Assembly: GCF_014204325.1 (NCBI RefSeq)
Contig: NZ_JACHKT010000003.1
Coordinates: 124,001 to 188,000 of the forward strand
Reading direction: 5' to 3'
From: Arcicella rosea
GTDB lineage: Bacteria; Bacteroidota; Bacteroidia; Cytophagales; Spirosomataceae
Length of the DNA stretch: 64,000 nucleotides
Positions 1-64,000 of this stretch are shown here, in pieces (within the stretch, counting starts at the first letter, position 1; the number at the start of each line of letters is the position of its first letter). The notes beneath the pieces were generated by a model. That model did no database searches. It was given only the letters and a program-made list of their open reading frames with translations, and was not told the origin of the DNA. The position numbers were made by a program, and so were the translations under genes.

Positions 1-1075
1 CCTCAGCTAAAAGCCACATTGAGAAATCATCTGAATCTTTGATAGTAGTAGTTCCGTCTGATTTTCCGAAATAATAACTTACATCTGGGAAAGCATAGAA
101 TGCTCCGTCTGGCATATTTACTTTGAAACCTTCGATTTCACGTAAAAGTCCAACTACTAAATCACGGCGACGAAGATACGCTTCTTTCATTTTGTAAGCT
201 TCATCCAAAGGGCCGTTGAAAGCAACTGTTGCCGCTTTCTGAGCGATTGAATTCGTTCCAGAAGTTACTTGTCCTTGTAATTTTTCAACACCGTCAGCAA
301 TCCATTTTGCCGCAGCGATGAACCCAATTCTCCAACCAGTCATTGCATGACCTTTCGCAACACCGTTTACTGTAATTACTTGGTCTTTGATTTCAGGAAT
401 TGAACCGATAGAGAAATGTCCAGCTTCAGTAAAGTTGATGTATTCGTAAATTTCATCAGCCATTACAAAAATATTTGGATGTTTCGCTACGATAGCTCCG
501 ATTGCTCTTAATTCAGCTTCAGTATAAACAGAACCAGTAGGATTGTTTGGCGAAGCAAACATTACTAATTTCGTTTTTGGAGTGATTGCCGCTTCAAATT
601 GTTCAGGCGTTACTTTGAAATTATTATCAAAAGCACCATCAACAATTACAGAAGTACCTTCTGCCAATTTCACCATTTCAGAATATGAAACCCAGTAAGG
701 AGCAAAAATGATTACTTCTTCACCCGGATTTACCAAAGTAGAAATCACATTAGCTAAAGAATGTTTCGCACCTGTTGAAACAACGATATTTTCAGGATTC
801 CACTCAATATTATTATCACGCTTAAGCTTATCAGCAATTGCTTTGCGAAGGTCAGGATAACCAGCTACTGGCGAATAACCATGAAAACCATCATCAATGG
901 CTTTTTTAGCGGCATCGCAAATATGCTTTGGGGTTTTGAAATCTGGTTCACCTACTGAAAGGCTGATTACTTTGTGTCCCAGAGCGGCAAGTTCACGGGC
1001 TTTTTTTGTCATCCCGAGCGTTGCTGACTCTTCCAGTGCATTGATGCGGTCTGCGAGCGATACTATTGAACTCAT
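1..1075 (-). CDS. PLP-dependent aminotransferase, class I (aspartate aminotransferase type), 3' end off window
   Basis: This enzyme probably transfers the amino group between aspartate and 2-oxoglutarate in the cytoplasm using pyridoxal phosphate. The minus-strand frame runs about 358 codons from an ATG at 1075 and is open to the window edge, so the C-terminal tenth or so is missing. Family marks seen: SVGEPDF near residue 41, SPNNPTG in the middle, DEIYEYI, and AKGHAMTGWRIGF, whose Lys (about residue 240) is the expected Schiff-base lysine. The usual Ser before that Lys is Ala here. A good promoter lies upstream at 1150-1157. Substrate specificity inside the class I family cannot be settled by reading, so aromatic or branched-chain substrates remain possible. 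Confidence 0.9.
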   Translation of the reverse strand, partial: MSSIVSLADRINALEESATLGMTKKARELAALGHKVISLSVGEPDFKTPKHICDAAKKAIDDGFHGYSPVAGYPDLRKAIADKLKRDNNIEWNPENIVVSTGAKHSLANVISTLVNPGEEVIIFAPYWVSYSEMVKLAEGTSVIVDGAFDNNFKVTPEQFEAAITPKTKLVMFASPNNPTGSVYTEAELRAIGAIVAKHPNIFVMADEIYEYINFTEAGHFSIGSIPEIKDQVITVNGVAKGHAMTGWRIGFIAAAKWIADGVEKLQGQVTSGTNSIAQKAATVAFNGPLDEAYKMKEAYLRRRDLVVGLLREIEGFKVNMPDGAFYAFPDVSYYFGKSDGTTTIKDSDDFSMWLLAE

Positions 1076-1149
1076 TTTTGCTAGAATTTATTTATGGAAA
1101 TTGGAAAGTTGGATTTTATGGCTTTCCACTAAGAAAAAATTAAATCCCA

Positions 1150-1180
1150 CAAAGTTAGATGAGTATTATGGGATGCGAAA
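1150..1180 (-). promoter_or_regulatory. Promoter of the aminotransferase gene
   Basis: On the minus strand 1157-1150 reads TAACTTTG, an exact match to the Bacteroidota -7 consensus TAnnTTTG. A TTTC lies 19 nt upstream, close to the -33 TTTG. Transcription would start near 1144, giving a leader of about 70 nt. Confidence 0.5.
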
Positions 1181-1358
1181 GAAAAAATAGAATTTATTGA
1201 GTATTTCTATCTCTATTTTGTGAATCAGGAATGAAATACTTGTACTTTTTCTTTTACATAAGTTGTAAATTTTCAAAAAAGCCTCTTGAAAATTATGATA
1301 CTAGGAAATTAAAGTTGGATTTTCATTTATCTTTACTGGCAACATAACTCTTTCATAA

Positions 1359-2654
1359 ATGTACTTTCTAATAATATCAATTTTTATAATAGGCTATTTA
1401 GCTATTGCTTTTGAACATCCAATAAAAATTAATAAAACGGCTACGGCTTTATTAACAGGTGTTTTGTGCTGGACTACTTACGTTGTTTTTTCTGAAGAGA
1501 AAGAAACTGTAATTCAAGAACTTTCACATCATTTAGGTTCAGTTTCTGAAATACTTTTCTTTCTATTAGGAGCAATGACGATTGTGGAATTGGTGGATGC
1601 ACATCAAGGTTTTAAACTCATTACCGACCGAATTACCAGTAAAAATAAAGTTACTTTACTCTGGATTGTAGCTTTTATTACTTTCTTTTTGTCTGCGGTT
1701 TTAGATAACCTCACTACGGCAATTGTGATGGTTTCGGTAATTCGGAAATTGATAAAAGATTCAGAATCTCGAAAACTCTTTGCTGGGATTGTAATTATTG
1801 CTGCCAATGCTGGTGGTGCTTGGTCGCCGATAGGAGATGTGACGACTACAATGCTTTGGATTGGTGGACAAATTACGCCTGTAAACATTATGAAAATGTT
1901 ACTCATTCCAAGTTTGATTTCTTTGATTATTCCATTGATTTATATGACGTATAAAATAAAGGGTTCTGTTAAAAAGCCAAAAGAGGAGGGAAGCGACGCT
2001 TCTTTGGATGTGAGCCAAATAGCTATTCAAGCTCAGAATTCTGTCATTATGCTTTTTACTGGAATCGGTACTTTATTGTTTGTTCCAATTTTTAAAACTG
2101 TTACGCACTTGCCACCTTACATGGGAATTTTATTGGGTTTAAGCGTCGTTTGGATTGTTTCAGAAATACTTCATTCTGGAAAAGATGAGGAAGAAAAGAA
2201 ACCTTTTACGGTTGCTCATGCTTTGAGTAAAATTGATACTTCAAGTATTTTATTTTTCTTGGGAATTTTAATTGCTATTGCGGCTTTAGAATCTACGCAC
2301 TTACTGTCGGATTTAGCGGTTTGGATGGATAAAGCTATTGGAAATCAAGATGTTATTGTAGTCGTGATTGGCTTGGCTTCGGCGGTGATTGACAATGTGC
2401 CTTTGGTGGCGGCTTCGATGGGAATGTATGATTTGGCTTCTTTCCCGACCGATTCAAAAATTTGGGAATTTATGGCATACTGTGCTGGAACAGGCGGAAG
2501 TGTATTAATCATCGGTTCGGCTGCTGGCGTTGCGGTGATGGGAATGGAGAAAATAGATTTTATTTGGTATATGCGAAAAATCAGTTTTACGGCTTTATTG
2601 GGCTATTTCGCTGGTGTAGCGGCTTATTTAGTGATTTTTGCTTTGTTACATTAA
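1359..2654 (+). CDS. nhaD: NhaD-type Na+/H+ antiporter
   Basis: This is a 431-residue integral inner-membrane protein that would exchange Na+ (or Li+) for H+ in pH and salt homeostasis. About a dozen hydrophobic segments fill the whole protein. Typical of the NhaD branch of the ion-transporter superfamily are the early EHPIKINKTATALL stretch, the SAVLDNLTTAIVM segment near residue 115 and its second-half counterpart SAVIDNVPLVAASMGMYD, which form the inverted pair of discontinuous helices, and GGAWSPIGDVTTTM. The length fits the family. It is monocistronic, followed by a hairpin terminator at 2667-2692, and convergent with the next gene. Confidence 0.9.
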   Translation: MYFLIISIFIIGYLAIAFEHPIKINKTATALLTGVLCWTTYVVFSEEKETVIQELSHHLGSVSEILFFLLGAMTIVELVDAHQGFKLITDRITSKNKVTLLWIVAFITFFLSAVLDNLTTAIVMVSVIRKLIKDSESRKLFAGIVIIAANAGGAWSPIGDVTTTMLWIGGQITPVNIMKMLLIPSLISLIIPLIYMTYKIKGSVKKPKEEGSDASLDVSQIAIQAQNSVIMLFTGIGTLLFVPIFKTVTHLPPYMGILLGLSVVWIVSEILHSGKDEEEKKPFTVAHALSKIDTSSILFFLGILIAIAALESTHLLSDLAVWMDKAIGNQDVIVVVIGLASAVIDNVPLVAASMGMYDLASFPTDSKIWEFMAYCAGTGGSVLIIGSAAGVAVMGMEKIDFIWYMRKISFTALLGYFAGVAAYLVIFALLH

Positions 2655-2666
2655 AAATTCAAAATA

Positions 2667-2699
2667 GAAGCCCAACAAATTTGTTGGGCTTCTCTTTTG
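2667..2699. terminator. Bidirectional terminator between nhaD and the TlpA-like gene
   Basis: A perfect 26-base palindrome (GAAGCCCAACAAA and its complement) is followed by a T-rich run on the plus strand and lies between two convergent genes. Confidence 0.75.
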
Positions 2700-2796
2700 A
2701 AGAAATTAGTACTTAGTGTTCTTTAATTAATATCTCTATTTGTCGTAAATAACGGATAATTAGAAAGTCTAATCACCAATCACTATTTACTAATCT

Positions 2797-4014
2797 CTAC
2801 TCCTTAATCAATTCATCAATTTTACTTTCAAATTCGTGAACCCAGTCTGTGTAATATTTACCAGTACCTGGCCCTGAAAATCCTGCGTGTGTCAAACGAA
2901 TTTCACCTTTTTTATCTAATACAATTGTTGTTGGAAAACCAATTACTTGATTCAAAGAAGGCAAACTTTTTGAAGCACTTTCTGAACTGTTTGTCCCAGC
3001 ATTGAGTAACTGATAATCAATGCCAAAACGTTTACGAAGTAAATCCATTTTCTGTTTAAAGAATGTTGGTTCTGTTGATTTTTCATAGGCTAAACCAATT
3101 ACTTCAAATCCACGAGCTTTATTTTTTTTGTAAAAAGGTACTAAGTAATTCGTTTCGTCCATACAGTTCGGACACCAAGAACCTAAAATTTGAACCACAA
3201 CTACTTTTCCTTTGTAAGCATCATCCGAAAGAGAAATTTTTTCACCTTTTTCATTCAAAAATGAAAAATCAAAACGCTCATAACCTTCTTTTAAGTGAGT
3301 GATTTTACCTAAATCTGGCAAGCTTGCATTCTCATCACGTGTAGCTTCAAACATTCTAAACCCTTTGATTCCGCCATAAAATTTCCCTGAGATTTTATCG
3401 CCTTCTACTTTAGCTTTCAACAAAAATGCGTGCGAACCATCGAAAGTAGAAAGAAATAAACTATCACCAACAATATTTCCGTCCATGTAGCGATAATCAC
3501 CCGTCGTAGTTAAGAACGAACCCGTTACAACCGTTCCTTTTTGTTGAAAAGTACCAACGGCAAAACTGGCTTTTTGAGTTTCGGCATTGATAAAATTCAC
3601 CGACCATTTGCCAGAAGTATTGCCTAAAATCGACATTTTATTGGTTCTGAATCTGAACGGATAACCTAAAGTAGCTTGAAAAGGCGATTGAGCGAAAGAA
3701 GTACGACCTTTGTTTTTACGATAAAAACCAACTAAAGTCTGAGCATTTTTCTTCGCTACAATTTCAGCATCGAATATGGCAATCGGAATAATCAAGGAAT
3801 CTCCTGATAAAGTAGCTTCGTCAGTTTTGAATCTTTCAGAAGCATTCAGCACAAAAACATCAAACTTATTCTTGTTTTTGGTAGGTTTTATTTCAAGTCC
3901 AAAAGGTAAATCACCGCCATCGGTTTGAACAGTTGCTCGCCAACGAGTAGGCACTTGAGCATCCACATTTTGCCAAACCAAAGTGAATAAAAGTAATATG
4001 AGTATTTTTTTCAT
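2797..4014 (-). CDS. Secreted TlpA/AhpC-TSA family thioredoxin-like protein
   Basis: A 405-residue exported thiol protein that probably acts in the periplasm as a disulfide reductase. It has a signal peptide (MKKILILLLFTLVWQNVDA). Residues about 20-245 form a beta-rich N-terminal region of the kind found in Bacteroidota TlpA-like proteins. The C-terminal 150 residues are a thioredoxin fold with the active site GSWCPNCMDE and the cis-proline segment GFPTTIVLDKKG. The sequence around the active site is the TlpA/ResA type rather than a peroxiredoxin. It stands alone; upstream lies a low-complexity AT-rich spacer with inverted words (4020-4150). The partner protein is unknown. Confidence 0.85.
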   Translation of the reverse strand: MKKILILLLFTLVWQNVDAQVPTRWRATVQTDGGDLPFGLEIKPTKNKNKFDVFVLNASERFKTDEATLSGDSLIIPIAIFDAEIVAKKNAQTLVGFYRKNKGRTSFAQSPFQATLGYPFRFRTNKMSILGNTSGKWSVNFINAETQKASFAVGTFQQKGTVVTGSFLTTTGDYRYMDGNIVGDSLFLSTFDGSHAFLLKAKVEGDKISGKFYGGIKGFRMFEATRDENASLPDLGKITHLKEGYERFDFSFLNEKGEKISLSDDAYKGKVVVVQILGSWCPNCMDETNYLVPFYKKNKARGFEVIGLAYEKSTEPTFFKQKMDLLRKRFGIDYQLLNAGTNSSESASKSLPSLNQVIGFPTTIVLDKKGEIRLTHAGFSGPGTGKYYTDWVHEFESKIDELIKE

Positions 4015-4019
4015 GTTGA

Positions 4020-4150
4020 TAAAGAAAGAATTTGAAAATTTGAAGATGTGTTAATTTGAAAATGTGGCAAATCACTTAATTTTTTAACAAAAAACTCTCA
4101 AGTATTTGTTCCATTGGTTAATCTATTTCCAAATTTTCAAATCTTCAAAT
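4020..4150. repeat. Low-complexity intergenic spacer with inverted words
   Basis: Between the TlpA-like gene and the methyltransferase gene, the words AATTTGAAAATTTGAAGA on one side and CAAATTTTCAAATCTTCAAATT on the other can pair. The same architecture, made from different words, recurs at 33027-33100, 34497-34838, 35232-35431 and 39631-40212. Confidence 0.5.
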
Positions 4151-4156
4151 TAAAGA

Positions 4157-5398
4157 TTACTTCTTCTGTAAACAAGCCATATAAAAGCCATCGTAGCCTT
4201 CTTTTGCAGTAGAAGTACGTCGTTCGCCCAGAAATTCCCACTGTTCGCCAAACTCAGCCATGAAGCGTTTGATATGATTTTCGCTTTCAGAAGGTAAAAG
4301 ACTACAAGTAGCAAAAACCATTTTTCCACCTGATTTTAACATAGCTGAATACTCTGTAAGAATATTCCATTGAGTAACTTTTAAGTTATCAATAAACTCA
4401 GGCGTAAGTTTCCATTTTGAATCTGGATTTCTTCGAATTACGCCTAAACCCGAACACGGAACGTCCAATAATAATCTATCGGCACTGGCTTCGTATTTTT
4501 TCAATACTTTTGGGTCGATAAGTTTTACTTCGATGTTATCAACGCCATTTCTTTTGGCTCTTTTCATCAATTCTACCAATTTATATTCTTCAATATCCAT
4601 TGATACAATTTTGCCTTTGTTTTCCATCAAAGCCGCCAAATGCAAAGATTTTCCACCTGCACCCGCACAAGCGTCAATCACTCTCATGCCTGGTTGAACA
4701 TCCAAAAAAGGAGCAATTAATTGCGAACCAGCATCTTGTACTTCAAAAAAACCTTGTCTGAAATAATCAGTTCTGAAAATACTCTGACGCTGTTTTAATA
4801 CCAAAGCATCAGGCAAACCTTCTGGAACGATGGTTTCTATCTCAATGGCATCCAATAAATCTTGTAATTTATCTTGATTCGTTTTTAAAGTATTGGCTCT
4901 TAAAACGACTGGAGCTTGTTCGTTCATCGCCATAATTTCTTCGCCCCATTTTTCTTCACCTAATTCGGCTACACATAATTGGTCGAGCCAATCTGGAACA
5001 GATTCACGTACCTTGCGAATCAACATTCCTTCTTCAAAGCGGTCTAAAATCTTAGCAGCTTGAATGTGCGAAAATTCATCCCATTTGGGTAATAAATCAA
5101 TATTGTCGGCATTTGGATAAAGTCGTTTTTTGATAATCAACCACGAACCCACAATTTGCCAGAAGTACGGAGCTTTTAATTTGTCTTCGTAAAGGTTGTT
5201 CGAGAAAAGAATCAATCGCCAGTAGCGAACAATTTCATAAGTAGTTTCTGCAATAAAGGCACGGTCACGGCTTCCCCATTGTTTGTTCGATTTCAAAGTT
5301 TGCTCGATTACTTTATCGGCTTGGCGAGGATTTTTTACGAAAAATATTTCTTGCAGAGCCTTTACGGTTGCTATCACTAATGGACGATGAAGACGCAT
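4157..5398 (-). CDS. rsmB: RsmB/NOP-family 16S rRNA (cytosine-C5) methyltransferase
   Basis: A 413-residue SAM-dependent enzyme expected to make m5C in 16S rRNA, probably at the position matching E. coli C967. Residues 1 to about 130 resemble the NusB-like RNA-binding domain of RsmB. The catalytic domain shows the SAM motif DACAGAGGKSLHLAAL, motif IV LLDVPCSGLGVIRRNPDSKW with one catalytic Cys, and motif VI FATCSLLPSESE with the second Cys. Both cysteines needed for m5C chemistry are present. The length is close to E. coli RsmB (429). The exact target base is inferred from the N-terminal domain only; another member of the family is possible. Confidence 0.85.
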   Translation of the reverse strand: MRLHRPLVIATVKALQEIFFVKNPRQADKVIEQTLKSNKQWGSRDRAFIAETTYEIVRYWRLILFSNNLYEDKLKAPYFWQIVGSWLIIKKRLYPNADNIDLLPKWDEFSHIQAAKILDRFEEGMLIRKVRESVPDWLDQLCVAELGEEKWGEEIMAMNEQAPVVLRANTLKTNQDKLQDLLDAIEIETIVPEGLPDALVLKQRQSIFRTDYFRQGFFEVQDAGSQLIAPFLDVQPGMRVIDACAGAGGKSLHLAALMENKGKIVSMDIEEYKLVELMKRAKRNGVDNIEVKLIDPKVLKKYEASADRLLLDVPCSGLGVIRRNPDSKWKLTPEFIDNLKVTQWNILTEYSAMLKSGGKMVFATCSLLPSESENHIKRFMAEFGEQWEFLGERRTSTAKEGYDGFYMACLQKK

Positions 5399-5556
5399 TC
5401 TAATCTTGGATTTTCAAATTTTGAATAAATACTAATAAATACAAAGTTCCGAAAATTTGTTGAGACTTACTCTTTTTTGTGGCATTGGCTCGTAGAATTT
5501 GGCATTTTGAAAATATTTAATGATATTTTGAAAAATAATTTAATAATTTTTCAACG

Positions 5557-5604
5557 ATGAAACAAAAGTATGCTGTTGGACGTTTTAAGATTATATCACA
5601 ATAA
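5557..5604 (+). CDS. Possible micro-ORF (15 residues) in front of an orphan terminator
   Basis: ATG at 5557 opens a 15-codon frame (MKQKYAVGRFKIISQ) that ends 3 nt before a strong hairpin terminator. No larger gene on the plus strand explains the terminator. It may be a small peptide or simply part of a small RNA. No clear promoter was found. Confidence 0.25.
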   Translation: MKQKYAVGRFKIISQ

Positions 5605-5640
5605 AACAAAAAAGCCCTGCTTATCAGCAAGGCTTTTTTT
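5605..5640. terminator. Orphan rho-independent terminator
   Basis: The hairpin AAAAAGCCCTGC, loop TTAT, then CAGCAAGGCTTTTTTT lies about 210 bases upstream of the methyltransferase start and 170 upstream of the lipoprotein gene. It has T runs on both strands. No annotated transcript ends here apart from the possible micro-ORF at 5557. Confidence 0.7.
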
Positions 5641-5811
5641 ATGCTTTTTTGATAGTAAGCAAATCCAATATATTTGATTAATTACCTAATTCTGAGAATA
5701 CCATTCTATACTATTTAGAAGTAATACTTGAAGGTATTATGGGGTATTCGAATGCCAACAATAATCTATGCACTCGGAAAATTATTCGTTCAATTATAAC
5801 TAAACTAAGCC

Positions 5812-6177
5812 ATGAAATTTAAAGGGGTAATAATATTGAGCTTATTGATATTGTTTTTTGGGGGATGCTCAAAACAAGAAACGATAGATAGAAGTGTATG
5901 TGGGGTTGTCAATCCTACTGCTGACCTTCCTTGGTTAAAAGAGTTTACCGAGAAAATGCAACAAGGTGATTATGGAGATTGTAGCAGATGTGTAATGTAT
6001 TTAGAAAGCTATAATTCAAAAGATGTTCTTATTGTAGAAAACTTTCCAGATAATTGTGTTTTGTGCCAAATGAGAGAATGTGATGGAAGTTATTTGAAAT
6101 TCAATAATTTTGATGAAAATCAAAATTTCATAAATAGTTTGAAGAAGGATATGATTATTTGGAAATACAAGCAGTAA
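5812..6177 (+). CDS. Small cysteine-rich lipoprotein, function unknown
   Basis: A 121-residue protein with a lipoprotein signal (hydrophobic stretch ending LFFGGC, acylated Cys about residue 19). The mature part has six more cysteines (in VCGVVNP, DCSRCVMYL and DNCVLCQMREC), which could form disulfides or bind a ligand. The stretch starting CGVVNPTADLPWLKE resembles a short motif I associate with small Bacteroidota lipoproteins of unknown role. It is monocistronic, with a long hairpin after the stop. I do not recognise a function. Confidence 0.7.
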   Translation: MKFKGVIILSLLILFFGGCSKQETIDRSVCGVVNPTADLPWLKEFTEKMQQGDYGDCSRCVMYLESYNSKDVLIVENFPDNCVLCQMRECDGSYLKFNNFDENQNFINSLKKDMIIWKYKQ

Positions 6178-6184
6178 AAATATG

Positions 6185-6240
6185 TTCAAATCCTGTTAGT
6201 ATCAACTTACAATACTAATTCTGAACTAACAGGATTTGAA
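6185..6240. terminator. Long inverted repeat between convergent genes
   Basis: A perfect 15-bp stem (TTCAAATCCTGTTAG at 6185-6199 and its complement at 6226-6240) with a 26-nt loop lies between the lipoprotein gene and cysM. No long T run follows, so it may terminate in both directions weakly or stabilise mRNA ends. Confidence 0.55.
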
Positions 6241-6261
6241 TGACTTTACGGGTTTATTATA

Positions 6262-7146
6262 TCAATTACCAAATAAATCACTTGAAAGGTAACGATCACC
6301 ACGGTCGCAGATTATACAAACGATAATGCCCGATTCTAATTCCTGAGCCAAACGCACCGCTGCCGAAGCCGCACCACCGCTACTCATTCCACCAAAAACG
6401 CCTTCTACTTTGGCTAAAGTATTTGCCATTTCACGAGCTTCTTTTTCTGAAATATCCATAATTCTATCTACTCTTGAAGCATCAAAAATTTTGGGTAAAT
6501 ATTCTTGTTCCCAACGACGAATGCCCGGAATTTTAGAGCCTTCAGTAGGTTGGCAACCTACAATTTGAATGTTTGGATTTACTTCTTTCAAAAATTTAGA
6601 AGTACCCATAATCGTACCAGTAGTTCCCATCGAGCTAACAAAATGCGTTACTTTATGGTCGGTATCTCTCCAAATTTCAGGGCCAGTAGAATGATAATGA
6701 GCCATGTAATTATCGGGGTTCGAGAATTGGTCTAACATGAAGAAACCACCTTCTTTTACTTTCGCTTCTGCATAATCTCTTGAACCTTCAATGCCAACGC
6801 TGGCAGGAGTAAGGGTTACGGTTGCACCGAAGGCCTCCATTGTCAATACTCTTTCACGAGTAGAGTTTTCGGGCATTACTAATTCAATATCAAGTCCGTA
6901 CAAACGAGCAATCATCGCTAAAGCAATACCTGTATTACCAGAAGTTGCTTCGATGAGTTTCATGCCAGGTTGTATTTCTCCACGTTCTACCGCCCCACGA
7001 ATCATTCCGTAAGCTGCACGGTCTTTTACCGAACCACCCGGATTGTGTCCTTCTAATTTTCCGTAAATTTTTACATTCGGATTCGGGTTGATTCTATTTA
7101 ATTCAACAATTGGCGTATTGCCAACTAAGTCTAAGAGTGTTGCCAT
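6262..7146 (-). CDS. cysM: Cysteine synthase B (O-acetylserine sulfhydrylase)
   Basis: This cytoplasmic PLP enzyme converts O-acetylserine and sulfide (or thiosulfate) to cysteine. It has 294 residues. NPGGSVKDRAA carries the PLP lysine at about residue 42; EATSGNTGIALAM is the substrate loop; SSMGTTGTIMG binds the cofactor phosphate; GVFGGMSSGGAA is present near the C-terminus. The short length and the sequence after the PLP lysine favour CysM over CysK. It lies 9 bases downstream of the serine acetyltransferase gene in the same direction, so the two almost certainly form one operon that makes cysteine from serine. Confidence 0.93.
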   Translation of the reverse strand: MATLLDLVGNTPIVELNRINPNPNVKIYGKLEGHNPGGSVKDRAAYGMIRGAVERGEIQPGMKLIEATSGNTGIALAMIARLYGLDIELVMPENSTRERVLTMEAFGATVTLTPASVGIEGSRDYAEAKVKEGGFFMLDQFSNPDNYMAHYHSTGPEIWRDTDHKVTHFVSSMGTTGTIMGTSKFLKEVNPNIQIVGCQPTEGSKIPGIRRWEQEYLPKIFDASRVDRIMDISEKEAREMANTLAKVEGVFGGMSSGGAASAAVRLAQELESGIIVCIICDRGDRYLSSDLFGN

Positions 7147-7155
7147 TCAATTATA

Positions 7156-7965
7156 TTACTGCAATATTTTTACCTGTTCTTGGTGATATATTTTTGTGAA
7201 AGAAGGAATGCTACGAGTGAGCCAAACATTTCCTCCAATAATAGAGTTTGCTCCAACTACTGTTTCTCCGCCCAAAATCGTTGCTCCTGCATAAATTACT
7301 ACATGGTCTTCAATTGTCGGATGACGTTTCTGCGAAGCCATTTCTTTACTTACTGATAATGCTCCGAGTGTAACACCTTGATATATTTTTACGTGTTTTC
7401 CGATATTGGTGGTTTCGCCAATTACGACGCCAGTACCGTGGTCAATCATAAAGTATTCGTCAATAAAAGCTCCCGGGTGAATATCAATTCCTGTTTTTGA
7501 ATGAGCATACTCCGTCAGGATTCTCGGAACGATTGGTACGTTCAGTGCTAACAAAGCATGAGCAAGTCTGTAAAAAGTGATAGCATAAAAGCCGGGATAG
7601 GCTCTAATTACTTCGTATTCACTTTGAGCGGCTGGGTCGCCCATCATGATTGCCTGAATATCAGTTAACAATATTCTATATACTTCAGGAAGTTTTTGAA
7701 TATAATCAGCTGCCAAAGTACGGGCATCTTCATCAAGATGCTGTTGCATGGAACGGAGTAATCGGGTAAGTCTTAATTGAATTTGGTCGAAAGCTTCTTG
7801 GAGTTCGTCAACACAGCCAAAGTGTCGTTGAGTTTGTTCGGGAAACAATGCCAGCGAAATGTCAGTGAACAATTCTTTAACCGTCGATGTGGCAGGAAAA
7901 GTATTGGGTTTTGAATGTTTTTGGCAAAGAGCCTCTAAAAAACTATTGGGCAACATTTGAGACAT
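7156..7965 (-). CDS. cysE: Serine O-acetyltransferase
   Basis: The enzyme acetylates serine with acetyl-CoA, the first step to cysteine. It has 269 residues: an alpha-helical N-terminal half (about 1-165) and a left-handed beta-helix acetyltransferase half containing DIHPGAFIDEYFMIDHGTGVVIGET, interrupted here in my reading only by normal hexapeptide spacing, with the catalytic His in DHGTGVVIG. This longer, helical-N-terminal form is the EpsC-like type common in Bacteroidota. It is the first gene of the cysE-cysM pair. No feedback site can be judged by eye. Confidence 0.92.
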   Translation of the reverse strand: MSQMLPNSFLEALCQKHSKPNTFPATSTVKELFTDISLALFPEQTQRHFGCVDELQEAFDQIQLRLTRLLRSMQQHLDEDARTLAADYIQKLPEVYRILLTDIQAIMMGDPAAQSEYEVIRAYPGFYAITFYRLAHALLALNVPIVPRILTEYAHSKTGIDIHPGAFIDEYFMIDHGTGVVIGETTNIGKHVKIYQGVTLGALSVSKEMASQKRHPTIEDHVVIYAGATILGGETVVGANSIIGGNVWLTRSIPSFTKIYHQEQVKILQ

Positions 7966-8163
7966 TGTTTATCAAATATGTTATTAGAAAACTGATAAGA
8001 TATTTGGCAAAGCATAAAATAAAACCTTATTGTTCTGCTTTATAGTTGAGACGATTAACCTGTGGTTAAGTAAATTTCACGCAATGATAACGATAAATGT
8101 ACTGAATTGATTCTGTTTTGGTGAAAAAATCGTTAATTACATGCCAATCTAAAATCCCAAATT

Positions 8164-9015
8164 ATGTTCCAGTCCAAAATTGTTTTATGGTTATTCAATC
8201 TTCAATTATTATTCTGTAGTTGTCATAAAGAAAGTAGCCAAAGTGATTTTTCGAAAGGACGACACTTCTATAAAGTAACAACAATCGGAAAATTGGCTTC
8301 AGAAGTAAATGAATGTTCTGGTTTGATAAAAAGTTCAAAAGACACTACTTTTTGGACGCATAATGATAGTGGAGGCAAATCTGAAATTTATGAAGTAGAT
8401 TTTCATGGAAAACTGCTATCGACTATCAGTTTTACTAATTTAAAAAATGAAGATTGGGAAGAAATTACTCGTGATAATAATGGAAATCTCTACATTGGCG
8501 ACATCGGAAATAATGACAATAAAAGGAGAAGTCTGATGATTTATAAAGTAAAAGAATCAGAACCAACACATGTTGAGAAAATCTCATTTCATTATGCTGA
8601 CCAAGAACGTTTTCCACCTGCCAAAGAAGATAAGAATTTTGATTGTGAAGCGTTTTTTGCACATGGCGATAGCTTATACTTGTTTTCTAAAAATAGAGGA
8701 AATAATTTGGTGAAAATGTATGCTGTGCCAAGTAAAGCTGGAAATTATGCCCTTTTGCCCAAAGGACAAGTATTGATTAATGCGATGGTGACAGGAGCGG
8801 CGATTAGTCCAGATGAGAAAACCTTTGCCTTGCTAACTTACGGAAAGGTAGTCTTTTTCGGAATAAAGAATCATCAAATAGACTTTAAGCATCCTAAAAA
8901 ATGTTATACTTTTGCTTTTAAGCAATCGGAAGCCATTACTTTTTTAACGAACAATACTTTATTGATTTCAAACGAGCAAGGCGAATTAGCAAAAATACAA
9001 ATTGAAAAAAAGTGA
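8164..9015 (+). CDS. Lipoprotein with SdiA-regulated/beta-propeller-like repeats
   Basis: A 283-residue exported protein with a short lipoprotein signal (LQLLFCSC). Its body shows blade-like repeats: ECSGLIKSSKDTTFWTHND, then IYEVDFHGKLLSTISF, NEDWEEITRDNNGNLYIGD and FDCEAFFAHGDSLYLFSK. The words DWEEI and LYIGDIGNN are typical of SdiA-regulated or esterase-like propeller proteins of the envelope. No catalytic residues are evident. It is a single gene between cysE (divergent) and the response regulator. The function is unknown; a structural or binding propeller is the best inference. Confidence 0.65.
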   Translation: MFQSKIVLWLFNLQLLFCSCHKESSQSDFSKGRHFYKVTTIGKLASEVNECSGLIKSSKDTTFWTHNDSGGKSEIYEVDFHGKLLSTISFTNLKNEDWEEITRDNNGNLYIGDIGNNDNKRRSLMIYKVKESEPTHVEKISFHYADQERFPPAKEDKNFDCEAFFAHGDSLYLFSKNRGNNLVKMYAVPSKAGNYALLPKGQVLINAMVTGAAISPDEKTFALLTYGKVVFFGIKNHQIDFKHPKKCYTFAFKQSEAITFLTNNTLLISNEQGELAKIQIEKK

Positions 9016-9162
9016 TAAATTTCTTATTATGCAGAACATTCATTTATCGTTATTAATAAATAACCAATTTTAATTTGCTGAAAGTTGATAAATGGCTTAT
9101 TTTTATCAATTCTGTAAAGATTAGCTGATTTAGATTTAACAATTCCGTAATATTGGGCTTAT

Positions 9163-9170
9163 TAATTTTG
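9163..9170 (+). promoter_or_regulatory. -7 element upstream of the response regulator
   Basis: TAATTTTG matches TAnnTTTG exactly, 75 bases before the ATG at 9245. No convincing -33 box is present at the right distance. Confidence 0.4.
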
Positions 9171-9244
9171 CATTAACAATTGAGCAACGTAAGTATTGAA
9201 TTAGGATAACCTTAACAAAATTACGATTCGTTGCAAACTAAAAT

Positions 9245-9940
9245 ATGGCAAACGCATTACCTATTCCCAAAATTTTACTGGTTGATGACGATCCAGACAT
9301 CATTGAACTATTAGAGTATAATCTTCAAAAAGAAGGTTTTGAAATTAAATCTGCTTTAGATGGTATTCAAGCTGTTGAAGTAGCCAAAGCTTTCAAACCC
9401 GATTTGATTTTATTGGATGTAATGATGCCTCGTCAAGATGGTATCGAAACAGCTAGGCAGCTTCGTCTTATTCCAGAATTCAAAGAAGTTTATATTTTGT
9501 TTCTTACGGCTCGTGCTGAAGAATATACAGAAGTAGCCGCTTTTGATGTTGGTGCAGATGATTATATCGTGAAGCCGATTAAACCAAGAGCTTTGGTAAG
9601 TAGAATTAAAGCAATGTTCAGGCGTGAGGCACAGCAAATTGAAAGTGATGAGAAAATTGAAATTGGGCAATTGGTGATTAATCGTACTAATTACAGTGTT
9701 TTGAACGATGGAAACCCATTAGTGATGCCTAAGAAAGAATTTGAATTGCTTTCTTTTTTAGCAAAACATCCTAATAAAGTATTTAATAGAGATGAATTAT
9801 TAGAAAAAGTTTGGGGTACAGACGTTTACGTTGTTGAAAGAACCGTAGATGTTCATATTAGGAAACTCAGAGAAAAAATCCCAGAACATTATATTAAAAC
9901 GCTTAAAGGTGTTGGCTATATGTTTACTTTGGAAGCTTAG
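9245..9940 (+). CDS. OmpR/PhoB-family response regulator
   Basis: A 231-residue two-component transcription factor. The receiver domain (about 8-125) has the acidic pair in LLVDDDPD, the phosphoacceptor Asp in LILLDVMMP (about residue 57), the conserved Thr in FLTARAEE and the Lys in DDYIVKPI. The C-terminal winged helix (about 135-230) ends with RTVDVHIRKLREKI and TLKGVGYMF, standard for the OmpR/PhoB class. No histidine kinase gene is adjacent, so it is an orphan in this window. Similar orphan regulators in Bacteroidota include phosphate and stress regulators, but the signal cannot be read here. Confidence 0.92.
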   Translation: MANALPIPKILLVDDDPDIIELLEYNLQKEGFEIKSALDGIQAVEVAKAFKPDLILLDVMMPRQDGIETARQLRLIPEFKEVYILFLTARAEEYTEVAAFDVGADDYIVKPIKPRALVSRIKAMFRREAQQIESDEKIEIGQLVINRTNYSVLNDGNPLVMPKKEFELLSFLAKHPNKVFNRDELLEKVWGTDVYVVERTVDVHIRKLREKIPEHYIKTLKGVGYMFTLEA

Positions 9941-9956
9941 AAAATAGATTTTTGTG

Positions 9957-10009
9957 AAAAAAGCAGGAGATATTTACTTGATAAACAAGTGATTGTCTCC
10001 TGTTTTTTT
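9957..10009 (+). terminator. Terminator after the response regulator
   Basis: AAGCAGGAGA (9961-9970) pairs with TCTCCTGTTT, with an inner ACTTG/CAAGT stem in the loop, followed by T7. Confidence 0.8.
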
Positions 10010-10036
10010 GTTTCCTCTCACTGATTATTTTTCAGA

Positions 10037-10068
10037 TTGCCAATTTCAGGCATAATTCCTTATTTTTG
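10037..10068 (+). promoter_or_regulatory. Promoter of the GH10-like gene
   Basis: TTG at 10037-10039, a 21-nt spacer and TATTTTTG at 10061-10068 match the Bacteroidota -33/-7 pattern. The ATG is about 65 nt downstream. Confidence 0.5.
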
Positions 10069-10136
10069 TATAAATACATGTAGCCTTTATATGAGATTTT
10101 ATTTGGCAATTTACTTGCTAAATGAATCTTTTTTAG

Positions 10137-11678
10137 ATGATGACCAATCGATTTATACAAATATTTTTCCTTTTTTCTATTTCTTGTTTTAGTTGTGATG
10201 CTCAAAATTCAGCCTTGAGTAAACCTCAGAAATATGAGTTCAGAGCGGCATGGATTGCAACCGTTGAAAACATTGATTGGCCAAAACGTGGTCAGTATAA
10301 TTCCGAACTCCAAAAACAAGATTTTATCAGAATCTTGAACGAACATAAAAAGTCAAATCTGAATGCTGTTTTTGTACAAGTACGAGATGCCTGCGATGCG
10401 TATTATGCTAAAAGTGCAGAACCTTGGTCAGAGTTCTTGACTGGTCAACAAGGGAAATTTCCTACTCCATTTTATGACCCGCTCAACTTTATGATTGAGG
10501 AAGCCCACAATAGAAATTTAGAGTTTCATGCTTGGCTAAACCTTAACCGTGCTACTTTTAAAAAATCTAAAACACTTGCTCCCGACCATATCAGCGTTAC
10601 AAAACCAGAATGGATGTTGGTTTATGATGGACAAAAATTATTGAATTTTGGTATTCCTGAGGTAAGAAAATACATTACCGACGTTGTGGTTCAGATTGTG
10701 AAAAACTATGATGTAGATGGGATACATTTTGACGATTATTTTTATCCTTACGAAGTGACTGGAGAAGTTTTGAAAGATGAAGAAACCTTTAAAAAATACA
10801 ATGGAGGAATAACAAATATTAACGATTGGCGAAGAAGTAACACAGATTCCTTGATTTATCAAATTAGTGATGCCATCAAAAAAATAAAACCAAGCGTAAA
10901 ATTTGGGATAAGTCCATTTGGTGTTTGGCGAAATTTTGGTGCTAAATGTTCTGATGGATCTTGTACGTTGGCAGGGCAAACTTCCTATGATAATTTATAT
11001 GCCGATACTCGTAAATGGCTTCAACAAGGTTGGATAGATTACATTGCCCCGCAAATTTATTTCGAGCAAACGCATAACAAAATTCCCTACAACGAATTAG
11101 CCCTTTGGTGGAAAGACAATACTTTTGGCAAGCATCTTTATATCGGTCAAGGAATTTATAAAATCAAAGCGGGTTGGTCGCTGACAGAAGCACCTAAACA
11201 GATACGATTCAATCGTGAAGCTATTTCAAGTCAAGGAAGTATATTCTTTAGTTCAAGAAGCTTAACCGAAAATTATGGAGGATTTCAAGATACTTTAAGG
11301 CGTAATTATTATCGTTATCCAGCATTAATTCCATCGATGCCTTGGAAAGATAGTATTCCTCCGTTGGCTCCGCAAAAATTATTAGTAATAAAAAACGATA
11401 GAGGAATTCCTGTCTTGACTTGGCAACCTGGTGAAAAAGCGGTTGATGATGAATTTAATAATTATTTCGCCGTTTATCGCTTTGAGAAAGGGGAGAAGCC
11501 AGATTTAACAAAAGCCGAAAAACTTATCTATATTGGCAAAATGAATACTTATGAAGATACTGCTGCCGAAAAATATAGAGGCTACATTTATTGTGTAACC
11601 TCTTTTGATAGGCTTCATAATGAATCAGAAGATTATGCCTTTTTTACTATCGATTATGGTTACGAGTCATCAAAATAG
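10137..11678 (+). CDS. Family 10-like glycosyl hydrolase (GHL10/DUF187, YngK-like)
   Basis: A 513-residue exported protein with an N-terminal signal ending at ISCFSCDAQ, which fits a lipoprotein or signal peptidase site. From residue about 30 it shows the GHL10 fold: EFRAAWIATVENIDWPKRG, NLNAVFVQVRDACDAYY, EFHAWLNLNRA, PEVRKYITDVVVQIV, YDVDGIHFDDYFYPY and DYIAPQIYFEQ. These are hallmark strands of the TIM barrel; DGIHFDDYF contains the acidic residues. The last 110 residues look like a fibronectin-type beta domain. The substrate is unknown; relatives are linked to peptidoglycan or envelope polysaccharides. Its 3' end overlaps the convergent neighbour by 9 bases. Confidence 0.85.
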   Translation: MMTNRFIQIFFLFSISCFSCDAQNSALSKPQKYEFRAAWIATVENIDWPKRGQYNSELQKQDFIRILNEHKKSNLNAVFVQVRDACDAYYAKSAEPWSEFLTGQQGKFPTPFYDPLNFMIEEAHNRNLEFHAWLNLNRATFKKSKTLAPDHISVTKPEWMLVYDGQKLLNFGIPEVRKYITDVVVQIVKNYDVDGIHFDDYFYPYEVTGEVLKDEETFKKYNGGITNINDWRRSNTDSLIYQISDAIKKIKPSVKFGISPFGVWRNFGAKCSDGSCTLAGQTSYDNLYADTRKWLQQGWIDYIAPQIYFEQTHNKIPYNELALWWKDNTFGKHLYIGQGIYKIKAGWSLTEAPKQIRFNREAISSQGSIFFSSRSLTENYGGFQDTLRRNYYRYPALIPSMPWKDSIPPLAPQKLLVIKNDRGIPVLTWQPGEKAVDDEFNNYFAVYRFEKGEKPDLTKAEKLIYIGKMNTYEDTAAEKYRGYIYCVTSFDRLHNESEDYAFFTIDYGYESSK

Positions 11679-13442
11679 CATCTGTCTGTAAGGAATATTC
11701 CAACGTACACCAAATGATTTGATAGTAGTTGTATAATCCAAAGCACTGTTTTCACTTTGATAGTCTCGGCTCAAGAAACGCAAATCAAGAAAGAAGTTAT
11801 GTTTCAATTGATAAGAAGCCCTAACATCATAAATCATCGTTCTAGTACTTCTTCCTTGACCAATTTCATTGCCATAATCGTCGTTATAAAGTACTTTTCT
11901 ACTTCTGGTATCATAGTCTTTTTGTATATTTTGTCCCCAGTTTTCAGTTGAATTTCTATCTTCTCCAAATTTTGCATAAATAATACTAGCTGTAATATTG
12001 AGTTTTTTCAAAGCTTGCCAGCGAATAATATTAGACCATTCTACGAAATTAGCTCCGAGTGGATGTGCCAATGATTGATTATACTGAGTATAATTGGCAC
12101 CACTATCATGGCTATAAGTATATGGTCGAGCAGCATTAACTTCGGTTTGAAAGTCTAAATTACTGATTCCAAAAAAATCAATATACTTCAAGCCAGCTTG
12201 TAAACCGTTTTTATTTGCCCAATAACCTGTAGGTTTGAAAATCTCTTTAGCAATAAATTCATCCAACATTAACTGTCCATAAAGAGAAAAACGTTTAGCA
12301 AAATTCCATTTGAAATCGAAACCTATTAAGGCATTATCGCCACTTCCTTGAAAACTTTCTATCGAACGATAAAAAATAACAGGATTCAAGTAATTCAAAT
12401 CGAATCCATCGCCATTGGTGCTGTCTCTTTGAAAAACAATACTTTCAGAAATACCAATATTGAAATTCTTAGAAAGATTAAGGCTTAAATGGTGCATCGC
12501 CATATACTTCTTCGGAAAAATCTGGTCGTTCGGTTTCAAACCTGTATAAACTAGCTGCGTGAAGAGGTTTTGGTATTGAAATTTCCCGATATGTGTATTG
12601 ATTTTGAGGAATAGATTTGGAGCAGCATTATCCGACAAAATCATCGAACGGAAGCCATTTCCGATAAAATTTTTATCATGCCCAAATTGTAATTGTATAT
12701 TTTTGGTAGCCTGAAAAGTAATATAAGCTCTTGCCGTGAAGAAATCTGTGGCATAAGCATTTTGCTTGAATTCTTTGGTTAGCCCTTCACCTGGCATTCC
12801 AGGCAATCGAAGGTTAGTTTGTCGGAGTTCGTTTTGATTGTAGGCATCAACAAAGGTTTTTACGTAGTCGGGAATGTAAGCTTGGTTTTCGGAAATGAAA
12901 GTATAAAAACCCACTTTTTTATTAATCATTCCTCGAATTTCTATTCCACGAGTATTGATACTTGTATTTTTCTGAACACCGCCTGTAGCTGCACCAAACT
13001 CTAGATTAAGTACTGGACTAACGTGGAGGTCGAGAATATCATCAGCATTTGAATAAGCGTCAGCTTTTTTTTGATAAAATATTTTCCAGAAAGGTTTTTT
13101 ACTATTGCCTGTAGTATCGTTATTTTTCCATTCCCAGCTATCATTTTCAAGATACGCTAAGTTGAATCTATCTTTATCCGATAAAATGATTGAATTACTT
13201 GCCCAAATGCTATCAACGAGCTGAACTACTCCTTTTCGAGTATATGGTTTTACTGTAGTATGAAAACCTTCAGAAAATTTTCCTCGTTTTATTTCGTAGC
13301 GGTCGATTAAATGATAATAATCTTGATTTAATGGAATAAAAACACTTTGTGCTTGAGTGTAAATACTTATGATAGAACAAAGTATAAAAGTAAAAAATCT
13401 TAATTTTTGATACATAATTTTACCAAGGTTTGGGCATTTCAT
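11670..13442 (-). CDS. Outer-membrane beta-barrel of the Wzi/RemB type
   Basis: A 590-residue (or 581) outer-membrane protein. A second Met (MYQKLRFFTFILCSII, start at 13415) gives a cleaner signal peptide ending YTQAQS, so translation may begin there. The mature protein is rich in alternating aromatic strands, for example FYTFISENQAYIPDYV, IQLQFGHDKNFIGNGFRSM and RFSLYGQLMLDEFIAKE. The GHDKNFIGNGFRSM region is characteristic of the capsule-assembly Wzi family and of the Flavobacterium gliding protein RemB. A role in capsule or surface-polysaccharide attachment or gliding is inferred. Neighbouring glycosyltransferase and epimerase genes fit a polysaccharide role. Confidence 0.7.
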   Translation of the reverse strand: MKCPNLGKIMYQKLRFFTFILCSIISIYTQAQSVFIPLNQDYYHLIDRYEIKRGKFSEGFHTTVKPYTRKGVVQLVDSIWASNSIILSDKDRFNLAYLENDSWEWKNNDTTGNSKKPFWKIFYQKKADAYSNADDILDLHVSPVLNLEFGAATGGVQKNTSINTRGIEIRGMINKKVGFYTFISENQAYIPDYVKTFVDAYNQNELRQTNLRLPGMPGEGLTKEFKQNAYATDFFTARAYITFQATKNIQLQFGHDKNFIGNGFRSMILSDNAAPNLFLKINTHIGKFQYQNLFTQLVYTGLKPNDQIFPKKYMAMHHLSLNLSKNFNIGISESIVFQRDSTNGDGFDLNYLNPVIFYRSIESFQGSGDNALIGFDFKWNFAKRFSLYGQLMLDEFIAKEIFKPTGYWANKNGLQAGLKYIDFFGISNLDFQTEVNAARPYTYSHDSGANYTQYNQSLAHPLGANFVEWSNIIRWQALKKLNITASIIYAKFGEDRNSTENWGQNIQKDYDTRSRKVLYNDDYGNEIGQGRSTRTMIYDVRASYQLKHNFFLDLRFLSRDYQSENSALDYTTTIKSFGVRWNIPYRQMLF

Positions 13443-13565
13443 TGTACAATTAATACCTTCGCAAGTTAGTTTAAAATTATTGATTGAAAATTAAATAATT
13501 TCATTCTTAGATTTATTCAATTATAAAACTTAACCAGTTGACTTACAAAGACTAACATATTAATT

Positions 13566-14009
13566 ATGACATTTGGGAAATATTTTACCGTAATGCTTGC
13601 AACAGCCATTAAATTTTTTAATGGGCCTATCGCTGGAATTGTATTGGGATTGACTTGGTGGGAAACAGCAATATGTTGTATCATTGGTATGATGACTACC
13701 GTAACTTTGATTGCTCTTTTAGGAAGTACGATTCAACGTTTAATTGCGAAGTATCGAAAAACGAAGCCAAAGCTATTTTCAAAAAGAACTAGGTTTGCTG
13801 TAAAAATTTGGAAGAAACTTGGCATTTGGGGAATTGCTTGCTTTACTCCACTCTTTTTTACACCCGTCGGAGGAACGCTTTTGGCGTTATCTTTTAAAGT
13901 ACCATTCTTTAAAATATTTTTTTCAATGCTACTTTTTGCTGTTTCTTGGGGGGTATTTTTTAGTTATTTGTTATTCCAAGTAACTTGGTTAAAAGACTTA
14001 TTTTCTTGA
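13566..14009 (+). CDS. Small membrane protein, four predicted helices
   Basis: A 147-residue protein with two pairs of hydrophobic segments (about 5-25, 30-52, 85-107 and 112-140) around a basic cytoplasmic loop (KYRKTKPKLFSKRTR). The motif CFTPLFFTPVGGTLLALSF resembles the small multidrug-export-like (COG2426) proteins, but the match is only by eye. It ends 12 bases inside the convergent glycosyltransferase gene. The function is unknown. Confidence 0.6.
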   Translation: MTFGKYFTVMLATAIKFFNGPIAGIVLGLTWWETAICCIIGMMTTVTLIALLGSTIQRLIAKYRKTKPKLFSKRTRFAVKIWKKLGIWGIACFTPLFFTPVGGTLLALSFKVPFFKIFFSMLLFAVSWGVFFSYLLFQVTWLKDLFS

Positions 14010-14744
14010 TGGTTTTTTCATATAATCGCCACGAGAAAAGAATTTTTCAATCATGCAATACAGTAAAATAAAGAAATATCGGCTACCCATTTCTTTTATT
14101 TTCAATTTAGATTCTCCGTATTTTCGATTCGTCCAGCTATTTGGAACAACAGCAAAAGAATAACCTCTAACGTATGCTTTTAGGGGTAATTCTACTGTTA
14201 GATTGAAATGTGGAGACATAAAAGGTTTAATACCTTCAATGGTTTCTCTTTTGTATAATTTGAAGGCGTTGGTCGTATCATTGTACTTTATCCCAACTAA
14301 AAAGCGTATAATAAGATTAGCAACACGGTTGATATAAAGTTTCAATTTAGGATAGTCAATTACTTTTCCACCTTTCATAAAACGACTTCCGAAAACAGCA
14401 TCGACATCTTTTTCAAGCATTGTGTTGTAATACTTTACTAAGTCTTCTGGGTCATCAGACATATCCGCCATCATTACTGCTACGCAGTCTCCAGTAAAAC
14501 GTTCTAGTCCGTATCTAACCGCATAGCCAAAACCGTTTGGACCTTTGTTGGTGAAGTAAACTAAGGTAGGAATTTCCTTTTGTAATGCTTGCAGAACAGC
14601 TTCTGTATTATCTTTTGAATTATCGTTAGTAACACAGATTTCATGCTCAATTCCATATTTTTGAAGCGTATTGTACAATGACTTTAACGTTTCTGGAATA
14701 GATTCTTCTTCATTATATGCAGGAATTACTACACTTAGTTTCAT
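13998..14744 (-). CDS. Family 2 glycosyltransferase (dolichyl-phosphate mannosyltransferase-like)
   Basis: A GT-A fold enzyme expected to transfer a sugar from a nucleotide donor to a lipid phosphate or glycan. The frame opens at 14783, but MKLSVVIPAYNEEESIPE begins at 14744 and matches the family N-terminus, so that start is preferred (248 residues). VTNDNSKDNT and the metal-binding MMADMSDDPEDL are visible, as is DVDAVFGSRFMKGG; TTNAFKLYKRE is typical of DPM1-like members. It has no obvious C-terminal membrane helices. It lies 98 bases downstream of the epimerase gene on the same strand, suggesting a joint role in a surface glycan. Confidence 0.85.
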   Translation of the reverse strand: MKLSVVIPAYNEEESIPETLKSLYNTLQKYGIEHEICVTNDNSKDNTEAVLQALQKEIPTLVYFTNKGPNGFGYAVRYGLERFTGDCVAVMMADMSDDPEDLVKYYNTMLEKDVDAVFGSRFMKGGKVIDYPKLKLYINRVANLIIRFLVGIKYNDTTNAFKLYKRETIEGIKPFMSPHFNLTVELPLKAYVRGYSFAVVPNSWTNRKYGESKLKIKEMGSRYFFILLYCMIEKFFSRGDYMKKPSRK

Positions 14745-14842
14745 AATGCTTTTGATATGAAAAATGAATCCGTTGGTAGTCAATCGGATTCATTTTGGGG
14801 AATTAAATATTATAAACGTAAAATCAGAAAGATAATTACTTC

Positions 14843-15904
14843 TTATAAACGAGAAGCAATACCATCATGAATCTGTTGTAAAGTTTCATTTAAACCGAAA
14901 GTCCAGTTCCAATTAGGATAGTGTGATTTGAATTTTGAAAGGTCTGAAACGTACCAAATATGGTCACCAATACGGTTGGTTTCAGAATAGCTATAACTCA
15001 TTTTTTTACCTGTCATTTCTTCACAGATTGCAATGGCTTCAAGCATTGAACAATTGGCAAAACGCCCGCCACCAGCATTATATACTTCGCCCGCACGTGG
15101 GTTTAGGTAGAAATTCCAGAACATATTCACTAAATCGTAAGAGTGAATATTATCACGTACTTGTTTTCCTTTGTATCCGAAAATGGTGTAATGATTTCCA
15201 GTAATGGCACATTTCATCAAGTAAGATAAAAATCCATGTAAAGCAGTTCCTGAGTGATTTGGTCCTGTTAAACATCCACCACGGAAAATACCAGTTTTCA
15301 TTCCGAAATAACGGCCATATTCTTGTACTAAAACATCGGCTGCTACTTTTGAAGCACCAAATAATGAATGTTTGGTATGGTCGATACTATGATTTTCGTC
15401 GATACCGTTTTCAAAATATGGGTGACTAGCGTCAATTTCAAAACGAGTTTCTGTTTCTATTAATGGTAAATAATTTGGATTATCACCATATACTTTATTG
15501 GTAGAAGTAAAGATAAACACGGCATCTGGAGCATGCAAGCGAGTCATCTCAAGCATATTCAAAGTGCCGTTAGCATTTACGGAAAAGTCAGTAAAAGGTT
15601 CTTTAGCAGCCCAATCGTGTGAAGGTTGTGCAGCAGTATGAAGTACACATTTAATATCTGTTCCGTATTCTTTGAAGATTACTTCCAGTTGAGAAACTTC
15701 ACGAATATCAGCCTGATAATGTTTATAATTAGCAAACTGTTCTTCTAAACGATTACGATTCCAAGCAGTAGATGCTTCGTTCCCAAAAAAGTACTGACGC
15801 ATGTTGTTATCAATACCAATTATTAAATCAAATTTATCTGAAAAGAAAGAGACTGCTTCGCTACCAATCAATCCTGCGGAGCCTGTTACAAGTGCTATGT
15901 TCAT
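14843..15904 (-). CDS. NAD-dependent sugar-nucleotide epimerase/dehydratase (CDP-paratose 2-epimerase-like)
   Basis: A 353-residue extended SDR protein. The Rossmann motif [11 protein letters not shown] near residue 8, the long insertion after the first strand ([10 protein letters not shown]), the [12 protein letters not shown] segment and [12 protein letters not shown] near residue 240 resemble the CDP-paratose/tyvelose 2-epimerase branch. The catalytic Thr is in FTSTNKVYG. The usual YxxxK reads FGASK: the Lys is present but the Tyr is Phe, so either the chemistry differs or the subfamily uses another acid. The transcript may be nearly leaderless (promoter at 15914-15943). The gene precedes the GT2 gene. 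The true substrate is unknown. Confidence 0.75.
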
Positions 15905-15913
15905 TTATGGGTT

Positions 15914-15943
15914 CAAAGTTAATAAATACGAAAAGCGTCACAA
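15914..15943 (-). promoter_or_regulatory. Promoter of the epimerase gene, very short leader
   Basis: On the minus strand TTG (15943-15941), exactly 19 nt, then TAACTTTG (15921-15914) is a textbook Bacteroidota promoter. The ATG at 15904 is only 9 nt beyond the -7 box, so the mRNA would have a leader of a few nucleotides at most. Confidence 0.65.
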
Positions 15944-16001
15944 TGTGATTTGCAACGCTTTGTGAAGTAATATGTAGGTAGAAATATGTTCAACAAAAGT
16001 A

Positions 16002-16250
16002 TTAGTTACCTTGAGCGTTCGTACTATCATTAAATAGTTTCTCACGGATTTTGTTGGCTCTTACTTCGTTTTCTGGTTTTGCTGTGTATTTGTTTTTTGT
16101 CTGTGCAGCAGCAGAATCTGGATGTACACCATACACATATTGATCTCCTTCACGAAGGTCAGCTTGTTTAATATTGTTATTTTTTTGATAGTCACAAGCT
16201 GTGGCTAACAAAGCGATACTGGCGATAGCTAAAATGTTTTTGCGATTCAT
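16002..16250 (-). CDS. Small lipoprotein, function unknown
   Basis: The frame is open from 16301, but MNRKNILAIASIALLATACDYQ starting at 16250 is a standard lipoprotein signal (LLATAC), so that start is used (82 residues, acylated Cys about residue 19). The mature part is hydrophilic and charged (REGDQYVYGVHPDSAAAQTKN) with no recognised domain. A -7-like TATTTTTG lies upstream on the minus strand (16286-16279). It is a single gene, divergent from rho. No function is proposed. Confidence 0.65.
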   Translation of the reverse strand: MNRKNILAIASIALLATACDYQKNNNIKQADLREGDQYVYGVHPDSAAAQTKNKYTAKPENEVRANKIREKLFNDSTNAQGN

Positions 16251-16715
16251 TTTTCCGTAATATTCTGGTTTGATAGCACAAAAATAACAGGGGAATCTCA
16301 ATTAAAAAATTTTATCCCAAAGTTTAGCCTTTTTTAATGTAATTCCACAAAGTATTATTTTAGTTCAAGCTGAGGCACAAATCAGGTTTAGAGAATTTTA
16401 ACTTGAAAATTAAAAATATGTTAGAAGTGCAAGTGTACTGATAGTTAGTTGTTTATATAAAATATGATAAAAAAATGAAGAAAATATTTGATTAATTGAA
16501 ATAATGGAATTATCATTGCAGTACAATTCACAATCCTGTGTGTTTCTCCCGTTAAGATTTTGATTATTAAATACTTAACATCAATTATCCACATCATTCC
16601 AAATTTTTCCCAAATTTTAACTTTAAAGTTGACAATCTTTTTTAAGATGTTTTTATTAATATTTAACCACAATTTAGAAAGACTTTAATTGTAGATAGTC
16701 TATCAATTTACCCTT
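16251..16715. other. Long intergenic region before rho
   Basis: These 465 bases hold the lipoprotein promoter at the left end and the presumed rho leader on the right. I see a 12-base palindrome AACTTTAAAGTT at 16619-16630, a small hairpin around 16634-16649 and TTGACA at 16629, but no confident promoter or riboswitch. A long leader is common in front of autoregulated rho genes; that is inference here. Confidence 0.4.
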
Positions 16716-18422
16716 ATGTACAAAATTGAAGAATTAGACATGATGCTTATTTCAGAGCTTCATGAGCTTGCCAAAGAATATGCCATTTCCAATGTTAATG
16801 ACCTTCCTAAAAAAGAACTCATCTACAAAATTCTTGATAAACAGGCGGTAATGCCCCCAAAAAACCGCAAACCTTCCACCAAAGATGCTATGCAAGACGA
16901 TAACAAAACAGAAAGGAAAGTGAGGAAAGAGTCTGGAGTAGCTTCAGATGCCCCTCGTCCAAAAAGACAACGCATTTCAAAAGAAGATGCCGATAATGCA
17001 GATATTGTTGCTAAAAGCACAATAATCAAGCAAAACCCAACAGAATTACCGAAACCCAAGATTGCTAAGGAAGTCAAAGCAAAACCAGAGGTTGTTTCAG
17101 ACATTACTTATGAGTTTGATGAAGAGCCAATTGTAGATTTCCCGATTGAAGCAGAAGAGGAATTTGTAATAGATACATCATTCATTACCCCTGATGAACC
17201 TGCGGCTGGTTTACCTCAAGAGCAAGAGGTCCGTAGCGATGTCACTCGTCAAAATAATAATAATGCTTTCAAAAAACCGATTTATAATCAAGCTATTCGT
17301 GAGTTTGATGGCATTATTGAAAATGAAGGTGTGCTTGAAATTATGCAAGATGGAGGTTATGGTTTCCTTCGTTCGGCAGATTATAATTATTTGGCTTCGC
17401 CAGATGATATTTATGTTTCTCCTTCGCAAATCAAATTGTTTGGTTTAAAAACGGGTGATACTGTTCGTGGTTCAATTCGTCCTCCGAAAGAAGGAGAGAA
17501 GTATTTTGCTCTTTTAAGAGTAGAATCAGTGAATGGAAAAACAACTGAGGAAATTAGAGATAGAATTCCTTTTGAATATTTAACGCCACTTTTCCCAGAA
17601 GAAAAACTAAAACTTTCTTCTCGTCCAGATCAATATTCTACTCGTATTCTTGACTTATTTGCCCCAATTGGTAAAGGTCAACGTGGTATGATTGTAGCAC
17701 AACCCAAGACAGGTAAAACGGTATTATTGAAAGAAATAGCGAATGCGATTTCAAAAAATCACCCAGAAGTTTACTTATTGATTTTGTTGATTGACGAACG
17801 TCCAGAAGAGGTTACTGATATGCAACGAAGTGTAAGAGCAGAAGTGATTTCTTCTACTTTTGATGAACAAGCAGAACGCCACGTAAAAGTTGCTAGCATC
17901 GTTTTAGAGAAAGCAAAACGTATGGTTGAATGCGGACACGACGTTGTAATTTTATTAGATTCGATTACTCGTTTAGCACGTGCGTATAATACTGTCGTTC
18001 CTTCATCTGGAAAAATCTTATCGGGTGGGGTTGATGCAAATGCACTTCACAAACCAAAACGTTTCTTTGGTGCCGCTCGTAATGTAGAAAATGGAGGTTC
18101 ATTAACAATCATCGCTACAGCCTTGATTGATACTGGTTCTAAAATGGATGAAGTAATTTTTGAAGAATTCAAAGGAACAGGTAATATGGAATTACAACTT
18201 GACCGTAAGTTGTCGAACCGTAGAATGTACCCAGCGATCGATGTCACTGCATCAGGTACTCGTCGTGAAGATTTATTGATGGATAAAGAAACGCTTCAAC
18301 GAGTATGGATTCTAAGAAAACACATGAGTGATATGAACTCTGTGGAAGCTATGGAGTTTTTACAACAACAAATGAAAGGAACAAGAACGAACGAAGAGTT
18401 CTTGGTTTCGATGAATAGATAA
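16716..18422 (+). CDS. rho: Transcription termination factor Rho
   Basis: Rho is the hexameric RNA helicase that ends transcription of untranslated RNA. The protein has 568 residues, about 150 more than E. coli Rho. Residues 1-45 are the Rho N-terminal helical domain ([20 protein letters not shown]). Residues about 48-200 are a low-complexity, charged insertion ([17 protein letters not shown] and following), expected to be disordered and typical of Bacteroidota Rho. The cold-shock RNA-binding domain follows (GYGFLRS), then the ATPase with Walker A PKTGKT, Walker [11 protein letters not shown] and the Q/R-loops around [20 protein letters not shown]. The start is supported by the conserved N-terminal domain. 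Confidence 0.97.
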
Positions 18423-18468
18423 ATAGAGTAGAGAGTGCATAAATTTATAAGCTTTTTCAAAAGAATAG

Positions 18469-18499
18469 TTTTCAAGTTAAGAAAAGGGTTATAGATTTG
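18469..18499 (+). promoter_or_regulatory. Promoter of tRNA-Pro
   Basis: TTTTC near 18469-18473, an 18-nt spacer and TAGATTTG at 18492-18499 give a good -33/-7 pair. Transcription would start about 8 nt before the mature tRNA at 18514. Confidence 0.6.
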
Positions 18500-18513
18500 C
18501 CCTCTCAAAAAAA

Positions 18514-18587
18514 CGGGATGTGGCGCAGTTCGGTAGCGTACACGTCTGGGGGGCGTGTGGTCGCAGGTTCAAATCCTGTCATCCCGA
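18514..18587 (+). tRNA. tRNA-Pro (anticodon GGG)
   Basis: The 74-base cloverleaf has acceptor strands CGGGATG and CATCCCG, D-arm GCGC...GCGT with AGTTCGGTA loop, anticodon stem CACGT/GCGTG around the loop CTGGGGG (anticodon GGG, reading CCC/CCU), and T-arm GCAGG-TTCAAAT-CCTGT. The discriminator is A; CCA is not encoded. A promoter and a terminator flank it closely, so it is a single-gene transcript. Confidence 0.95.
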
Positions 18588-18598
18588 CAATAAAATTT

Positions 18599-18645
18599 TA
18601 AACCGCTTCAAAAGCCTTTAAATGGCGTTTTGAAGCGGTTTTTTG
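18599..18645 (+). terminator. Terminator of tRNA-Pro
   Basis: AACCGCTTCAAAA pairs with TTTTGAAGCGGTT, followed by TTTTTTG. A diverged copy lies at 18851-18911. Confidence 0.85.
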
Positions 18646-18667
18646 TTTCAAATGCTTCATATTTGTT

Positions 18668-18814
18668 TCAGTAGAATGATAATGTCTTATTAATTTTTAT
18701 GCTTTTATAAAATGTGCCCAATTCATTTCTGCCACCAATAGTGGCAGAAATAGCTTCGGTCTGTAAAACACGGACAGTGGTGGTGATGGAAGTGATTAGG
18801 GCGTTGAAATTCAT
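18668..18814 (-). CDS. Possible small ORF (48 residues) downstream of res
   Basis: ATG at 18814 opens a 48-codon frame beginning MNFNALITSITTTVRVLQ. It lies downstream of res on the same strand, beyond the duplicated terminator. I recognise no domain. The perfect hairpin 18725-18751 lies within it. It may be a gene remnant. Confidence 0.25.
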   Translation of the reverse strand: MNFNALITSITTTVRVLQTEAISATIGGRNELGTFYKSIKINKTLSFY

Positions 18815-18850
18815 GGTTTCTGAAAATTACAATAGGTTTTTCAATAAACA

Positions 18851-18911
18851 AAAACTGTTTCAAATGGCTTTATTTGGCGTTTTGAAGCAGTCTTTTGTTG
18901 TATTTGTTTCA
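18851..18911. repeat. Diverged second copy of the tRNA-Pro terminator, at the end of res
   Basis: ACTGTTTCAAA...TTTGAAGCAGT with the shared words TGGCGTTTTGAAGC and TTTTGTT mirrors the tRNA-Pro terminator at 18599-18660. On the minus strand the stem is followed by TTTTTG, so this copy can terminate the res transcript. Confidence 0.65.
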
Positions 18912-18919
18912 TCAAATTC

Positions 18920-21493
18920 TCATTCGAGTATAGATTCCATATTTCTAATAAATTCATTCTCTTGTAGCGTATTATAGAATGGTAGTCCAGTAATCAAATA
19001 ATGGTCAGTATTGAATTCGATTGTTTTTTTATCTTCTCTCAATTGGTGTAAAAAATCTTCTTTCCATTTGTCTTCTTTGGCTAAGTGCTTGCCTTTGGGT
19101 TCGATAAAGACTTGCATGGTTAAATTATCTCCTTCTTTTTGTTTTGCAAAAAGTAAAAAATCTGGTTCGAAAGCCCTTCCTATTTTATCGTAAATTTTAA
19201 TAGAACGTTCATTTCTGATAAGATACATATCATCGAATTTCACACTCCAACTTTCAAAACGTTTTGAAAACATCTCAACAAAATTCTTTTCTTCTATTGT
19301 TCCAAAGTTTGCGTTGTAAGCATACCAATCTTTATCATTTACCAGATTTTCTTGACCTTTTGCTCTTTCTTCGTACTTGCTTACACGCAAAGTTTTATCT
19401 TCAAACGTAGTTCGTAATGGGTGCGGTTTAAAATGGGTCGTTCCTTCATAAATAGAAATATTAGCTTTCATTTGCTCTTCAATGATGACTAATAATGATT
19501 TTAACCCATCTAAATAATCTTGATTTGAAAGATTATTTCTTCGCTTTTCTGTACCTCTAAACTCAATAGCTAATCCGCCTAAATATTCTTCTTGTTCACA
19601 AAACTCAATTGAAGAACTTAGTTTTGGAAAATATTTTTTTATTGAATTAAAATAGAAAAAATGATTTGTAGTGAGTGCATAACGTACTACATGAAGAGGA
19701 ATATCATTAACCTTTACAATCTTGTTACCTAATACGTCCATTTCTTGTTCCAATACGCCAAAAACATCAGTTTTTTTTCCTACACCCGATGATAAAGTAT
19801 AAATGATATTTTTTTGAGAAACCCCTAAATCAGATAGTGAATAGACACTTTGATAATTTTTAACAACTTTTTCATTCAAAAAAACAACTCCTTTTTTGTA
19901 AAAATCAGTATTCTTAAAAGACTCTTTGAGTTTTAGTTCTTTCATTACCATATCCTTATCGTCTTCATAAATTCCTGACTCTACTAATGCTCTTGTAATT
20001 TCAGAAATATAACGACTATCTTCTTTTGTATGATAATAAAGTTCCTCCAAAATCTTTAATTCATTTGATAAGTCTTTGTCAAACTTTCGGGTGTATTTAT
20101 CTTCACCATTCAATGAAAAAGGGAAGTATCTTGCCCCTCTACCAATCAACTGGGCTTCTGATAAGGTAGTTTTTCCTAACCTGCCTTTTGCATCCGCTCC
20201 GTCACGGTCTTCATAAAGTCTTACAATATCAAAAAGATTCAATACATCCCAACCTTCGTTCAATTTTTGAACGGCAAATACCGCCCTGATTGGATTATTA
20301 TCATCTTCTAAGGTATTCAGCTTAATCTGATTCGCCTCTGCTTCATTATCTGAATTAGCACTAATACAGTTTTCGGGTTTAAAATTAGATTGTATTCTTG
20401 ATGTTAATGTAGTGTATGAAATACCATTTTCATCAAAAAACAGATTAGCTTTTTTTATAATTTCAAGTGTTGAATCATTCACAAGCCTTTCAATCATCTC
20501 TGGGTTAAGATTTTCAATAAGTTTATGAAATTTCTCTTTGTTTTGTTCTGATTCGGCAATCGTCTTTTTGGCTTTAAACAGGATTACGGGTTTTAGATTT
20601 ATCACATTTTTAGTGGCTAATTCCTGTCTATATTGACTCAATAAGATAGCTTGTAACATCCGTTCATTTTCTCCAAAATAAGAGCGTATCAAATCAATAT
20701 CTTTTGAATAACCATCTTTTCTAAACTGAGCTAAATCATACTTGAAAATCACTTTATCGGCATATTTTTCTGTAATTTCTCGGCTCTCAAAATCCATTGT
20801 GGCGGTAAATTCCAAAAGATAATTTTCCCTATTCTGCTCTAAAATACTCATAACTGTACCTTCCCAAGTACCTTCAATATTGATTTGACTACGAGTAGAA
20901 GTATTCAAATGGTGAGCTTCATCAGCCATTAATACAATTTTCTTATCCTTAAAATCTTCAATGGTCAAAGCACCTTCTTTGGTATTTGTTAAACTTGTGT
21001 GAAGCAGTTGAATAGTAGTAAAACAGATATTAATATTCTCATTATCAGCATCTTCAAAGTTTTTAACTTCTTTTAAAATAACCTCCTTATTATCAAAAAA
21101 AATACCTTGATTGAAAAGAAACTTACTGGATAAATTATTCAAAAAATTATCTTTCGTCTTTTGAATAATGTTTGAGCTATTGACGAAGAACAGAAAGTTT
21201 CGATACCCCTTTTCATAGAGATACAATATCAATCCAGCCATCATGAGTGTTTTACCACTGCCTGTTGCCATATTAAACAATAGATGATAAGGAGAATTTG
21301 GTTTTCCTTCAAATTCTTCTTGTTCAAAAGCCATAAAATGCTGAAAGGCATTTTTCTGATAGGGTCTAATGGAAAAATTTGGATTTAGATTATCAATAAT
21401 AGAAAGAGGTATATTAATTTTTCTGATGGAATTTCTACCTACTTCTTTCTCAATCGTATCGTATAAAAATGGTTTCATAAATAAGTTAATCAT
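18920..21493 (-). CDS. res: Type III restriction enzyme, Res subunit (helicase-nuclease)
   Basis: Res is the ATP-dependent translocase and nuclease of a type III restriction system and works only with Mod. It has 857 residues. The SF2 helicase core has Walker A in NMATGSGKTLMMAGL (about residue 75), a DEAH box in VLMADEAHHLN and motif VI-like QLIGRGARYFPF. The C-terminal nuclease has the PD-(D/E)xK elements FEPDFLLFAK and FIEPKGKH, so it looks intact. EcoP-type Res is about 970 residues, so this is a somewhat short member. The start codon overlaps the mod stop by 8 bases, which points to translational coupling; a second Met at 21478 is possible. Confidence 0.9.
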   Translation of the reverse strand: MINLFMKPFLYDTIEKEVGRNSIRKINIPLSIIDNLNPNFSIRPYQKNAFQHFMAFEQEEFEGKPNSPYHLLFNMATGSGKTLMMAGLILYLYEKGYRNFLFFVNSSNIIQKTKDNFLNNLSSKFLFNQGIFFDNKEVILKEVKNFEDADNENINICFTTIQLLHTSLTNTKEGALTIEDFKDKKIVLMADEAHHLNTSTRSQINIEGTWEGTVMSILEQNRENYLLEFTATMDFESREITEKYADKVIFKYDLAQFRKDGYSKDIDLIRSYFGENERMLQAILLSQYRQELATKNVINLKPVILFKAKKTIAESEQNKEKFHKLIENLNPEMIERLVNDSTLEIIKKANLFFDENGISYTTLTSRIQSNFKPENCISANSDNEAEANQIKLNTLEDDNNPIRAVFAVQKLNEGWDVLNLFDIVRLYEDRDGADAKGRLGKTTLSEAQLIGRGARYFPFSLNGEDKYTRKFDKDLSNELKILEELYYHTKEDSRYISEITRALVESGIYEDDKDMVMKELKLKESFKNTDFYKKGVVFLNEKVVKNYQSVYSLSDLGVSQKNIIYTLSSGVGKKTDVFGVLEQEMDVLGNKIVKVNDIPLHVVRYALTTNHFFYFNSIKKYFPKLSSSIEFCEQEEYLGGLAIEFRGTEKRRNNLSNQDYLDGLKSLLVIIEEQMKANISIYEGTTHFKPHPLRTTFEDKTLRVSKYEERAKGQENLVNDKDWYAYNANFGTIEEKNFVEMFSKRFESWSVKFDDMYLIRNERSIKIYDKIGRAFEPDFLLFAKQKEGDNLTMQVFIEPKGKHLAKEDKWKEDFLHQLREDKKTIEFNTDHYLITGLPFYNTLQENEFIRNMESILE

Positions 21494-23375
21494 TTTGGTA
21501 AAATGCTTTAGTAAATTCTTTTTCTTGGTCTGTTACTCCGTACTGAGCATCATCCATATTCGATAAGGATACATAAAGCTGGTTTTTATCCAAGATGGAT
21601 ACTAATTTTTGCTTTTGAACTTCAAGCGAATGCGTTTTGAGTTCATCAATGGCATTATTTTGGTCTTTGATGTCGATGTTATAATTTAGAAAAGATACTT
21701 TTTTCATCTCCTCCCAAACTTTCAATAATTCATCAGTATTTTGAGTGTCTCTGATTTTTTCAACAAAGTGTTCGTTGTATTTTTTTAGTTCGAGATAGAC
21801 AAAACTTCCCCCACCTTGCCAATTGACTGTTTTGGAAATACCACCCTGTTCTCCTTCAATTACTTTTTTTAGTCTTGCTGCTGTAACCGTTTCGATATAA
21901 TCCATTTGTTCAATACCTATATATTGTCGTTTCATTTTATGAGCGACGGCTGCCGTTGTTCCACTGCCTGCAAAAAAATCTAAAACTATATCATCTTCGT
22001 CAGTTACAGATTTTATTAGAAAACTTACAAGGGTCTCAGGTTTAGGAAATGACGTAAAGGATAATTTTAATAATTCTAAATGCTTTTTTGAATCTTCATT
22101 AGTTTCTATCCCAATAGCTTTTGAAAGATAATTTTGGTCAATGAGTTTGTCAGGTGCCATTATAGATGCCTCTTCTCTTTGATATCTAATTGACATTTTT
22201 TCACTTTTGATTAAGAAATAGGTTTTCAATCCTATCTCTCGTTCCAAAGTTGATTGACTCCACTTAAATCTTCCTTCAAAAATAACTTCATCTGTATTTG
22301 TACTATCTTTTATGTTTAAAGTATTTAGTAAACTTATTTTTTCATAATTATTAGGATGTATTTGACCGTCAGGAATTTTAAATTTTATACTATTAGGCGG
22401 GAATTTCAATGTAGATATTCCATTTCCAGAATTAAGTAAAGGAGCATCGTCATTATCACTTTTTCTACCTACATACGATTTATCATAATCCATCTTTTTC
22501 TCATAGCAATGAATAAACTCTATGTTTTTTCTGGTTTTTTTGGATAATGCTGGTGCATTATCCGTATTCTTCCATATAAAAGTTTCTACAAAGTTTTTAC
22601 TACCGAAAATATCATCACACAAAACTTTTAGATATGCTTGCTCATTATCATCGCATTGAATAAATATTACCCCATCCTCTCTCAAAAGAGTTTTAGCTAT
22701 TTCCAAACGATTTTTCATAAAAGTTAGCCATGAAGAATGATTGAAAGAGTCATTATATTGGAAGCTATCACTTCCTGTATTGTAAGGAGGGTCAATGTAA
22801 ATCAATTTTACTTTGCCAGTAAATCGTTTTTTGAGACTATGTAAGGCTAATAGATTATTGCCTTTGATGAGTAAGTTTGAGGTAGAGTTTAATTCTTTTG
22901 CATCACCAAAATACTGAACGTTGGTAATCACTTTGGGTTCAAAAAGTTGTGTTATTTCATCCTGTGCCAATAATTCATTGAAGAAAATTTCTTTTCGAGC
23001 GTCTTCTTCTCTGCTTTGTCCTCCCTCTAAAACACAATCTTTATAGGGCCATACCAAAGAAACTTCATTACGCTGACGTAAGAATTTACCCCCAATTTGT
23101 AAGCCAATTTTATTAGGAAATCCTGTATAACTATCAGGTAAAAACTCTTTTTGTTCAATAAAATCGGTAAAAAGATTAAGATTAAAAACCCAAGCCTTTT
23201 TAATTTCTTTAAAAAATAGTGTTTTTAAACGTGGCTCATCTAATAAAAGCCCTAATAGCGTTTCATCATAATTTTGAGCTTTATTAATGACAATCCATTT
23301 TTTAATTTCTCCTTTATCACTCAATAGATTCGGTTCTTTTCGGAGAGTATTTTCAAGTATTTCTTTGATTTCCAT
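21486..23375 (-). CDS. mod: Type III DNA-methyltransferase, Mod subunit (adenine-specific)
   Basis: Mod recognises the target site, methylates adenine and guides Res. The frame is open from 23510, but the first 45 codons there are encoded by the hairpins of the leader; MEIKEILENTLRKEP at 23375 is the sensible start (629 residues). Catalytic motif IV is IYIDPPYNTGSDSFQYND and the SAM motif is LDFFAGSGTTAAVAHKMKR near the C-terminal third, the motif order (IV before I) of beta-class enzymes such as type III Mod. The central part between them (about 250-450) is the presumed target-recognition domain. Recognition sequence unknown. Confidence 0.92.
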   Translation of the reverse strand: MEIKEILENTLRKEPNLLSDKGEIKKWIVINKAQNYDETLLGLLLDEPRLKTLFFKEIKKAWVFNLNLFTDFIEQKEFLPDSYTGFPNKIGLQIGGKFLRQRNEVSLVWPYKDCVLEGGQSREEDARKEIFFNELLAQDEITQLFEPKVITNVQYFGDAKELNSTSNLLIKGNNLLALHSLKKRFTGKVKLIYIDPPYNTGSDSFQYNDSFNHSSWLTFMKNRLEIAKTLLREDGVIFIQCDDNEQAYLKVLCDDIFGSKNFVETFIWKNTDNAPALSKKTRKNIEFIHCYEKKMDYDKSYVGRKSDNDDAPLLNSGNGISTLKFPPNSIKFKIPDGQIHPNNYEKISLLNTLNIKDSTNTDEVIFEGRFKWSQSTLEREIGLKTYFLIKSEKMSIRYQREEASIMAPDKLIDQNYLSKAIGIETNEDSKKHLELLKLSFTSFPKPETLVSFLIKSVTDEDDIVLDFFAGSGTTAAVAHKMKRQYIGIEQMDYIETVTAARLKKVIEGEQGGISKTVNWQGGGSFVYLELKKYNEHFVEKIRDTQNTDELLKVWEEMKKVSFLNYNIDIKDQNNAIDELKTHSLEVQKQKLVSILDKNQLYVSLSNMDDAQYGVTDQEKEFTKAFYQND

Positions 23376-23391
23376 ACGGCAGAAAACACAT

Positions 23392-23540
23392 AAAAAAAGC
23401 GTGGAACGTTGTCTGCTTTGTCTCTGTGGTCGTAGGAAACCTTGTACACAAAAGCAAGACAACGCCACGCAAACCGCATGGCGTTGAACTTTAACTTTCC
23501 CTGTGTACATTTTGAAATTTCCTACGTTTCAGAGGACAGG
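23392..23540 (-). promoter_or_regulatory. Structured leader of mod-res with two mutually exclusive folds (attenuator candidate)
   Basis: On the transcript the strand at 23470-23449 (GCGTGGCGTTGTCTTGCTTTTG) can pair with 23420-23399, giving a stem of about 19 pairs followed at once by T7 (23398-23392), 16 nt before the mod ATG: a terminator shape. Alternatively CTCTG, CGTAGGAAA and TGTACAC (23534-23503) pair with 23449-23422, and CAACGCCA (23467-23460) pairs with 23486-23479. These folds share 23460-23467, so they exclude each other. I know no described family of this kind. A palindromic mobile element is the main alternative. Confidence 0.55.
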
Positions 23541-23615
23541 ATTGTTAAGCTAAACGCTAAAATTTATATGTCTTTTTAATTTTTTATTCGATAAATTGCT
23601 TGTTTTCGTTTTTTG

Positions 23616-23623
23616 CAAAGATA
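23616..23623 (-). promoter_or_regulatory. -7 element upstream of the mod leader
   Basis: On the minus strand the bases read TATCTTTG, an exact TAnnTTTG. Transcription would start near 23610 and give a leader of about 235 nt that includes the whole structured region. No clear -33 box. Confidence 0.35.
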
Positions 23624-23643
23624 TATCAAAATAAGAAGAAATT

Positions 23644-23772
23644 TCATTTATCACTCTTCCAAATCAGTTTCCATTTCTTTAATTGTTGAAAGTTTTGAGC
23701 GTAAATCATCGGGAATTGACTTTGTTTATCAGTATCAAATGATGCGACCATGTAATCTTTTATATTTCGCAT
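23644..23772 (-). pseudogene. Short ORF, probable gene remnant (42 residues)
   Basis: ATG at 23772 opens MRNIKDYMVASFDTDKQ and ends with KKWKLIWKSDK. The composition looks like real protein, perhaps the C-terminus of a larger one, but I recognise no family. It lies between the mod promoter and the phosphoglycerate mutase fragment. It may be a small gene or debris. Confidence 0.35.
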
Positions 23773-23847
23773 TGAAGAAATAACTTATTATTGCTTGGTT
23801 AAGCAAGAAGTATTCTCGCTTGTTTAGGCTGAGGTTGAAGGGAAGTA

Positions 23848-24096
23848 TCACAAGTAAGAAACGCTACAGAGGTTCATATTTTCGTCAAAAAGATAATTCT
23901 CTGGTGTTCCTGTTGGGATATTTATTTTTACAATTTCTTCTGGGCTAATACTTTCTACATACATCTTCAATGCCCTCAAACTATTGCCATGTGCTACAAT
24001 GAGTATATTTTTCCCTGCTTTTAGCTCAGGTTCAATTTCTGATTGATAATAGGGAACAACTTTCGATTGTTGGCAAAGACTATCATACCGAAGAAA
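23848..24096 (-). pseudogene. gpmA: 3' fragment of a 2,3-bisphosphoglycerate-dependent phosphoglycerate mutase gene
   Basis: The minus strand encodes VVPYYQSEIEPELKAGKN, then ILIVAHGNSLRALKMYVES, ISPEEIVKINIPTGTPENY and a normal-looking end. This is the C-terminal third of GpmA, including the catalytic His in AHGNSLRAL and the NIPTGTP signature. The frame is closed upstream by TAG at 24097-24099 and has no start codon; the N-terminal two thirds (phosphohistidine RHG motif) are absent. It is therefore a truncated relic. No intact copy is in this window. Confidence 0.85.
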
Positions 24097-24099
24097 CTA

Positions 24100-24345
24100 T
24101 TGTGGGAAATTTATGTTAGTGGCACACGGTACTTTTTCGGAAGTGGAGAAAGCGAAAGAAATACTTGTCGTTGGCGAAAATGTATTAGCATAAGTAGGAA
24201 GAGTGAAGCGACTGCCGCCCTCTCTGCTGAGAAGGTAGCTTTGTTAGCTAAAAAGCCTCCTCTTTGCAGGAGAGGAGGCTAGGGGTGAAGTTTTTACCAA
24301 AGAATATTTGGCTGTTATTTCCTTTTTGGGCAGCCTTTTTTATTA
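24100..24345. other. Degraded region and hairpin before the GLPGLI gene
   Basis: No intact gene is present. A plus-strand stretch reading MLVAHGTFSEVEKAKEILVV, ending in a stop near 24190, may be debris of another gene. Then comes a GC-richer segment with the 10-bp hairpin AGCCTCCTCT/AGAGGAGGCT (24254-24280), followed on the minus strand by TTTTT, which may terminate the GLPGLI transcript. Confidence 0.45.
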
Positions 24346-25089
24346 TTAATATCGAATAAACCAAAATGGATTTCGTTCTTCCTTGATTTTTTCTTGAATA
24401 ATTTTCTTCAGCATTTCTTGATAGGCTACTTCATTCATTTTTTTGCCTTTCAGTTTTTTGGGCGGTGCCAATTCTTGAGTAAGTTTTTTAGACTCTATTT
24501 TTGATGCTTGAATCAATACTGTCCCGTCGTTGATGTCTAATTCTAGGATTAAGCCTGGGAGTCCCCAAAGCCTTTCTGGACCAGCGTTAGAAGGAATATC
24601 TTGTGCAAACCAAGCGATTATTTTCTGCTTTTTTAGCGTGTCTTCAATCATGGCTTTCATACAAATATGTCCTGCTACTTCTTTAATATCATTCAAGATT
24701 TTCCAATTGGGAGTTTGTAAAGAATCTTCGATGATGTAGGTTTTTCCAAGAATTTCAAATACATCTAACATCGTATTTTTAGTGAAATTTCTGGCGACAC
24801 TAAATTCTTCCTTTCTCCAAGCATAGCCTTCCGATTCCTCAGACTTCTCCTCCGAAGCAACATATTTACTCTCATTATCATTGTAATGAAGTAACATGTA
24901 TTCTTTCCAATCGTCTTTACCAGCAAACATATAAGTCATTTTTTCTTTTTCTTGCTTGCTCAAATAACTTAATTGGTTATTCATTTTTGTCCAATAAGTT
25001 GTTCTAGTGAAGTAAACAGTTCCCTCATTGGTTTGTGCATACATTTGTATAGAGAACAAAATGAATGCAATTATTAATATTTTTTTCAT
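24346..25089 (-). CDS. GLPGLI family protein
   Basis: A 247-residue exported protein of the Bacteroidota-specific GLPGLI family. It has a signal peptide (MKKILIIAFILFSIQMYAQ), the diagnostic GPERLWGLPGLILELDIN at about residue 175 and an upstream segment AGHICMKAMIEDTLKK that is conserved in the family, including the Cys in HICMKA. The last part is basic (PPKKLKGKKMNE). The gene lies 85 bases after a TonB-linked barrel gene in the same direction, a pairing I know to be common. The biochemical role of GLPGLI proteins is not established; a role in a metal or peptide uptake or envelope system is speculation. Confidence 0.9.
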   Translation of the reverse strand: MKKILIIAFILFSIQMYAQTNEGTVYFTRTTYWTKMNNQLSYLSKQEKEKMTYMFAGKDDWKEYMLLHYNDNESKYVASEEKSEESEGYAWRKEEFSVARNFTKNTMLDVFEILGKTYIIEDSLQTPNWKILNDIKEVAGHICMKAMIEDTLKKQKIIAWFAQDIPSNAGPERLWGLPGLILELDINDGTVLIQASKIESKKLTQELAPPKKLKGKKMNEVAYQEMLKKIIQEKIKEERNPFWFIRY

Positions 25090-25174
25090 GTGCTAAGATT
25101 TCTAATTGTTAAAATGGAGTACTTATTGGCTTTGAGTTTTAAGCTAAACATTGCTCAAATTTCATAACCATTTA

Positions 25175-27985
25175 TTACCAACCATTATTTTTCTTTAATT
25201 TATCCACATGTCCTTTTACGTTGTAAGTAATGCTCAACATAAAATAACGAGCTAACGTTAATGCAGTTTGGTTTGTTACAACGTTTTGGTAACCACGTTG
25301 AGTGATTGTCTGACGTTTGTTGAAAACATCAAATGCTGCTAAACGAAGCTCAACTTTATTGTCTTTCATCAGTAATCTTCTTACAGAACAGTTCAAGATT
25401 GGAATGTCTTGATTGAATCCGAAACGGTCGTTTTTATAGCCATTATAATCAAGATTTGTTTCAAAGAAGGTTTTCTTCGCAAAATTCCATTTTAAAGAGG
25501 CATCCAAACCTTTTGTATTAATGTTCTGATTTTGTCCTTCTTCAATAGAATATTTAACCTTGGTGAAACCTAAACTTCCACTAAGTCCCATTAATAATTT
25601 ATCACTTGGAGTAATGCTAAAACCTAAAGTAATGTTATAACCTTGGTTATTGGTTTCATTTTTAACTCCGTTGATAAACGTTGGGTTATTCGTAAGATTA
25701 ACATTTCCATTAAGGTTAACTGTAAGTTTCGTTTTTACAATCGGAAAGCTTGTGTAAAGCCCTGTATTGAAACGAGTACCGCCTGAAATGTTTTCTGGAC
25801 GAGTTGTTGTAACAAAATTTGATGGATTTACTTCCTGATTATAAACTACCTGACTCTGGTAATAATTATAACTTGTCCACAAGCTAATGTTGGTAAAAGT
25901 AGAAGGGTCAAATTTGTAAAGATCAAGTCCAACTTCATGACTTTTAACAGGCAATAAATCTTGATTTCCTTTTGTGATGTAAAAAGGGTTATTGTTATTA
26001 ACAACCGGTTGTAAGTCGGTGATACTTGGTGCTTCTACATTCAAATTGTAGTTGAAGCCTATATAAGTATTATTTTTCAGGTCGATACTTGCAGAAAGGT
26101 TTGGCGTAAGTGCATCGTAGCTTTTATTGATTTCAGTAGTTAAAGGAGTGCCTTCTTTTGGATAAACTTTTCCATTCAAATCATAACGAAGCCCAGCTAA
26201 ACCAGCTGAAACATTAATACCTGCATGAGAATAACGTATGCTACTACCAATTCTATTATAAGTAATATCGTTTTGGTAAAATGTACTCAAGCTATCAAAA
26301 CGCTCATTGTTTGATAAACCATTGAAGGCATTTCTTCCCACTTCTTGTTTATTGTTACTGAAATTATAGAAACTTTCCCAATAGATTTTCTTTGAAAGTG
26401 GCTCTAAGAAATTTAATCCACCTTTCAAAAAGTTTGTATTATTGGCATTTTGATTTAATTGACTGATGGCTCTGATTTGTTCGTTGACATCTTGAGCTGC
26501 AAAAAACTTTGTTAATGAATAAAGTTTATCAGTTCCATCTGTAGATGCAACATTGTACATCAAACTAGCCGCCAAAGTACGTCCTTTCTTTTTGAATTTA
26601 TGTCTGAAAATAGCAGTACCTGAAAAGTTAAAGGCATTCAAATCTGAACTATTATTGATTGCTACAGCATTACGAAGTGCATTTTCTTGGGTTAAGTAAC
26701 GCTGACTTTTCAAATCTGTTCCGTTAGAATTACTAAAACGTAAACTTGCTTTGGTAATCAATGTATTGCTTGAATCGAGCATTTGTTCAAAACGTCCAGC
26801 AATACTGTGGTTTCCTCTGAAATTAGTGGTTTTTGTTGTATCAGTTGTAGAGAAAGAATTATTTTGTAGGAACGTTTTAGTGTTTTGAAATTGGTCAAGA
26901 TTTAAATCTGTCTGATTGTAGAAATAGCTAGTACTCAATTTCGTTTTTTGATAAGTATAGTTATAATTCACCCCGCTACCAAAGTTTTTGGTAAAACCTC
27001 TTCCATCAAAATTATCGGTAATACCGCCGCCATCAGAAAAATAGTATCGACCGCCACCGCCAAAACCAAAGTCACCATTATCATTTTGATTGAAAGTATT
27101 ATTTCCTTTGAATTCGCCATAATCACTCCAATTCACACCCGTTTCGTTGATATTATTGGCATAAGCAAGTATTGAAAACTGTTCTTTTTTATTGAAACGG
27201 TTATAGTTACCTCTGAAAGCACCTCTTGATTCTGTTCCTACAGCACCTGTAATTTTTCCGAATGCCCCTTTTTTGTATTCGTCTTTTAATTCAAGATTGA
27301 TAGTTTTTTCTTTTTTCCCATCGTCAATACCAGTCAATAAAGCCTGGTCAGATTTTCCATTGAAAACCTGTACTTTAGAAATTGTTTCAGCACCTAAGTT
27401 TTTGGTAGCAGCTTTTGGGTCATCACCAAAAAACGTTTTTCCATCAACTAATACTTTTTTAACATCTTTCCCTTGTGCTTTGATATTTCCACTGGCATCA
27501 ATTTCCAAACCGGGTAAACGGCGTAGTAAATCTTCTACAGAAGACCCTGGCGGTACTTTAAAAGAAGCTGCATTGTATTCAATTGTGTCACCTTTGATAC
27601 TCAATGGTGCTTTGGCTGTTCTAACAACTACTTCTAATAATTCTTGGGAAATGGGTTTGATTTTGATTGCTCCTAAGTCTGCAATATCTGTTTCCGAAGG
27701 TTTGACATTTTGCTGAAAAGGAAGGAATCCGACGTAGGAAATCTTGAGTAAGTAATTTGAATTTTTAACATTTCTGAATTCAAAAGCACCTTTGTCGTTC
27801 GCTCTTGAAAAATTGACCAAAGCAGAATCTTTGGGTTGAAGTAACATAACCGTTGCACCAGACATAACGGTTGAGTTGGTGTCTTGAACTATACCTTTAA
27901 TGGTTACTCTGGCAGGGTTTTGAGCCATGACAAGTGTAGAAAAGGCGAGAAAGACAAATAATAGCAATAAAGTAGATTTTCTCAT
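25175..27985 (-). CDS. TonB-linked outer-membrane protein with carboxypeptidase-regulatory-like domain
   Basis: A 936-residue outer-membrane protein. It has a signal peptide (LLLLFVFLAFSTLVMAQ), an Ig-like carboxypeptidase-regulatory domain (about 26-110; VTIKGIVQDTNSTVMSGAT), a plug-like domain with SSVEDLLRRLPGLEIDASG and DDPKAATKNLG, and a long C-terminal barrel rich in aromatic strands. This is the outer-membrane barrel (OMP_b-brl_3) type often without a SusD partner. The protein ends KKNNGW rather than in a typical Phe-terminated TonB receptor strand. Substrate unknown; it is probably co-transcribed with the GLPGLI gene. Confidence 0.9.
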   Translation of the reverse strand: MRKSTLLLLFVFLAFSTLVMAQNPARVTIKGIVQDTNSTVMSGATVMLLQPKDSALVNFSRANDKGAFEFRNVKNSNYLLKISYVGFLPFQQNVKPSETDIADLGAIKIKPISQELLEVVVRTAKAPLSIKGDTIEYNAASFKVPPGSSVEDLLRRLPGLEIDASGNIKAQGKDVKKVLVDGKTFFGDDPKAATKNLGAETISKVQVFNGKSDQALLTGIDDGKKEKTINLELKDEYKKGAFGKITGAVGTESRGAFRGNYNRFNKKEQFSILAYANNINETGVNWSDYGEFKGNNTFNQNDNGDFGFGGGGRYYFSDGGGITDNFDGRGFTKNFGSGVNYNYTYQKTKLSTSYFYNQTDLNLDQFQNTKTFLQNNSFSTTDTTKTTNFRGNHSIAGRFEQMLDSSNTLITKASLRFSNSNGTDLKSQRYLTQENALRNAVAINNSSDLNAFNFSGTAIFRHKFKKKGRTLAASLMYNVASTDGTDKLYSLTKFFAAQDVNEQIRAISQLNQNANNTNFLKGGLNFLEPLSKKIYWESFYNFSNNKQEVGRNAFNGLSNNERFDSLSTFYQNDITYNRIGSSIRYSHAGINVSAGLAGLRYDLNGKVYPKEGTPLTTEINKSYDALTPNLSASIDLKNNTYIGFNYNLNVEAPSITDLQPVVNNNNPFYITKGNQDLLPVKSHEVGLDLYKFDPSTFTNISLWTSYNYYQSQVVYNQEVNPSNFVTTTRPENISGGTRFNTGLYTSFPIVKTKLTVNLNGNVNLTNNPTFINGVKNETNNQGYNITLGFSITPSDKLLMGLSGSLGFTKVKYSIEEGQNQNINTKGLDASLKWNFAKKTFFETNLDYNGYKNDRFGFNQDIPILNCSVRRLLMKDNKVELRLAAFDVFNKRQTITQRGYQNVVTNQTALTLARYFMLSITYNVKGHVDKLKKNNGW

Positions 27986-28162
27986 GATGTTAGAGTTGAT
28001 TTTGTGGAGGTTTAAATATCAAAAATCAAATTAACTATTTTTTTAGTTAATAAAAAAGTACTTAACGTTTTTTAACATTTTTGTAAAAGAGGAAGAGAAT
28101 GAGACTTTTGTTGCAGGGGTGCCGATTTATTTTTTTGAGCAAGATGGGAGAGAAGCAAAAAG

Positions 28163-28194
28163 CATCATGTTTATCGACTAGAATAAACATGATG
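28163..28194 (-). terminator. Terminator of the trehalase transcript
   Basis: A perfect 12-bp stem CATCATGTTTAT/ATAAACATGATG with an 8-nt loop, followed on the minus strand by CTTTTT. Confidence 0.8.
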
Positions 28195-28214
28195 TGTCTT
28201 AAAAGAAGAATGAT

Positions 28215-29729
28215 TTACTTACAATTTAAAAATTTCAAAAATACGCCATTTGTCCATCCGAAACCATCTTGGTTTGGATATTCTCCTCCACCAGCTTCGG
28301 TATTTGGTGTTTCTACGTTGTATTTTTCGGTCATTTTACCTGTTTTCAAATACACATTTTCATTACTTTGAATCCAACGGGTTTTGATTTTATCAGCTAA
28401 AATATCAAATCCATAAGATTTTAATCCTTGAAAAGTAATGTATTGCAAAGGTGCCCAGCCATTTGGTGCATCCCATTGTTGACCAGAATTGGTAGTAGTT
28501 GTAATTAAACCGCCATCTTTCAAAAATCTATCTTTGATGATTCTAGAAACATTGGTTGCTTGAAATTTATTAGCAATTTCAAAAAACAGTGGAAATGTTG
28601 CCGCCAAAGTATAAGCTTCAGTATTTTTTTGTGCTACAAAATCGTAATCAAAGTAAAAGCCAGCTTCTACGCTGTAACAATATTTCTTGATGGCTTTTTC
28701 TCTTTGCTTTGAGGCATTATAGAGTTTGTTGGCCGAAAAATTATCATCCAGCAATAAAAAAGCTTTAAATAAAGTCTTTTCAAGATTTAAGAGTAAACAG
28801 TTTAAATCTACAGGAATAATATCCGTGGTGTGAATGGTAGTCATATTTTGACCATCCTTAAACCAGCGACTACTAAAATCCCAACCAGATTCTGCGGCGG
28901 CTCTGATGTGTCGATAAATTTCTGAGGTATTTCCTGTAGCTTGTTCAGCTAATTCAAGGTCTTCTTTATATGCTTCTGGTCGTGGAGTATTGTTTTCATC
29001 CCAGTATCGATTCAAAAAACCTCCATTTGGCATTTTTACTACTCTATTAATGGCAACGCTTTCTTTGTCTTTAGTCAATTGATTTTTACCTTTCATCCAA
29101 AAGTCATACTCCTTTTCTAAAGCAGGCAAATATTTAAGCAATACTTCATCACCTTTTTCTTGTCGGAGTAATTCAACCATTAAAGAAAAAAATGGTGGCT
29201 GCGAACGCCCCAAGAAGTAAGTACGATTTCCATTTGGAATGTAGCCAAATTTATCAATTAAGAAAGCAAAATTATTTATAATGCCTTCAATCAAATCAAT
29301 TTGCCCACTTTCCTGCAAACCAAGCATCGTAAAGTAGCTGTCCCAATAATAAATTTCTTGAAATCTGCCACCCGGAACTACGTAGCGTGAAGGCAATTGA
29401 ATTAAAGAACCTTCTTGTTCTTGTTGACTTGGCTCACGAGTAAGAATCGACCATAAAGCTGATAAATGTTCAGCGATTGGTTTTGAAGTATCACTTTTAT
29501 AATCGTTTGACGGGATAGAATTGGCTGTATAGTTATTATCAATAAATTGCTTTAAGATAAAAGAGGGATTGTTTTTTTCTTGTAAATATTTTTCCAAAAT
29601 TAGCTCAGATGAATACTTTGGAATGTAATCATTAAAGGTTTTGGAGTCAGGAAAAATATTGCTCATCTGCACAGCGACGAACAATTCATCGAAGAGATGA
29701 TTTGGCTTTAAGTGATTGTTGTTGGACAT
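28215..29729 (-). CDS. treF: Alpha,alpha-trehalase (cytoplasmic type)
   Basis: A GH37 enzyme that splits trehalose into two glucoses. It has 504 residues. The first family signature PGGRFQEIYYWDSY is at about residue 116 and the second QWDAPNGWAPLQ at about 410. The catalytic region SGWDFSSRWF (acid Asp) and EKYN near the C-terminus (base Glu) are present. No signal peptide is visible (MSNNNHLKPNHLFDEL), so it should act in the cytoplasm on imported trehalose. It lies 112 bases downstream of an MFS transporter gene in the same direction, which fits an uptake-hydrolysis pair. Confidence 0.93.
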   Translation of the reverse strand: MSNNNHLKPNHLFDELFVAVQMSNIFPDSKTFNDYIPKYSSELILEKYLQEKNNPSFILKQFIDNNYTANSIPSNDYKSDTSKPIAEHLSALWSILTREPSQQEQEGSLIQLPSRYVVPGGRFQEIYYWDSYFTMLGLQESGQIDLIEGIINNFAFLIDKFGYIPNGNRTYFLGRSQPPFFSLMVELLRQEKGDEVLLKYLPALEKEYDFWMKGKNQLTKDKESVAINRVVKMPNGGFLNRYWDENNTPRPEAYKEDLELAEQATGNTSEIYRHIRAAAESGWDFSSRWFKDGQNMTTIHTTDIIPVDLNCLLLNLEKTLFKAFLLLDDNFSANKLYNASKQREKAIKKYCYSVEAGFYFDYDFVAQKNTEAYTLAATFPLFFEIANKFQATNVSRIIKDRFLKDGGLITTTTNSGQQWDAPNGWAPLQYITFQGLKSYGFDILADKIKTRWIQSNENVYLKTGKMTEKYNVETPNTEAGGGEYPNQDGFGWTNGVFLKFLNCK

Positions 29730-29841
29730 CTTGATTTAATACTACAAAGTATATAATCGCTCAAATGATTTTGTCCCTTGTAGCTTTTTGTTTTATTGAT
29801 TGTTTATAAAAATGGAATAATACTCAAGCTAAAAATATCAA

Positions 29842-31098
29842 TTAATGTCCTCCTGTATTGTTTAATTCAACTTTTTCACTGTTTGATAATTTGTTGAAAA
29901 CAATCAAACAAACAATTAAAATAGTCAGTGGAATTAATGAAAAGTAGAAAGCACTTTCGCCACCATAAGCTTCAAAAATATGTCCTGTAATTAATGAACC
30001 AGTTGTGCCACCTAATGCTGAAAAAATCACAATTAAACCCGACATTACTCCATGCTGACGATTAGGAAGTGAACTTAAAATAACGGAATTAATCGCTGGA
30101 TAAATTGGTGCAATGACTAAACCAATCATCGGAAAAATGAATGCAACGATAGGTGCATTTCCCCAACCTGTAATTACTTCATTGCCTAAATTCTTGGCAA
30201 GTGGTAACGCTACAGTAACCAAAATGCCTGCCAAAACGACACAAGTAAGTAACACAAAAAGCCATTTGATTTTTTGGAGTACAATTCCTGCCAAAAATCT
30301 GCCAATTGCTGTTGAAGCCGCTAAAATACTTGCCATTTGGATACTCAAACTGGCAGGTAAATGTAAAACTTTACTATTGAAGGTTGGGAGCCAGCTCATG
30401 ATACTTTGTTCAATTAATACATAAATAAAGGCACTCGCTACAAAAACTAAAACTACTGGAACAATTACCAAACGAAGCATTTCATTAAAACCACCCAAAG
30501 TGTTTTCAGTACTTTCTTTTTTTATACTTGATTCATCCAAAGGGGAAGTCAACAATAATATAAATGCAAAGACCGCCAAACCAGCCAATAAATAATAAAC
30601 ATTTACCCAAGCAGATGACTGCGGATTTAAGTCGTCTATAAAAGCACTAAATACAAAACTGCCAGTAAGCACGCCAATCATAAAGAACGATTCGATGAAA
30701 TTCATCAAGCTGATATGCTCATTTTTATCTTTGGTGATTAAGCCAATTGTGGCATAAACCGAAACTTTTATCAAAGCAAACGAAGTACCAATAGAAGCGA
30801 ATAACAATTTTGTCATCCAAAATTGATTTAAAAAAGGCATCATTAAACAAGTAATTGAAACGATTCCTAATGCAATGAGCATAGAATTTTTATAGCCAAT
30901 TCTTACAATAAACGATGCCACCAAAAACGAAACAGCAGCAATACTCAAATCTTTAAATGCCTCTAATATCGAAGCGGAAGATTCAGAGATTCCATAAGTA
31001 TTTTGTACTTGTAAAATCACAGCACCAACGCTATTCAACAGAATGGCAAAGAGGAAATAATTGATAAATATTGATACTTTAATTTTCCAGTTGTTCAT
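29842..31098 (-). CDS. MFS transporter, probable sugar (trehalose) importer
   Basis: A 418-residue protein with about 12 hydrophobic helices filling the sequence and a short hydrophilic loop around residues 188-205 (DESSIKKESTENTLGG). The N-terminal NNWKIKVSIFINYFLFAIL and the motif-A-like ASFIVRIGYKNSM between helices 2 and 3 fit an MFS sugar or drug permease. The position just upstream of trehalase suggests trehalose or a related disaccharide as substrate; this is inference. A strong hairpin terminator stands 27 bases before the ATG (31125-31152). Confidence 0.8.
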   Translation of the reverse strand: MNNWKIKVSIFINYFLFAILLNSVGAVILQVQNTYGISESSASILEAFKDLSIAAVSFLVASFIVRIGYKNSMLIALGIVSITCLMMPFLNQFWMTKLLFASIGTSFALIKVSVYATIGLITKDKNEHISLMNFIESFFMIGVLTGSFVFSAFIDDLNPQSSAWVNVYYLLAGLAVFAFILLLTSPLDESSIKKESTENTLGGFNEMLRLVIVPVVLVFVASAFIYVLIEQSIMSWLPTFNSKVLHLPASLSIQMASILAASTAIGRFLAGIVLQKIKWLFVLLTCVVLAGILVTVALPLAKNLGNEVITGWGNAPIVAFIFPMIGLVIAPIYPAINSVILSSLPNRQHGVMSGLIVIFSALGGTTGSLITGHIFEAYGGESAFYFSLIPLTILIVCLIVFNKLSNSEKVELNNTGGH

Positions 31099-31117
31099 GG
31101 TTGGGGCTACTTATAAT

Positions 31118-31152
31118 ATTAAAAAAAGAAGCGGACGTCAGTCCGCTTCTTT
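31118..31152 (-). terminator. Rho-independent terminator in the leader of the transporter-trehalase operon
   Basis: On the minus strand AAAGAAGCGGAC, loop TGAC, GTCCGCTTCTTT followed by further T gives a 12-bp perfect stem and a T-tract ending near 31121, 22 bases before the transporter ATG (31098). No gene on the minus strand lies upstream for it to terminate; the next gene is the divergent AraC regulator. It is thus either an attenuator or the end of an unannotated minus-strand RNA. Confidence 0.75.
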
Positions 31153-31350
31153 GGCGTTATTGGCTTATTGAACAAGTTGCTATATAAATGGTTAATGCTT
31201 TCACAAAATTCAGACAATATTGGTTAAAAAACTACTCTTTGATTATTATAAAATATTACTGTATTAATAATTAATATTATTATGAAGTAATTTTTTCAGT
31301 AAATTAGCCATAAAAATGAAAATATTCATAATTTATATAAAAAACATTTA

Positions 31351-32226
31351 ATGAAAGCAGAATTTGAAATAATCCAGCCAGATGAAGGGAGTTCCTTCAG
31401 GATTTTGCATCATAAAGTATCAGCTGGTACTTTCAGATGGAGCTATCATTATCATCCAGAATATGAAATTGTGTTGGTCTTTCAGGGTTCGGGAAGAAGG
31501 CATGTCGGCAATCATTTGAGCTACTATACCAATGGCGATTTGGTGATGATTGGCTCAGACATTCCGCATTCAGGTTTTGGTTATGGTGCTATTGGCACAC
31601 ACGAGGAAGTTGTCATTCAATTCAAAGAAAATTTTCTAGGCGATGGCTTTATTAGAGTTCAAGAAATGTCTGCTATCAAATTACTTTTTGAACGTTCTAA
31701 ACAAGGAATTTCTTTTTATGGTGAAACCCGTGAAGAACTCAATCTTCGTTTTAGAAAATTACTCGAACTATCTCATTTTGAAAGACTAATTGAGTTACTT
31801 GGTATTCTTCAATTTCTTGCAAAATCAACAGAATATGTATTGCTCAATGCTTCCGATATACGTTACAATTTTAGTTTAAAAGATCAAGAACGTTTGAATA
31901 AAATCTACAAATTTGTAGAAGATAATTTTAGGCAAGAAATTGATATACAGGAAGTTGCTGATTTGTCAAGTCTTACGATTCCTGCTTTTTGTAATTACTT
32001 TAAAAAGAATGTTAATCAAACATTTACAGAATTCGTGAATGAATATCGAATAAATCAAGCCTGTAAAATGCTTTTGAAAGGCGAGGATATTACGGATGTA
32101 TGTTTTCATTGTGGGTTCAATAATGTATCTTATTTCGGTCGTGTTTTCAGAGAATTCAAAGGGAAAAGTCCTTCTCAGTTTCGGAGAGCTTTTATCGAAG
32201 AACTCAATCAAAGTGTTTCCGCATAA
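31351..32226 (+). CDS. AraC-family regulator with N-terminal cupin
   Basis: A 291-residue transcription factor. The N-terminal cupin (about 10-110) shows FRWSYHYHPEYEIVLVFQGSGRR and the histidines of a sugar-binding jelly roll. The C-terminal AraC HTH pair (about 185-285) has LSSLTIPAFCNYFKKNVNQ and the signature DVCFHCGFNNVSYFGRVFREF ahead of KGKSPSQFRR. It is divergent from the transporter-trehalase operon and 78 bases upstream of lutA. Either operon could be its target; the sugar-type cupin favours the trehalose genes. The gene has no good -33/-7 pair upstream. Confidence 0.9.
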   Translation: MKAEFEIIQPDEGSSFRILHHKVSAGTFRWSYHYHPEYEIVLVFQGSGRRHVGNHLSYYTNGDLVMIGSDIPHSGFGYGAIGTHEEVVIQFKENFLGDGFIRVQEMSAIKLLFERSKQGISFYGETREELNLRFRKLLELSHFERLIELLGILQFLAKSTEYVLLNASDIRYNFSLKDQERLNKIYKFVEDNFRQEIDIQEVADLSSLTIPAFCNYFKKNVNQTFTEFVNEYRINQACKMLLKGEDITDVCFHCGFNNVSYFGRVFREFKGKSPSQFRRAFIEELNQSVSA

Positions 32227-32259
32227 GAGTACAGTATGCTTTAAAGAGTATTTTAACTG

Positions 32260-32267
32260 TAATTTTG
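32260..32267 (+). promoter_or_regulatory. -7 element upstream of lutA
   Basis: TAATTTTG lies 38 nt before the lutA ATG at 32305. The -33 region is weak (TTTAA). Confidence 0.45.
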
Positions 32268-32304
32268 GACTTTATAGAAAAGATTGAATTGTAGATCCAA
32301 AACG

Positions 32305-33021
32305 ATGAAAGTAGCGCTGTTTATTCCTTGTTATATCGACCAGTTTTATCCGAATGTAGCCATCGCTACTTTGGAGCTATTAGAGAAATTTGGTTGTGAA
32401 GTACATTATCCACTAAATCAAACTTGTTGTGGACAACCCATGGCAAATTCTGGTTTTGAACATCTCAGTAAAGGATGTGACAAAAATTTTCTTGAAAACT
32501 TTAAAGGTTACGAATACATTGTTTCGCCATCGGGTAGTTGTACGCTACATGTGAAAGACCATGTGTTGGGCAAAGATGGTAGCAATGCTAAAATTTATGA
32601 ACTCACAGAATTTTTGGTTGATGTATTAAAAGTAGAAAATCTTCAAGCATATTTTCCACACAAAGTTGGTTTACATCAAAGTTGTCACGGACAGCGAGGT
32701 TTGAAATTAGCTCAAATGTCGGAATTGGTTGCCGAACCATATTCAAAACCAGAAAAATTATTGAACATGGTTGATGGTTTGTCGTTGATTGAGTTGGATA
32801 GAAAAGACGAATGCTGTGGTTTTGGTGGTACTTTTTGTGTGGCAGAGGAAGCCGTTTCAGCCAAAATGGGCAAAGATAGAGTAGCTGACCATCTTCGTCA
32901 TGAAGCTGAATTTATTACTGGTGCAGATGTTTCTTGTTTAATGCACATGGAAGGAATTTTAAGAAGAAAAGGCTCAAATGTGAAAGTAAAGCATATCGCT
33001 GAAATTTTGAATAGTTTATAA
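32305..33021 (+). CDS. lutA: L-lactate utilization protein LutA ((Fe-S)-binding, LldE)
   Basis: LutA is the cysteine-rich subunit of the three-part LutABC iron-sulfur L-lactate oxidation system. The ATG at 32305 (MKVALFIPCYIDQF) is preferred over a TTG 21 bases upstream (238 residues). It has the two CCG domains: NQTCCGQPMANSGF near residue 40 and KDECCGFGGTFCV near residue 170, with intervening cysteines in SPSGSCTL and HQSCHGQRG. These bind a 4Fe-4S or non-cubane cluster in heterodisulfide-reductase-like subunits. It is followed by lutB after a low-complexity spacer. Confidence 0.93.
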   Translation: MKVALFIPCYIDQFYPNVAIATLELLEKFGCEVHYPLNQTCCGQPMANSGFEHLSKGCDKNFLENFKGYEYIVSPSGSCTLHVKDHVLGKDGSNAKIYELTEFLVDVLKVENLQAYFPHKVGLHQSCHGQRGLKLAQMSELVAEPYSKPEKLLNMVDGLSLIELDRKDECCGFGGTFCVAEEAVSAKMGKDRVADHLRHEAEFITGADVSCLMHMEGILRRKGSNVKVKHIAEILNSL

Positions 33022-33026
33022 TTGTA

Positions 33027-33100
33027 ATTGAGTGATTGGTGATTTAGTGATTAATTTTTTTTGGAAACCACTCAATCTCCATTCACTCAATCACTAAATT
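33027..33100. repeat. Low-complexity inverted spacer between lutA and lutB
   Basis: The words ATTGAGTGATTGGTGATTTAGTGATT on the left (33027-33052) and CTCAATCACTAAATT on the right can pair; the best arm is GATTTAGTGATT (33041-33052) with AATCACTAAATT (33089-33100). It belongs to the same style of spacer seen near sdhA and sdhB. Confidence 0.5.
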
Positions 33101-33107
33101 GTCTCAG

Positions 33108-34484
33108 ATGAATACTCCAATCAAAGACCATGCTACGGCATCGGGTGAATTTAATAAAGACGAAGATTACGTAAACTGGCACGACGAAACCCTCTGGTTT
33201 GTACGTTCAAAGCGTGATAAAGCCGTTTTTCAGATTCCAGAATGGGAACAATTGCGTGAAGCTGGTTCGCAAATCAAAAATCATGGTTTGTCGAATATGC
33301 ACGATTTATTGGTGCAATTTGAAGAAAAAGCTACGCAAAACGGTATAAAAGTACACTGGGCTGCTGATGGCAAAGAACATAACGAAATAGTACTTTCTAT
33401 CTTAAAAAAACAAGGTGTTACTCGCATGGTAAAATCGAAATCCATGCTGACAGAAGAGTGTCATTTGAATGATTTTTTGAAAGAAAAAGGTATAGAAGTA
33501 ATAGATTCTGATTTGGGTGAACGCATCGTTCAGATGAGAAATGAACCGCCTTCGCATATCGTTTTGCCAGCCATTCACTTAAAAAAAGCAGATGTTGGCG
33601 AAACTTTCCATATTCATTTAGGTACTGAAAAAGGAGCAACAGACCCTCAATATTTAACCGAAGCCGCTCGCCAACATTTAAGAGATACTTTCTTAACAAG
33701 AAAGGTAGCTTTGACTGGCGTAAACTTTGCCATTGCCGAAACAGGCGGTTTTGTGGTTTGTACCAATGAAGGAAATGCCGATATGGGGACGCACTTAGCC
33801 GACGTTCACATCGCTTCGATGGGTTTTGAAAAGATTATTCCTAAAGCCGAACACCTCAGCGTTTTCTTGAGATTGTTAGCAAGAAGTGCTACTGGTCAGC
33901 CGATTACTACTTTTTCAAGTCATTTTCATAAGCCACGTGAAGGTCAAGAAATGCACATTATTTTGGTTGACAATGGCAGAACGACGCAATTAGGTCGCCC
34001 AGATTTTAGAAATTCTTTGAAATGTATTCGTTGTGCGGCTTGTATGAATACTTGTCCAGTCTATCGTCGTTCGGGTGGATTTAGTTATCATTCGGCTGTG
34101 GCTGGGCCAATCGGTTCAATTCTCGCACCGAATTTAGATATGGCAAAAAATGCAGATTTACCTTTTGCTTCAACGCTGTGTGGTTCGTGTTCAAATGTTT
34201 GTCCCGTAAAAATTGATATTCACGATCAATTGTATAAATGGCGACAAGTGTTGGTACAAGATGGTCATGTTTCTAAAGTAAAAGCTGTTGGAATTAATTC
34301 AATGGCAACGGTTTTAAATTCACCAAAATTCTTTAGAACAGCGGGTAAATTGGGAAGATTTTTTATGAAAAATGCTCCTTTCTTGGTGAATAATAGCATG
34401 AATCCTTGGTACAACCAAAGAGAAATGCCTGAACCACCAAAAAAGAGTTTTAGAGATTGGTATATTCGTGAAAAGGGTTTGTAA
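33108..34484 (+). CDS. lutB: L-lactate utilization protein LutB (LUD domain plus ferredoxin, LldF)
   Basis: LutB is the large iron-sulfur subunit of the LutABC complex. The ATG at 33108 (MNTPIKDHATASGEF) is used; a TTG at 33099 lies inside the upstream repeat. The protein has 458 residues. The N-terminal LUD domain covers about 60-290 (VTRMVKSKSMLTEE; GVNFAIAETGGFVV; NEGNADMG). Two 4Fe-4S motifs follow: CIRCAACMNTCPVYRR near residue 305 and CGSCSNVCPVKID near 357. The C-terminus ends with the conserved FRDWYI segment. It probably passes electrons from lactate to the quinone or another acceptor. Confidence 0.93.
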   Translation: MNTPIKDHATASGEFNKDEDYVNWHDETLWFVRSKRDKAVFQIPEWEQLREAGSQIKNHGLSNMHDLLVQFEEKATQNGIKVHWAADGKEHNEIVLSILKKQGVTRMVKSKSMLTEECHLNDFLKEKGIEVIDSDLGERIVQMRNEPPSHIVLPAIHLKKADVGETFHIHLGTEKGATDPQYLTEAARQHLRDTFLTRKVALTGVNFAIAETGGFVVCTNEGNADMGTHLADVHIASMGFEKIIPKAEHLSVFLRLLARSATGQPITTFSSHFHKPREGQEMHIILVDNGRTTQLGRPDFRNSLKCIRCAACMNTCPVYRRSGGFSYHSAVAGPIGSILAPNLDMAKNADLPFASTLCGSCSNVCPVKIDIHDQLYKWRQVLVQDGHVSKVKAVGINSMATVLNSPKFFRTAGKLGRFFMKNAPFLVNNSMNPWYNQREMPEPPKKSFRDWYIREKGL

Positions 34485-34496
34485 TTTGATTTTAAG

Positions 34497-34838
34497 ATTT
34501 GAGGACTTTATGACTTTAGGATTTTGTGATTGGAAGATTTGAGGACTTTAGGACTTTAAGACTTTAGGATTTTGTGACTGGAAGATTTGAGGACTTTAGG
34601 ATACAAGAATCAACATACAAGAAAAAAAATCAAGTATTTGGTTGGAGAGTTCAGAGATGACACGCTTGCCGTGGTCTGTGTCTCACAGACCACCAGTCGG
34701 CTAGGTGTTCAGTGAAGACACTGAACACGGCAAATAATTCTTCCAGTCTTAAAGTCCTCAATTCTCCAACAATTCAACCAATCCTCCAGTCTTAAAGTCT
34801 TAAAGTCCTCAAGTCACAAAATCCAAAAGTCTAAACAA
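34497..34838. repeat. Composite repeat element 1: low-complexity inverted arms around a cruciform core
   Basis: Left arm: tandem copies of a unit of about 40-47 bases containing GATTTGAGGACTTTA and GGATTTTGTGA (34497-34602). Right arm: the same words in inverse orientation (34739-34834). Between them lies a core, 34666-34733: an 8-bp outer stem TTGCCGTG/CACGGCAA, inside it GTGGTCTGTG/CACAGACCAC (loop TCT) and GTGTTCAGTG/CACTGAACAC (loop AAGA), both 10-bp perfect stems. It fills the gap between lutB and the VOC gene. No protein is encoded. Confidence 0.8.
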
Positions 34839-35231
34839 ATGAAACAAAGTATCTCCCAAATAACTTTAGTCGTGCATGATTATGACGAAGCGATTGAATT
34901 TTATACTCGAAAACTACAATTTGAACTCGTAGAAGATACACCACTGACCGAAAGTAAAAGATGGGTTTTGGTACGACCACAAAATTCAAATGGCTTTTGT
35001 TTGTTATTGGCAAAAGCCGTGAATGAGGAACAGAAGAAAAGCGTTGGAAATCAATCAGGAGGGAGAGTATTTTTATTTTTAAACACAGATGATTTCTGGA
35101 GAGATTTTCACCAAATGAAAAGTGTAGGAATAGAATTTGTCAGAGAACCTTCGGAAGAAGTTTATGGCATAGTAGCAGTATTTAAAGATTTATACGGAAA
35201 TCTTTGGGATTTGATTGAAGATAGATTTTAA
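34839..35231 (+). CDS. VOC-family (glyoxalase/bleomycin-resistance/dioxygenase) protein
   Basis: A 130-residue protein with two beta-alpha-beta-beta-beta modules of the vicinal-oxygen-chelate fold. It begins ISQITLVVHDYDEAIEFYTR and ends with AVFKDLYGNLWDLIE. The first metal-ligand position of glyoxalases (usually His in the first strand) reads Val-Val-His here, and the C-terminal Glu-like position is in LWDLIED. The substrate is unknown. It lies between lutB and lutC, in the same direction, flanked on both sides by copies of the composite repeat. It may be an inserted gene rather than a lut component. Confidence 0.8.
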   Translation: MKQSISQITLVVHDYDEAIEFYTRKLQFELVEDTPLTESKRWVLVRPQNSNGFCLLLAKAVNEEQKKSVGNQSGGRVFLFLNTDDFWRDFHQMKSVGIEFVREPSEEVYGIVAVFKDLYGNLWDLIEDRF

Positions 35232-35431
35232 GGTTTGGAGACTTTATGACTTCAAGATTGGAGGACTTTAGGAATCACTCAGTGCCGTGGTCTGTGTCTT
35301 CACAGACCACCAGCCGACGAAAGTGGTCAGTGAGTACAAGACACACGGCACAAAAAATCCTAAAGTCCTTCAGTCTTCGAGTCCTTCAATCCTCCAGTCC
35401 TAAAGTCCCCAATCCCAAAGTCTCAAAAAAA
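35232..35431. repeat. Composite repeat element 2, diverged copy of element 1
   Basis: The left arm (GGAGACTTTATGACTTCAAG; GGAGGACTTTAGGA) and the right arm (AATCCTAAAGTCCTTCAG; CCTCCAGTCCTAAAGTCC) are again inverse. The core at 35283-35350 keeps the outer stem TGCCGTG/CACGGCA and the first hairpin GTGGTCTGTG/CACAGACCAC (loop TCTT); the second hairpin is decayed. Core wording matches element 1 (GCCGTGGTCTGTGTCT, ACAGACCACCAG). It separates the VOC gene from lutC. Confidence 0.75.
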
Positions 35432-35439
35432 ATAAAAAA

Positions 35440-36024
35440 ATGTCAAGCAGAGAGAAAATATTATCCCTTATCAAACAAAATCAACCTGAATACAAAGAGC
35501 TAACGGTTCAGTTTAAATTTGATACGGTTTACGAAAATAACTTCGAGAAATTTGCTGAAATTCTCAGTTTTGTAGGCGGAAAGGCTATCGCCGTGAACTC
35601 TTATGAAGAGATAAAAGCGGATATTCAAGCTCATTATAAAGGAGTAACCAATATTGCCAGTACCGTAAAGGAATTGGCAGATTTGGCTGATTTTAGTTTA
35701 AATGTTAGCGACCCGCACGAATTAGAAACCCTTAACTTAGCCATTATCGAAGGCGAATTTGGGGTTGCCGAAAACGGTGCTATTTGGGTTTCTGAAAAGC
35801 AATTACCGCACAGAGTATTGCCAATGATTACTCAGTATTTAGTCATCATTATTAAAAAATCAGAAATTGTTACCAATATGCACCGTGCTTATGAAAGAGT
35901 GAAAGTTGACGAAACAGGTTTTGGTACTTTCATTTCTGGTCCATCAAAGACTGCGGATATTGAGCAGAGTTTAGTCATTGGAGCTCATGGAGCAAGAGGT
36001 TTGACAGTTTATGTAATTCAATAG
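35440..36024 (+). CDS. lutC: L-lactate utilization protein LutC (LUD domain, LldG)
   Basis: The third subunit of the LutABC system, 194 residues, consisting mainly of one LUD domain. Seen: NLAIIEGEFGVAENGAIWV with the conserved ENG, the HRVLPMITQYLVI segment and the C-terminal FISGPSKTADIEQSLVIGAHGARG, the family signature. It lies in the same direction as lutA and lutB, but about 950 bases after lutB because of the VOC gene and the two repeats. A bidirectional terminator follows. Confidence 0.92.
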   Translation: MSSREKILSLIKQNQPEYKELTVQFKFDTVYENNFEKFAEILSFVGGKAIAVNSYEEIKADIQAHYKGVTNIASTVKELADLADFSLNVSDPHELETLNLAIIEGEFGVAENGAIWVSEKQLPHRVLPMITQYLVIIIKKSEIVTNMHRAYERVKVDETGFGTFISGPSKTADIEQSLVIGAHGARGLTVYVIQ

Positions 36025-36032
36025 CTTTCATT

Positions 36033-36070
36033 AAAAAAGGCAAGTGAAACTTAAATCACTTGCCTTTTTT
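36033..36070. terminator. Bidirectional terminator after lutC
   Basis: A 15-bp perfect stem (AAAAAAGGCAAGTGA and its complement) with an 8-nt loop and T6 on both strands, between two convergent genes. Confidence 0.9.
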
Positions 36071-36090
36071 ATTACTTTATGATGATAAAA

Positions 36091-36966
36091 CTATTTCATC
36101 ATCGCTAAATTATAAATTTCATACCAATCTTCATGGCTCAGTTTAATTTCTGTAGCACTTACAGCATTTCGGATTCTTTCTTCTGACAATGAACCAATAA
36201 TCGGCAAAGTACCTAATTGTAAAAGCCAAGCTACCGCAGTTTGCTCAATATTCGCATCATACTTTTGTCCGATTTCAGTCAATTTAGCCCTTATAATAGC
36301 AGATTTTGCATCTGTACCATCCAAAATTTTACCGCCAGCCAGCGGAGCCCAAGCCAAAGGTTTGCTAAAACGTTGCTTGATAAAATCTAATCTACCATCT
36401 TCAATGGCTGAAGTATTGATAAGATTGAGTTCAATGTGGTTCGTTACGATTGGCTTACGCAAATACGATTCTAATAATTGATGTTGGAATACCGTTAAAT
36501 TACTTACGCCTACATGTTTTATTTTCCCGCTGTTTACCAACTCTCTTAATACTTGTGCTGTTTCTTCAGGATTACTAATCATGTCGATTTGATTCAACAA
36601 GAAAATATCCAAATAATCAGTTTTAAGTCTCTTCAATGAATTATTAACACTTTCTAACAAGTACTTTTCAGTATTATCATAATAAACATAACCTTTGTCA
36701 GATTTCCGAACGCCACACTTGCTAAAAAGAACAATCTCTTCTCTTTTGATAGCTTTTTGTTGAATGAGTTTCCCAAAATATTCTTCGATGGTATAATTGC
36801 CATAAATATCTGCATGGTCAAAAGTATTGATACCTAATTCTAAACATAAATTGACGATTTTTTCCATACTGGCAACAGTTTCAGCACCGTTGTCTGCCCA
36901 TCTCCAAAATCCATAAATTGCCTCAGAAACCTTTGGACCAGAATCACTCAAATAGACTTTATTCAT
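36091..36966 (-). CDS. Aldo/keto reductase family protein (YdhF-like), catalytic His replaced
   Basis: A 291-residue TIM-barrel oxidoreductase of the AKR family. Of the catalytic tetrad, Asp (INTFDHADIYG), Tyr (ADIYG) and Lys (VLFSKCG) are visible, but the segment where YdhF has LLIHRPDPL reads FLLNQIDMI, so the His is Asn. The coenzyme-binding part WLLQLGTLPIIGSLSEERI is conserved, suggesting NADPH binding is kept. The family usually has about 300 residues, so the protein is full length. Activity on carbonyls may be altered or lost; non-catalytic or different chemistry is possible. It is convergent with lutC and has no operon partner. Confidence 0.85.
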   Translation of the reverse strand: MNKVYLSDSGPKVSEAIYGFWRWADNGAETVASMEKIVNLCLELGINTFDHADIYGNYTIEEYFGKLIQQKAIKREEIVLFSKCGVRKSDKGYVYYDNTEKYLLESVNNSLKRLKTDYLDIFLLNQIDMISNPEETAQVLRELVNSGKIKHVGVSNLTVFQHQLLESYLRKPIVTNHIELNLINTSAIEDGRLDFIKQRFSKPLAWAPLAGGKILDGTDAKSAIIRAKLTEIGQKYDANIEQTAVAWLLQLGTLPIIGSLSEERIRNAVSATEIKLSHEDWYEIYNLAMMK

Positions 36967-37362
36967 AAAAATTAATTGGTTTTAATATAATCGAATATAA
37001 GATTATCCAAAGATTGGAAAATTATACAAGACAGAAAACAAAAAGGCTGATAAATTGTGTTTCAGGTTAATTTTTTACAATTAGCTGTAAAAAGAAAGGA
37101 GTAGATTATTATCAATGAGTTAGTAAAAATATAGCATTATAAATCCAGAAAAGTTTGTTTCCTTATTTTAAGCTGTAAGATTTACTGTAAGTAAGAATAA
37201 AGTCAACATAGTACATAAAAGCAGAAAAAGAGTTAAAAGGTGTTAAAATTTGTTGAATAGAAATAAAATATAAGTTTAAAAAGGAGAAAATTTACTAGTT
37301 TTGTCCAATTCTAAAGACTATCATAAATAAAACTCTATCTAATAAACTTAAATTAAGTTCTA
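36967..37362. other. Intergenic region between the aldo/keto reductase and the GT-C-like gene
   Basis: These 396 bases hold one good promoter (37275-37303) near the right end. The rest is AT-rich with no repeat, hairpin or ORF that I can support. Confidence 0.5.
37275..37303 (+). promoter_or_regulatory. Promoter of the GT-C-like gene
   Basis: TTTA at 37275-37278, about 18 nt, then TAGTTTTG at 37296-37303. The ATG follows 60 nt downstream. Confidence 0.45.
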
Positions 37363-38799
37363 ATGACCAAGTTCAAATTGTTGTTTACACTATCTATCAT
37401 AGTGCCTATTTTGATGTTACTTACCTTTCTTAGTTATTACAATCGTTTTCCAACTGGAGATGATGCTTGGTTTGCTGAAGAGACTTATTGGCTTTTAAAG
37501 GATGGTGTTATTCGCTCAGAATTTTTTCGTGGTTTGTTAGGTTGGGAAAAACAACTGTTCGTAAGCCATAAACTATTCTTATGTTTTGGTAGCATAATGA
37601 TGTTGATAGGAGGGAGCTCCTTATATGTACTCAAACTAACAAGTTTACTCTTTTTGGCTTTATTAGTATTTTTATTTAAAGGGTACATTGCTCATCGTCA
37701 GCTAGAAAAGACTTCATTATACATCGTACTTTTTTTATTATTCTCAAACACGCTTATCGTTAAAATGAGTTTTGAGTATCGTCCAGAAGTAATGATGATG
37801 ACTTTGGGCTTTGCTTCATATTTACTTATCCAATACCAGCAGAAGTACTTGGTTGCTTTGGGAGGAGTATTGTCGGGAATGGCTTTGCTGTGCCACCTAA
37901 ATGGAATAATCTATATAATTGCTGGTTTTTTTATGTTCATCTTCTCTGGAAAAAAGATAAAGGCTTTAATTTTTATCGTTTTTGCCTCGCTAACCAGTAT
38001 ATTTTATTTTTATGATATATGGCAAGCAAATGGATTTGATGTTTGGCTATATCAATTCAGAAATGACCCAGCTACTCAGAATGCTTTTGGATTAGTGAAT
38101 AAACTAAAAGTAATGCTAAGTTTCCCTAGTATCTTCTTTAAATCGCCACAAGAAATGGCAATTTCTATTTTACTGATTTCATTTTGTTGGACTTATAGAA
38201 AAAAGTTGAACGAATTACCTCGTAATTTAATAGTTTACGCCATCGTTTTAGTCATATCATTTTGGTTGATAACAAAACGGGCAAGTGGTTTATATGAAAT
38301 GTTATTTATCCCAATAATGATGACATTTATTATTGAACTATTCGGTTTAATAGAAGATAAACCAAGCTTTAAACTATCAAAACCTATACTTTTTGCTTTC
38401 TTTTTGTACTTTGTTATTGGCTTTGTAGGAATCATTCAGTTGATTCATAAAATTCATTCCAGACCATTTTTGCCAGACAAATATGCTGCTTTAAGAAAGT
38501 TTATTCCTGCAAAATCAAAAGGTTTAGTACCACTTCAATTCTTTTTTAATGAATACGAAAATCACGAAAGTTTACTCTGTTTTGAAAATTTTGATTTTCA
38601 ACTAGCTCAATCTACATTAAAAGCTGATACAGAATCACTTGCAAATTGGGCAAGAAAAAACAATGTTAAGTTTATTCTATTTGATTACAAGAATAATAAG
38701 GCGAATTTCTTTCCTAAGCCCAGAGAAGTATTGAAGGGCTATCAACTTAGCTATTTTGATGGAGATTTTGCAGTTTATGTAGAATTAAAGAATATGTAA
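37363..38799 (+). CDS. Polytopic membrane glycosyltransferase-like protein (GT39/ArnT-like)
   Basis: A 478-residue membrane protein with about 10-11 hydrophobic helices in the first 370 residues and a soluble C-terminal tail of about 100 residues. After the first helix it has FPTGDDAWFAEETYWLLKDG, an acidic loop in the place where GT-C enzymes carry their catalytic Asp. No other signature is visible, so the call rests on topology and this loop. It probably uses a polyprenyl-phosphate sugar at the periplasmic face. It is monocistronic, with its own promoter and terminator. Confidence 0.6.
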   Translation: MTKFKLLFTLSIIVPILMLLTFLSYYNRFPTGDDAWFAEETYWLLKDGVIRSEFFRGLLGWEKQLFVSHKLFLCFGSIMMLIGGSSLYVLKLTSLLFLALLVFLFKGYIAHRQLEKTSLYIVLFLLFSNTLIVKMSFEYRPEVMMMTLGFASYLLIQYQQKYLVALGGVLSGMALLCHLNGIIYIIAGFFMFIFSGKKIKALIFIVFASLTSIFYFYDIWQANGFDVWLYQFRNDPATQNAFGLVNKLKVMLSFPSIFFKSPQEMAISILLISFCWTYRKKLNELPRNLIVYAIVLVISFWLITKRASGLYEMLFIPIMMTFIIELFGLIEDKPSFKLSKPILFAFFLYFVIGFVGIIQLIHKIHSRPFLPDKYAALRKFIPAKSKGLVPLQFFFNEYENHESLLCFENFDFQLAQSTLKADTESLANWARKNNVKFILFDYKNNKANFFPKPREVLKGYQLSYFDGDFAVYVELKNM

Positions 38800-38802
38800 T
38801 AA

Positions 38803-38843
38803 AAATCCCCATTTGCCAAGATTACTCTGGCGAATGGGGATTT
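38803..38843. terminator. Terminator between the GT-C-like gene and sdhB
   Basis: AAATCCCCATTTGCCA pairs with TGGCGAATGGGGATTT (one G-T pair), loop 9 nt, T-rich on both sides, between convergent genes. Confidence 0.8.
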
Positions 38844-38863
38844 AATATTATAAGGTAGTTTTC

Positions 38864-39622
38864 TTATTTAGAAGAAAGTACCGCTCCGTAATACTCACGA
38901 TTCATGCGAGCAATGTTTTCTAAAGAAATACCTTTTGGACATTCAGCTTCACAAGCACCAGTATTAGTACAAGCACCGAAACCTTCAATATCCATCTGAG
39001 CTACCATGTTTTCAGCACGAATTGTACGTTCTGCTTGTCCTTGTGGAAGTAAAGATAATTGAGAGATTTTTGCAGAAGTGAACAACATTGCAGAAGCATT
39101 TTTACAAGCTGCTACACAAGCACCACAACCAATACAAGCTGCCGCTGCAAAAGCATCGTCTGCATTGTCTTTTGGTATAGGTAATGAATTGGCATCCTGA
39201 GCGTTACCTGTATTTACAGAAACATATCCACCAGCAGCCATAATGCGGTCAAAAGCAGAACGGTTTACTGCTAAATCTTTTACGATTGGGAATGCTTTCG
39301 CTCTCCAAGGTTCTACGGTAATAGTATCGCCACTCTTGAAGCTTCTCATGTGAAGCTGACAAGTAGTTACCCCTTTGTTAGGGCCATGAGGTTCTCCATT
39401 GATGTACATAGAACACATACCACAGATGCCTTCACGGCAGTCGTGGTCGAAAGCTACTGGAGTTTCGCCTTCATTGATAAGACGTTCGTTCAAAACATCG
39501 AACATCTCTAAAAATGACATATCTTCAGAAATACCTTTTACATCGTATTGCTGAAAATTGCCTTCGCTATTTGCATTTTTCTGACGCCAAACCTTTAGCG
39601 ACAAATTCATATTTCCTTCCAT
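38864..39622 (-). CDS. sdhB: Succinate dehydrogenase/fumarate reductase iron-sulfur subunit
   Basis: SdhB carries electrons from the flavoprotein to the membrane quinone. It has 252 residues (248 if it starts at [10 protein letters not shown], 39610). The 2Fe-2S ligands are in [14 protein letters not shown], the second and third cluster ligands in [14 protein letters not shown] and [18 protein letters not shown]. This spacing is the Bacteroidota three-subunit sdh/frd type. The upstream spacer and a four-helix-bundle gene separate it from sdhA, although they share a strand and probably a transcript. Confidence 0.93.
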
Positions 39623-39630
39623 TCTGTTTG

Positions 39631-39681
39631 AGAGATTAGTGATTAGTGATTGGTAATTAGAGGTTTTCTATTCTCTAATTA
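39631..39681. repeat. Low-complexity spacer and hairpin between sdhB and the S23-family gene
   Basis: AGAGATTAGTGATTAGTGATTGG is followed by TAATTAGAG (39654-39662), which pairs with CTCTAATTA (39673-39681). The right arm of the hairpin includes the stop codon of the S23-family gene. Confidence 0.55.
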
Positions 39682-40068
39682 TTCAGTATCATTAATCAGC
39701 TTTTTTTCAATACTAAAAATAAGACTATTTATCATTTTGCCAATCTCATTAACCTGAATTAATAATTGGTCGTAGTCGGAATCTTTTAAATAATTTTGAT
39801 TAACAGCTATTATTAAAAGTGTATCAAGTTCGAAAAGAGAACCTCTTGATATTTTTAAAAACTGTACAAAAGATTTTTTACTTTCTCTTCCCCAACCTTC
39901 TGCAATATTAGCCGCAATAGAAACTGATGCACGATTAATTTGTGATGTTAATCCAAACTTCTCATTCGCAGGAAAATCTTTGGATAAAGAATAGGTTTGG
40001 TTAATCAGTACTATTGATTTTTGCCAAACTTTCAAATCTTTAAAAGAACTAATCTTTTGATTTTCCAT
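39679..40068 (-). CDS. Four-helix-bundle protein (S23/IVP, 23S rRNA intervening-sequence family)
   Basis: A 129-residue protein (start at MENQKISSFKDLKVWQKS, 40068; the frame is open 57 bases further upstream). It has the family marks FKDLKVWQKSIVLINQ, GLTSQINRASVSIAANIAEGWGR and FVQFLKISRGSLFELDT. Relatives are encoded in spacers of rRNA genes, occur as scattered single genes, and are structurally similar to Avd proteins of diversity-generating retroelements. Their function is unknown. Here it interrupts the sdhA-sdhB order and is bordered by low-complexity inverted words on both sides, which suggests it arrived as a unit. Confidence 0.88.
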   Translation of the reverse strand: MENQKISSFKDLKVWQKSIVLINQTYSLSKDFPANEKFGLTSQINRASVSIAANIAEGWGRESKKSFVQFLKISRGSLFELDTLLIIAVNQNYLKDSDYDQLLIQVNEIGKMINSLIFSIEKKLINDTE

Positions 40069-40083
40069 TGCTTTGTGAATTAT

Positions 40084-40212
40084 GTGATTAGAGATTGGTG
40101 AATAATGATTAGTATTTACTTTCAAATTTTCAAATCTTAATTACAATTCGGTAAATAAGACAGTTTTGATTACGTTAAAAATACTAATCACCAATCACTA
40201 TTCACTAATTAC
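40084..40212. repeat. Inverted low-complexity repeat between the S23-family gene and sdhA
   Basis: The strand at 40084-40117 (GTGATTAGAGATTGGTGAAT, then AATGATTAGTATTT) is an imperfect inverted copy of 40178-40212 (AAAATACTAATCACCAATCA, then CTATTCACTAATTAC). About 60 bases of unrelated AT-rich sequence lie between the arms. The right arm runs over the 3' end of sdhA (stop at 40209-40211). Confidence 0.65.
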
Positions 40213-42191
40213 TTATAAGAACGTTGAGCAATCTTAATATTCTCATACACCAATTCTTCTTTGTGTAATTCAAATTGAGAATCGCCTTTGTATTCCCAAG
40301 CAGCTACATAAGCGTAGTTTTCGTCATCACGAAGAGCTTCGCCTTCTTCTGTTTGGTACTCTTCACGGAAGTGACCACCACAAGATTCGTTACGATTCAA
40401 AGCATCAATACACATCAATTCTCCTAATTCGATAAAGTCCGCTACACGAGTTGCTTTTTCTAATTCAGGATTGAATTCATCTGCATCGCCCGGAATACGA
40501 ACATCCGACCAGAATTGTCTTTTAATTTCTTGAATTTCAGCAATCGCTTCTTTCAAACCTTTTTCGTTACGAGCCATTCCACATTTATCCCACATAATTA
40601 AACCTAATTTTTTGTGGAAATAATCAACAGATTTTGTCCCTTTGATAGACATCAATTTGTCGAGTGTATCTTGAACAGCTTTTTCAGCAGCAACGAATTC
40701 AGGAGCATCTGTTGGAATTGCTTTGGTACGAATATCACTAGATAAATAAGCACCGATTGTATAAGGAATTACGAAATAGCCATCCGCCAAACCTTGCATC
40801 AAAGCAGAAGCCCCCAAACGGTTAGCACCGTGGTCAGAGAAGTTAGCTTCGCCCATTGCATAAAGCCCTGGAACAGTAGTCATTAAGTTATAATCAACCC
40901 AAAGTCCACCCATTGTGTAGTGAACTGCAGGATAAATACGCATTGGTAATTCGTAAGGGTCTTCACCAGTAATTTGTTTGTACATATCAAACAAGTTACC
41001 ATATTTCTCTTTCACTACTTCTTTACCCATTGTTTGCAACTCTTCTGTAGTTGCATTGTGCATACCTTTTTTAGTAGCTTCACCACGTCCATAACGTAAA
41101 ATAGCCGCTGCGAAATCAAGGTAAACCGCTTTTTTAGAAGCACCTACACCATAACCTTCATCACAACGTTCTTTTGCTGCACGAGAAGCAATATCACGAG
41201 GAACTAAGTTTCCAAATGCAGGATAACGACGTTCTAAGTAATAATCACGCTCGTCTTCAGGTATTTGTACTGCTGGGCGGTTATCATTTTTCTTTTTAGG
41301 AACCCAAATACGACCATCGTTACGCAACGATTCAGACATCAAAGTAAGCTTTGATTGGTGGTCGCCAGAAACTGGAATACAAGTTGGGTGAATTTGAGTA
41401 TAGCAAGGGTTTCCAAAGAAAGCACCTTTTTTATGAGCTTTCCAAGCAGCCGTTACGTTTGAACCCATTGCATTGGTTGACAAGTAAAATACGTTTCCAT
41501 ATCCACCAGTACCCAACAAGACAGCATGTCCAAAGTGACGTTCTAATTTACCAGAAATCAAATCACGAGCAATGATACCACGAGCTTTACCGTCAATCAT
41601 TACTACGTCCATCATTTCGTGGCGAGTAAACATTTCTACGTTACCCAACCCTACTTGGCGTTGTAAAGCAGAATAAGCACCTAATAATAGTTGTTGACCA
41701 GTCTGTCCTGCGGCATAAAAAGTACGTTGTACTTGAGTACCACCGAAAGAGCGGTTAGATAATAAGCCACCGTACTCACGAGCAAAAGGAACACCTTGAG
41801 CCACACATTGGTCGATGATGTTACCAGATACTTCAGCTAAACGGTGAACGTTTGCTTCTCTTGCACGGTAATCACCGCCTTTAATTGTATCATAAAATAA
41901 ACGGTAAACTGAGTCACCATCATTTTGATAGTTCTTGGCAGCGTTTACTCCACCCTGTGCTGCAATTGAGTGCGCACGGCGAGGAGAATCTTGGAAACAG
42001 AAAGCCTTAACTTTATATCCCATTTCTGCTAAAGAAGCTGCCGCAGATGCACCAGCCAAGCCAGTTCCTACAACAATGATTTCAATATTCCGCTTGTTTG
42101 CGGGGTTTACCAAGGGTACAGTAGAACGGAATTTTGTCCATTTCTCCTGTAATGACCCGCCAGGTATTTTAGCATCTAATTTAGTTGACAT
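40209..42191 (-). CDS. sdhA: Succinate dehydrogenase/fumarate reductase flavoprotein subunit
   Basis: SdhA oxidises succinate to fumarate with covalently bound FAD. It has 660 residues, the long form usual in Bacteroidota and epsilonproteobacteria. Seen: FAD-binding [20 protein letters not shown] near residue 36; the [12 protein letters not shown] stretch with the FAD-linked His; catalytic-region [29 protein letters not shown]; and [18 protein letters not shown] with the Arg of the active site. The gene is 95 bases downstream of sdhC and reads in the same direction. Confidence 0.95.
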
Positions 42192-42286
42192 AATTTTTTA
42201 TTAAGAATTATGAATTGTTAATAATAAGATGGAATGATAAAGAGACATGATAATAACAAACTTATATTTCTGTAAAATCATATTCA

Positions 42287-42958
42287 TTATGCAACCCATC
42301 CGAAATGCATTGCAATTGGCATCGCTGCGAAAATAATCGAAACAATAATCGAAAATCCAGTTCCCAAAGATTTAATGAATGGAGTATATTTTGGGTGATT
42401 CCATCCCATTGTTTGGAATGCACTTTGAAAACCATGTAATAAATGGTATCCTAAAGAAATACAACCGAAAACATACACAACTACAACAATTGGATTTTGG
42501 AAAACTTCAAGCATTTCTGCGTACAAAGTTTTTTCTCCACTTGTAATTACATCCGTAAAACGACTAACTACCCAAAAATGACGAAGGTGGATAATTAGGA
42601 AAATCAATAATAAAGTACCTAATAAACCCATCGAACGTGAGTACCAAGTAGAATTAGCTTCTCCTTTAACAACAGCATACTTTACAGGTCGCTTTTCTGA
42701 ATTTGATTTCCAAAGCATCAAGCCATCCACAATGTGGATAAGAAAGCCTAACATTAAACCAACTTCAGAGGCTCTAATAAGCCAGTTGTGAGCCATAAAT
42801 TCAGCGGCTTCATTGAAAGTTTCACCACCGTCGTTTAAAAAAATACAAGCATTGATTCCACAGTGTACAACAAGAAAGGCGATTAACGATAATCCCGTGA
42901 TGGCCATCAGTAGTTTTCTACCCAGTGAACTCGTTAGTGTTTTTGTTACCCAAGACAT
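42287..42958 (-). CDS. sdhC: Succinate dehydrogenase cytochrome b subunit
   Basis: The membrane anchor, 223 residues with five hydrophobic helices, of the single-anchor (type B) sdh/frd family. Histidines that can ligate two haems b are seen in LVVHCGINAC, FLIHIVDGLML, FLIIHLRHFWVV and GYHLLHGFQSAF. The N-terminus MSWVTKTLTSSLGRKLLMAITG matches Bacteroidota homologues as I recall them. It is the first gene of the sdhC-sdhA-(S23 gene)-sdhB order. The promoter was not found; a C8 tract lies 134 bases upstream of the ATG. Confidence 0.92.
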   Translation of the reverse strand: MSWVTKTLTSSLGRKLLMAITGLSLIAFLVVHCGINACIFLNDGGETFNEAAEFMAHNWLIRASEVGLMLGFLIHIVDGLMLWKSNSEKRPVKYAVVKGEANSTWYSRSMGLLGTLLLIFLIIHLRHFWVVSRFTDVITSGEKTLYAEMLEVFQNPIVVVVYVFGCISLGYHLLHGFQSAFQTMGWNHPKYTPFIKSLGTGFSIIVSIIFAAMPIAMHFGWVA

Positions 42959-43350
42959 CTTTTAATTGTTTTAGTTATCAGTAAAATGGTCAATAGTTTT
43001 AGGCTAGTAGAGAATGATAATGAGTGAATGCGTTTTTTCCAAATACAAAATTTCACCAATAATCAATACCTAGCAATTTAAAACTAAATATCCCCCCCCA
43101 AAACTACGACCCAAACAATTGTCTATCAAATTATCTATGACTTTTTAGCAATTATTTATAATGTTTTTACGTTTTTTTACAATAAAATAAGACTTAGACC
43201 TTGTTTTTATTGTTAAAGATTAATTTTGAAGAGCCTTTGTGCTGGCTCTTGTGATTTAACTTAATGTTCGAATTTTTGTTTCGTTAGTTAGCAAAAAAAA
43301 TAATACATAACTTGTGGGCAAATCATCCGAATTTTACATTCTAAATTTTT
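42959..43350. other. Divergent intergenic region between sdhC and the T9SS surface protein
   Basis: These 392 bases contain the C8 tract at 43092-43099, a promoter for the plus-strand gene at 43201-43228 and a small hairpin AAGAGCC/GGCTCTT at 43229-43250 that would sit at the 5' end of that transcript. No exact -7 element for sdhC is seen. Confidence 0.5.
43201..43228 (+). promoter_or_regulatory. Promoter of the T9SS type B surface protein gene
   Basis: TTG at 43201-43203, 17 nt, TAATTTTG at 43221-43228. The leader would be about 115 nt and start with the hairpin AAGAGCC/GGCTCTT. Confidence 0.5.
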
Positions 43351-46206
43351 ATGAGATTTAAACAATTATACCTTTTCTTTATAGGCCTCTTTTTGGTTTT
43401 TGCCACTACTGAGTCTTTCGCAACACACATGAGAGGGGGGGAAATTTCTGTCAAAAGAATTTCGTCTTCATCTTTTACTTACGAATTTACCCTCACTATT
43501 TATTGTGATTTGAATACTGGATCTGTAGCTTGGCGAGACCAGATAAATGCTTCTTTTTGTTTTGGCGATGGTATCGGAAGTATCAAAGCACCTCGTATAA
43601 ATGGTGGTGGAGATGGTGAAAATATCGGTAACGGAATCGGGAAAGGTATTTATAAAGCAATTTATACCTATGCAGGTGCGGCAGACTATAAAGTAACTGT
43701 GGCAATTTCAAACCGAAATCAAGGTGTTAGAAATATTGGAGGGGCCTCTGATGCAGTAGCCTTTTATGTAGAAACCATCTTCAAGGTAAATCCAGGATTA
43801 GGGCTTAATTCTACTCCTGTTCTGTTAAATCCAGCGGTTGATTTGACAGCTGTGGTTGGACAAAAATTTATTCACAACCCTAATGCTATTGATGTAGATG
43901 GTGATAGCTTGGCATATCGACTTACTTTTTGTAGAAGAGGAGACCAAGACAACTGTACTGACAGAAGAGGTGATGCAGTTCCTGGTTTTCGCCAACCAAA
44001 CGAAGTGGCAGCAACACCTAGCAGTTTTACTATCAATGCCCTTACAGGCGATTTAGTTTGGGATGTTCCTCAAGAAATTGGTTTGTATAACTGTGCCTTT
44101 TACGTGGAAGAGTGGCGGAATGGAGTGTTAATTTCTGTTACACAAAGAGATATGCAGATTGAAGTAAAAGATGCCGACAACAAGCCTCCTGTAATAAAAG
44201 TACCAGACGATATTTGTGTTGAAGCAGGTACACTTATCAACCAAACAATTACGGCTACAGATACTCCTGCAAATTCAGGAAGAATAGATAATATCACGCT
44301 TATTTCAACAGGAGCAGTGTATAGACTGCCTGATGGTACTACTTTTATTGGACCACAATATGCAACATTTACTTCAGCGGCAAACCAAGCATCACCTGCT
44401 TCTGGTAGATTTGTTTGGCAGACAGGTTGTAATCATATTCGTGAAGAACCTTATGATATTTTATTCAAAGCTCAAGATTTACCGAGAAGTGCATTAATCC
44501 CAAGTTTAGTTGATAGTAAAATTTGGAAGATTAGAGTGGTTGCACCAAGAATAAAAAATTTGAAAGCAACGGGTGATGCTGGTAATAAGACAATTACCTT
44601 AACTTGGGATAGTTATACATGTCAAAATGCAGGCTCTGAAATTGTAATTTATCGAAAAGAAGGCTGTACAGCTTACACACCTGATAAATGTACCACAGGT
44701 TTGCCAAGGAGTTTGGGCTATGTAGAAGTGGCAAGAGTACCAGTTTCTGCAACAACTTATGTTGACAAAAACCTAAAACGTAATACGGATTATAGCTACA
44801 GAACAGTGGTATTATTTACAAACGGTATCAACAAGGCTGAAAGTATTGTTTCAGACCAAGCTTGTACTAACCTACCCGTTCAGATGTCAGTAATGACAAA
44901 TGTTTCTGTGGATAGAACAGATGCAACAAATGGTGAAATTACTGTTAAATGGACTCGTCCTTTAGGCTTAGACAAGAATGCCTTTAAAGGTCCTTATCAA
45001 TATCGTTTGTTTAGAGCAACAGGATTGAACGGAACAAACTTTACTCAAGTTTCGCCAAATATTGATACAGATTTATCAGGAAAAGCAGACACGATTTATG
45101 TTGATAAAAACTTGAATACAACAGCTAATGCCTATAGCTATCGTATCGGTTTTTATTATACTAGTGGTACAGGTTTAACTTTATTAGATAGCACCGACAA
45201 AGCAAGTAGTGTTCGTTTATCAGCAACACCTGACAAAAAAATAGTACGCTTATCTTGGCAAGCAATTGTGCCTTGGAGAAATGAAAACCAAGTGCATAGA
45301 GTTTATCGTGAAACTCGTTCTGGTTCAGGAGTTTTCAATCGTATTGCAGATGTGCCAGTTACTTCGGCAAGTACATTTACTTTTACTGACACTGGTGCAG
45401 ATACTTACGTTGCCGATGGTTTGGCAATTGCCACAATGTCGCAAGATTCTACTTATTGCTATAAAGTTGAAACCGTTGGTACTTATGGCGACTCTAGAAT
45501 CAAACCAGATTTGTACTATAATTTCTCGCAAATTATTTGTGCAACGCCACTGAGTGATATTGTTCCTTGTCCACCACAATTGACGATTGATATACTTGAT
45601 TGTGATAAGTACACAAAAGACAATTTTAATTGCGATTTAACATCCTTTGAAAATAAACTTACTTGGACAACTCCAGATAAATCTGCATCGGGAAGTGATT
45701 GTACGAAGGACATAGTAAAATATACTATTTATTATGCAGAACGTTCGGATGCAACTTTTGCAAAAATAGGTGAAGTAGCGAGTCCAACACCACCTTTACA
45801 GACATTCACGCATGTTAAAAATGATTCATATTTAGGCTGTTATTATGTAACATCGACGGATAAATACGGCACAGAAAGTGCCCCAAGTAATACTGTTTGT
45901 AAAGACAATTGTCCAAGTTTTGAATTGCCAAACGTATTTACACCAAATGGTGATGGAAAGAATGATGTTTTCCAAGCAATAAGATGTCCAAGATTTGTAC
46001 AGAATTTAACATTTAGCGTGTATAATCGTGCAGGACAAAAAGTATATGATTATACAGGTTCAAAATTATCGTGGAATGGCACTGATACAAATGGAAAAGA
46101 ATTACCAGTAGGTACTTATTTCTACAATGCAGAAGCAAAATTCTTAACCTTAGATCCAAATTCACCAACAGTTAAATTGAAAGGCTGGATTGAATTGTTG
46201 CGTTAA
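43351..46206 (+). CDS. Large secreted protein with T9SS type B (gliding-associated, CHU_C) sorting domain
   Basis: A 951-residue exported protein. A signal peptide (LYLFFIGLFLVFATTESFA) is followed by THMRGGEISVKRISS, a common mature N-terminus of Bacteroidota gliding-associated proteins. The middle shows fibronectin-like repeats, for example NKTITLTWDSYTCQNAGSEI and GEITVKWTRPLGLDKN. The last 90 residues are the type B sorting domain: LPNVFTPNGDGKNDVFQ, FSVYNRAGQKVYDY, GTYFYNAEAKF, ending KGWIELLR. It should cross the outer membrane by the T9SS and act at the cell surface, perhaps in adhesion or gliding. A G7 run lies at codons 29-31. Confidence 0.92.
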   Translation: MRFKQLYLFFIGLFLVFATTESFATHMRGGEISVKRISSSSFTYEFTLTIYCDLNTGSVAWRDQINASFCFGDGIGSIKAPRINGGGDGENIGNGIGKGIYKAIYTYAGAADYKVTVAISNRNQGVRNIGGASDAVAFYVETIFKVNPGLGLNSTPVLLNPAVDLTAVVGQKFIHNPNAIDVDGDSLAYRLTFCRRGDQDNCTDRRGDAVPGFRQPNEVAATPSSFTINALTGDLVWDVPQEIGLYNCAFYVEEWRNGVLISVTQRDMQIEVKDADNKPPVIKVPDDICVEAGTLINQTITATDTPANSGRIDNITLISTGAVYRLPDGTTFIGPQYATFTSAANQASPASGRFVWQTGCNHIREEPYDILFKAQDLPRSALIPSLVDSKIWKIRVVAPRIKNLKATGDAGNKTITLTWDSYTCQNAGSEIVIYRKEGCTAYTPDKCTTGLPRSLGYVEVARVPVSATTYVDKNLKRNTDYSYRTVVLFTNGINKAESIVSDQACTNLPVQMSVMTNVSVDRTDATNGEITVKWTRPLGLDKNAFKGPYQYRLFRATGLNGTNFTQVSPNIDTDLSGKADTIYVDKNLNTTANAYSYRIGFYYTSGTGLTLLDSTDKASSVRLSATPDKKIVRLSWQAIVPWRNENQVHRVYRETRSGSGVFNRIADVPVTSASTFTFTDTGADTYVADGLAIATMSQDSTYCYKVETVGTYGDSRIKPDLYYNFSQIICATPLSDIVPCPPQLTIDILDCDKYTKDNFNCDLTSFENKLTWTTPDKSASGSDCTKDIVKYTIYYAERSDATFAKIGEVASPTPPLQTFTHVKNDSYLGCYYVTSTDKYGTESAPSNTVCKDNCPSFELPNVFTPNGDGKNDVFQAIRCPRFVQNLTFSVYNRAGQKVYDYTGSKLSWNGTDTNGKELPVGTYFYNAEAKFLTLDPNSPTVKLKGWIELLR

Positions 46207-46226
46207 GATTCTTCGATAGATTAAAT

Positions 46227-46264
46227 AAAAAAGGCTTGAAGTATTTACACTTCAAGCCTTTTTT
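46227..46264. terminator. Bidirectional terminator
   Basis: AAAAAAGGCTTGAAGT pairs with ACTTCAAGCCTTTTTT (16-bp perfect stem, 6-nt loop); T runs on both strands; between convergent genes. Confidence 0.9.
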
Positions 46265-46405
46265 ATGTTTATAAAGTAAAAAATAAGACTTCATATTTTC
46301 GACTCAGTAATTATGGAAACTGTATAAAAACGAATACTGCTTGAAACAACAAATGGCTCAAGCAGTATTTTATCTTAATTTTAAAACTCAACGCTTAAAT
46401 CTTGT

Positions 46406-49400
46406 TTACTTTCTCTTCAAGCTAGTCAAGAATTCTACTAAATCAACAGCTTCTTCTTTACTCATTCCATCCATCAAACCTGTTGGCATCATTGAATTAT
46501 TCATCATTTTCATGGACTTTACAGCACTTGTTTTGATGTTTTGAATAATTCCGCCAGGAATTTTTAAACTGATGTCAGTTTCTGTTTTTGAAGCAATGAT
46601 GCCACTCATCGTAGAACCATCTTTCATTTTTAAATCCCAACCTTCATAACCAAAACCAATACCTGCATCTGGAAACATAATGGCTAAATATTGCCCATCT
46701 TTACCTAATTTAGAGCCAATTTCTGAAAGCTTTGGTCCAAAATCCATACCTTCACCATTTACTTGATGACATACCGAACAATTCGCTGCAAAAACAGCTG
46801 CACCTTTTTTTACATCACCTTTCAAGGTTACTAATTCAGCCAAAGGAGGAAGTTTTTTATTGGTGCTGGTTGAATTACCTAAATATTTAGAAGCTTCGAT
46901 TCGGACATTTCTACGCCAAGCTTTACTTACTCCTTCTACGGCAAATGGAATGAAATCTTTTTGAATTTTATTTTCTTTCAAATAAGCTAAAATCAAATTT
47001 TGCCCAGTATCACTATCGCCCATTGCACGAGTAGCCTCACGACGAATGGTTGCTGAACGAGTTTTGTCTGACATTAGCGTTTTGAGAATATCTATCGAAG
47101 TCTGACCACCGTTTGATTTAATGCCGTTTAACAACTGAATTGCTAAATTTTCTTTTTTTGGGTCGTTAATTGTTTGTTTTACAATCATCAAACCTTCTGG
47201 CGATTTAATCAAAGCTTCAGCAGCTTGGCGAGGCATTTCTCCTTTGCTTACCATGCTCATTAAGCGTGGGTTTTCTTCTGGTAACAAGTATTTTGTTTGT
47301 AATTCTAAATACTCTTTTCCATTCAAACTAGCCAATAATGTACTTAATGATTGTTTTGCTAATGGAGAAGTTTTTACAAAATCTACATCTAAGTGGTTTA
47401 ATGAAAGCTTGTTGATTTCATTTTGTTCAGGAGAGTTTCCTCTCAATAAAGAGAGTAATGTTTCAGATTTTTCTTTGCCTTTAATAAAATCAAAGGCTCT
47501 GAAATAACGTAAACGCTCTTTTAAACTGATGTGAGAATCTGTTGCCAAACTTGCAAGAAATCTTACACTTTCATTCGTTCTTGCACGCCAAACGATGTCT
47601 CTACTTGCAGGAGTTGATGTTGGGTCAGATACTTTTTTAAGATATGCTGAGAAACAAGCGTCCCAATTATCTGAAGCACCAATACCTAATGCTTCAAGAT
47701 ACCAACGGTCTTTACCATCATACTTTGTGGCTAAATCAGCCCAAATACTGGCAACTTCCATAGAAGTATTTCCGTGTAAAGCAATGGCACATTCTCTTAG
47801 AATTTGCGGGTCATTACTTTTTGCTAATTGTTTTACGTAGTCTAATACATTTAATTTCAACTGACGAGCTGCTCTTAAACCCGCAATTTTAATGTCTGGA
47901 TTAGCGTCAGTAAGAGCAATTTCTACATACTTTTTACCATCAATAAGTTTGCACAAAGCCCAAAAAGCACGAGCTTTCATGCGTTGATTTCCTGAATTCC
48001 AAAGTTTTAATAATTCAGGTTCAGCACTTTTTCCAAATTTGGTAAGGGCTTCCCATCCTAAATAACGACTAGCGATATTTGGACTTTGTAAGGCAAAAAC
48101 CGCTCCTTGTACTTTTGAAAAATCAAGAACTGGAGCGTAATATGGCGTATTTTTAGGAGCAATTCTGTAGATTCGACCACGTGTTTGGTCGCCAGCTTGG
48201 TGTCCACCAACGCCTGGGTCGTACCAATCAGCAACGATTAAAGAACCATCTGGTGCAACACAAACATCAGCAGGACGGAACCATTGGTCTTTTTCTTGCT
48301 TCATGATGTTCACAATTTCGGCAGTATAACCAGCACCAGCTTTTTGAACTGGATATGAACGTACTACATTATGACCTGGCTCGCAGTGAATCATTTGTCC
48401 TTGAAATGTACTTGGTAACAAATTACCTTCATATACAATCATGCCCGTTGGTGAACCAGAACCAGTTTGTAAAAGGTTTGGCACAGTTCCGGGGTCATTC
48501 AAATGCCAGTGACGTTTTGGGATTTCTTCTTCAATATTAGTACGATTACTTGGCCAAGAAGCATGTGTTATAGCATCTTTGTAGCCATAGTCGCCATATT
48601 CCATTACATAATTGATTCTCACACCTTTGTTGCCATCATCATCATTATCAGATTGCCACATTGTGCCATAAGAATCAACTGCTACTTCGTAATTATTTCT
48701 AAAGTTTTGTCCTAAACATTCTACTTCCGAACCATCCAAATTACATCGGAACACCATTCCTTCTTGGTAATTTTTTGGTGAAATTTCTTTGCCAAATTGG
48801 TCTTTTACCAGATTGCCAGCGGCATCTTTTAACTGACGACCTTCATTCCCAAAATTGAAGTATAGTTTACCATCTGGTCCGAATACAAAAGTGTGCATTC
48901 CGTGATCATGCTGTTCGCCACCAATGCCTTGAAAGAGTACTTCTTTTTTATCAGCTTTATCATCACCATCAGTATCTGTCAATTTCCAAACATAAGGACT
49001 TTGTGAAACCAAAACCACATTTCCTAAAACAGCAATGCCCAAAGGTGAATTTAAAGAAGCATCTTGATAAAAAATTTTACTTTCATCTGCCTTGCCATCT
49101 CCGTCTTTATCTTCTAAAATAACAATTCTATCACCCTCTTTTCTCGTCGGATTCAATGTGATATTTGGGCGATAATTGTAGGCTTCCAACACCCAAACTC
49201 GTCCACGAGCATCTACATCAATATCTGTTGGGTTAATTAACATTGGCTCAGTAGCAAAGGTTTTTACTTCTAAGCCATCCGCCATTTTTACACCTTCTAA
49301 CGAATTATCAGGTAATCTTTTTTGGGTTTCTGACAATACAGAATCAACATAATGATTAATGAAACGGCTTGAAGGGGAATTTTGATAAGCAGTTGTAAAT

Positions 49401-49465
49401 AAAGCACCACCGATTAGCATTGCTGGAATTCCTAAACGAAGTTTTTTAGATAGTTTATTTGACAT
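46406..49465 (-). CDS. PVC-type haem-binding protein: propeller, HEAT-like repeats and c-type cytochrome
   Basis: A 1019-residue envelope protein. It begins with a membrane or signal segment (LRLGIPAMLIGGALFTTAY). Residues about 55-430 are a dehydrogenase-like beta-propeller (GLEVKTFATEPMLINPTDI, FVFGPDGKLYFNFGN and ADVCVAPDGSLIVADWYDPG). Residues about 430-850 carry HEAT-like alpha repeats. The last 130 are a cytochrome c domain with the haem site CSVCHQ, CH-type axial His, and a following MMPTGLMDGMSKEEAVDL signature of PVC-type haem-binding proteins. It probably passes electrons from oxidation of a sugar or alcohol in the periplasm. Substrate unknown; no partner gene adjacent. Confidence 0.88.
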   Translation of the reverse strand: MSNKLSKKLRLGIPAMLIGGALFTTAYQNSPSSRFINHYVDSVLSETQKRLPDNSLEGVKMADGLEVKTFATEPMLINPTDIDVDARGRVWVLEAYNYRPNITLNPTRKEGDRIVILEDKDGDGKADESKIFYQDASLNSPLGIAVLGNVVLVSQSPYVWKLTDTDGDDKADKKEVLFQGIGGEQHDHGMHTFVFGPDGKLYFNFGNEGRQLKDAAGNLVKDQFGKEISPKNYQEGMVFRCNLDGSEVECLGQNFRNNYEVAVDSYGTMWQSDNDDDGNKGVRINYVMEYGDYGYKDAITHASWPSNRTNIEEEIPKRHWHLNDPGTVPNLLQTGSGSPTGMIVYEGNLLPSTFQGQMIHCEPGHNVVRSYPVQKAGAGYTAEIVNIMKQEKDQWFRPADVCVAPDGSLIVADWYDPGVGGHQAGDQTRGRIYRIAPKNTPYYAPVLDFSKVQGAVFALQSPNIASRYLGWEALTKFGKSAEPELLKLWNSGNQRMKARAFWALCKLIDGKKYVEIALTDANPDIKIAGLRAARQLKLNVLDYVKQLAKSNDPQILRECAIALHGNTSMEVASIWADLATKYDGKDRWYLEALGIGASDNWDACFSAYLKKVSDPTSTPASRDIVWRARTNESVRFLASLATDSHISLKERLRYFRAFDFIKGKEKSETLLSLLRGNSPEQNEINKLSLNHLDVDFVKTSPLAKQSLSTLLASLNGKEYLELQTKYLLPEENPRLMSMVSKGEMPRQAAEALIKSPEGLMIVKQTINDPKKENLAIQLLNGIKSNGGQTSIDILKTLMSDKTRSATIRREATRAMGDSDTGQNLILAYLKENKIQKDFIPFAVEGVSKAWRRNVRIEASKYLGNSTSTNKKLPPLAELVTLKGDVKKGAAVFAANCSVCHQVNGEGMDFGPKLSEIGSKLGKDGQYLAIMFPDAGIGFGYEGWDLKMKDGSTMSGIIASKTETDISLKIPGGIIQNIKTSAVKSMKMMNNSMMPTGLMDGMSKEEAVDLVEFLTSLKRK

Positions 49466-49542
49466 GGAAAATATGGTTTATGAAAAGGAATTGCTCAATG
49501 CTTCTTTGTTTAACATAATTTATCATTTTGAATTAATACCTT

Positions 49543-49550
49543 CAAAAGTA
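49543..49550 (-). promoter_or_regulatory. -7 element of the PVC-type gene
   Basis: On the minus strand the bases read TACTTTTG (TAnnTTTG). The leader would be about 70 nt. The -33 region is weak. Confidence 0.4.
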
Positions 49551-49873
49551 TAAAAAAAATAATACGAAATTGTACTCGCTTATACGGAATGAATAGCTTG
49601 AAAAACTGATAAATTTCAAAAGAGGTCTAATCTGTTCTATTTGAGGACTTTTCTTGAAATGTTTTTTTTAAGAGGATGTTATTTGCAGTGAGTTTGAGAT
49701 GGAAATTTATTAATTAATGACGTCTTCCCAAAAATGAAAAATATCAATTGTTAAAATTCGTTAAATCTCATCTTGATAGCGTGTTTTAAGCAGATTTAAT
49801 GACGAAATTTGACTTTGCTTAATTATATGATTAACAAATACAAGTATTGATTTTCAAACTCCCAAAAATTACT

Positions 49874-49881
49874 TAACTTTG
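49874..49881 (+). promoter_or_regulatory. -7 element of bamD, almost no leader
   Basis: TAACTTTG ends 7 nt before the bamD ATG (49889), so the transcript should be nearly leaderless. A T-rich TTTTC lies 18 nt upstream in place of the -33 box. Confidence 0.5.
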
Positions 49882-49888
49882 CGAACTT

Positions 49889-50785
49889 ATGCAGAGAACT
49901 CACAAATTTTTATTATTCATATTGTTTGCTTTAACCCTCAGTGCGTGTAGCAATTTCGAAAAAATCAGAAAAATGACTGATGAAAAGAAAAAGTACGACG
50001 CTGCGATTCGTTTCTTCAAGAAAGGTCAGTACGACAAAGCAAGCATACTCTTTGAGGAATTGTTGCCAATTTTAACGGGAACAGATCAACAGGAAATCGC
50101 TACTTTTTATCAAGCATATTGCGATTACCACACTGGTAATTATGAAATGGCCAATTTCCATTTCAAACGTTTTGCTGAAACTTTTGCCAGAAGCGAACAT
50201 TATGAAGAAGCCGTTTATATGTCGGCTTATGCTTTGTATAAAAATTCTCCACAGTTCAATCTTGACCAAAGTGGAACAATTACAGCTATTAACGAGCTAC
50301 AGAATTTTATCAATAACTATCCAGATAGTAAGTTTAGAGACGAAACTTCTGACTTGATTAAGGAATTAAGAAAGAAATTAGAGCAAAAAGCTTATGAAAA
50401 AGTAAAGCTTTATTATAAAACCAGTGAATTTAATATTGCTTCTTTGAAATCAGCTGTTATTGAAATTAATAACTTTCAAAAGGATTATCCAGATTCAGAT
50501 TATAACGAAGAATTGGCATTTTTGAAGGTTCAATCACAATATGATTTGGCTCAAAGTACGATTGAAAGTAAACAAAAAGAACGTTTTGATGATGCCATCA
50601 AGTTTTATCAAGATTTAGTGGATAAGTATCCTAAAAGTGATTTCTTGAAAAAAGCTGAAAAATTATACGACATCAGCTTCAAAGAAAGTGACAGAATTGC
50701 AAAGCTAGAAGCCGAATACAAAGCCGCTAGAGACAAAGAGAAATCTAATACTTCAAAAGTGGGTGCAGGCGACAAACAGAAGTAA
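49889..50785 (+). CDS. bamD: Outer-membrane assembly lipoprotein BamD
   Basis: BamD is the essential lipoprotein of the BAM complex, which folds beta-barrels into the outer membrane. It has 298 residues, a lipoprotein signal (LLFILFALTLSAC, Cys about residue 20) and tetratricopeptide-like helices after it: YDAAIRFFKKGQYDKASILF, YCDYHTGNYEMANFHFKRF, SEHYEEAVYMSAYALYK and IKFYQDLVDKYPKSDF. The order bamD-rpoZ-coaBC matches other Bacteroidota. The charged C-terminal tail (KEKSNTSKVGAGDKQK) is variable in the family. Confidence 0.93.
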   Translation: MQRTHKFLLFILFALTLSACSNFEKIRKMTDEKKKYDAAIRFFKKGQYDKASILFEELLPILTGTDQQEIATFYQAYCDYHTGNYEMANFHFKRFAETFARSEHYEEAVYMSAYALYKNSPQFNLDQSGTITAINELQNFINNYPDSKFRDETSDLIKELRKKLEQKAYEKVKLYYKTSEFNIASLKSAVIEINNFQKDYPDSDYNEELAFLKVQSQYDLAQSTIESKQKERFDDAIKFYQDLVDKYPKSDFLKKAEKLYDISFKESDRIAKLEAEYKAARDKEKSNTSKVGAGDKQK

Positions 50786-50836
50786 TCAGTATTTATTGAA
50801 AAACATTTAACAAGAAACAGTAGAACAACCAAAGAT

Positions 50837-51157
50837 ATGGCAACGAATCCATCAATCATTACCAGAGACGTAGATAAACTCGCTATCAAAGCAGGAGGAA
50901 ATACGTATGAAGCCGTAGCAATCATCTCGAAACGTGCAAGACAAATCGCCTTGAAGTCTAAAGAGGAATTGAATAATAAATTATCAGAATTTGCTTCTTC
51001 AGTAGATAACTTAGAAGAAATTTTTGAAAATCGTGAGCAAATTGAAATCTCAAAATTCTATGAGCGTTTGCCAAAGCCAACGTCTTTAGCAATTGACGAA
51101 TTTATGGAAGATAAATTCACTTTTGTTTTGCCAAAAAATGAAGGTTCAGAAGAATAG
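50837..51157 (+). CDS. rpoZ: RNA polymerase omega subunit
   Basis: A 106-residue Bacteroidota-type omega subunit that helps assemble RNA polymerase. ITRDVDKLAIKAGGNTYEAVAI is the conserved N-terminal part, followed by SKRARQIALKSKEELNNKL, the equivalent of the SARRAR helix of E. coli omega. The C-terminal extension (about 65-106) is acidic and group-specific. It lies 51 bases after bamD, probably co-transcribed, with a terminator after it. Confidence 0.85.
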   Translation: MATNPSIITRDVDKLAIKAGGNTYEAVAIISKRARQIALKSKEELNNKLSEFASSVDNLEEIFENREQIEISKFYERLPKPTSLAIDEFMEDKFTFVLPKNEGSEE

Positions 51158-51178
51158 ATATTTTCTTTAATTTTTTAA

Positions 51179-51214
51179 TCAAAAAGGTCAGATGTTTTAC
51201 ATTTGACCTTTTTG
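51179..51214 (+). terminator. Terminator between rpoZ and coaBC
   Basis: AAAAAGGTCA...TGACCTTTTTG stem with a further ATG/CAT pairing and T5. It would end the bamD-rpoZ transcript, so coaBC may have its own promoter or depend on read-through. Confidence 0.75.
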
Positions 51215-51278
51215 ATTTTGATTAAGTTTGTGTCATAAAATGATTGTTGAACGATAAAAAGAGGCTAAAAAATAAGTT

Positions 51279-52499
51279 ATGCTTAAAAGCAAGAAAATAA
51301 TACTGGGTGTTTCAGGCAGTATTGCTGCTTATAAAATTGCGATACTCACTAGACTTTTGGTGAAAGAAGGTGCAGAAGTAAAAATTGTAATGACCGAAGC
51401 CGCCAAAGAATTTATTACGCCTCTTACTTTATCAACACTTTCAAAAAATCCAGTACTTTCAGCTTTTGTAAAAGATGAAACTGGAGCTTGGAATAACCAT
51501 GTTGATTTAGGACTTTGGGCTGATGTTATGCTCATTGCACCCGCTACTGCTCATACTTTAGCAAAATGTGCAAATGGCATCTGTGATGATTTACTCACAG
51601 CGGTTTATCTTTCTGCGAAATGCGAAGTAATGTTTGCCCCAGCAATGGATTTGGATATGTACATTCATCCAAGTACTGTTTCGAATCTCGAAAAACTGAA
51701 ATCTTATGGAAATCAAATCATCAAATCTGGTTATGGAGAACTGGCAAGCGGTTTAGTAGGAGAGGGAAGAATGGCTGAACCAGAAGAACTTTTAGTAATT
51801 TTAGAAAAATACTTCTCAGCAAATCCAGTTTTAAAAGATAAAAAAGTATTAATTACTGCTGGACCAACTCAAGAAGCAATTGACCCAGTACGTTTTATCA
51901 GTAATCATTCTACAGGAAAAATGGGCTATGCCATTGCCGACAAATTGGCAAAAGCTGGTGCAAAAGTAACCTTGGTTAGTGGACAAGTAGCCTTGAAAAA
52001 ACCAGACGCAAGTATTAATCTTGTAAAAGTGCATTCAGCCGAAGAAATGTATCAAGCGTCTCAAGCTAATTTTGAAGCATCAGACATCATCATTTTGGCA
52101 GCTGCAGTAGCTGATTATACACCTGCAGTGGTAGCAGACAAGAAAATAAAAAAGAAAGAAGATACGTTTAGTATAGAACTCGTTAAAACGACTGATATTG
52201 CTAAAACATTAGGTCAACAAAAGCGTGAAAATCAATTAATGGTTGGTTTTGCTTTGGAAACGGATAATGAAATAGCCAACGCAAAAGCTAAAATTCAAGC
52301 TAAAAATCTGGATATGATTGTACTGAATTCATTACAAGATTTAGGCGCTGGTTTTGGGCATGATACCAACAAAATAAGCATTATCAAAAAAGATGATACA
52401 ATTATAGCATTTGATTTGAAGTCAAAACAAGACGTTGCTCAAGATATAATTAATGCCATTATTGAAGCCATTTTGAAAAATAATATTGATGAAAAATAA
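51279..52499 (+). CDS. coaBC: Bifunctional phosphopantothenoylcysteine decarboxylase / phosphopantothenate-cysteine ligase
   Basis: CoaBC carries out two steps of coenzyme A synthesis: it joins phosphopantothenate to cysteine and decarboxylates the product. It has 406 residues. The flavin-binding CoaC half (1 to about 180) has ILGVSGSIAAYKIAILTRLL, the substrate His in AWNNHVDLGLWAD and APAMDLDMYIHP. The CoaB half (about 185-400) starts VLITAGPTQEAIDPVRFISN with the dimer motif NHSTGKMGYAIA and includes AAVADYTP and KTTDIAKTLG. Both halves are intact. It overlaps the next gene by 14 bases. Confidence 0.95.
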   Translation: MLKSKKIILGVSGSIAAYKIAILTRLLVKEGAEVKIVMTEAAKEFITPLTLSTLSKNPVLSAFVKDETGAWNNHVDLGLWADVMLIAPATAHTLAKCANGICDDLLTAVYLSAKCEVMFAPAMDLDMYIHPSTVSNLEKLKSYGNQIIKSGYGELASGLVGEGRMAEPEELLVILEKYFSANPVLKDKKVLITAGPTQEAIDPVRFISNHSTGKMGYAIADKLAKAGAKVTLVSGQVALKKPDASINLVKVHSAEEMYQASQANFEASDIIILAAAVADYTPAVVADKKIKKKEDTFSIELVKTTDIAKTLGQQKRENQLMVGFALETDNEIANAKAKIQAKNLDMIVLNSLQDLGAGFGHDTNKISIIKKDDTIIAFDLKSKQDVAQDIINAIIEAILKNNIDEK

Positions 52500-53433
52500 C
52501 AACAGAAATAACTCTTTTCAGAAACATACTTTATTTATAATTTTTGCTGTGATGATTACTTTGTTAGTTATTAACAAAGCTAATGCACAAGAAATCAATT
52601 GCAGAGTAAGTATTTCTACCGATCAGATTCAAGTAAATGAACAACGTGGAGCGACTCAGATTTACACAGAATTGCAAAATGTAATGCAGGAATTTTTGAA
52701 CAATCGCCGTTGGACGAATGATAATTTTGCACCAGAAGAAAAAATCAATTGTTCTTTAGCAGTAATAATTACCAAAGCCACAGCCAATGGAGATTACGAG
52801 GCAAACGCCCGTCTTCAGGTTACTCGTCCTGTTTATGGAACTGCTTATGAAACAGTACTTTTAAATTATATTGATAGAAATTTCGTGTTTAAGTATGTTG
52901 CAGGTACGCCGCTGACTTATAACGATAACAATTATAATGATAATCTTACCCAAATGTTAGCTTTCTACGCTTATTTGGCTTTAGCATTTGATTATGATTC
53001 GTTTGAAAAAATGGGTGGATTAAATTATGCCCAAAAAGCCTTGAATGTTGTAAACTTAGCACAAAATGCTGGTGGAGGTTGGTCTTCTTCCAATGATATT
53101 CGGAATAGATATTGGGTTGCTGAAAATTTGTTAAATCAACAATTACAAACTCTTCGTGAGGGTTTTTATACCTATCACCGTTTGGCAATGGATAATTATG
53201 CCAATGACCCAGCAAACAGTAGAAAACAAATTATTGAATACTTAAATACAATTAAACAAGTAAGCCAGAATCGTCCTGGTCAAGTTTGGTATCGTCTTTT
53301 CTTTGAAGCAAAATCCACAGAATTGTTAAATATTTTTAGCGACGCACCATTGGATGAAAGAAAGAAAATTGTGCCATTACTTACTTCTTTAGATCCAACA
53401 AATTCTGAGGCATATCGAAAATTAAGTAAATAG
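52486..53433 (+). CDS. DUF4835 family protein (PorD-like)
   Basis: A 315-residue exported protein (the first or second Met, 52486 or 52489). It has a signal segment (LFIIFAVMITLLVINKANAQ) and the DUF4835 wording EINCRVSISTDQIQVNEQ, QEFLNNRRWTNDNFAPEEKI, FEKMGGLNYAQKALNVVNLA and KQVSQNRPGQVWYRLFFEAK. I recall this family being linked to the type IX secretion system under the name PorD, which would fit the T9SS cargoes in the window, but I cannot confirm it. It overlaps coaBC by 14 bases, as in other Bacteroidota. Confidence 0.85.
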   Translation: MMKNNNRNNSFQKHTLFIIFAVMITLLVINKANAQEINCRVSISTDQIQVNEQRGATQIYTELQNVMQEFLNNRRWTNDNFAPEEKINCSLAVIITKATANGDYEANARLQVTRPVYGTAYETVLLNYIDRNFVFKYVAGTPLTYNDNNYNDNLTQMLAFYAYLALAFDYDSFEKMGGLNYAQKALNVVNLAQNAGGGWSSSNDIRNRYWVAENLLNQQLQTLREGFYTYHRLAMDNYANDPANSRKQIIEYLNTIKQVSQNRPGQVWYRLFFEAKSTELLNIFSDAPLDERKKIVPLLTSLDPTNSEAYRKLSK

Positions 53434-53442
53434 AAAAAAGAA

Positions 53443-54255
53443 CTAGGATAGTTTTTCGCCACAATGTGGGCAGAACTTTATGTTTTTATCTTCATTTTTA
53501 TAGGTTTTGATGTGTTCATTGAAGCCAGAAACAAAAATACCCGTTGGCAAAGCAAACATCGCTACTCCGGCTACAGCCACGAAACCTCCTAATAATTTGC
53601 CAAGTGGCGTAATTGGATAGGTATCGCCATAACCTACAGATGTGATTGTAGTAACTCCCCACCAAAGTGTAGCTGGAATGCTTGAAAATACTTTAGGCTG
53701 AGCCGAATTTTCGATATAATACATCGTAGAAGAAGAGATTAAAAGTGTGAATAAAAAGAAGACAAAACTTAAAATAAGTTCTTCTCTTTTTTCTTTGAAA
53801 ACACCTTCAATTACTTTTAAAGCATGTACATATCTTGAAAATTTGAATAACCTGAAAATTCTGAATAGTCGTAAAATTCTAATTAAACCGGTATCAGAAG
53901 TGAAATTAGAAAGATAAAAAGGCATGATTGCCAAAAGGTCAATCAAGGCACCAGCCGAAAATATATAGCGGAATCTTCCCCAAACAGGATGTTGGTATTT
54001 TTCATTTTCAACACAAACCCAAAGCCGAACGAAGTATTCTATGGTAAAGAAAACTACCGAAAAATATTCGAAATCGCTGAAAAAAGTATCAAAATCATGT
54101 CTTAAACTTTTTACAGAGTGTAAAATAATGGCGAAAGTATTCAGAGAAATTGTTGTTAATAAAATAGTATTGAAAATAATAGAGGCTAGACTTTTTTTGC
54201 CCCTAGTAACCTCAAGTATTTTATATATTTCTCTTCTTGACCAATTGCTATCCAT
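53443..54255 (-). CDS. Voltage-gated potassium channel-like ion transporter with C-terminal CPxCG
   Basis: A 270-residue inner-membrane channel with six helices. S4 reads GLIRILRLFRIFRLFKFSRY, with an Arg or Lys at nearly every third position, a voltage sensor. The pore loop has TTITSVGYGDTYP, the K+ selectivity filter, followed by S6 (GFVAVAGVAMFALPTGIFV). The N-terminal cytoplasmic part is short. The extreme C-terminus ends KFCPHCGEKLS, a single CxxC half-ribbon that I have not seen described as a standard part of such channels. It probably passes K+ out or regulates membrane potential. Confidence 0.9.
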   Translation of the reverse strand: MDSNWSRREIYKILEVTRGKKSLASIIFNTILLTTISLNTFAIILHSVKSLRHDFDTFFSDFEYFSVVFFTIEYFVRLWVCVENEKYQHPVWGRFRYIFSAGALIDLLAIMPFYLSNFTSDTGLIRILRLFRIFRLFKFSRYVHALKVIEGVFKEKREELILSFVFFLFTLLISSSTMYYIENSAQPKVFSSIPATLWWGVTTITSVGYGDTYPITPLGKLLGGFVAVAGVAMFALPTGIFVSGFNEHIKTYKNEDKNIKFCPHCGEKLS

Positions 54256-54416
54256 TCGAATAAAGATTTTATAACAACATAAAGTTAACTAGCATGTATA
54301 AAATGAAGGACTTTTTTGTATGATTAAAGTGTTGTATGTCAAGTACCTGTATTTCAAACTCAAAACTTCAGTGGCAGACAACTCGAAATACATCATTCAC
54401 AATTCACAACTCATTT

Positions 54417-56234
54417 TTACACTTCTTCTACTTGTAATTGTTTTTCGTAAAGTTCTTTGTAGGCATTATTTGCATTCATAAGCTCTTCATGCGAGCCTTG
54501 TTCTATGATATTCCCATCATCAAGCATGATAATTTTATCGGCTAATTTTGCAGAAGATACTCTATGTGAGATGATTATAGAAGTGCGTCCTTTCATGATT
54601 CCTTGTAGATTATTCAAAATCTGGTTTTCAGTTTTGGTATCTACCGCCGAAAGACAATCGTCTAAAATCAAAATTTTAGGTTCACGGGCAATGGCACGAG
54701 CGATGGATAAACGCTGTTTTTGTCCACCAGAAAGCGTTACACCTCTTTCTCCTAAAACAGTATCAAAACCTTCTGGGAAATCAATGACATTATTGTATAA
54801 ATCTGCATCTTTTGCCGCTTTAATGATTTCCTCTTCACTCATTTCATTACTTCCGAAACGCACATTATTACGAATAGAATCAGAAAATAAGAACACATCT
54901 TGAGGCACATAACCAATCTGTGAACGGTATTTATTTACGTTCAAGCTTTTGATGGGTAAGCCGTCTATTTTGATTTCACCTTCGTTTGCATCGTACATTC
55001 TACAAAGCAAATTGGCAACTGTACTTTTTCCAGCACCAGTTGTACCAAGAATCGCAACCGATTCACCAGCGTTGATTGACATCGAGAAGTTTTTTAAAGC
55101 TACAATACCAGAATCTGTATAAGTAAAAGTAACATTTTTTACTTCGATTGCTCCTTCAACCTCATGATTGATATTTTCTTGAGAAATAATATCGGTTTTT
55201 ATTTCCAAAAACTCGTTAATTCTTTGCTGCGAAGCCGCCGCTCTTTGAATTTGTGAGGTTGTCCAACCCAAAGCAATCATTGGCCAAGTAAGCATATAAA
55301 CATACAAAATAAATTCTGTGATACTCCCAGCAGTAAGTCGTCCAGCCATTACTTCTAAACCACCAACATACACTACAATAACAGAACTTAAACCTGCCAA
55401 AACTGAAACTAAAGGAGTAAACAGGGAATCTACTTTTACTAAATCTAAAGATTTTTCACGGTAAACATTGGCTTGCTTGGTAAATGCAATTGTTGAAGGT
55501 TCTTCTTGAACAAACGCTTTCAGTACTCTAATGCCAGAAAATGCTTCTTGTGTAAAAGTAGAAATTTTAGATAAATTTGCCTGAATCTGTTCAGATTTTC
55601 GCATGATTATCGTATTGACGAAATAAATACTTCCCGACAAAAAAGGAACAGGCAATAATACATACCAAGTAAGTTTTTGATTGACAGAAAGCATATACCA
55701 AACCACAAGAATGAAAACAGAAATTAAATTAAGACCGTACATCAAGCTAGGCCCAACGTACATTCTTACTTTATTCACATCTTCAGAGATTCTTGCCATC
55801 AAATCTCCCGTGTTGTTTTTACGGTAAAAACTCAAAGGAAGTGTCTGATAATGTTGATAAATTTCGTTTTTCAAATCAAACTCAATATGTCTGGACATTA
55901 CGATAAGTGTTTGACGAACCAGAAAAAGGAAAAATCCTTTCAATAATGCCAACACCAAAATCAACGAACCATATAACAGAATGGAAAATGCGAAAAATTC
56001 ATAAACCATTTTTTGCGAAATAAAACCATCGTAAAGAAAATATAAGTCGATAGTTTCTTTCACCAAATCGAGTGCATAACGCACAATCTGAGCTGGAACT
56101 ACACCAAAAAGATTGGAAATGAAAGTGAAAAGTGTACCTAAAATAAGGTACCATTTATATTTTAGAAAGTATTGATTAAGATGCTTTAGGGATTTCATAT
56201 TTCGATAACCAATGGAAGAAAGTAAAGGTTTCAT
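54417..56234 (-). CDS. ABC exporter half-transporter (membrane plus ATPase), Walker B Asp in place of Glu
   Basis: A 605-residue fused permease-ATPase; the start could also be MKSLKHLNQYFLKYKW (56195). The N-terminal half has six helices (YLILGTLFTFISNLFGVV and following) with the coupling region NNTGDLMARISEDVNKVRM. The ATPase has Walker A LGTTGAGKSTV, signature TLSGGQKQRL, and Walker B KILILDDCLSAVD, where the catalytic Glu after the Asp is Asp. His of the H-loop (IIISHRVSS) is present. A degenerate Walker B of this kind is usual for one half of a heterodimeric exporter. The substrate may be a lipid or drug. No partner gene is adjacent. Confidence 0.85.
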   Translation of the reverse strand: MKPLLSSIGYRNMKSLKHLNQYFLKYKWYLILGTLFTFISNLFGVVPAQIVRYALDLVKETIDLYFLYDGFISQKMVYEFFAFSILLYGSLILVLALLKGFFLFLVRQTLIVMSRHIEFDLKNEIYQHYQTLPLSFYRKNNTGDLMARISEDVNKVRMYVGPSLMYGLNLISVFILVVWYMLSVNQKLTWYVLLPVPFLSGSIYFVNTIIMRKSEQIQANLSKISTFTQEAFSGIRVLKAFVQEEPSTIAFTKQANVYREKSLDLVKVDSLFTPLVSVLAGLSSVIVVYVGGLEVMAGRLTAGSITEFILYVYMLTWPMIALGWTTSQIQRAAASQQRINEFLEIKTDIISQENINHEVEGAIEVKNVTFTYTDSGIVALKNFSMSINAGESVAILGTTGAGKSTVANLLCRMYDANEGEIKIDGLPIKSLNVNKYRSQIGYVPQDVFLFSDSIRNNVRFGSNEMSEEEIIKAAKDADLYNNVIDFPEGFDTVLGERGVTLSGGQKQRLSIARAIAREPKILILDDCLSAVDTKTENQILNNLQGIMKGRTSIIISHRVSSAKLADKIIMLDDGNIIEQGSHEELMNANNAYKELYEKQLQVEEV

Positions 56235-56319
56235 CCATTATGCACATTTATATTTAGTAAAATTATGATTAAAATTGAAAATTTTGTGCTTGAATCGTGC
56301 TTTTTTCTTTAAAAAATAC

Positions 56320-56327
56320 TAATTTTG
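56320..56327 (+). promoter_or_regulatory. -7 element of the nusB operon
   Basis: TAATTTTG lies 70 nt before the nusB ATG. No clear -33 at 19 nt. Confidence 0.45.
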
Positions 56328-56397
56328 CACCCTCTTTCAACAAAGTAATTGACTTTGTTGGAGCTTCACGACCAAAACGTTCTTTCTAAATTACCCA

Positions 56398-57555
56398 ATG
56401 GTAAACAGACGACTTCTCCGAACAAAGGCATTTCAAAGCCTTTATGCCTTCCGCCAAGCGGAACGTGCTGATTATCAGTTAGCATTCGACCAAATTGCTG
56501 ATTCTTTTCTCCCAAATCTTGACTTAATGATTCCTAAAGAGCAACAAATGCAAAAGCTTGATGCTTTGCGTAAGTTGGCTGAACAGCGTTTTGAGGAATT
56601 ATTCAACTTGAAATCTACCAATGATGATATTCCTGCGGAAGCTAAAAATGCTGCTAGATACGCATTAGAGTCATATAAAAGTTATGTGAAAAAAGATAAA
56701 GCTACAATTACTGATAATATGGTAGCCGAAGTAGAAAGTGTTTATGATGCTTATCTAAAAATGCTTCAATTACTCTTAGAAATTACTGAAATTGCCGTTT
56801 GGGATGAACAACGTCGTTTGGTAGAAACAGATCATCGTACTTCAAGATTGGCTAGAAACCAAGTGTTAATGGCTTTGAAGAATTTACCAATGTTTACTAC
56901 AGGAATTATCAGAAGTAATGCAAAATGGGCTGAAGATGACCAGAATATGTTGCGTAAACTTTTCTTAGAAGCAATCTTGCCTGATACAACTTTCCAGTCG
57001 TACCTTCGTATTACCAAACATACTTTTGAAGAAGATTTGGCGTTGGTTCAGTATCTTGTCAAAACATTTGTATTGAAACATCACATCATTGCTGATTATT
57101 TCGAGGAAAAAGACCTAAATTGGAACGAAAATAAAGACGTACTTAAAAGCCTTTGTGTAAAGACTTTCAAGATTGAAAAGGTAGAAGATTTAGTTTTACA
57201 ACCTTTAGCCTTGAATTGGGACGATGACAAACACTTTTTTGTAGATCTTTTTAATAATGTTTTGGATAATGATGAGTCTTACGAAAAACTCATCACCGAC
57301 CAAACTAAAAACTGGGAAGGCGACCGTCTGGCAATGACAGATATGTTGATTCTTAAATTAGGTTTGGCAGAAATGATTCATTTTACAAGTATTCCCGTAA
57401 AAGTATCCATCAACGAATATATTGAATTGGCTAAGAATTATTCAACACCAAAGTCGGGTCAATTTATTAACGGTTTGTTGGATGTACTTTCTCAGAAATT
57501 ACAAAAAGAAGGAATCATTAGAAAATCAGGACGAGGCTTAATTGATAATAAATAA
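56398..57555 (+). CDS. nusB: Transcription antitermination factor NusB (long form)
   Basis: NusB binds boxA RNA with NusE during rRNA antitermination. The protein has 385 residues, far longer than E. coli NusB (139), as is normal in Bacteroidota. The start MVNRRLLRTKAFQSLYAFRQ matches the NusB N-terminus; the typical NusB core lies at the C-terminal end: WEGDRLAMTDMLILKLGLAE, IHFTSIPVKVSINEYIELAK and the final GQFINGLLDVLSQKL. The middle (about 80-260) is a group-specific insertion. It is the first gene of a co-directional series ending in coaE. Confidence 0.92.
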   Translation: MVNRRLLRTKAFQSLYAFRQAERADYQLAFDQIADSFLPNLDLMIPKEQQMQKLDALRKLAEQRFEELFNLKSTNDDIPAEAKNAARYALESYKSYVKKDKATITDNMVAEVESVYDAYLKMLQLLLEITEIAVWDEQRRLVETDHRTSRLARNQVLMALKNLPMFTTGIIRSNAKWAEDDQNMLRKLFLEAILPDTTFQSYLRITKHTFEEDLALVQYLVKTFVLKHHIIADYFEEKDLNWNENKDVLKSLCVKTFKIEKVEDLVLQPLALNWDDDKHFFVDLFNNVLDNDESYEKLITDQTKNWEGDRLAMTDMLILKLGLAEMIHFTSIPVKVSINEYIELAKNYSTPKSGQFINGLLDVLSQKLQKEGIIRKSGRGLIDNK

Positions 57556-57588
57556 GCGTTTATGAAGCCATGCCTTGTACTTATTCTA

Positions 57589-57596
57589 TAAATTTG
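57589..57596 (+). promoter_or_regulatory. -7-like element before the ytxH gene
   Basis: TAAATTTG lies 26 nt before the YtxH ATG and just after nusB. An internal promoter of the operon is possible; no -33 match. Confidence 0.3.
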
Positions 57597-57622
57597 ATTT
57601 TTAACCGATAACTTACAATACC

Positions 57623-57922
57623 ATGAGTAAATCATCAAAAACATTTTGGGCATTCATGACAGGCGCTGCTGTTGGTGCTGCTTTAGGAATTTTATATGCA
57701 CCCGATAAAGGTGAAAATACCCGTAACAAACTGTTTTATCAACTTCAAAAGTATCGTGACCAATTACAAGGTTTAATTTCAGACTTGATTGATGGTAAAG
57801 AAATACCTGAAACAATGGCAAAATCTGAAGGTAAAAAAGTAGTAAACGAAGCACGTGAAAAAGCAGAACGTTTGTTGGAAGATGTGGAAAGCATGATGAG
57901 CCAGATTAAAGCTAAAGCCTAA
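57623..57922 (+). CDS. YtxH domain-containing protein
   Basis: A 99-residue protein with a single N-terminal membrane helix containing the YtxH glycine-rich pattern [21 protein letters not shown], split here only by function, and a predominantly helical, charged tail ([20 protein letters not shown]), likely coiled-coil. YtxH proteins are membrane-associated and of unknown or stress-related function. It belongs to the nusB-coaE series, 67 bases after nusB. Confidence 0.85.
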
Positions 57923-57950
57923 TTTTGAATTTTATTCGAATATTCATCAC

Positions 57951-58391
57951 ATGAAAAAAATAATTATTTTCGCATTAGGTATCAGTGTTTTTTTTGCTTG
58001 TCAAAATAAGCAAAAAAGTGATAACCAATCAACGGCAGAAGCAGTTGCTGCCTTACAACCTACAAGTGATAAATTTCCTGTAATGAAAGCAGACTCTCAG
58101 TCGGTTGATTTAGGAGTAATCACAGAAGGCGATACCATCGTTCACATTTATAAGTTTACCAATACAGGCAATATGCCTTTGGTTTTAAGTAATGTAAATG
58201 CTTCTTGTGGTTGTACTACGCCATCGTATTCAACTACGCCAGTTGAACCAGGTGAGCAAGGTTTTATCAAAGTTAAATTCGACAGTAAAGGAAAAGAAGG
58301 TAAATTAAGTAAAACAGTAACCGCTTTTGCGAATACTAATCCTGCGGAAAACACCTTTTCTTTCAAAATAGAAGTATTAAAGAAGAAGTAA
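57951..58391 (+). CDS. DUF1573 lipoprotein
   Basis: A 146-residue lipoprotein (signal IIIFALGISVFFAC, Cys about residue 17). Its single DUF1573 domain, an immunoglobulin-like fold of Bacteroidota, has LGVITEGDTIVHIYKFTNTG and the hallmark SNVNASCGCTTPSYS, in which the CGCT motif is almost invariant, then FDSKGKEGKLSKTV. Function not established. It lies 28 bases after the YtxH gene and 31 before yajC, so in an operon. Confidence 0.9.
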   Translation: MKKIIIFALGISVFFACQNKQKSDNQSTAEAVAALQPTSDKFPVMKADSQSVDLGVITEGDTIVHIYKFTNTGNMPLVLSNVNASCGCTTPSYSTTPVEPGEQGFIKVKFDSKGKEGKLSKTVTAFANTNPAENTFSFKIEVLKKK

Positions 58392-58422
58392 GAAACCATT
58401 AAATGTTTAATCAAAAATAGAT

Positions 58423-58737
58423 ATGTTCAATAGTATTTTATTACAAGGAGCGTTTGGCGGAGGTGGTGCATCTTCTCTTTTATTAATCGGTGGAATGTTC
58501 GTTGTCATGTATTTTTTCATGATTCGACCACAACAAAAAAAACAAAAAGATCAACAAGCTTATGTTGATGCTTTAAAAACTGGCGATAAAGTAGTAACAA
58601 TTGGCGGTTTGCATGGAACTGTTACTTCTGTTAGAGAAAAAACAGTTGTATTAGAAGTAGATTCAAGCAAAGGAGTAAGAATGGTGTTTTTGAAAACAGC
58701 TATTTCTAAAGACTCTTCTGCACAAATTGGCGAATAA
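58423..58737 (+). CDS. yajC: Preprotein translocase subunit YajC
   Basis: YajC associates with SecDF in protein export. It has 104 residues: a single N-terminal transmembrane helix (SLLLIGGMFVVMYFFMIRP) and a soluble domain with QQKKQKDQQAYVDALKTGDK and VVTIGGLHGTVTSV, the YajC signature. It lies in the usual Bacteroidota position between the DUF1573 and YbbR genes. A hairpin (58755-58798) separates it from the next gene. Confidence 0.93.
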   Translation: MFNSILLQGAFGGGGASSLLLIGGMFVVMYFFMIRPQQKKQKDQQAYVDALKTGDKVVTIGGLHGTVTSVREKTVVLEVDSSKGVRMVFLKTAISKDSSAQIGE

Positions 58738-58754
58738 AAATTTGTCATTCCTCT

Positions 58755-58798
58755 AATTAGCGATGAGTATTTTATAAGACAAGTACTCATCGCTAATT
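58755..58798. terminator. Hairpin between yajC and the YbbR gene
   Basis: A perfect 15-bp stem (AATTAGCGATGAGTA and its complement) with a 14-nt loop. No long T run follows, so it may be a partial terminator or an mRNA processing or stability signal inside the operon. Confidence 0.55.
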
Positions 58799-58813
58799 TG
58801 TAAATTTCTTCAG

Positions 58814-59488
58814 ATGAAACCCGCTCCTACAAAAACTGATTACAAAGCTGTAATAGTGAGCCTTTTTGCTGCTATCATCTTTTGGATCATGAATGCCTTG
58901 AACAAAGAAGGCTATTCACAAAAAATATCATTTCCTATTCGTATTACTTACGACGACTCACTTTATATTCCGACTCAGCCACTTCCTGAAAAAATTTCTG
59001 TTAATGTTTCTGGTAATGGTTGGGATTTATTACGCAAATCTCTTTCCCTGTACAAAACTCCTATTCAGTACGAAATTACGAAACCTTTAAAAACTAAATT
59101 TTTAAACACAGGAATGCTCACAGATTCAATTCAAGAGTATATTCAAGATGTGACGGTAAATTATGTAGTTGCAGACCGTTTTGAGTTAGAATTTGACCGC
59201 AAAATCAAGAAAGACTTTCTCTTAAAAGTAGATAGTTTACATATTCCATTGAAAAATAATTATGTAGTTTCAAGTGTGATAAACCTTAGCCCTAGAACTG
59301 TAGTGATTGAAGGGCCGGAATCTATTTTAAAAGCAATGGATAGTACAATTTATCTTAAAGTACCTGGGCAAAAAATTAAAGATAATTATGACGATGAAAT
59401 CAATTTACCTTTGGTAAAAAACAATATGCTGAAAGTAAGTAAGAAGAAAGTAAATGTAAGTTTTGAGGTTGAAGAATTAATAAAATAA
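58814..59488 (+). CDS. YbbR-like (CdaR-like) protein
   Basis: A 224-residue membrane-anchored protein. One N-terminal helix (AVIVSLFAAIIFWIMNAL) is followed by two YbbR-like repeats, EKISVNVSGNGWDLLRKSL and LSPRTVVIEGPESILKAMDS. In Firmicutes, YbbR/CdaR regulates the diadenylate cyclase CdaA; whether that holds here is unknown. Its stop overlaps the coaE start (TAATG), so the two are translated together. Confidence 0.85.
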   Translation: MKPAPTKTDYKAVIVSLFAAIIFWIMNALNKEGYSQKISFPIRITYDDSLYIPTQPLPEKISVNVSGNGWDLLRKSLSLYKTPIQYEITKPLKTKFLNTGMLTDSIQEYIQDVTVNYVVADRFELEFDRKIKKDFLLKVDSLHIPLKNNYVVSSVINLSPRTVVIEGPESILKAMDSTIYLKVPGQKIKDNYDDEINLPLVKNNMLKVSKKKVNVSFEVEELIK

Positions 59489-60120
59489 TGGGGGAAGTAA
59501 TTGGCATAACAGGTGGAATAGGCTCAGGGAAAAGTATTATCTGTAAAATATTCTCAATACTTGGTGTTCCAATTTACGAAGCTGACTCCCGTGCTAAATG
59601 GCTTATCACGCACAATTTATCGCTTAAAGCTTCAATCGTTCAATTATTAGGAGAGAATGCCTATAAAAGTAATGGCGATTATCATCGGGAATGGGTTGCT
59701 TCAGAAGTATTCAATAATCCTGATTTATTACTACAATTAAATGCTTTGGTTCATCCTGCTGTTCATCAAGACGCAAGAGAATGGATTGCCAATAATCAAC
59801 ATTATTCCTTTGTACTTTACGAAGCTGCATTGATGAAAGCCGCTGGTAATGGAAGTTTTTTTGATAAAGTTATCGTGGTAACTTGTCCATTGGCATTAAG
59901 AATTCAAAGAGTAAAAGAAAGAGATAAGCGTTCATTGGAAGAAATTGAGGCAATTATTGCTAGACAAATCCCAGAGGAAGAACGGTTGAAAATCGCCGAT
60001 TATATCATTCAGAATGATGAGAAAACCTCACTGATTGAACAAGTACTGGATTTGTATGATTTGTATAATCAATTTTCGAATAAAGATTCTTGCATAAAAA
60101 AAGGCAATTCAGATAAATGA
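59488..60120 (+). CDS. coaE: Dephospho-CoA kinase
   Basis: CoaE does the last step of coenzyme A synthesis, adding phosphate to the ribose 3' position. It has 210 residues. P-loop GITGGIGSGKSIICKIF at residue 6; YEADSRAKWL; NALVHPAVHQDAREWI; the lid region KVIVVTCPLALRIQRVKERD; and RQIPEEERLKIADYIIQND. The last codons, including the stop, form part of the terminator hairpin. With coaBC earlier in the window two CoA genes are present but in separate operons. Confidence 0.95.
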   Translation: MGEVIGITGGIGSGKSIICKIFSILGVPIYEADSRAKWLITHNLSLKASIVQLLGENAYKSNGDYHREWVASEVFNNPDLLLQLNALVHPAVHQDAREWIANNQHYSFVLYEAALMKAAGNGSFFDKVIVVTCPLALRIQRVKERDKRSLEEIEAIIARQIPEEERLKIADYIIQNDEKTSLIEQVLDLYDLYNQFSNKDSCIKKGNSDK

Positions 60121-60133
60121 ATTGCCTTTTTTG
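60096..60133. terminator. Bidirectional terminator overlapping the coaE stop
   Basis: AAAAAAGGCAATTCA (near 60097-60111) pairs with TGAATTGCCTTTTTT (60118-60132), short loop, T runs on both strands. The coaE TGA is the first part of the right arm. Confidence 0.9.
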
Positions 60134-60151
60134 TTAGTTTTTAGCATCTAT

Positions 60152-60793
60152 TCACTGGTGCCTAACTAATAACTTTTTGGTCACTAAAGAGCGTCCATCA
60201 GCCGAAAGTTGATATAAATAAATACCATTTCCCCAATCTTTAGTTGAAATAGACTTTATGTTAGCATCTTTGTCAAGAATTTCTTCTTTGATTTCACTAC
60301 CAAGTACATTATAAAAAGTAATCTTTACTTCATTTACTTGTGATGAAATATTGTACTTAATCCAAGCGGCATCATCCGCAGGATTTGGGTAAATATTTGA
60401 AACTGAAATTTTATCGTTATCGAATAATTTATCTTCTAAACTAAAAGATTCTTCTGCTTTACTTTCTGCTAAAGCTATTGGCGTTTCTGTTTTAGTCGAA
60501 TAATTTTTTGGTGTTTGTACCATCAAAGAATTAGTAAAGTATTGACTAATTGCTGCTGAACGCTGATAATTTATATTTCTATCAAGCGTTAAATGCGTAG
60601 GTTGAAAATAGGTAAAAGCTTTCTTCTTGAAAGAAGAAGTTGTAATCTGACTCATAGTCTTTTGCTTAGGCTTAACGTCCAAGCGACTTTTGTATCGGTT
60701 CTCGTTAGTTTGTGCGAATGATGACATTGATATTGATGATATCAAGCATCCGTAAACTAACCAAGATTTTATATTTGAAAGTATAGGTTTCAT
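60152..60793 (-). CDS. Secreted protein with T9SS type A sorting domain
   Basis: A 213-residue exported protein; the ATG at 60793 (MKPILSNIKSWLVYGCLIS) is used because the longer frame starts at a TTG. A signal peptide ends near SMSSFAQ. Residues about 30-130 have low complexity and no known domain. The last 80 are the type A sorting domain: VSNIYPNPADDAAWIKYNI, VKITFYNVLGSEIKEE, WGNGIYLYQLSADGRS and LVTKKLLVRH. It should be a T9SS cargo on the cell surface or released. Its own function is unknown. Confidence 0.88.
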   Translation of the reverse strand: MKPILSNIKSWLVYGCLISSISMSSFAQTNENRYKSRLDVKPKQKTMSQITTSSFKKKAFTYFQPTHLTLDRNINYQRSAAISQYFTNSLMVQTPKNYSTKTETPIALAESKAEESFSLEDKLFDNDKISVSNIYPNPADDAAWIKYNISSQVNEVKITFYNVLGSEIKEEILDKDANIKSISTKDWGNGIYLYQLSADGRSLVTKKLLVRHQ

Positions 60794-60947
60794 TTCATTT
60801 ATCAATTATTTATGCAAACAACATTAATCAATCGAGGAAGATTTTTTATTATTTATATTACCAAAGACTGGAAAATCGGATGAAAGGTTGCTTTTGTTTT
60901 TGACTTTTTTATTTATATAACAAAAATATATTAAAAATGTTCAATTT

Positions 60948-62678
60948 TCAAAGTTTTGGCAACGATTTTTTCTTTATTTTATTATTCGGTAAATTAATAT
61001 TTTTCTTATCTACTTTTTTTACTTCAATAGAGTCTTTCACAATTGCCTTTGTTAATACTATAATTGGAGGGCTAACTCTTGCTAAAATACTCGATTTAGT
61101 AGGCATTTCTGTAACTCTCCATCTAAATCCGTCTAACTCTTTATCTTCTTCTTTTAATTCTTTTGGTGGAATAAATCTACCTTCTGGTTTGCCTAAAAAT
61201 GCTATGCGAGAGATTTTATTTTTAGAGAAATTCATATTCATTTTCGCACATTGTACTCTATTCATGCCAGTTAGCGTATTTTTTTCATCTACAGCATAAT
61301 AAATACTTTCTCCATTTCCTTCAACGTTTACTTTTTCAATTTTTGAATCATTTGTGAACCTTACAACCATTTTACGTCCTTTTATTTGGTTGTAATTGGT
61401 TAGCGTGTCGGTGGAAATTACGAAAGATTTACCTTTCATATTCATCACGCTGATTTTATTATTCTTGAGTAATATATTGATTGAATCTGCTTCGGATTGA
61501 TTTTTTAAATTCCAAAGAACTGGTTTTTGATAAAAGTAAATCGTTGAATCAGACACATTATAACTCAGTGAATCGCATTTCCCTGAAAAATCACTTTTAT
61601 AAATTAATACTCTTTTATAAGCGTAAAGTTTCTTAGTTTTAGTTTCTTTATTATCTAAGGAAACCAACGTGTCGGCTGTCAGAAAAAGCGTATCATTCTC
61701 AAAAACATTTTTTAGTAAAGCATGTCCAAAAACTCTGGTTACGCCTGTTTTTTTTGAATACCTGCCACGGTCGCCAGTTAGAATGGCTTTGTCTTTTTTA
61801 GAGATAAAATGAATATTTCCAATCGCAATACCAATTTCGGTAGGCGGGTCATAAATCATCGTATCGGCAGTCATGGTATAGTCTTCAGTTTTTACTGTTG
61901 ACCGACCTTTTAAGTTAGAAATTTTTGTTACCGTATTGTACTGACTACCCGGATTGGCGTAAGTCGTATCCTTTTTATTCACAACCAAAGTAGGAGCAAC
62001 AAAAAAAGCTTCTTTCGATAAAGTACTGTAACGTAAAGAATCCGCCGTTAAACTTCCTTCCTTATCAAGAACGTGAACATCCTTTTTAAAATCAAAAAGC
62101 TTAGTAACAGTATTGTAATAGCCTTCTTTACTGGTTAATGTACTCTTTTTATCAATAATTTTTCCACCAGTATTATAATAAGCAATACTTGTATTCAAAT
62201 CATAATCAAGTTTACTTGTCGAAAGGATAATCGTTCTGTCATCCAATTTTACGTGTCCGTTGATAATTGCCTTTCTTTCATTTCCGAAATAATAAGCGGT
62301 ATCGCCAGTAATCGTAACGGTATCAGCTTGAATGATTTTTACTTTTCCGTAGGCTTCCAAAATGTTAGTTGTCTCGTTCAAAATCGCCAAATTACAATAA
62401 AGTAAAGTTGTCCCTTGGCGTAAACCAACATTGCCAATGAGTTTCTTCATTTGCATAAAAGGTTGATTTTGACCAATTAAACTATCTGCTTTGATGATTT
62501 CTACTTGACTTGGATTACCCGTTGACGTTTGTGCTTTCGCTGAAAAAAAAGTAATGTTCAACAGAATTGAACTCAAAAATATATACGATAAAACCTTAGA
62601 AATAGATTTGTCTATTTCAAATGCCTTCGTCGATTCTTGAATTGCGTTAATTTGATGTATTTTTGTGGAATATTTCAT
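60948..62678 (-). CDS. OstA-like (LptA/LptD N-terminal-like) protein
   Basis: A 576-residue periplasmic protein; the ATG at 62678 (MKYSTKIHQINAIQ) is preferred, since a TTG at 62705 lies upstream of the -7 box. After a hydrophobic stretch (SYIFLSSILLNITFFSAKAQ) come OstA repeats: GNVGLRQGTTLLYCNLAIL, EAYGKVKIIQADTVTITGDT, NGHVKLDDRTIILSTSKLDY, then further beta-jellyroll strands with DTLFLTADTL. Bacteroidota OstA-like proteins are thought to carry lipopolysaccharide across the periplasm. It is divergent from tilS with face-to-face promoters. Confidence 0.85.
   Translation of the reverse strand: MKYSTKIHQINAIQESTKAFEIDKSISKVLSYIFLSSILLNITFFSAKAQTSTGNPSQVEIIKADSLIGQNQPFMQMKKLIGNVGLRQGTTLLYCNLAILNETTNILEAYGKVKIIQADTVTITGDTAYYFGNERKAIINGHVKLDDRTIILSTSKLDYDLNTSIAYYNTGGKIIDKKSTLTSKEGYYNTVTKLFDFKKDVHVLDKEGSLTADSLRYSTLSKEAFFVAPTLVVNKKDTTYANPGSQYNTVTKISNLKGRSTVKTEDYTMTADTMIYDPPTEIGIAIGNIHFISKKDKAILTGDRGRYSKKTGVTRVFGHALLKNVFENDTLFLTADTLVSLDNKETKTKKLYAYKRVLIYKSDFSGKCDSLSYNVSDSTIYFYQKPVLWNLKNQSEADSINILLKNNKISVMNMKGKSFVISTDTLTNYNQIKGRKMVVRFTNDSKIEKVNVEGNGESIYYAVDEKNTLTGMNRVQCAKMNMNFSKNKISRIAFLGKPEGRFIPPKELKEEDKELDGFRWRVTEMPTKSSILARVSPPIIVLTKAIVKDSIEVKKVDKKNINLPNNKIKKKSLPKL
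62637..62665 (+). promoter_or_regulatory. Promoter of tilS, inside the 5' end of the OstA-like gene
   Basis: TTG at 62637-62639, 18 nt, TATTTTTG at 62658-62665; predicted start about 62671. It lies within the coding region of the OstA-like gene (start 62678). Confidence 0.5.
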
Positions 62679-62692
62679 AAATCTTGTGCTTG

Positions 62693-62721
62693 CAAAATTA
62701 GCCAAATAAAATCATGCTCAA
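62693..62721 (-). promoter_or_regulatory. Promoter of the OstA-like gene, overlapping the tilS start
   Basis: On the minus strand TTG (62721-62719), 18 nt, then TAATTTTG (62700-62693). Predicted start about 62687, a few nt before the ATG (62678). The -33 box overlaps the tilS start codon region (62714). Confidence 0.55.
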
Positions 62722-64000
62722 CGAGTTTTTAACGTTTATTAACAAACAAAATCTTATTCAACCGTCTCAAAAAGTACTTTTAGCGGTAAGTGGTGGTATG
62801 GATTCTGTCGTGATGTGCGACCTTTTCAGTAAAGCAAAACTTGATTTTGCTATTGCTCATTGTAATTTTGGACTTCGTGGAGAAGAATCAAACGAAGATG
62901 AAATGTTTGTTAAAAAACTGTCTATTAAATACAAAGTTCCATTCTATGTAACGACTTTCCAAACGGCAGACTTTGCAGAAAACGAAAAAATTTCTACGCA
63001 AATGGCTGCTCGTATTTTAAGATATGAATGGTTTGAAAAAATAAGAATACAGCATCAGTTCGATTATATTGCAACGGCTCATCATCAAAACGATGTTTTA
63101 GAAACCGTTTTATTAAACCTTACCAAAGGAACTGGTATCGCTGGTTTGCATGGCATCAGGGTTAAAAAAGGACATATTATTCGCCCAGTTTTGTTTGCTG
63201 AAAAAGAAAGTTTTTTTGATTATGTGGTCGAAAATCAGATTATTTGGCGAGAAGATTCTTCTAATGAATCAAATAAATATCAACGTAATTTGATTAGAAA
63301 TGAAGTAGTGCCTTTGTTGAAACAAATCAATCCAAATCTTGAAAATACCATTCAACAAACTGTAGAAAGAATTACAGCAGTCGAAGATATTTTTGAACAA
63401 GAAATGGAAATGCTGAGGGAGCAAATTACTTGGTCGGATTCACAAGCGATTTATGTTAATTATAAAGCGATTCAAACACTTTCGCAACCTGTGATTAAAC
63501 TGGCAGAATTGTTGAAACCTTATCATTTTAGCTATCAACAAAGTCAGGATATTTTTGAAGCTTTCGATAAAGAATCAGGGAAAACTTTCTTAACGCCTAC
63601 GCATACTTTGGTGAAAGACCGCACTGAACTGGTAATTACTCCTAAAAATTTGCAGGCTTTTACGAGTAAAACCATTGAAAAAAATAATGTTGTTGTAGAG
63701 TTTGGTGATAGAATGTTGAACATCGGAGAGTTTACCGAAATAGAAGAAGGATTCGTTGTGCCAACTGCCAAGAAGTTAGCTTGTTTGGACGCTGATAAAA
63801 TTCGTTTTCCACTTCAACTAAGAAAATGGAAAGAAGGCGATTGGTTTTGTCCGCTAGGAATGAATAAGAAAAAACTCATCAGTGATTTTTTAATTGACCA
63901 AAAAGTACCTTTGAACCTGAAAAAAGAAGTTTACTTACTAACATCAAATGGTTCTATCGTTTGGGTAATTGGTTTTAGAATTGATGATAGATTTAAAGTG
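62714..64000 (+). CDS. tilS: tRNA(Ile)-lysidine synthetase, 3' end off window
   Basis: TilS modifies the wobble C of the tRNA(Ile) anticodon CAU to lysidine, which makes it read AUA. The visible 429 codons are open to the edge. P-loop PP-motif VLLAVSGGMDSVVMCDL near residue 22; IAHCNFGLRGEESNEDEMFV, the family signature; AARILRYEWF and TAHHQNDVLETVLLNL with its His-rich site; then the C-terminal substrate-binding region (RKWKEGDWFCPLGMNKKK). The ATG at 62714 (MLNEFLTFINK) follows its promoter by 48 nt. Confidence 0.93.
   Translation, partial: MLNEFLTFINKQNLIQPSQKVLLAVSGGMDSVVMCDLFSKAKLDFAIAHCNFGLRGEESNEDEMFVKKLSIKYKVPFYVTTFQTADFAENEKISTQMAARILRYEWFEKIRIQHQFDYIATAHHQNDVLETVLLNLTKGTGIAGLHGIRVKKGHIIRPVLFAEKESFFDYVVENQIIWREDSSNESNKYQRNLIRNEVVPLLKQINPNLENTIQQTVERITAVEDIFEQEMEMLREQITWSDSQAIYVNYKAIQTLSQPVIKLAELLKPYHFSYQQSQDIFEAFDKESGKTFLTPTHTLVKDRTELVITPKNLQAFTSKTIEKNNVVVEFGDRMLNIGEFTEIEEGFVVPTAKKLACLDADKIRFPLQLRKWKEGDWFCPLGMNKKKLISDFLIDQKVPLNLKKEVYLLTSNGSIVWVIGFRIDDRFKV

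Follow-up and report, generated by a model that had tools for sequence, protein, structure and literature searches.

Attenuators in the leaders of plasmid rep genes, such as those of pT181 and pIP501, are controlled by antisense RNA. The control of restriction-modification (R-M) genes is known to involve C proteins, methyltransferase repressors, and antisense RNA (PMC3874152, PMC12707154). Leader attenuation is not mentioned in these two reviews of R-M regulation. The original prediction stated that no attenuator is known for type III R-M genes. Likewise, we found no leader attenuator of R-M genes in the literature, which was mostly that outside subscription journals. Bacteroidota are a phylum in which regulation by RNA is poorly known. 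For Flavo-1, a flavobacterial transcriptome study reports both orientations and frequent locations outside transcripts (PMC9723704). The same study also lists unassigned structured 5′ elements.

Here, we describe the leader of a type III R-M operon in a stretch of 64,000 nt from Arcicella rosea (the window, that is, the whole stretch of DNA that was analysed). Both folds of this leader are kept by matching mutations in about 140 relatives, which makes it very probable that the leader is a genuine genetic switch of a kind not yet described.

The R-M operon and the two folds of its leader

The genes mod and res form a two-gene type III R-M operon in which mod is the first gene, res overlaps it by 8 nt, and the Mod and Res subunits are both present (Table 1). 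As originally predicted, a -7-like box (TATCTTTG) lies upstream on the same strand, leaving a leader of about 235 nt between the box and the ATG of mod (23375-23373, minus strand). Transcription of this leader probably starts near 23609.

Two further observations concern the surroundings of the operon. Just past the end of res, the tRNA-Pro terminator region is imperfectly repeated in direct orientation (61 nt, 79%; 18600-18660 and 18852-18912 of the window). This repeat is possibly a scar left when the R-M operon arrived beside the tRNA gene. Upstream of the promoter, the minus strand of 23880-24080 is non-coding and resembles a decayed phosphoglycerate-mutase C-terminus (..ILIVAHGNSLRALKMYVES..).

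Table 1. Features of the R-M operon and of its leader in the window
Feature	Position	Strand	Evidence
res, type III restriction subunit, 857 aa	18920..21493	-	PF04851; PADLOC REase_III E 2e-141
mod, type III DNA methyltransferase, 629 aa	21486..23375	-	PF12564, PF01555; PADLOC MTase_III E 2e-180
GCCGTATG, mod start region with ATG, complementary to the anti-start segment	23373..23380	-	
U-run (T7), directly 3′ of strand 4	23392..23398	-	sequence
Strand 4, 3′ side of the predicted terminator hairpin	23399..23423	-	segment-swap test
Loop b, 3′ sides of P3, P2, and P1, complementary to loop a	23419..23450	-	
Strand 3 (GCGUGGCGUUGUCUUGCUUUUGU), partner of strand 2 (predicted antiterminator) or strand 4 (predicted terminator)	23448..23470	-	
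Anti-start segment AUGCGGU, formed by the strand-2 tail and the P4 loop; its complement is the mod start region	23473..23479	-	
Strand 2 (ACAGGGAAAG..AACGCCAUGC), partner of strand 1 (OFF) or strand 3 (ON)	23476..23503	-	folding; segment-swap test
Loop a, 5′ sides of helices P1, P2, and P3, hypervariable	23502..23538	-	segment-swap test; fold-A covariation
Strand 1 (GCGUUuAGCUUAAC..UCCUG), partner of strand 2 in the predicted terminator state	23537..23557	-	constrained fold; segment-swap test
-7-like promoter box TATCTTTG, Bacteroidota type	23616..23623	-	sequence

Fold B was found as claimed. It pairs 23470-23448 with 23423-23399 in blocks of 6, 8, 5, and 2 bp, and is followed by T7 and, 16 nt further 3′, by the mod ATG. 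This fold also pairs a 5′ strand (23557-23537) with 23503-23481, which was absent from the original prediction and whose addition yields a full four-strand logic. Fold A pairs 23538-23502 with 23450-23419 around an inner hairpin (23486-23476/23470-23460); its presence had been foreseen, and it turned out slightly longer than described, with an inner hairpin of 11 bp rather than 8. The two folds are mutually exclusive, again as predicted, because strand 3 is common to both.

The 236-nt leader folds at -71.5 kcal/mol, compared with a mean of -44.2 for shuffled sequences (z -5.95; none of 200 shuffles as good). When the two are compared at the U-run, fold A has a mean advantage of about 12 kcal/mol over fold B, and it is the more stable fold in 91-97% of the members of the family described below. 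In the window leader, fold A dominates and the probability of the pairing between strands 3 and 4 (3:4) is about zero at equilibrium. Since equilibrium favours fold A, termination would require kinetics or a factor.

Evolutionary tests of the two folds

The original prediction had proposed covariation across homologous leaders as a check, and both folds were upheld by it. For fold A, 97.4% of cells are paired and 30 of 31 pairs (P1-P4 together) changed on both sides, counts that are biased towards this fold because the alignment was fitted to it. The covariation score of fold A was 0.779, compared with 0.202 in shuffled and at most 0.117 in slid versions. Because of this bias, we used an alignment-free segment-swap test, in which a segment is paired with the partner from its own molecule and with the partners from other molecules, on a family set (n=77) and on a largely separate order/class/phylum set (n=63; class set).

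Exactly four pairings were much stronger within than between molecules, namely 1:2, 3:4, 2:3, and that of loop a with loop b (a:b). The own and swapped values of 1:2 were -18.3 and -15.5 in the family set and -18.1 and -12.4 in the class set (0/3000 permutations; Z -10 and -15), and those of 3:4 were -19.4 and -15.2, and -18.3 and -13.6, respectively (0/3000 permutations; Z -13 and -15). The test gave Z -17 (family) and -11 (class) for 2:3, and the strongest difference belonged to a:b, with -20.0 against -9.6 in the family set (Z -28) and Z -27 in the other set. Ten segment pairs that had not been proposed were null (Z -1.2 to +3.3). As 1:2 and 3:4 cannot coexist with 2:3 and a:b, two states are under selection, and on this sequence evidence the attenuator logic of the original prediction is supported.

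Two further signals bear on the nature of the element. G.U combinations occupied 169 cells and A.C combinations 10, and this wide excess indicates that the folding strand is the gene-sense strand, as RNA. At least four T directly follow the 3′ end of strand 4 in 94% of members in the family set and 97% in the class set, compared with 13% of background windows.

Loops a and b are hypervariable amid conserved surroundings, yet each pair is still complementary, which hints at RNA-RNA control. In L009 and L018, for example, the constant parts are 95.6% identical and the a-strands 55.6%. The internal loops of the consensus are nearly invariant and unpaired (AA/CC between P1 and P2, AAAUU/GG between P2 and P3).

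An almost perfect long palindrome extends across P3-P4 in one locus (L005:1141-1309), the mark of a template-switch event, and P2 alleles elsewhere resemble strand flips (GGTCG/CGACC, CTGGTA/TACCAG). Part of the a:b compensation may thus come from template switching in a palindrome, as in L005.

Many class-wide members (L160 and most of L098-L170) carry a hairpin located 0-60 nt 3′ of the U-run, the loop of which is complementary to strand 4. This pairing (S3:S4) was also stronger within molecules in the class-wide set (-11.6 against -9.2 kcal/mol for swapped partners; 0/3000) and brings in a fifth strand, as exemplified by CTCACT-ctGGAACTa-AGTGAG with AGTTCC. It is absent from the R-M leaders of Spirosomataceae. 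Given this pairing, the U-run of class-wide members may have another role.

Distribution of the family and the genes behind its leaders

A DNA search retrieved elements with 70-86% identity in 21 of 222 Spirosomataceae genomes, with named matches in Arcicella, Emticicia, Runella, and Lacihabitans. A first covariance model, built from 7 of these elements, detected 78 members in 43 of the 222 genomes. A second model, built from 67 sequences, detected members in 100 of 395 genomes drawn from the class Bacteroidia and in 43 of 345 phylum-sample genomes, 7 of these 43 being outside the class. The source genome holds one copy only. The exact 5′ motif GCGTTTAGCTTAANAATCCTG is found at 9 loci in GTDB, all upstream of R-M-type genes (by contig and position L013, L014, L004, L010, L009, L018, L002, L003, and L030).

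We considered a known Rfam RNA family and rejected it, as neither the window nor 20 diverse loci had a match in Rfam 15 at gathering score, nor was there a match at loose E-values. Phage and IMG/VR sequences held no match to the element, and PLSDB held none to the leader of one member that precedes a Rep3 gene. Based on Rfam and the literature, the leader is very probably a member of an undescribed RNA family.

In 57 of 74 and 42 of 60 members of the two sets, an ORF of 100 codons or more begins in sense at most 150 nt downstream, compared with 8 of 76 and 9 of 60 members for the mirror arrangement. Boxes of the Bacteroidota -7 type (TAnnTTTG) are enriched ahead of the element, with 19 of 78 members having one at a distance of 35-80 nt (2.2 expected from shuffles). 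The genes behind the leader include R-M systems of types I, IIG, and III, 18 RHS-type genes, and lectin-domain proteins. Hence, the element is not specific to type III R-M. Among Spirosomataceae, all five type III mod genes with upstream sequence have the leader, a sixth being cut by a contig end, and in the class sample the leader precedes one of five other type III mod genes. The original prediction had taken a palindrome beside unrelated genes as the sign of a mobile element. The palindrome does lie beside unrelated genes (RHS, Rep3, and others), but each locus has one copy, which stands in sense a short way ahead of a start codon, and these elements are therefore leaders rather than mobile repeats.

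Some members precede other kinds of genes. In two loci (L062:2404-2560 and L073:3501-3669), the gene behind the leader encodes a plasmid replication initiator of the Rep3 type; copy number may thus be controlled by the same type of RNA. In two others (L080:1501-1666 and L084:2340-2506), it precedes Cas12f/TnpB-like genes (PADLOC Cas12f, E 3e-106), with no evident transposon context in the stretch examined.

The same leader may also keep its site as the gene behind it changes. In Runella (L003, L004, and L008), the same leader and chromosomal neighbourhood, by inspection after a hexosaminidase-like gene, stand before either a mod or a ResIII helicase gene. In these loci, as in Emticicia L014 and L023, the same site and leader have a different or decayed R-M gene behind them. 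These are swap sites, at which R-M coding regions are exchanged behind an unchanging leader.

The P4 loop region (e.g., AUGCGGU, ACGGUCA) can pair with the start region of the gene in 13 Spirosomataceae R-M leaders (CCGUAUG, UGACCGUAUG; consensus CCGYATG in the R-M leaders of the family). The mean pairing energy is -11.3 kcal/mol, compared with -5.4 with the start regions of other genes; 121 of 3000 permutations were as good in these 13 related R-M leaders. The base that follows the common core covaries as well: GGUUU/AAACC (L006), GGUCU/AGACC (L003), and GGUCA/UGACC (L010). Fold A buries this segment, whereas fold B leaves it free. With fold B imposed, the start codon pairs with it in 10 of 11 R-M leaders, and the unpaired fraction of the start window falls from 0.59 (fold A) to 0.19, compared with 0.55 and 0.49 in 60 other leaders. 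The same complementarity is present in L127, the leader of a type III mod gene from another family. As a general feature it was rejected, being absent outside R-M leaders (own -4.5, swapped -4.2) and from the class set. These sequences predict a second, translational lock in the R-M leaders of the family.

Proposed mechanism, alternatives, and known systems

We consider it likely that this leader is a cis-acting two-state RNA that attenuates transcription of the R-M operon and, in the R-M leaders of the family, also locks translation. Sequence comparison establishes both folds, the U-run, the sense position, the gene linkage, and the anti-start complementarity of R-M leaders; the step from there to termination in the cell by 3:4 with U7 is one that we infer. 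In the OFF state, 1:2 would be paired, leaving loop a open, and 3:4 would be paired, leaving loop b open, with the 3:4 hairpin and U7 acting as an intrinsic terminator. On transcripts that read through in this state, the freed strand-2 tail (AUGCGGU) would pair with CCGUAUG and mask the mod start codon. In the ON state, strand 3 would lie on strand 2 and loop b would zip onto loop a (P1-P3), so that no terminator forms and the mod start codon is free. Fold A is presumably the default because of its higher stability and because its strands are completed before strand 4.

A factor that stabilises 1:2 or covers loop a would presumably trigger the OFF state. Our preferred candidate is the released short leader itself, the loop b of which could act in trans by pairing with the loop a of a leader still being transcribed. 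Such pairing by the terminated leader would be a dosage-sensing negative feedback, by analogy with plasmid rep attenuators. In a comparison of orthogonality, copies from the same genome did not differ significantly from pairs drawn from different genomes, so that trans feedback is for now plausible and no more. Neither this caveat nor that of template switching affects 1:2 and 3:4.

With low confidence, we extend this proposal to a class-wide RNA family of Bacteroidota, a self-limiting, barcode-specific, and dosage-sensing attenuator of mobile and conflict genes that would act through loop b on loop a in trans. If this is true, an incoming R-M, rep, or toxin gene would be expressed at once and then damped, and in R-M leaders the same state would also mask the start codon. 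How a new host is spared and the R-M level then set is a long-standing question in R-M biology, to which the answers so far have been the three kinds of control named at the outset. A conserved leader switch that serves R-M types I, IIG, and III as well as further accessory genes would be a common RNA device by which newly arrived genes are handled.

A two-state architecture in which the antiterminator rod is the more stable could also belong to a ligand-sensing riboswitch, in which the rod would be stabilised by a metabolite or protein bound to the conserved internal loops, and 3:4 would be the expression platform. The near invariance of the unpaired AA, CC, GG, and AAAUU fits this reading. 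We nevertheless see it as a minority possibility, given that no common pathway is found downstream (R-M, RHS, Rep3, Cas12f-like genes, and lectins) and that P1-P3 are hypervariable, unlike known aptamers, as in the a-strands of L009 and L018. It is also conceivable, and in our judgement unlikely, that the element switches translation or governs mRNA stability, with 3:4 as an alternative conformation, the U-run as only a linker, and control exerted at the start codon rather than by termination. Masking of the start codon by fold B in R-M leaders would agree with this, as would the S3:S4 pairing of class-wide members and the ability of the U-run to pair with an A-run before the ATG in some members (L137, L152, L155). 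However, nearly all members have the U-run directly 3′ of strand 4, as an intrinsic terminator needs, and most non-R-M leaders are without a start-codon effect.

It is highly improbable that the element is a mobile palindrome (REP/MITE-like or attC-like) with covariation derived from hairpin template switching or ssDNA folding. It adjoins unrelated and often horizontally moving genes, and the palindrome of L005 and the apparent P2 flips suggest template switching; yet 1:2 and 3:4 could not both be maintained by template switching within a single long hairpin, and the G.U excess, the single copy in this genome, and the sense position just before genes all speak against this reading. A REP/MITE-type repeat was rejected on the one copy in the source genome, oriented upstream of genes, and an integron attC cassette site on the dispersed single copies upstream of genes, with no cassette arrays among the match lists. 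A ribosome-mediated attenuator was rejected as well, since most members lack the leader ATG of L001 and L002 and the spacing up to the gene start does not preserve the frame. The same holds for an in-frame upstream ORF, which is open in the window from 23510, with neither start nor frame conserved.

The RNA attenuator that we favour can be set beside several described systems. Like Flavo-1 and other Bacteroidetes Rfam motifs (PMC2864571), it is a widespread structured element in Bacteroidota; unlike Flavo-1, it is oriented and borne on leaders. With C proteins, repressors, and antisense RNAs it would share the effect of limiting R-M gene expression. The choice between 1:2 with 3:4 (a terminator with a U-run) and 2:3 (an antiterminator) is that of trp/his-type attenuators. 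In contrast to these, the element is without a conserved leader peptide, its long complementary loops a and b make the 2:3 state more stable by about 20 kcal/mol, and the genes behind it are accessory rather than biosynthetic. It resembles the attenuators of the pT181/pIP501 type in its mobile, dosage-sensitive genes, its predicted choice between terminator and antiterminator, and the pairing of hypervariable loops, and some of its members stand before a Rep3 initiator gene; the difference is that its complementary partner lies within the same RNA. The topology itself is that of a classical attenuator, and the novelty lies in the complementary loops, the predicted lock on the start codon, and the set of genes served.
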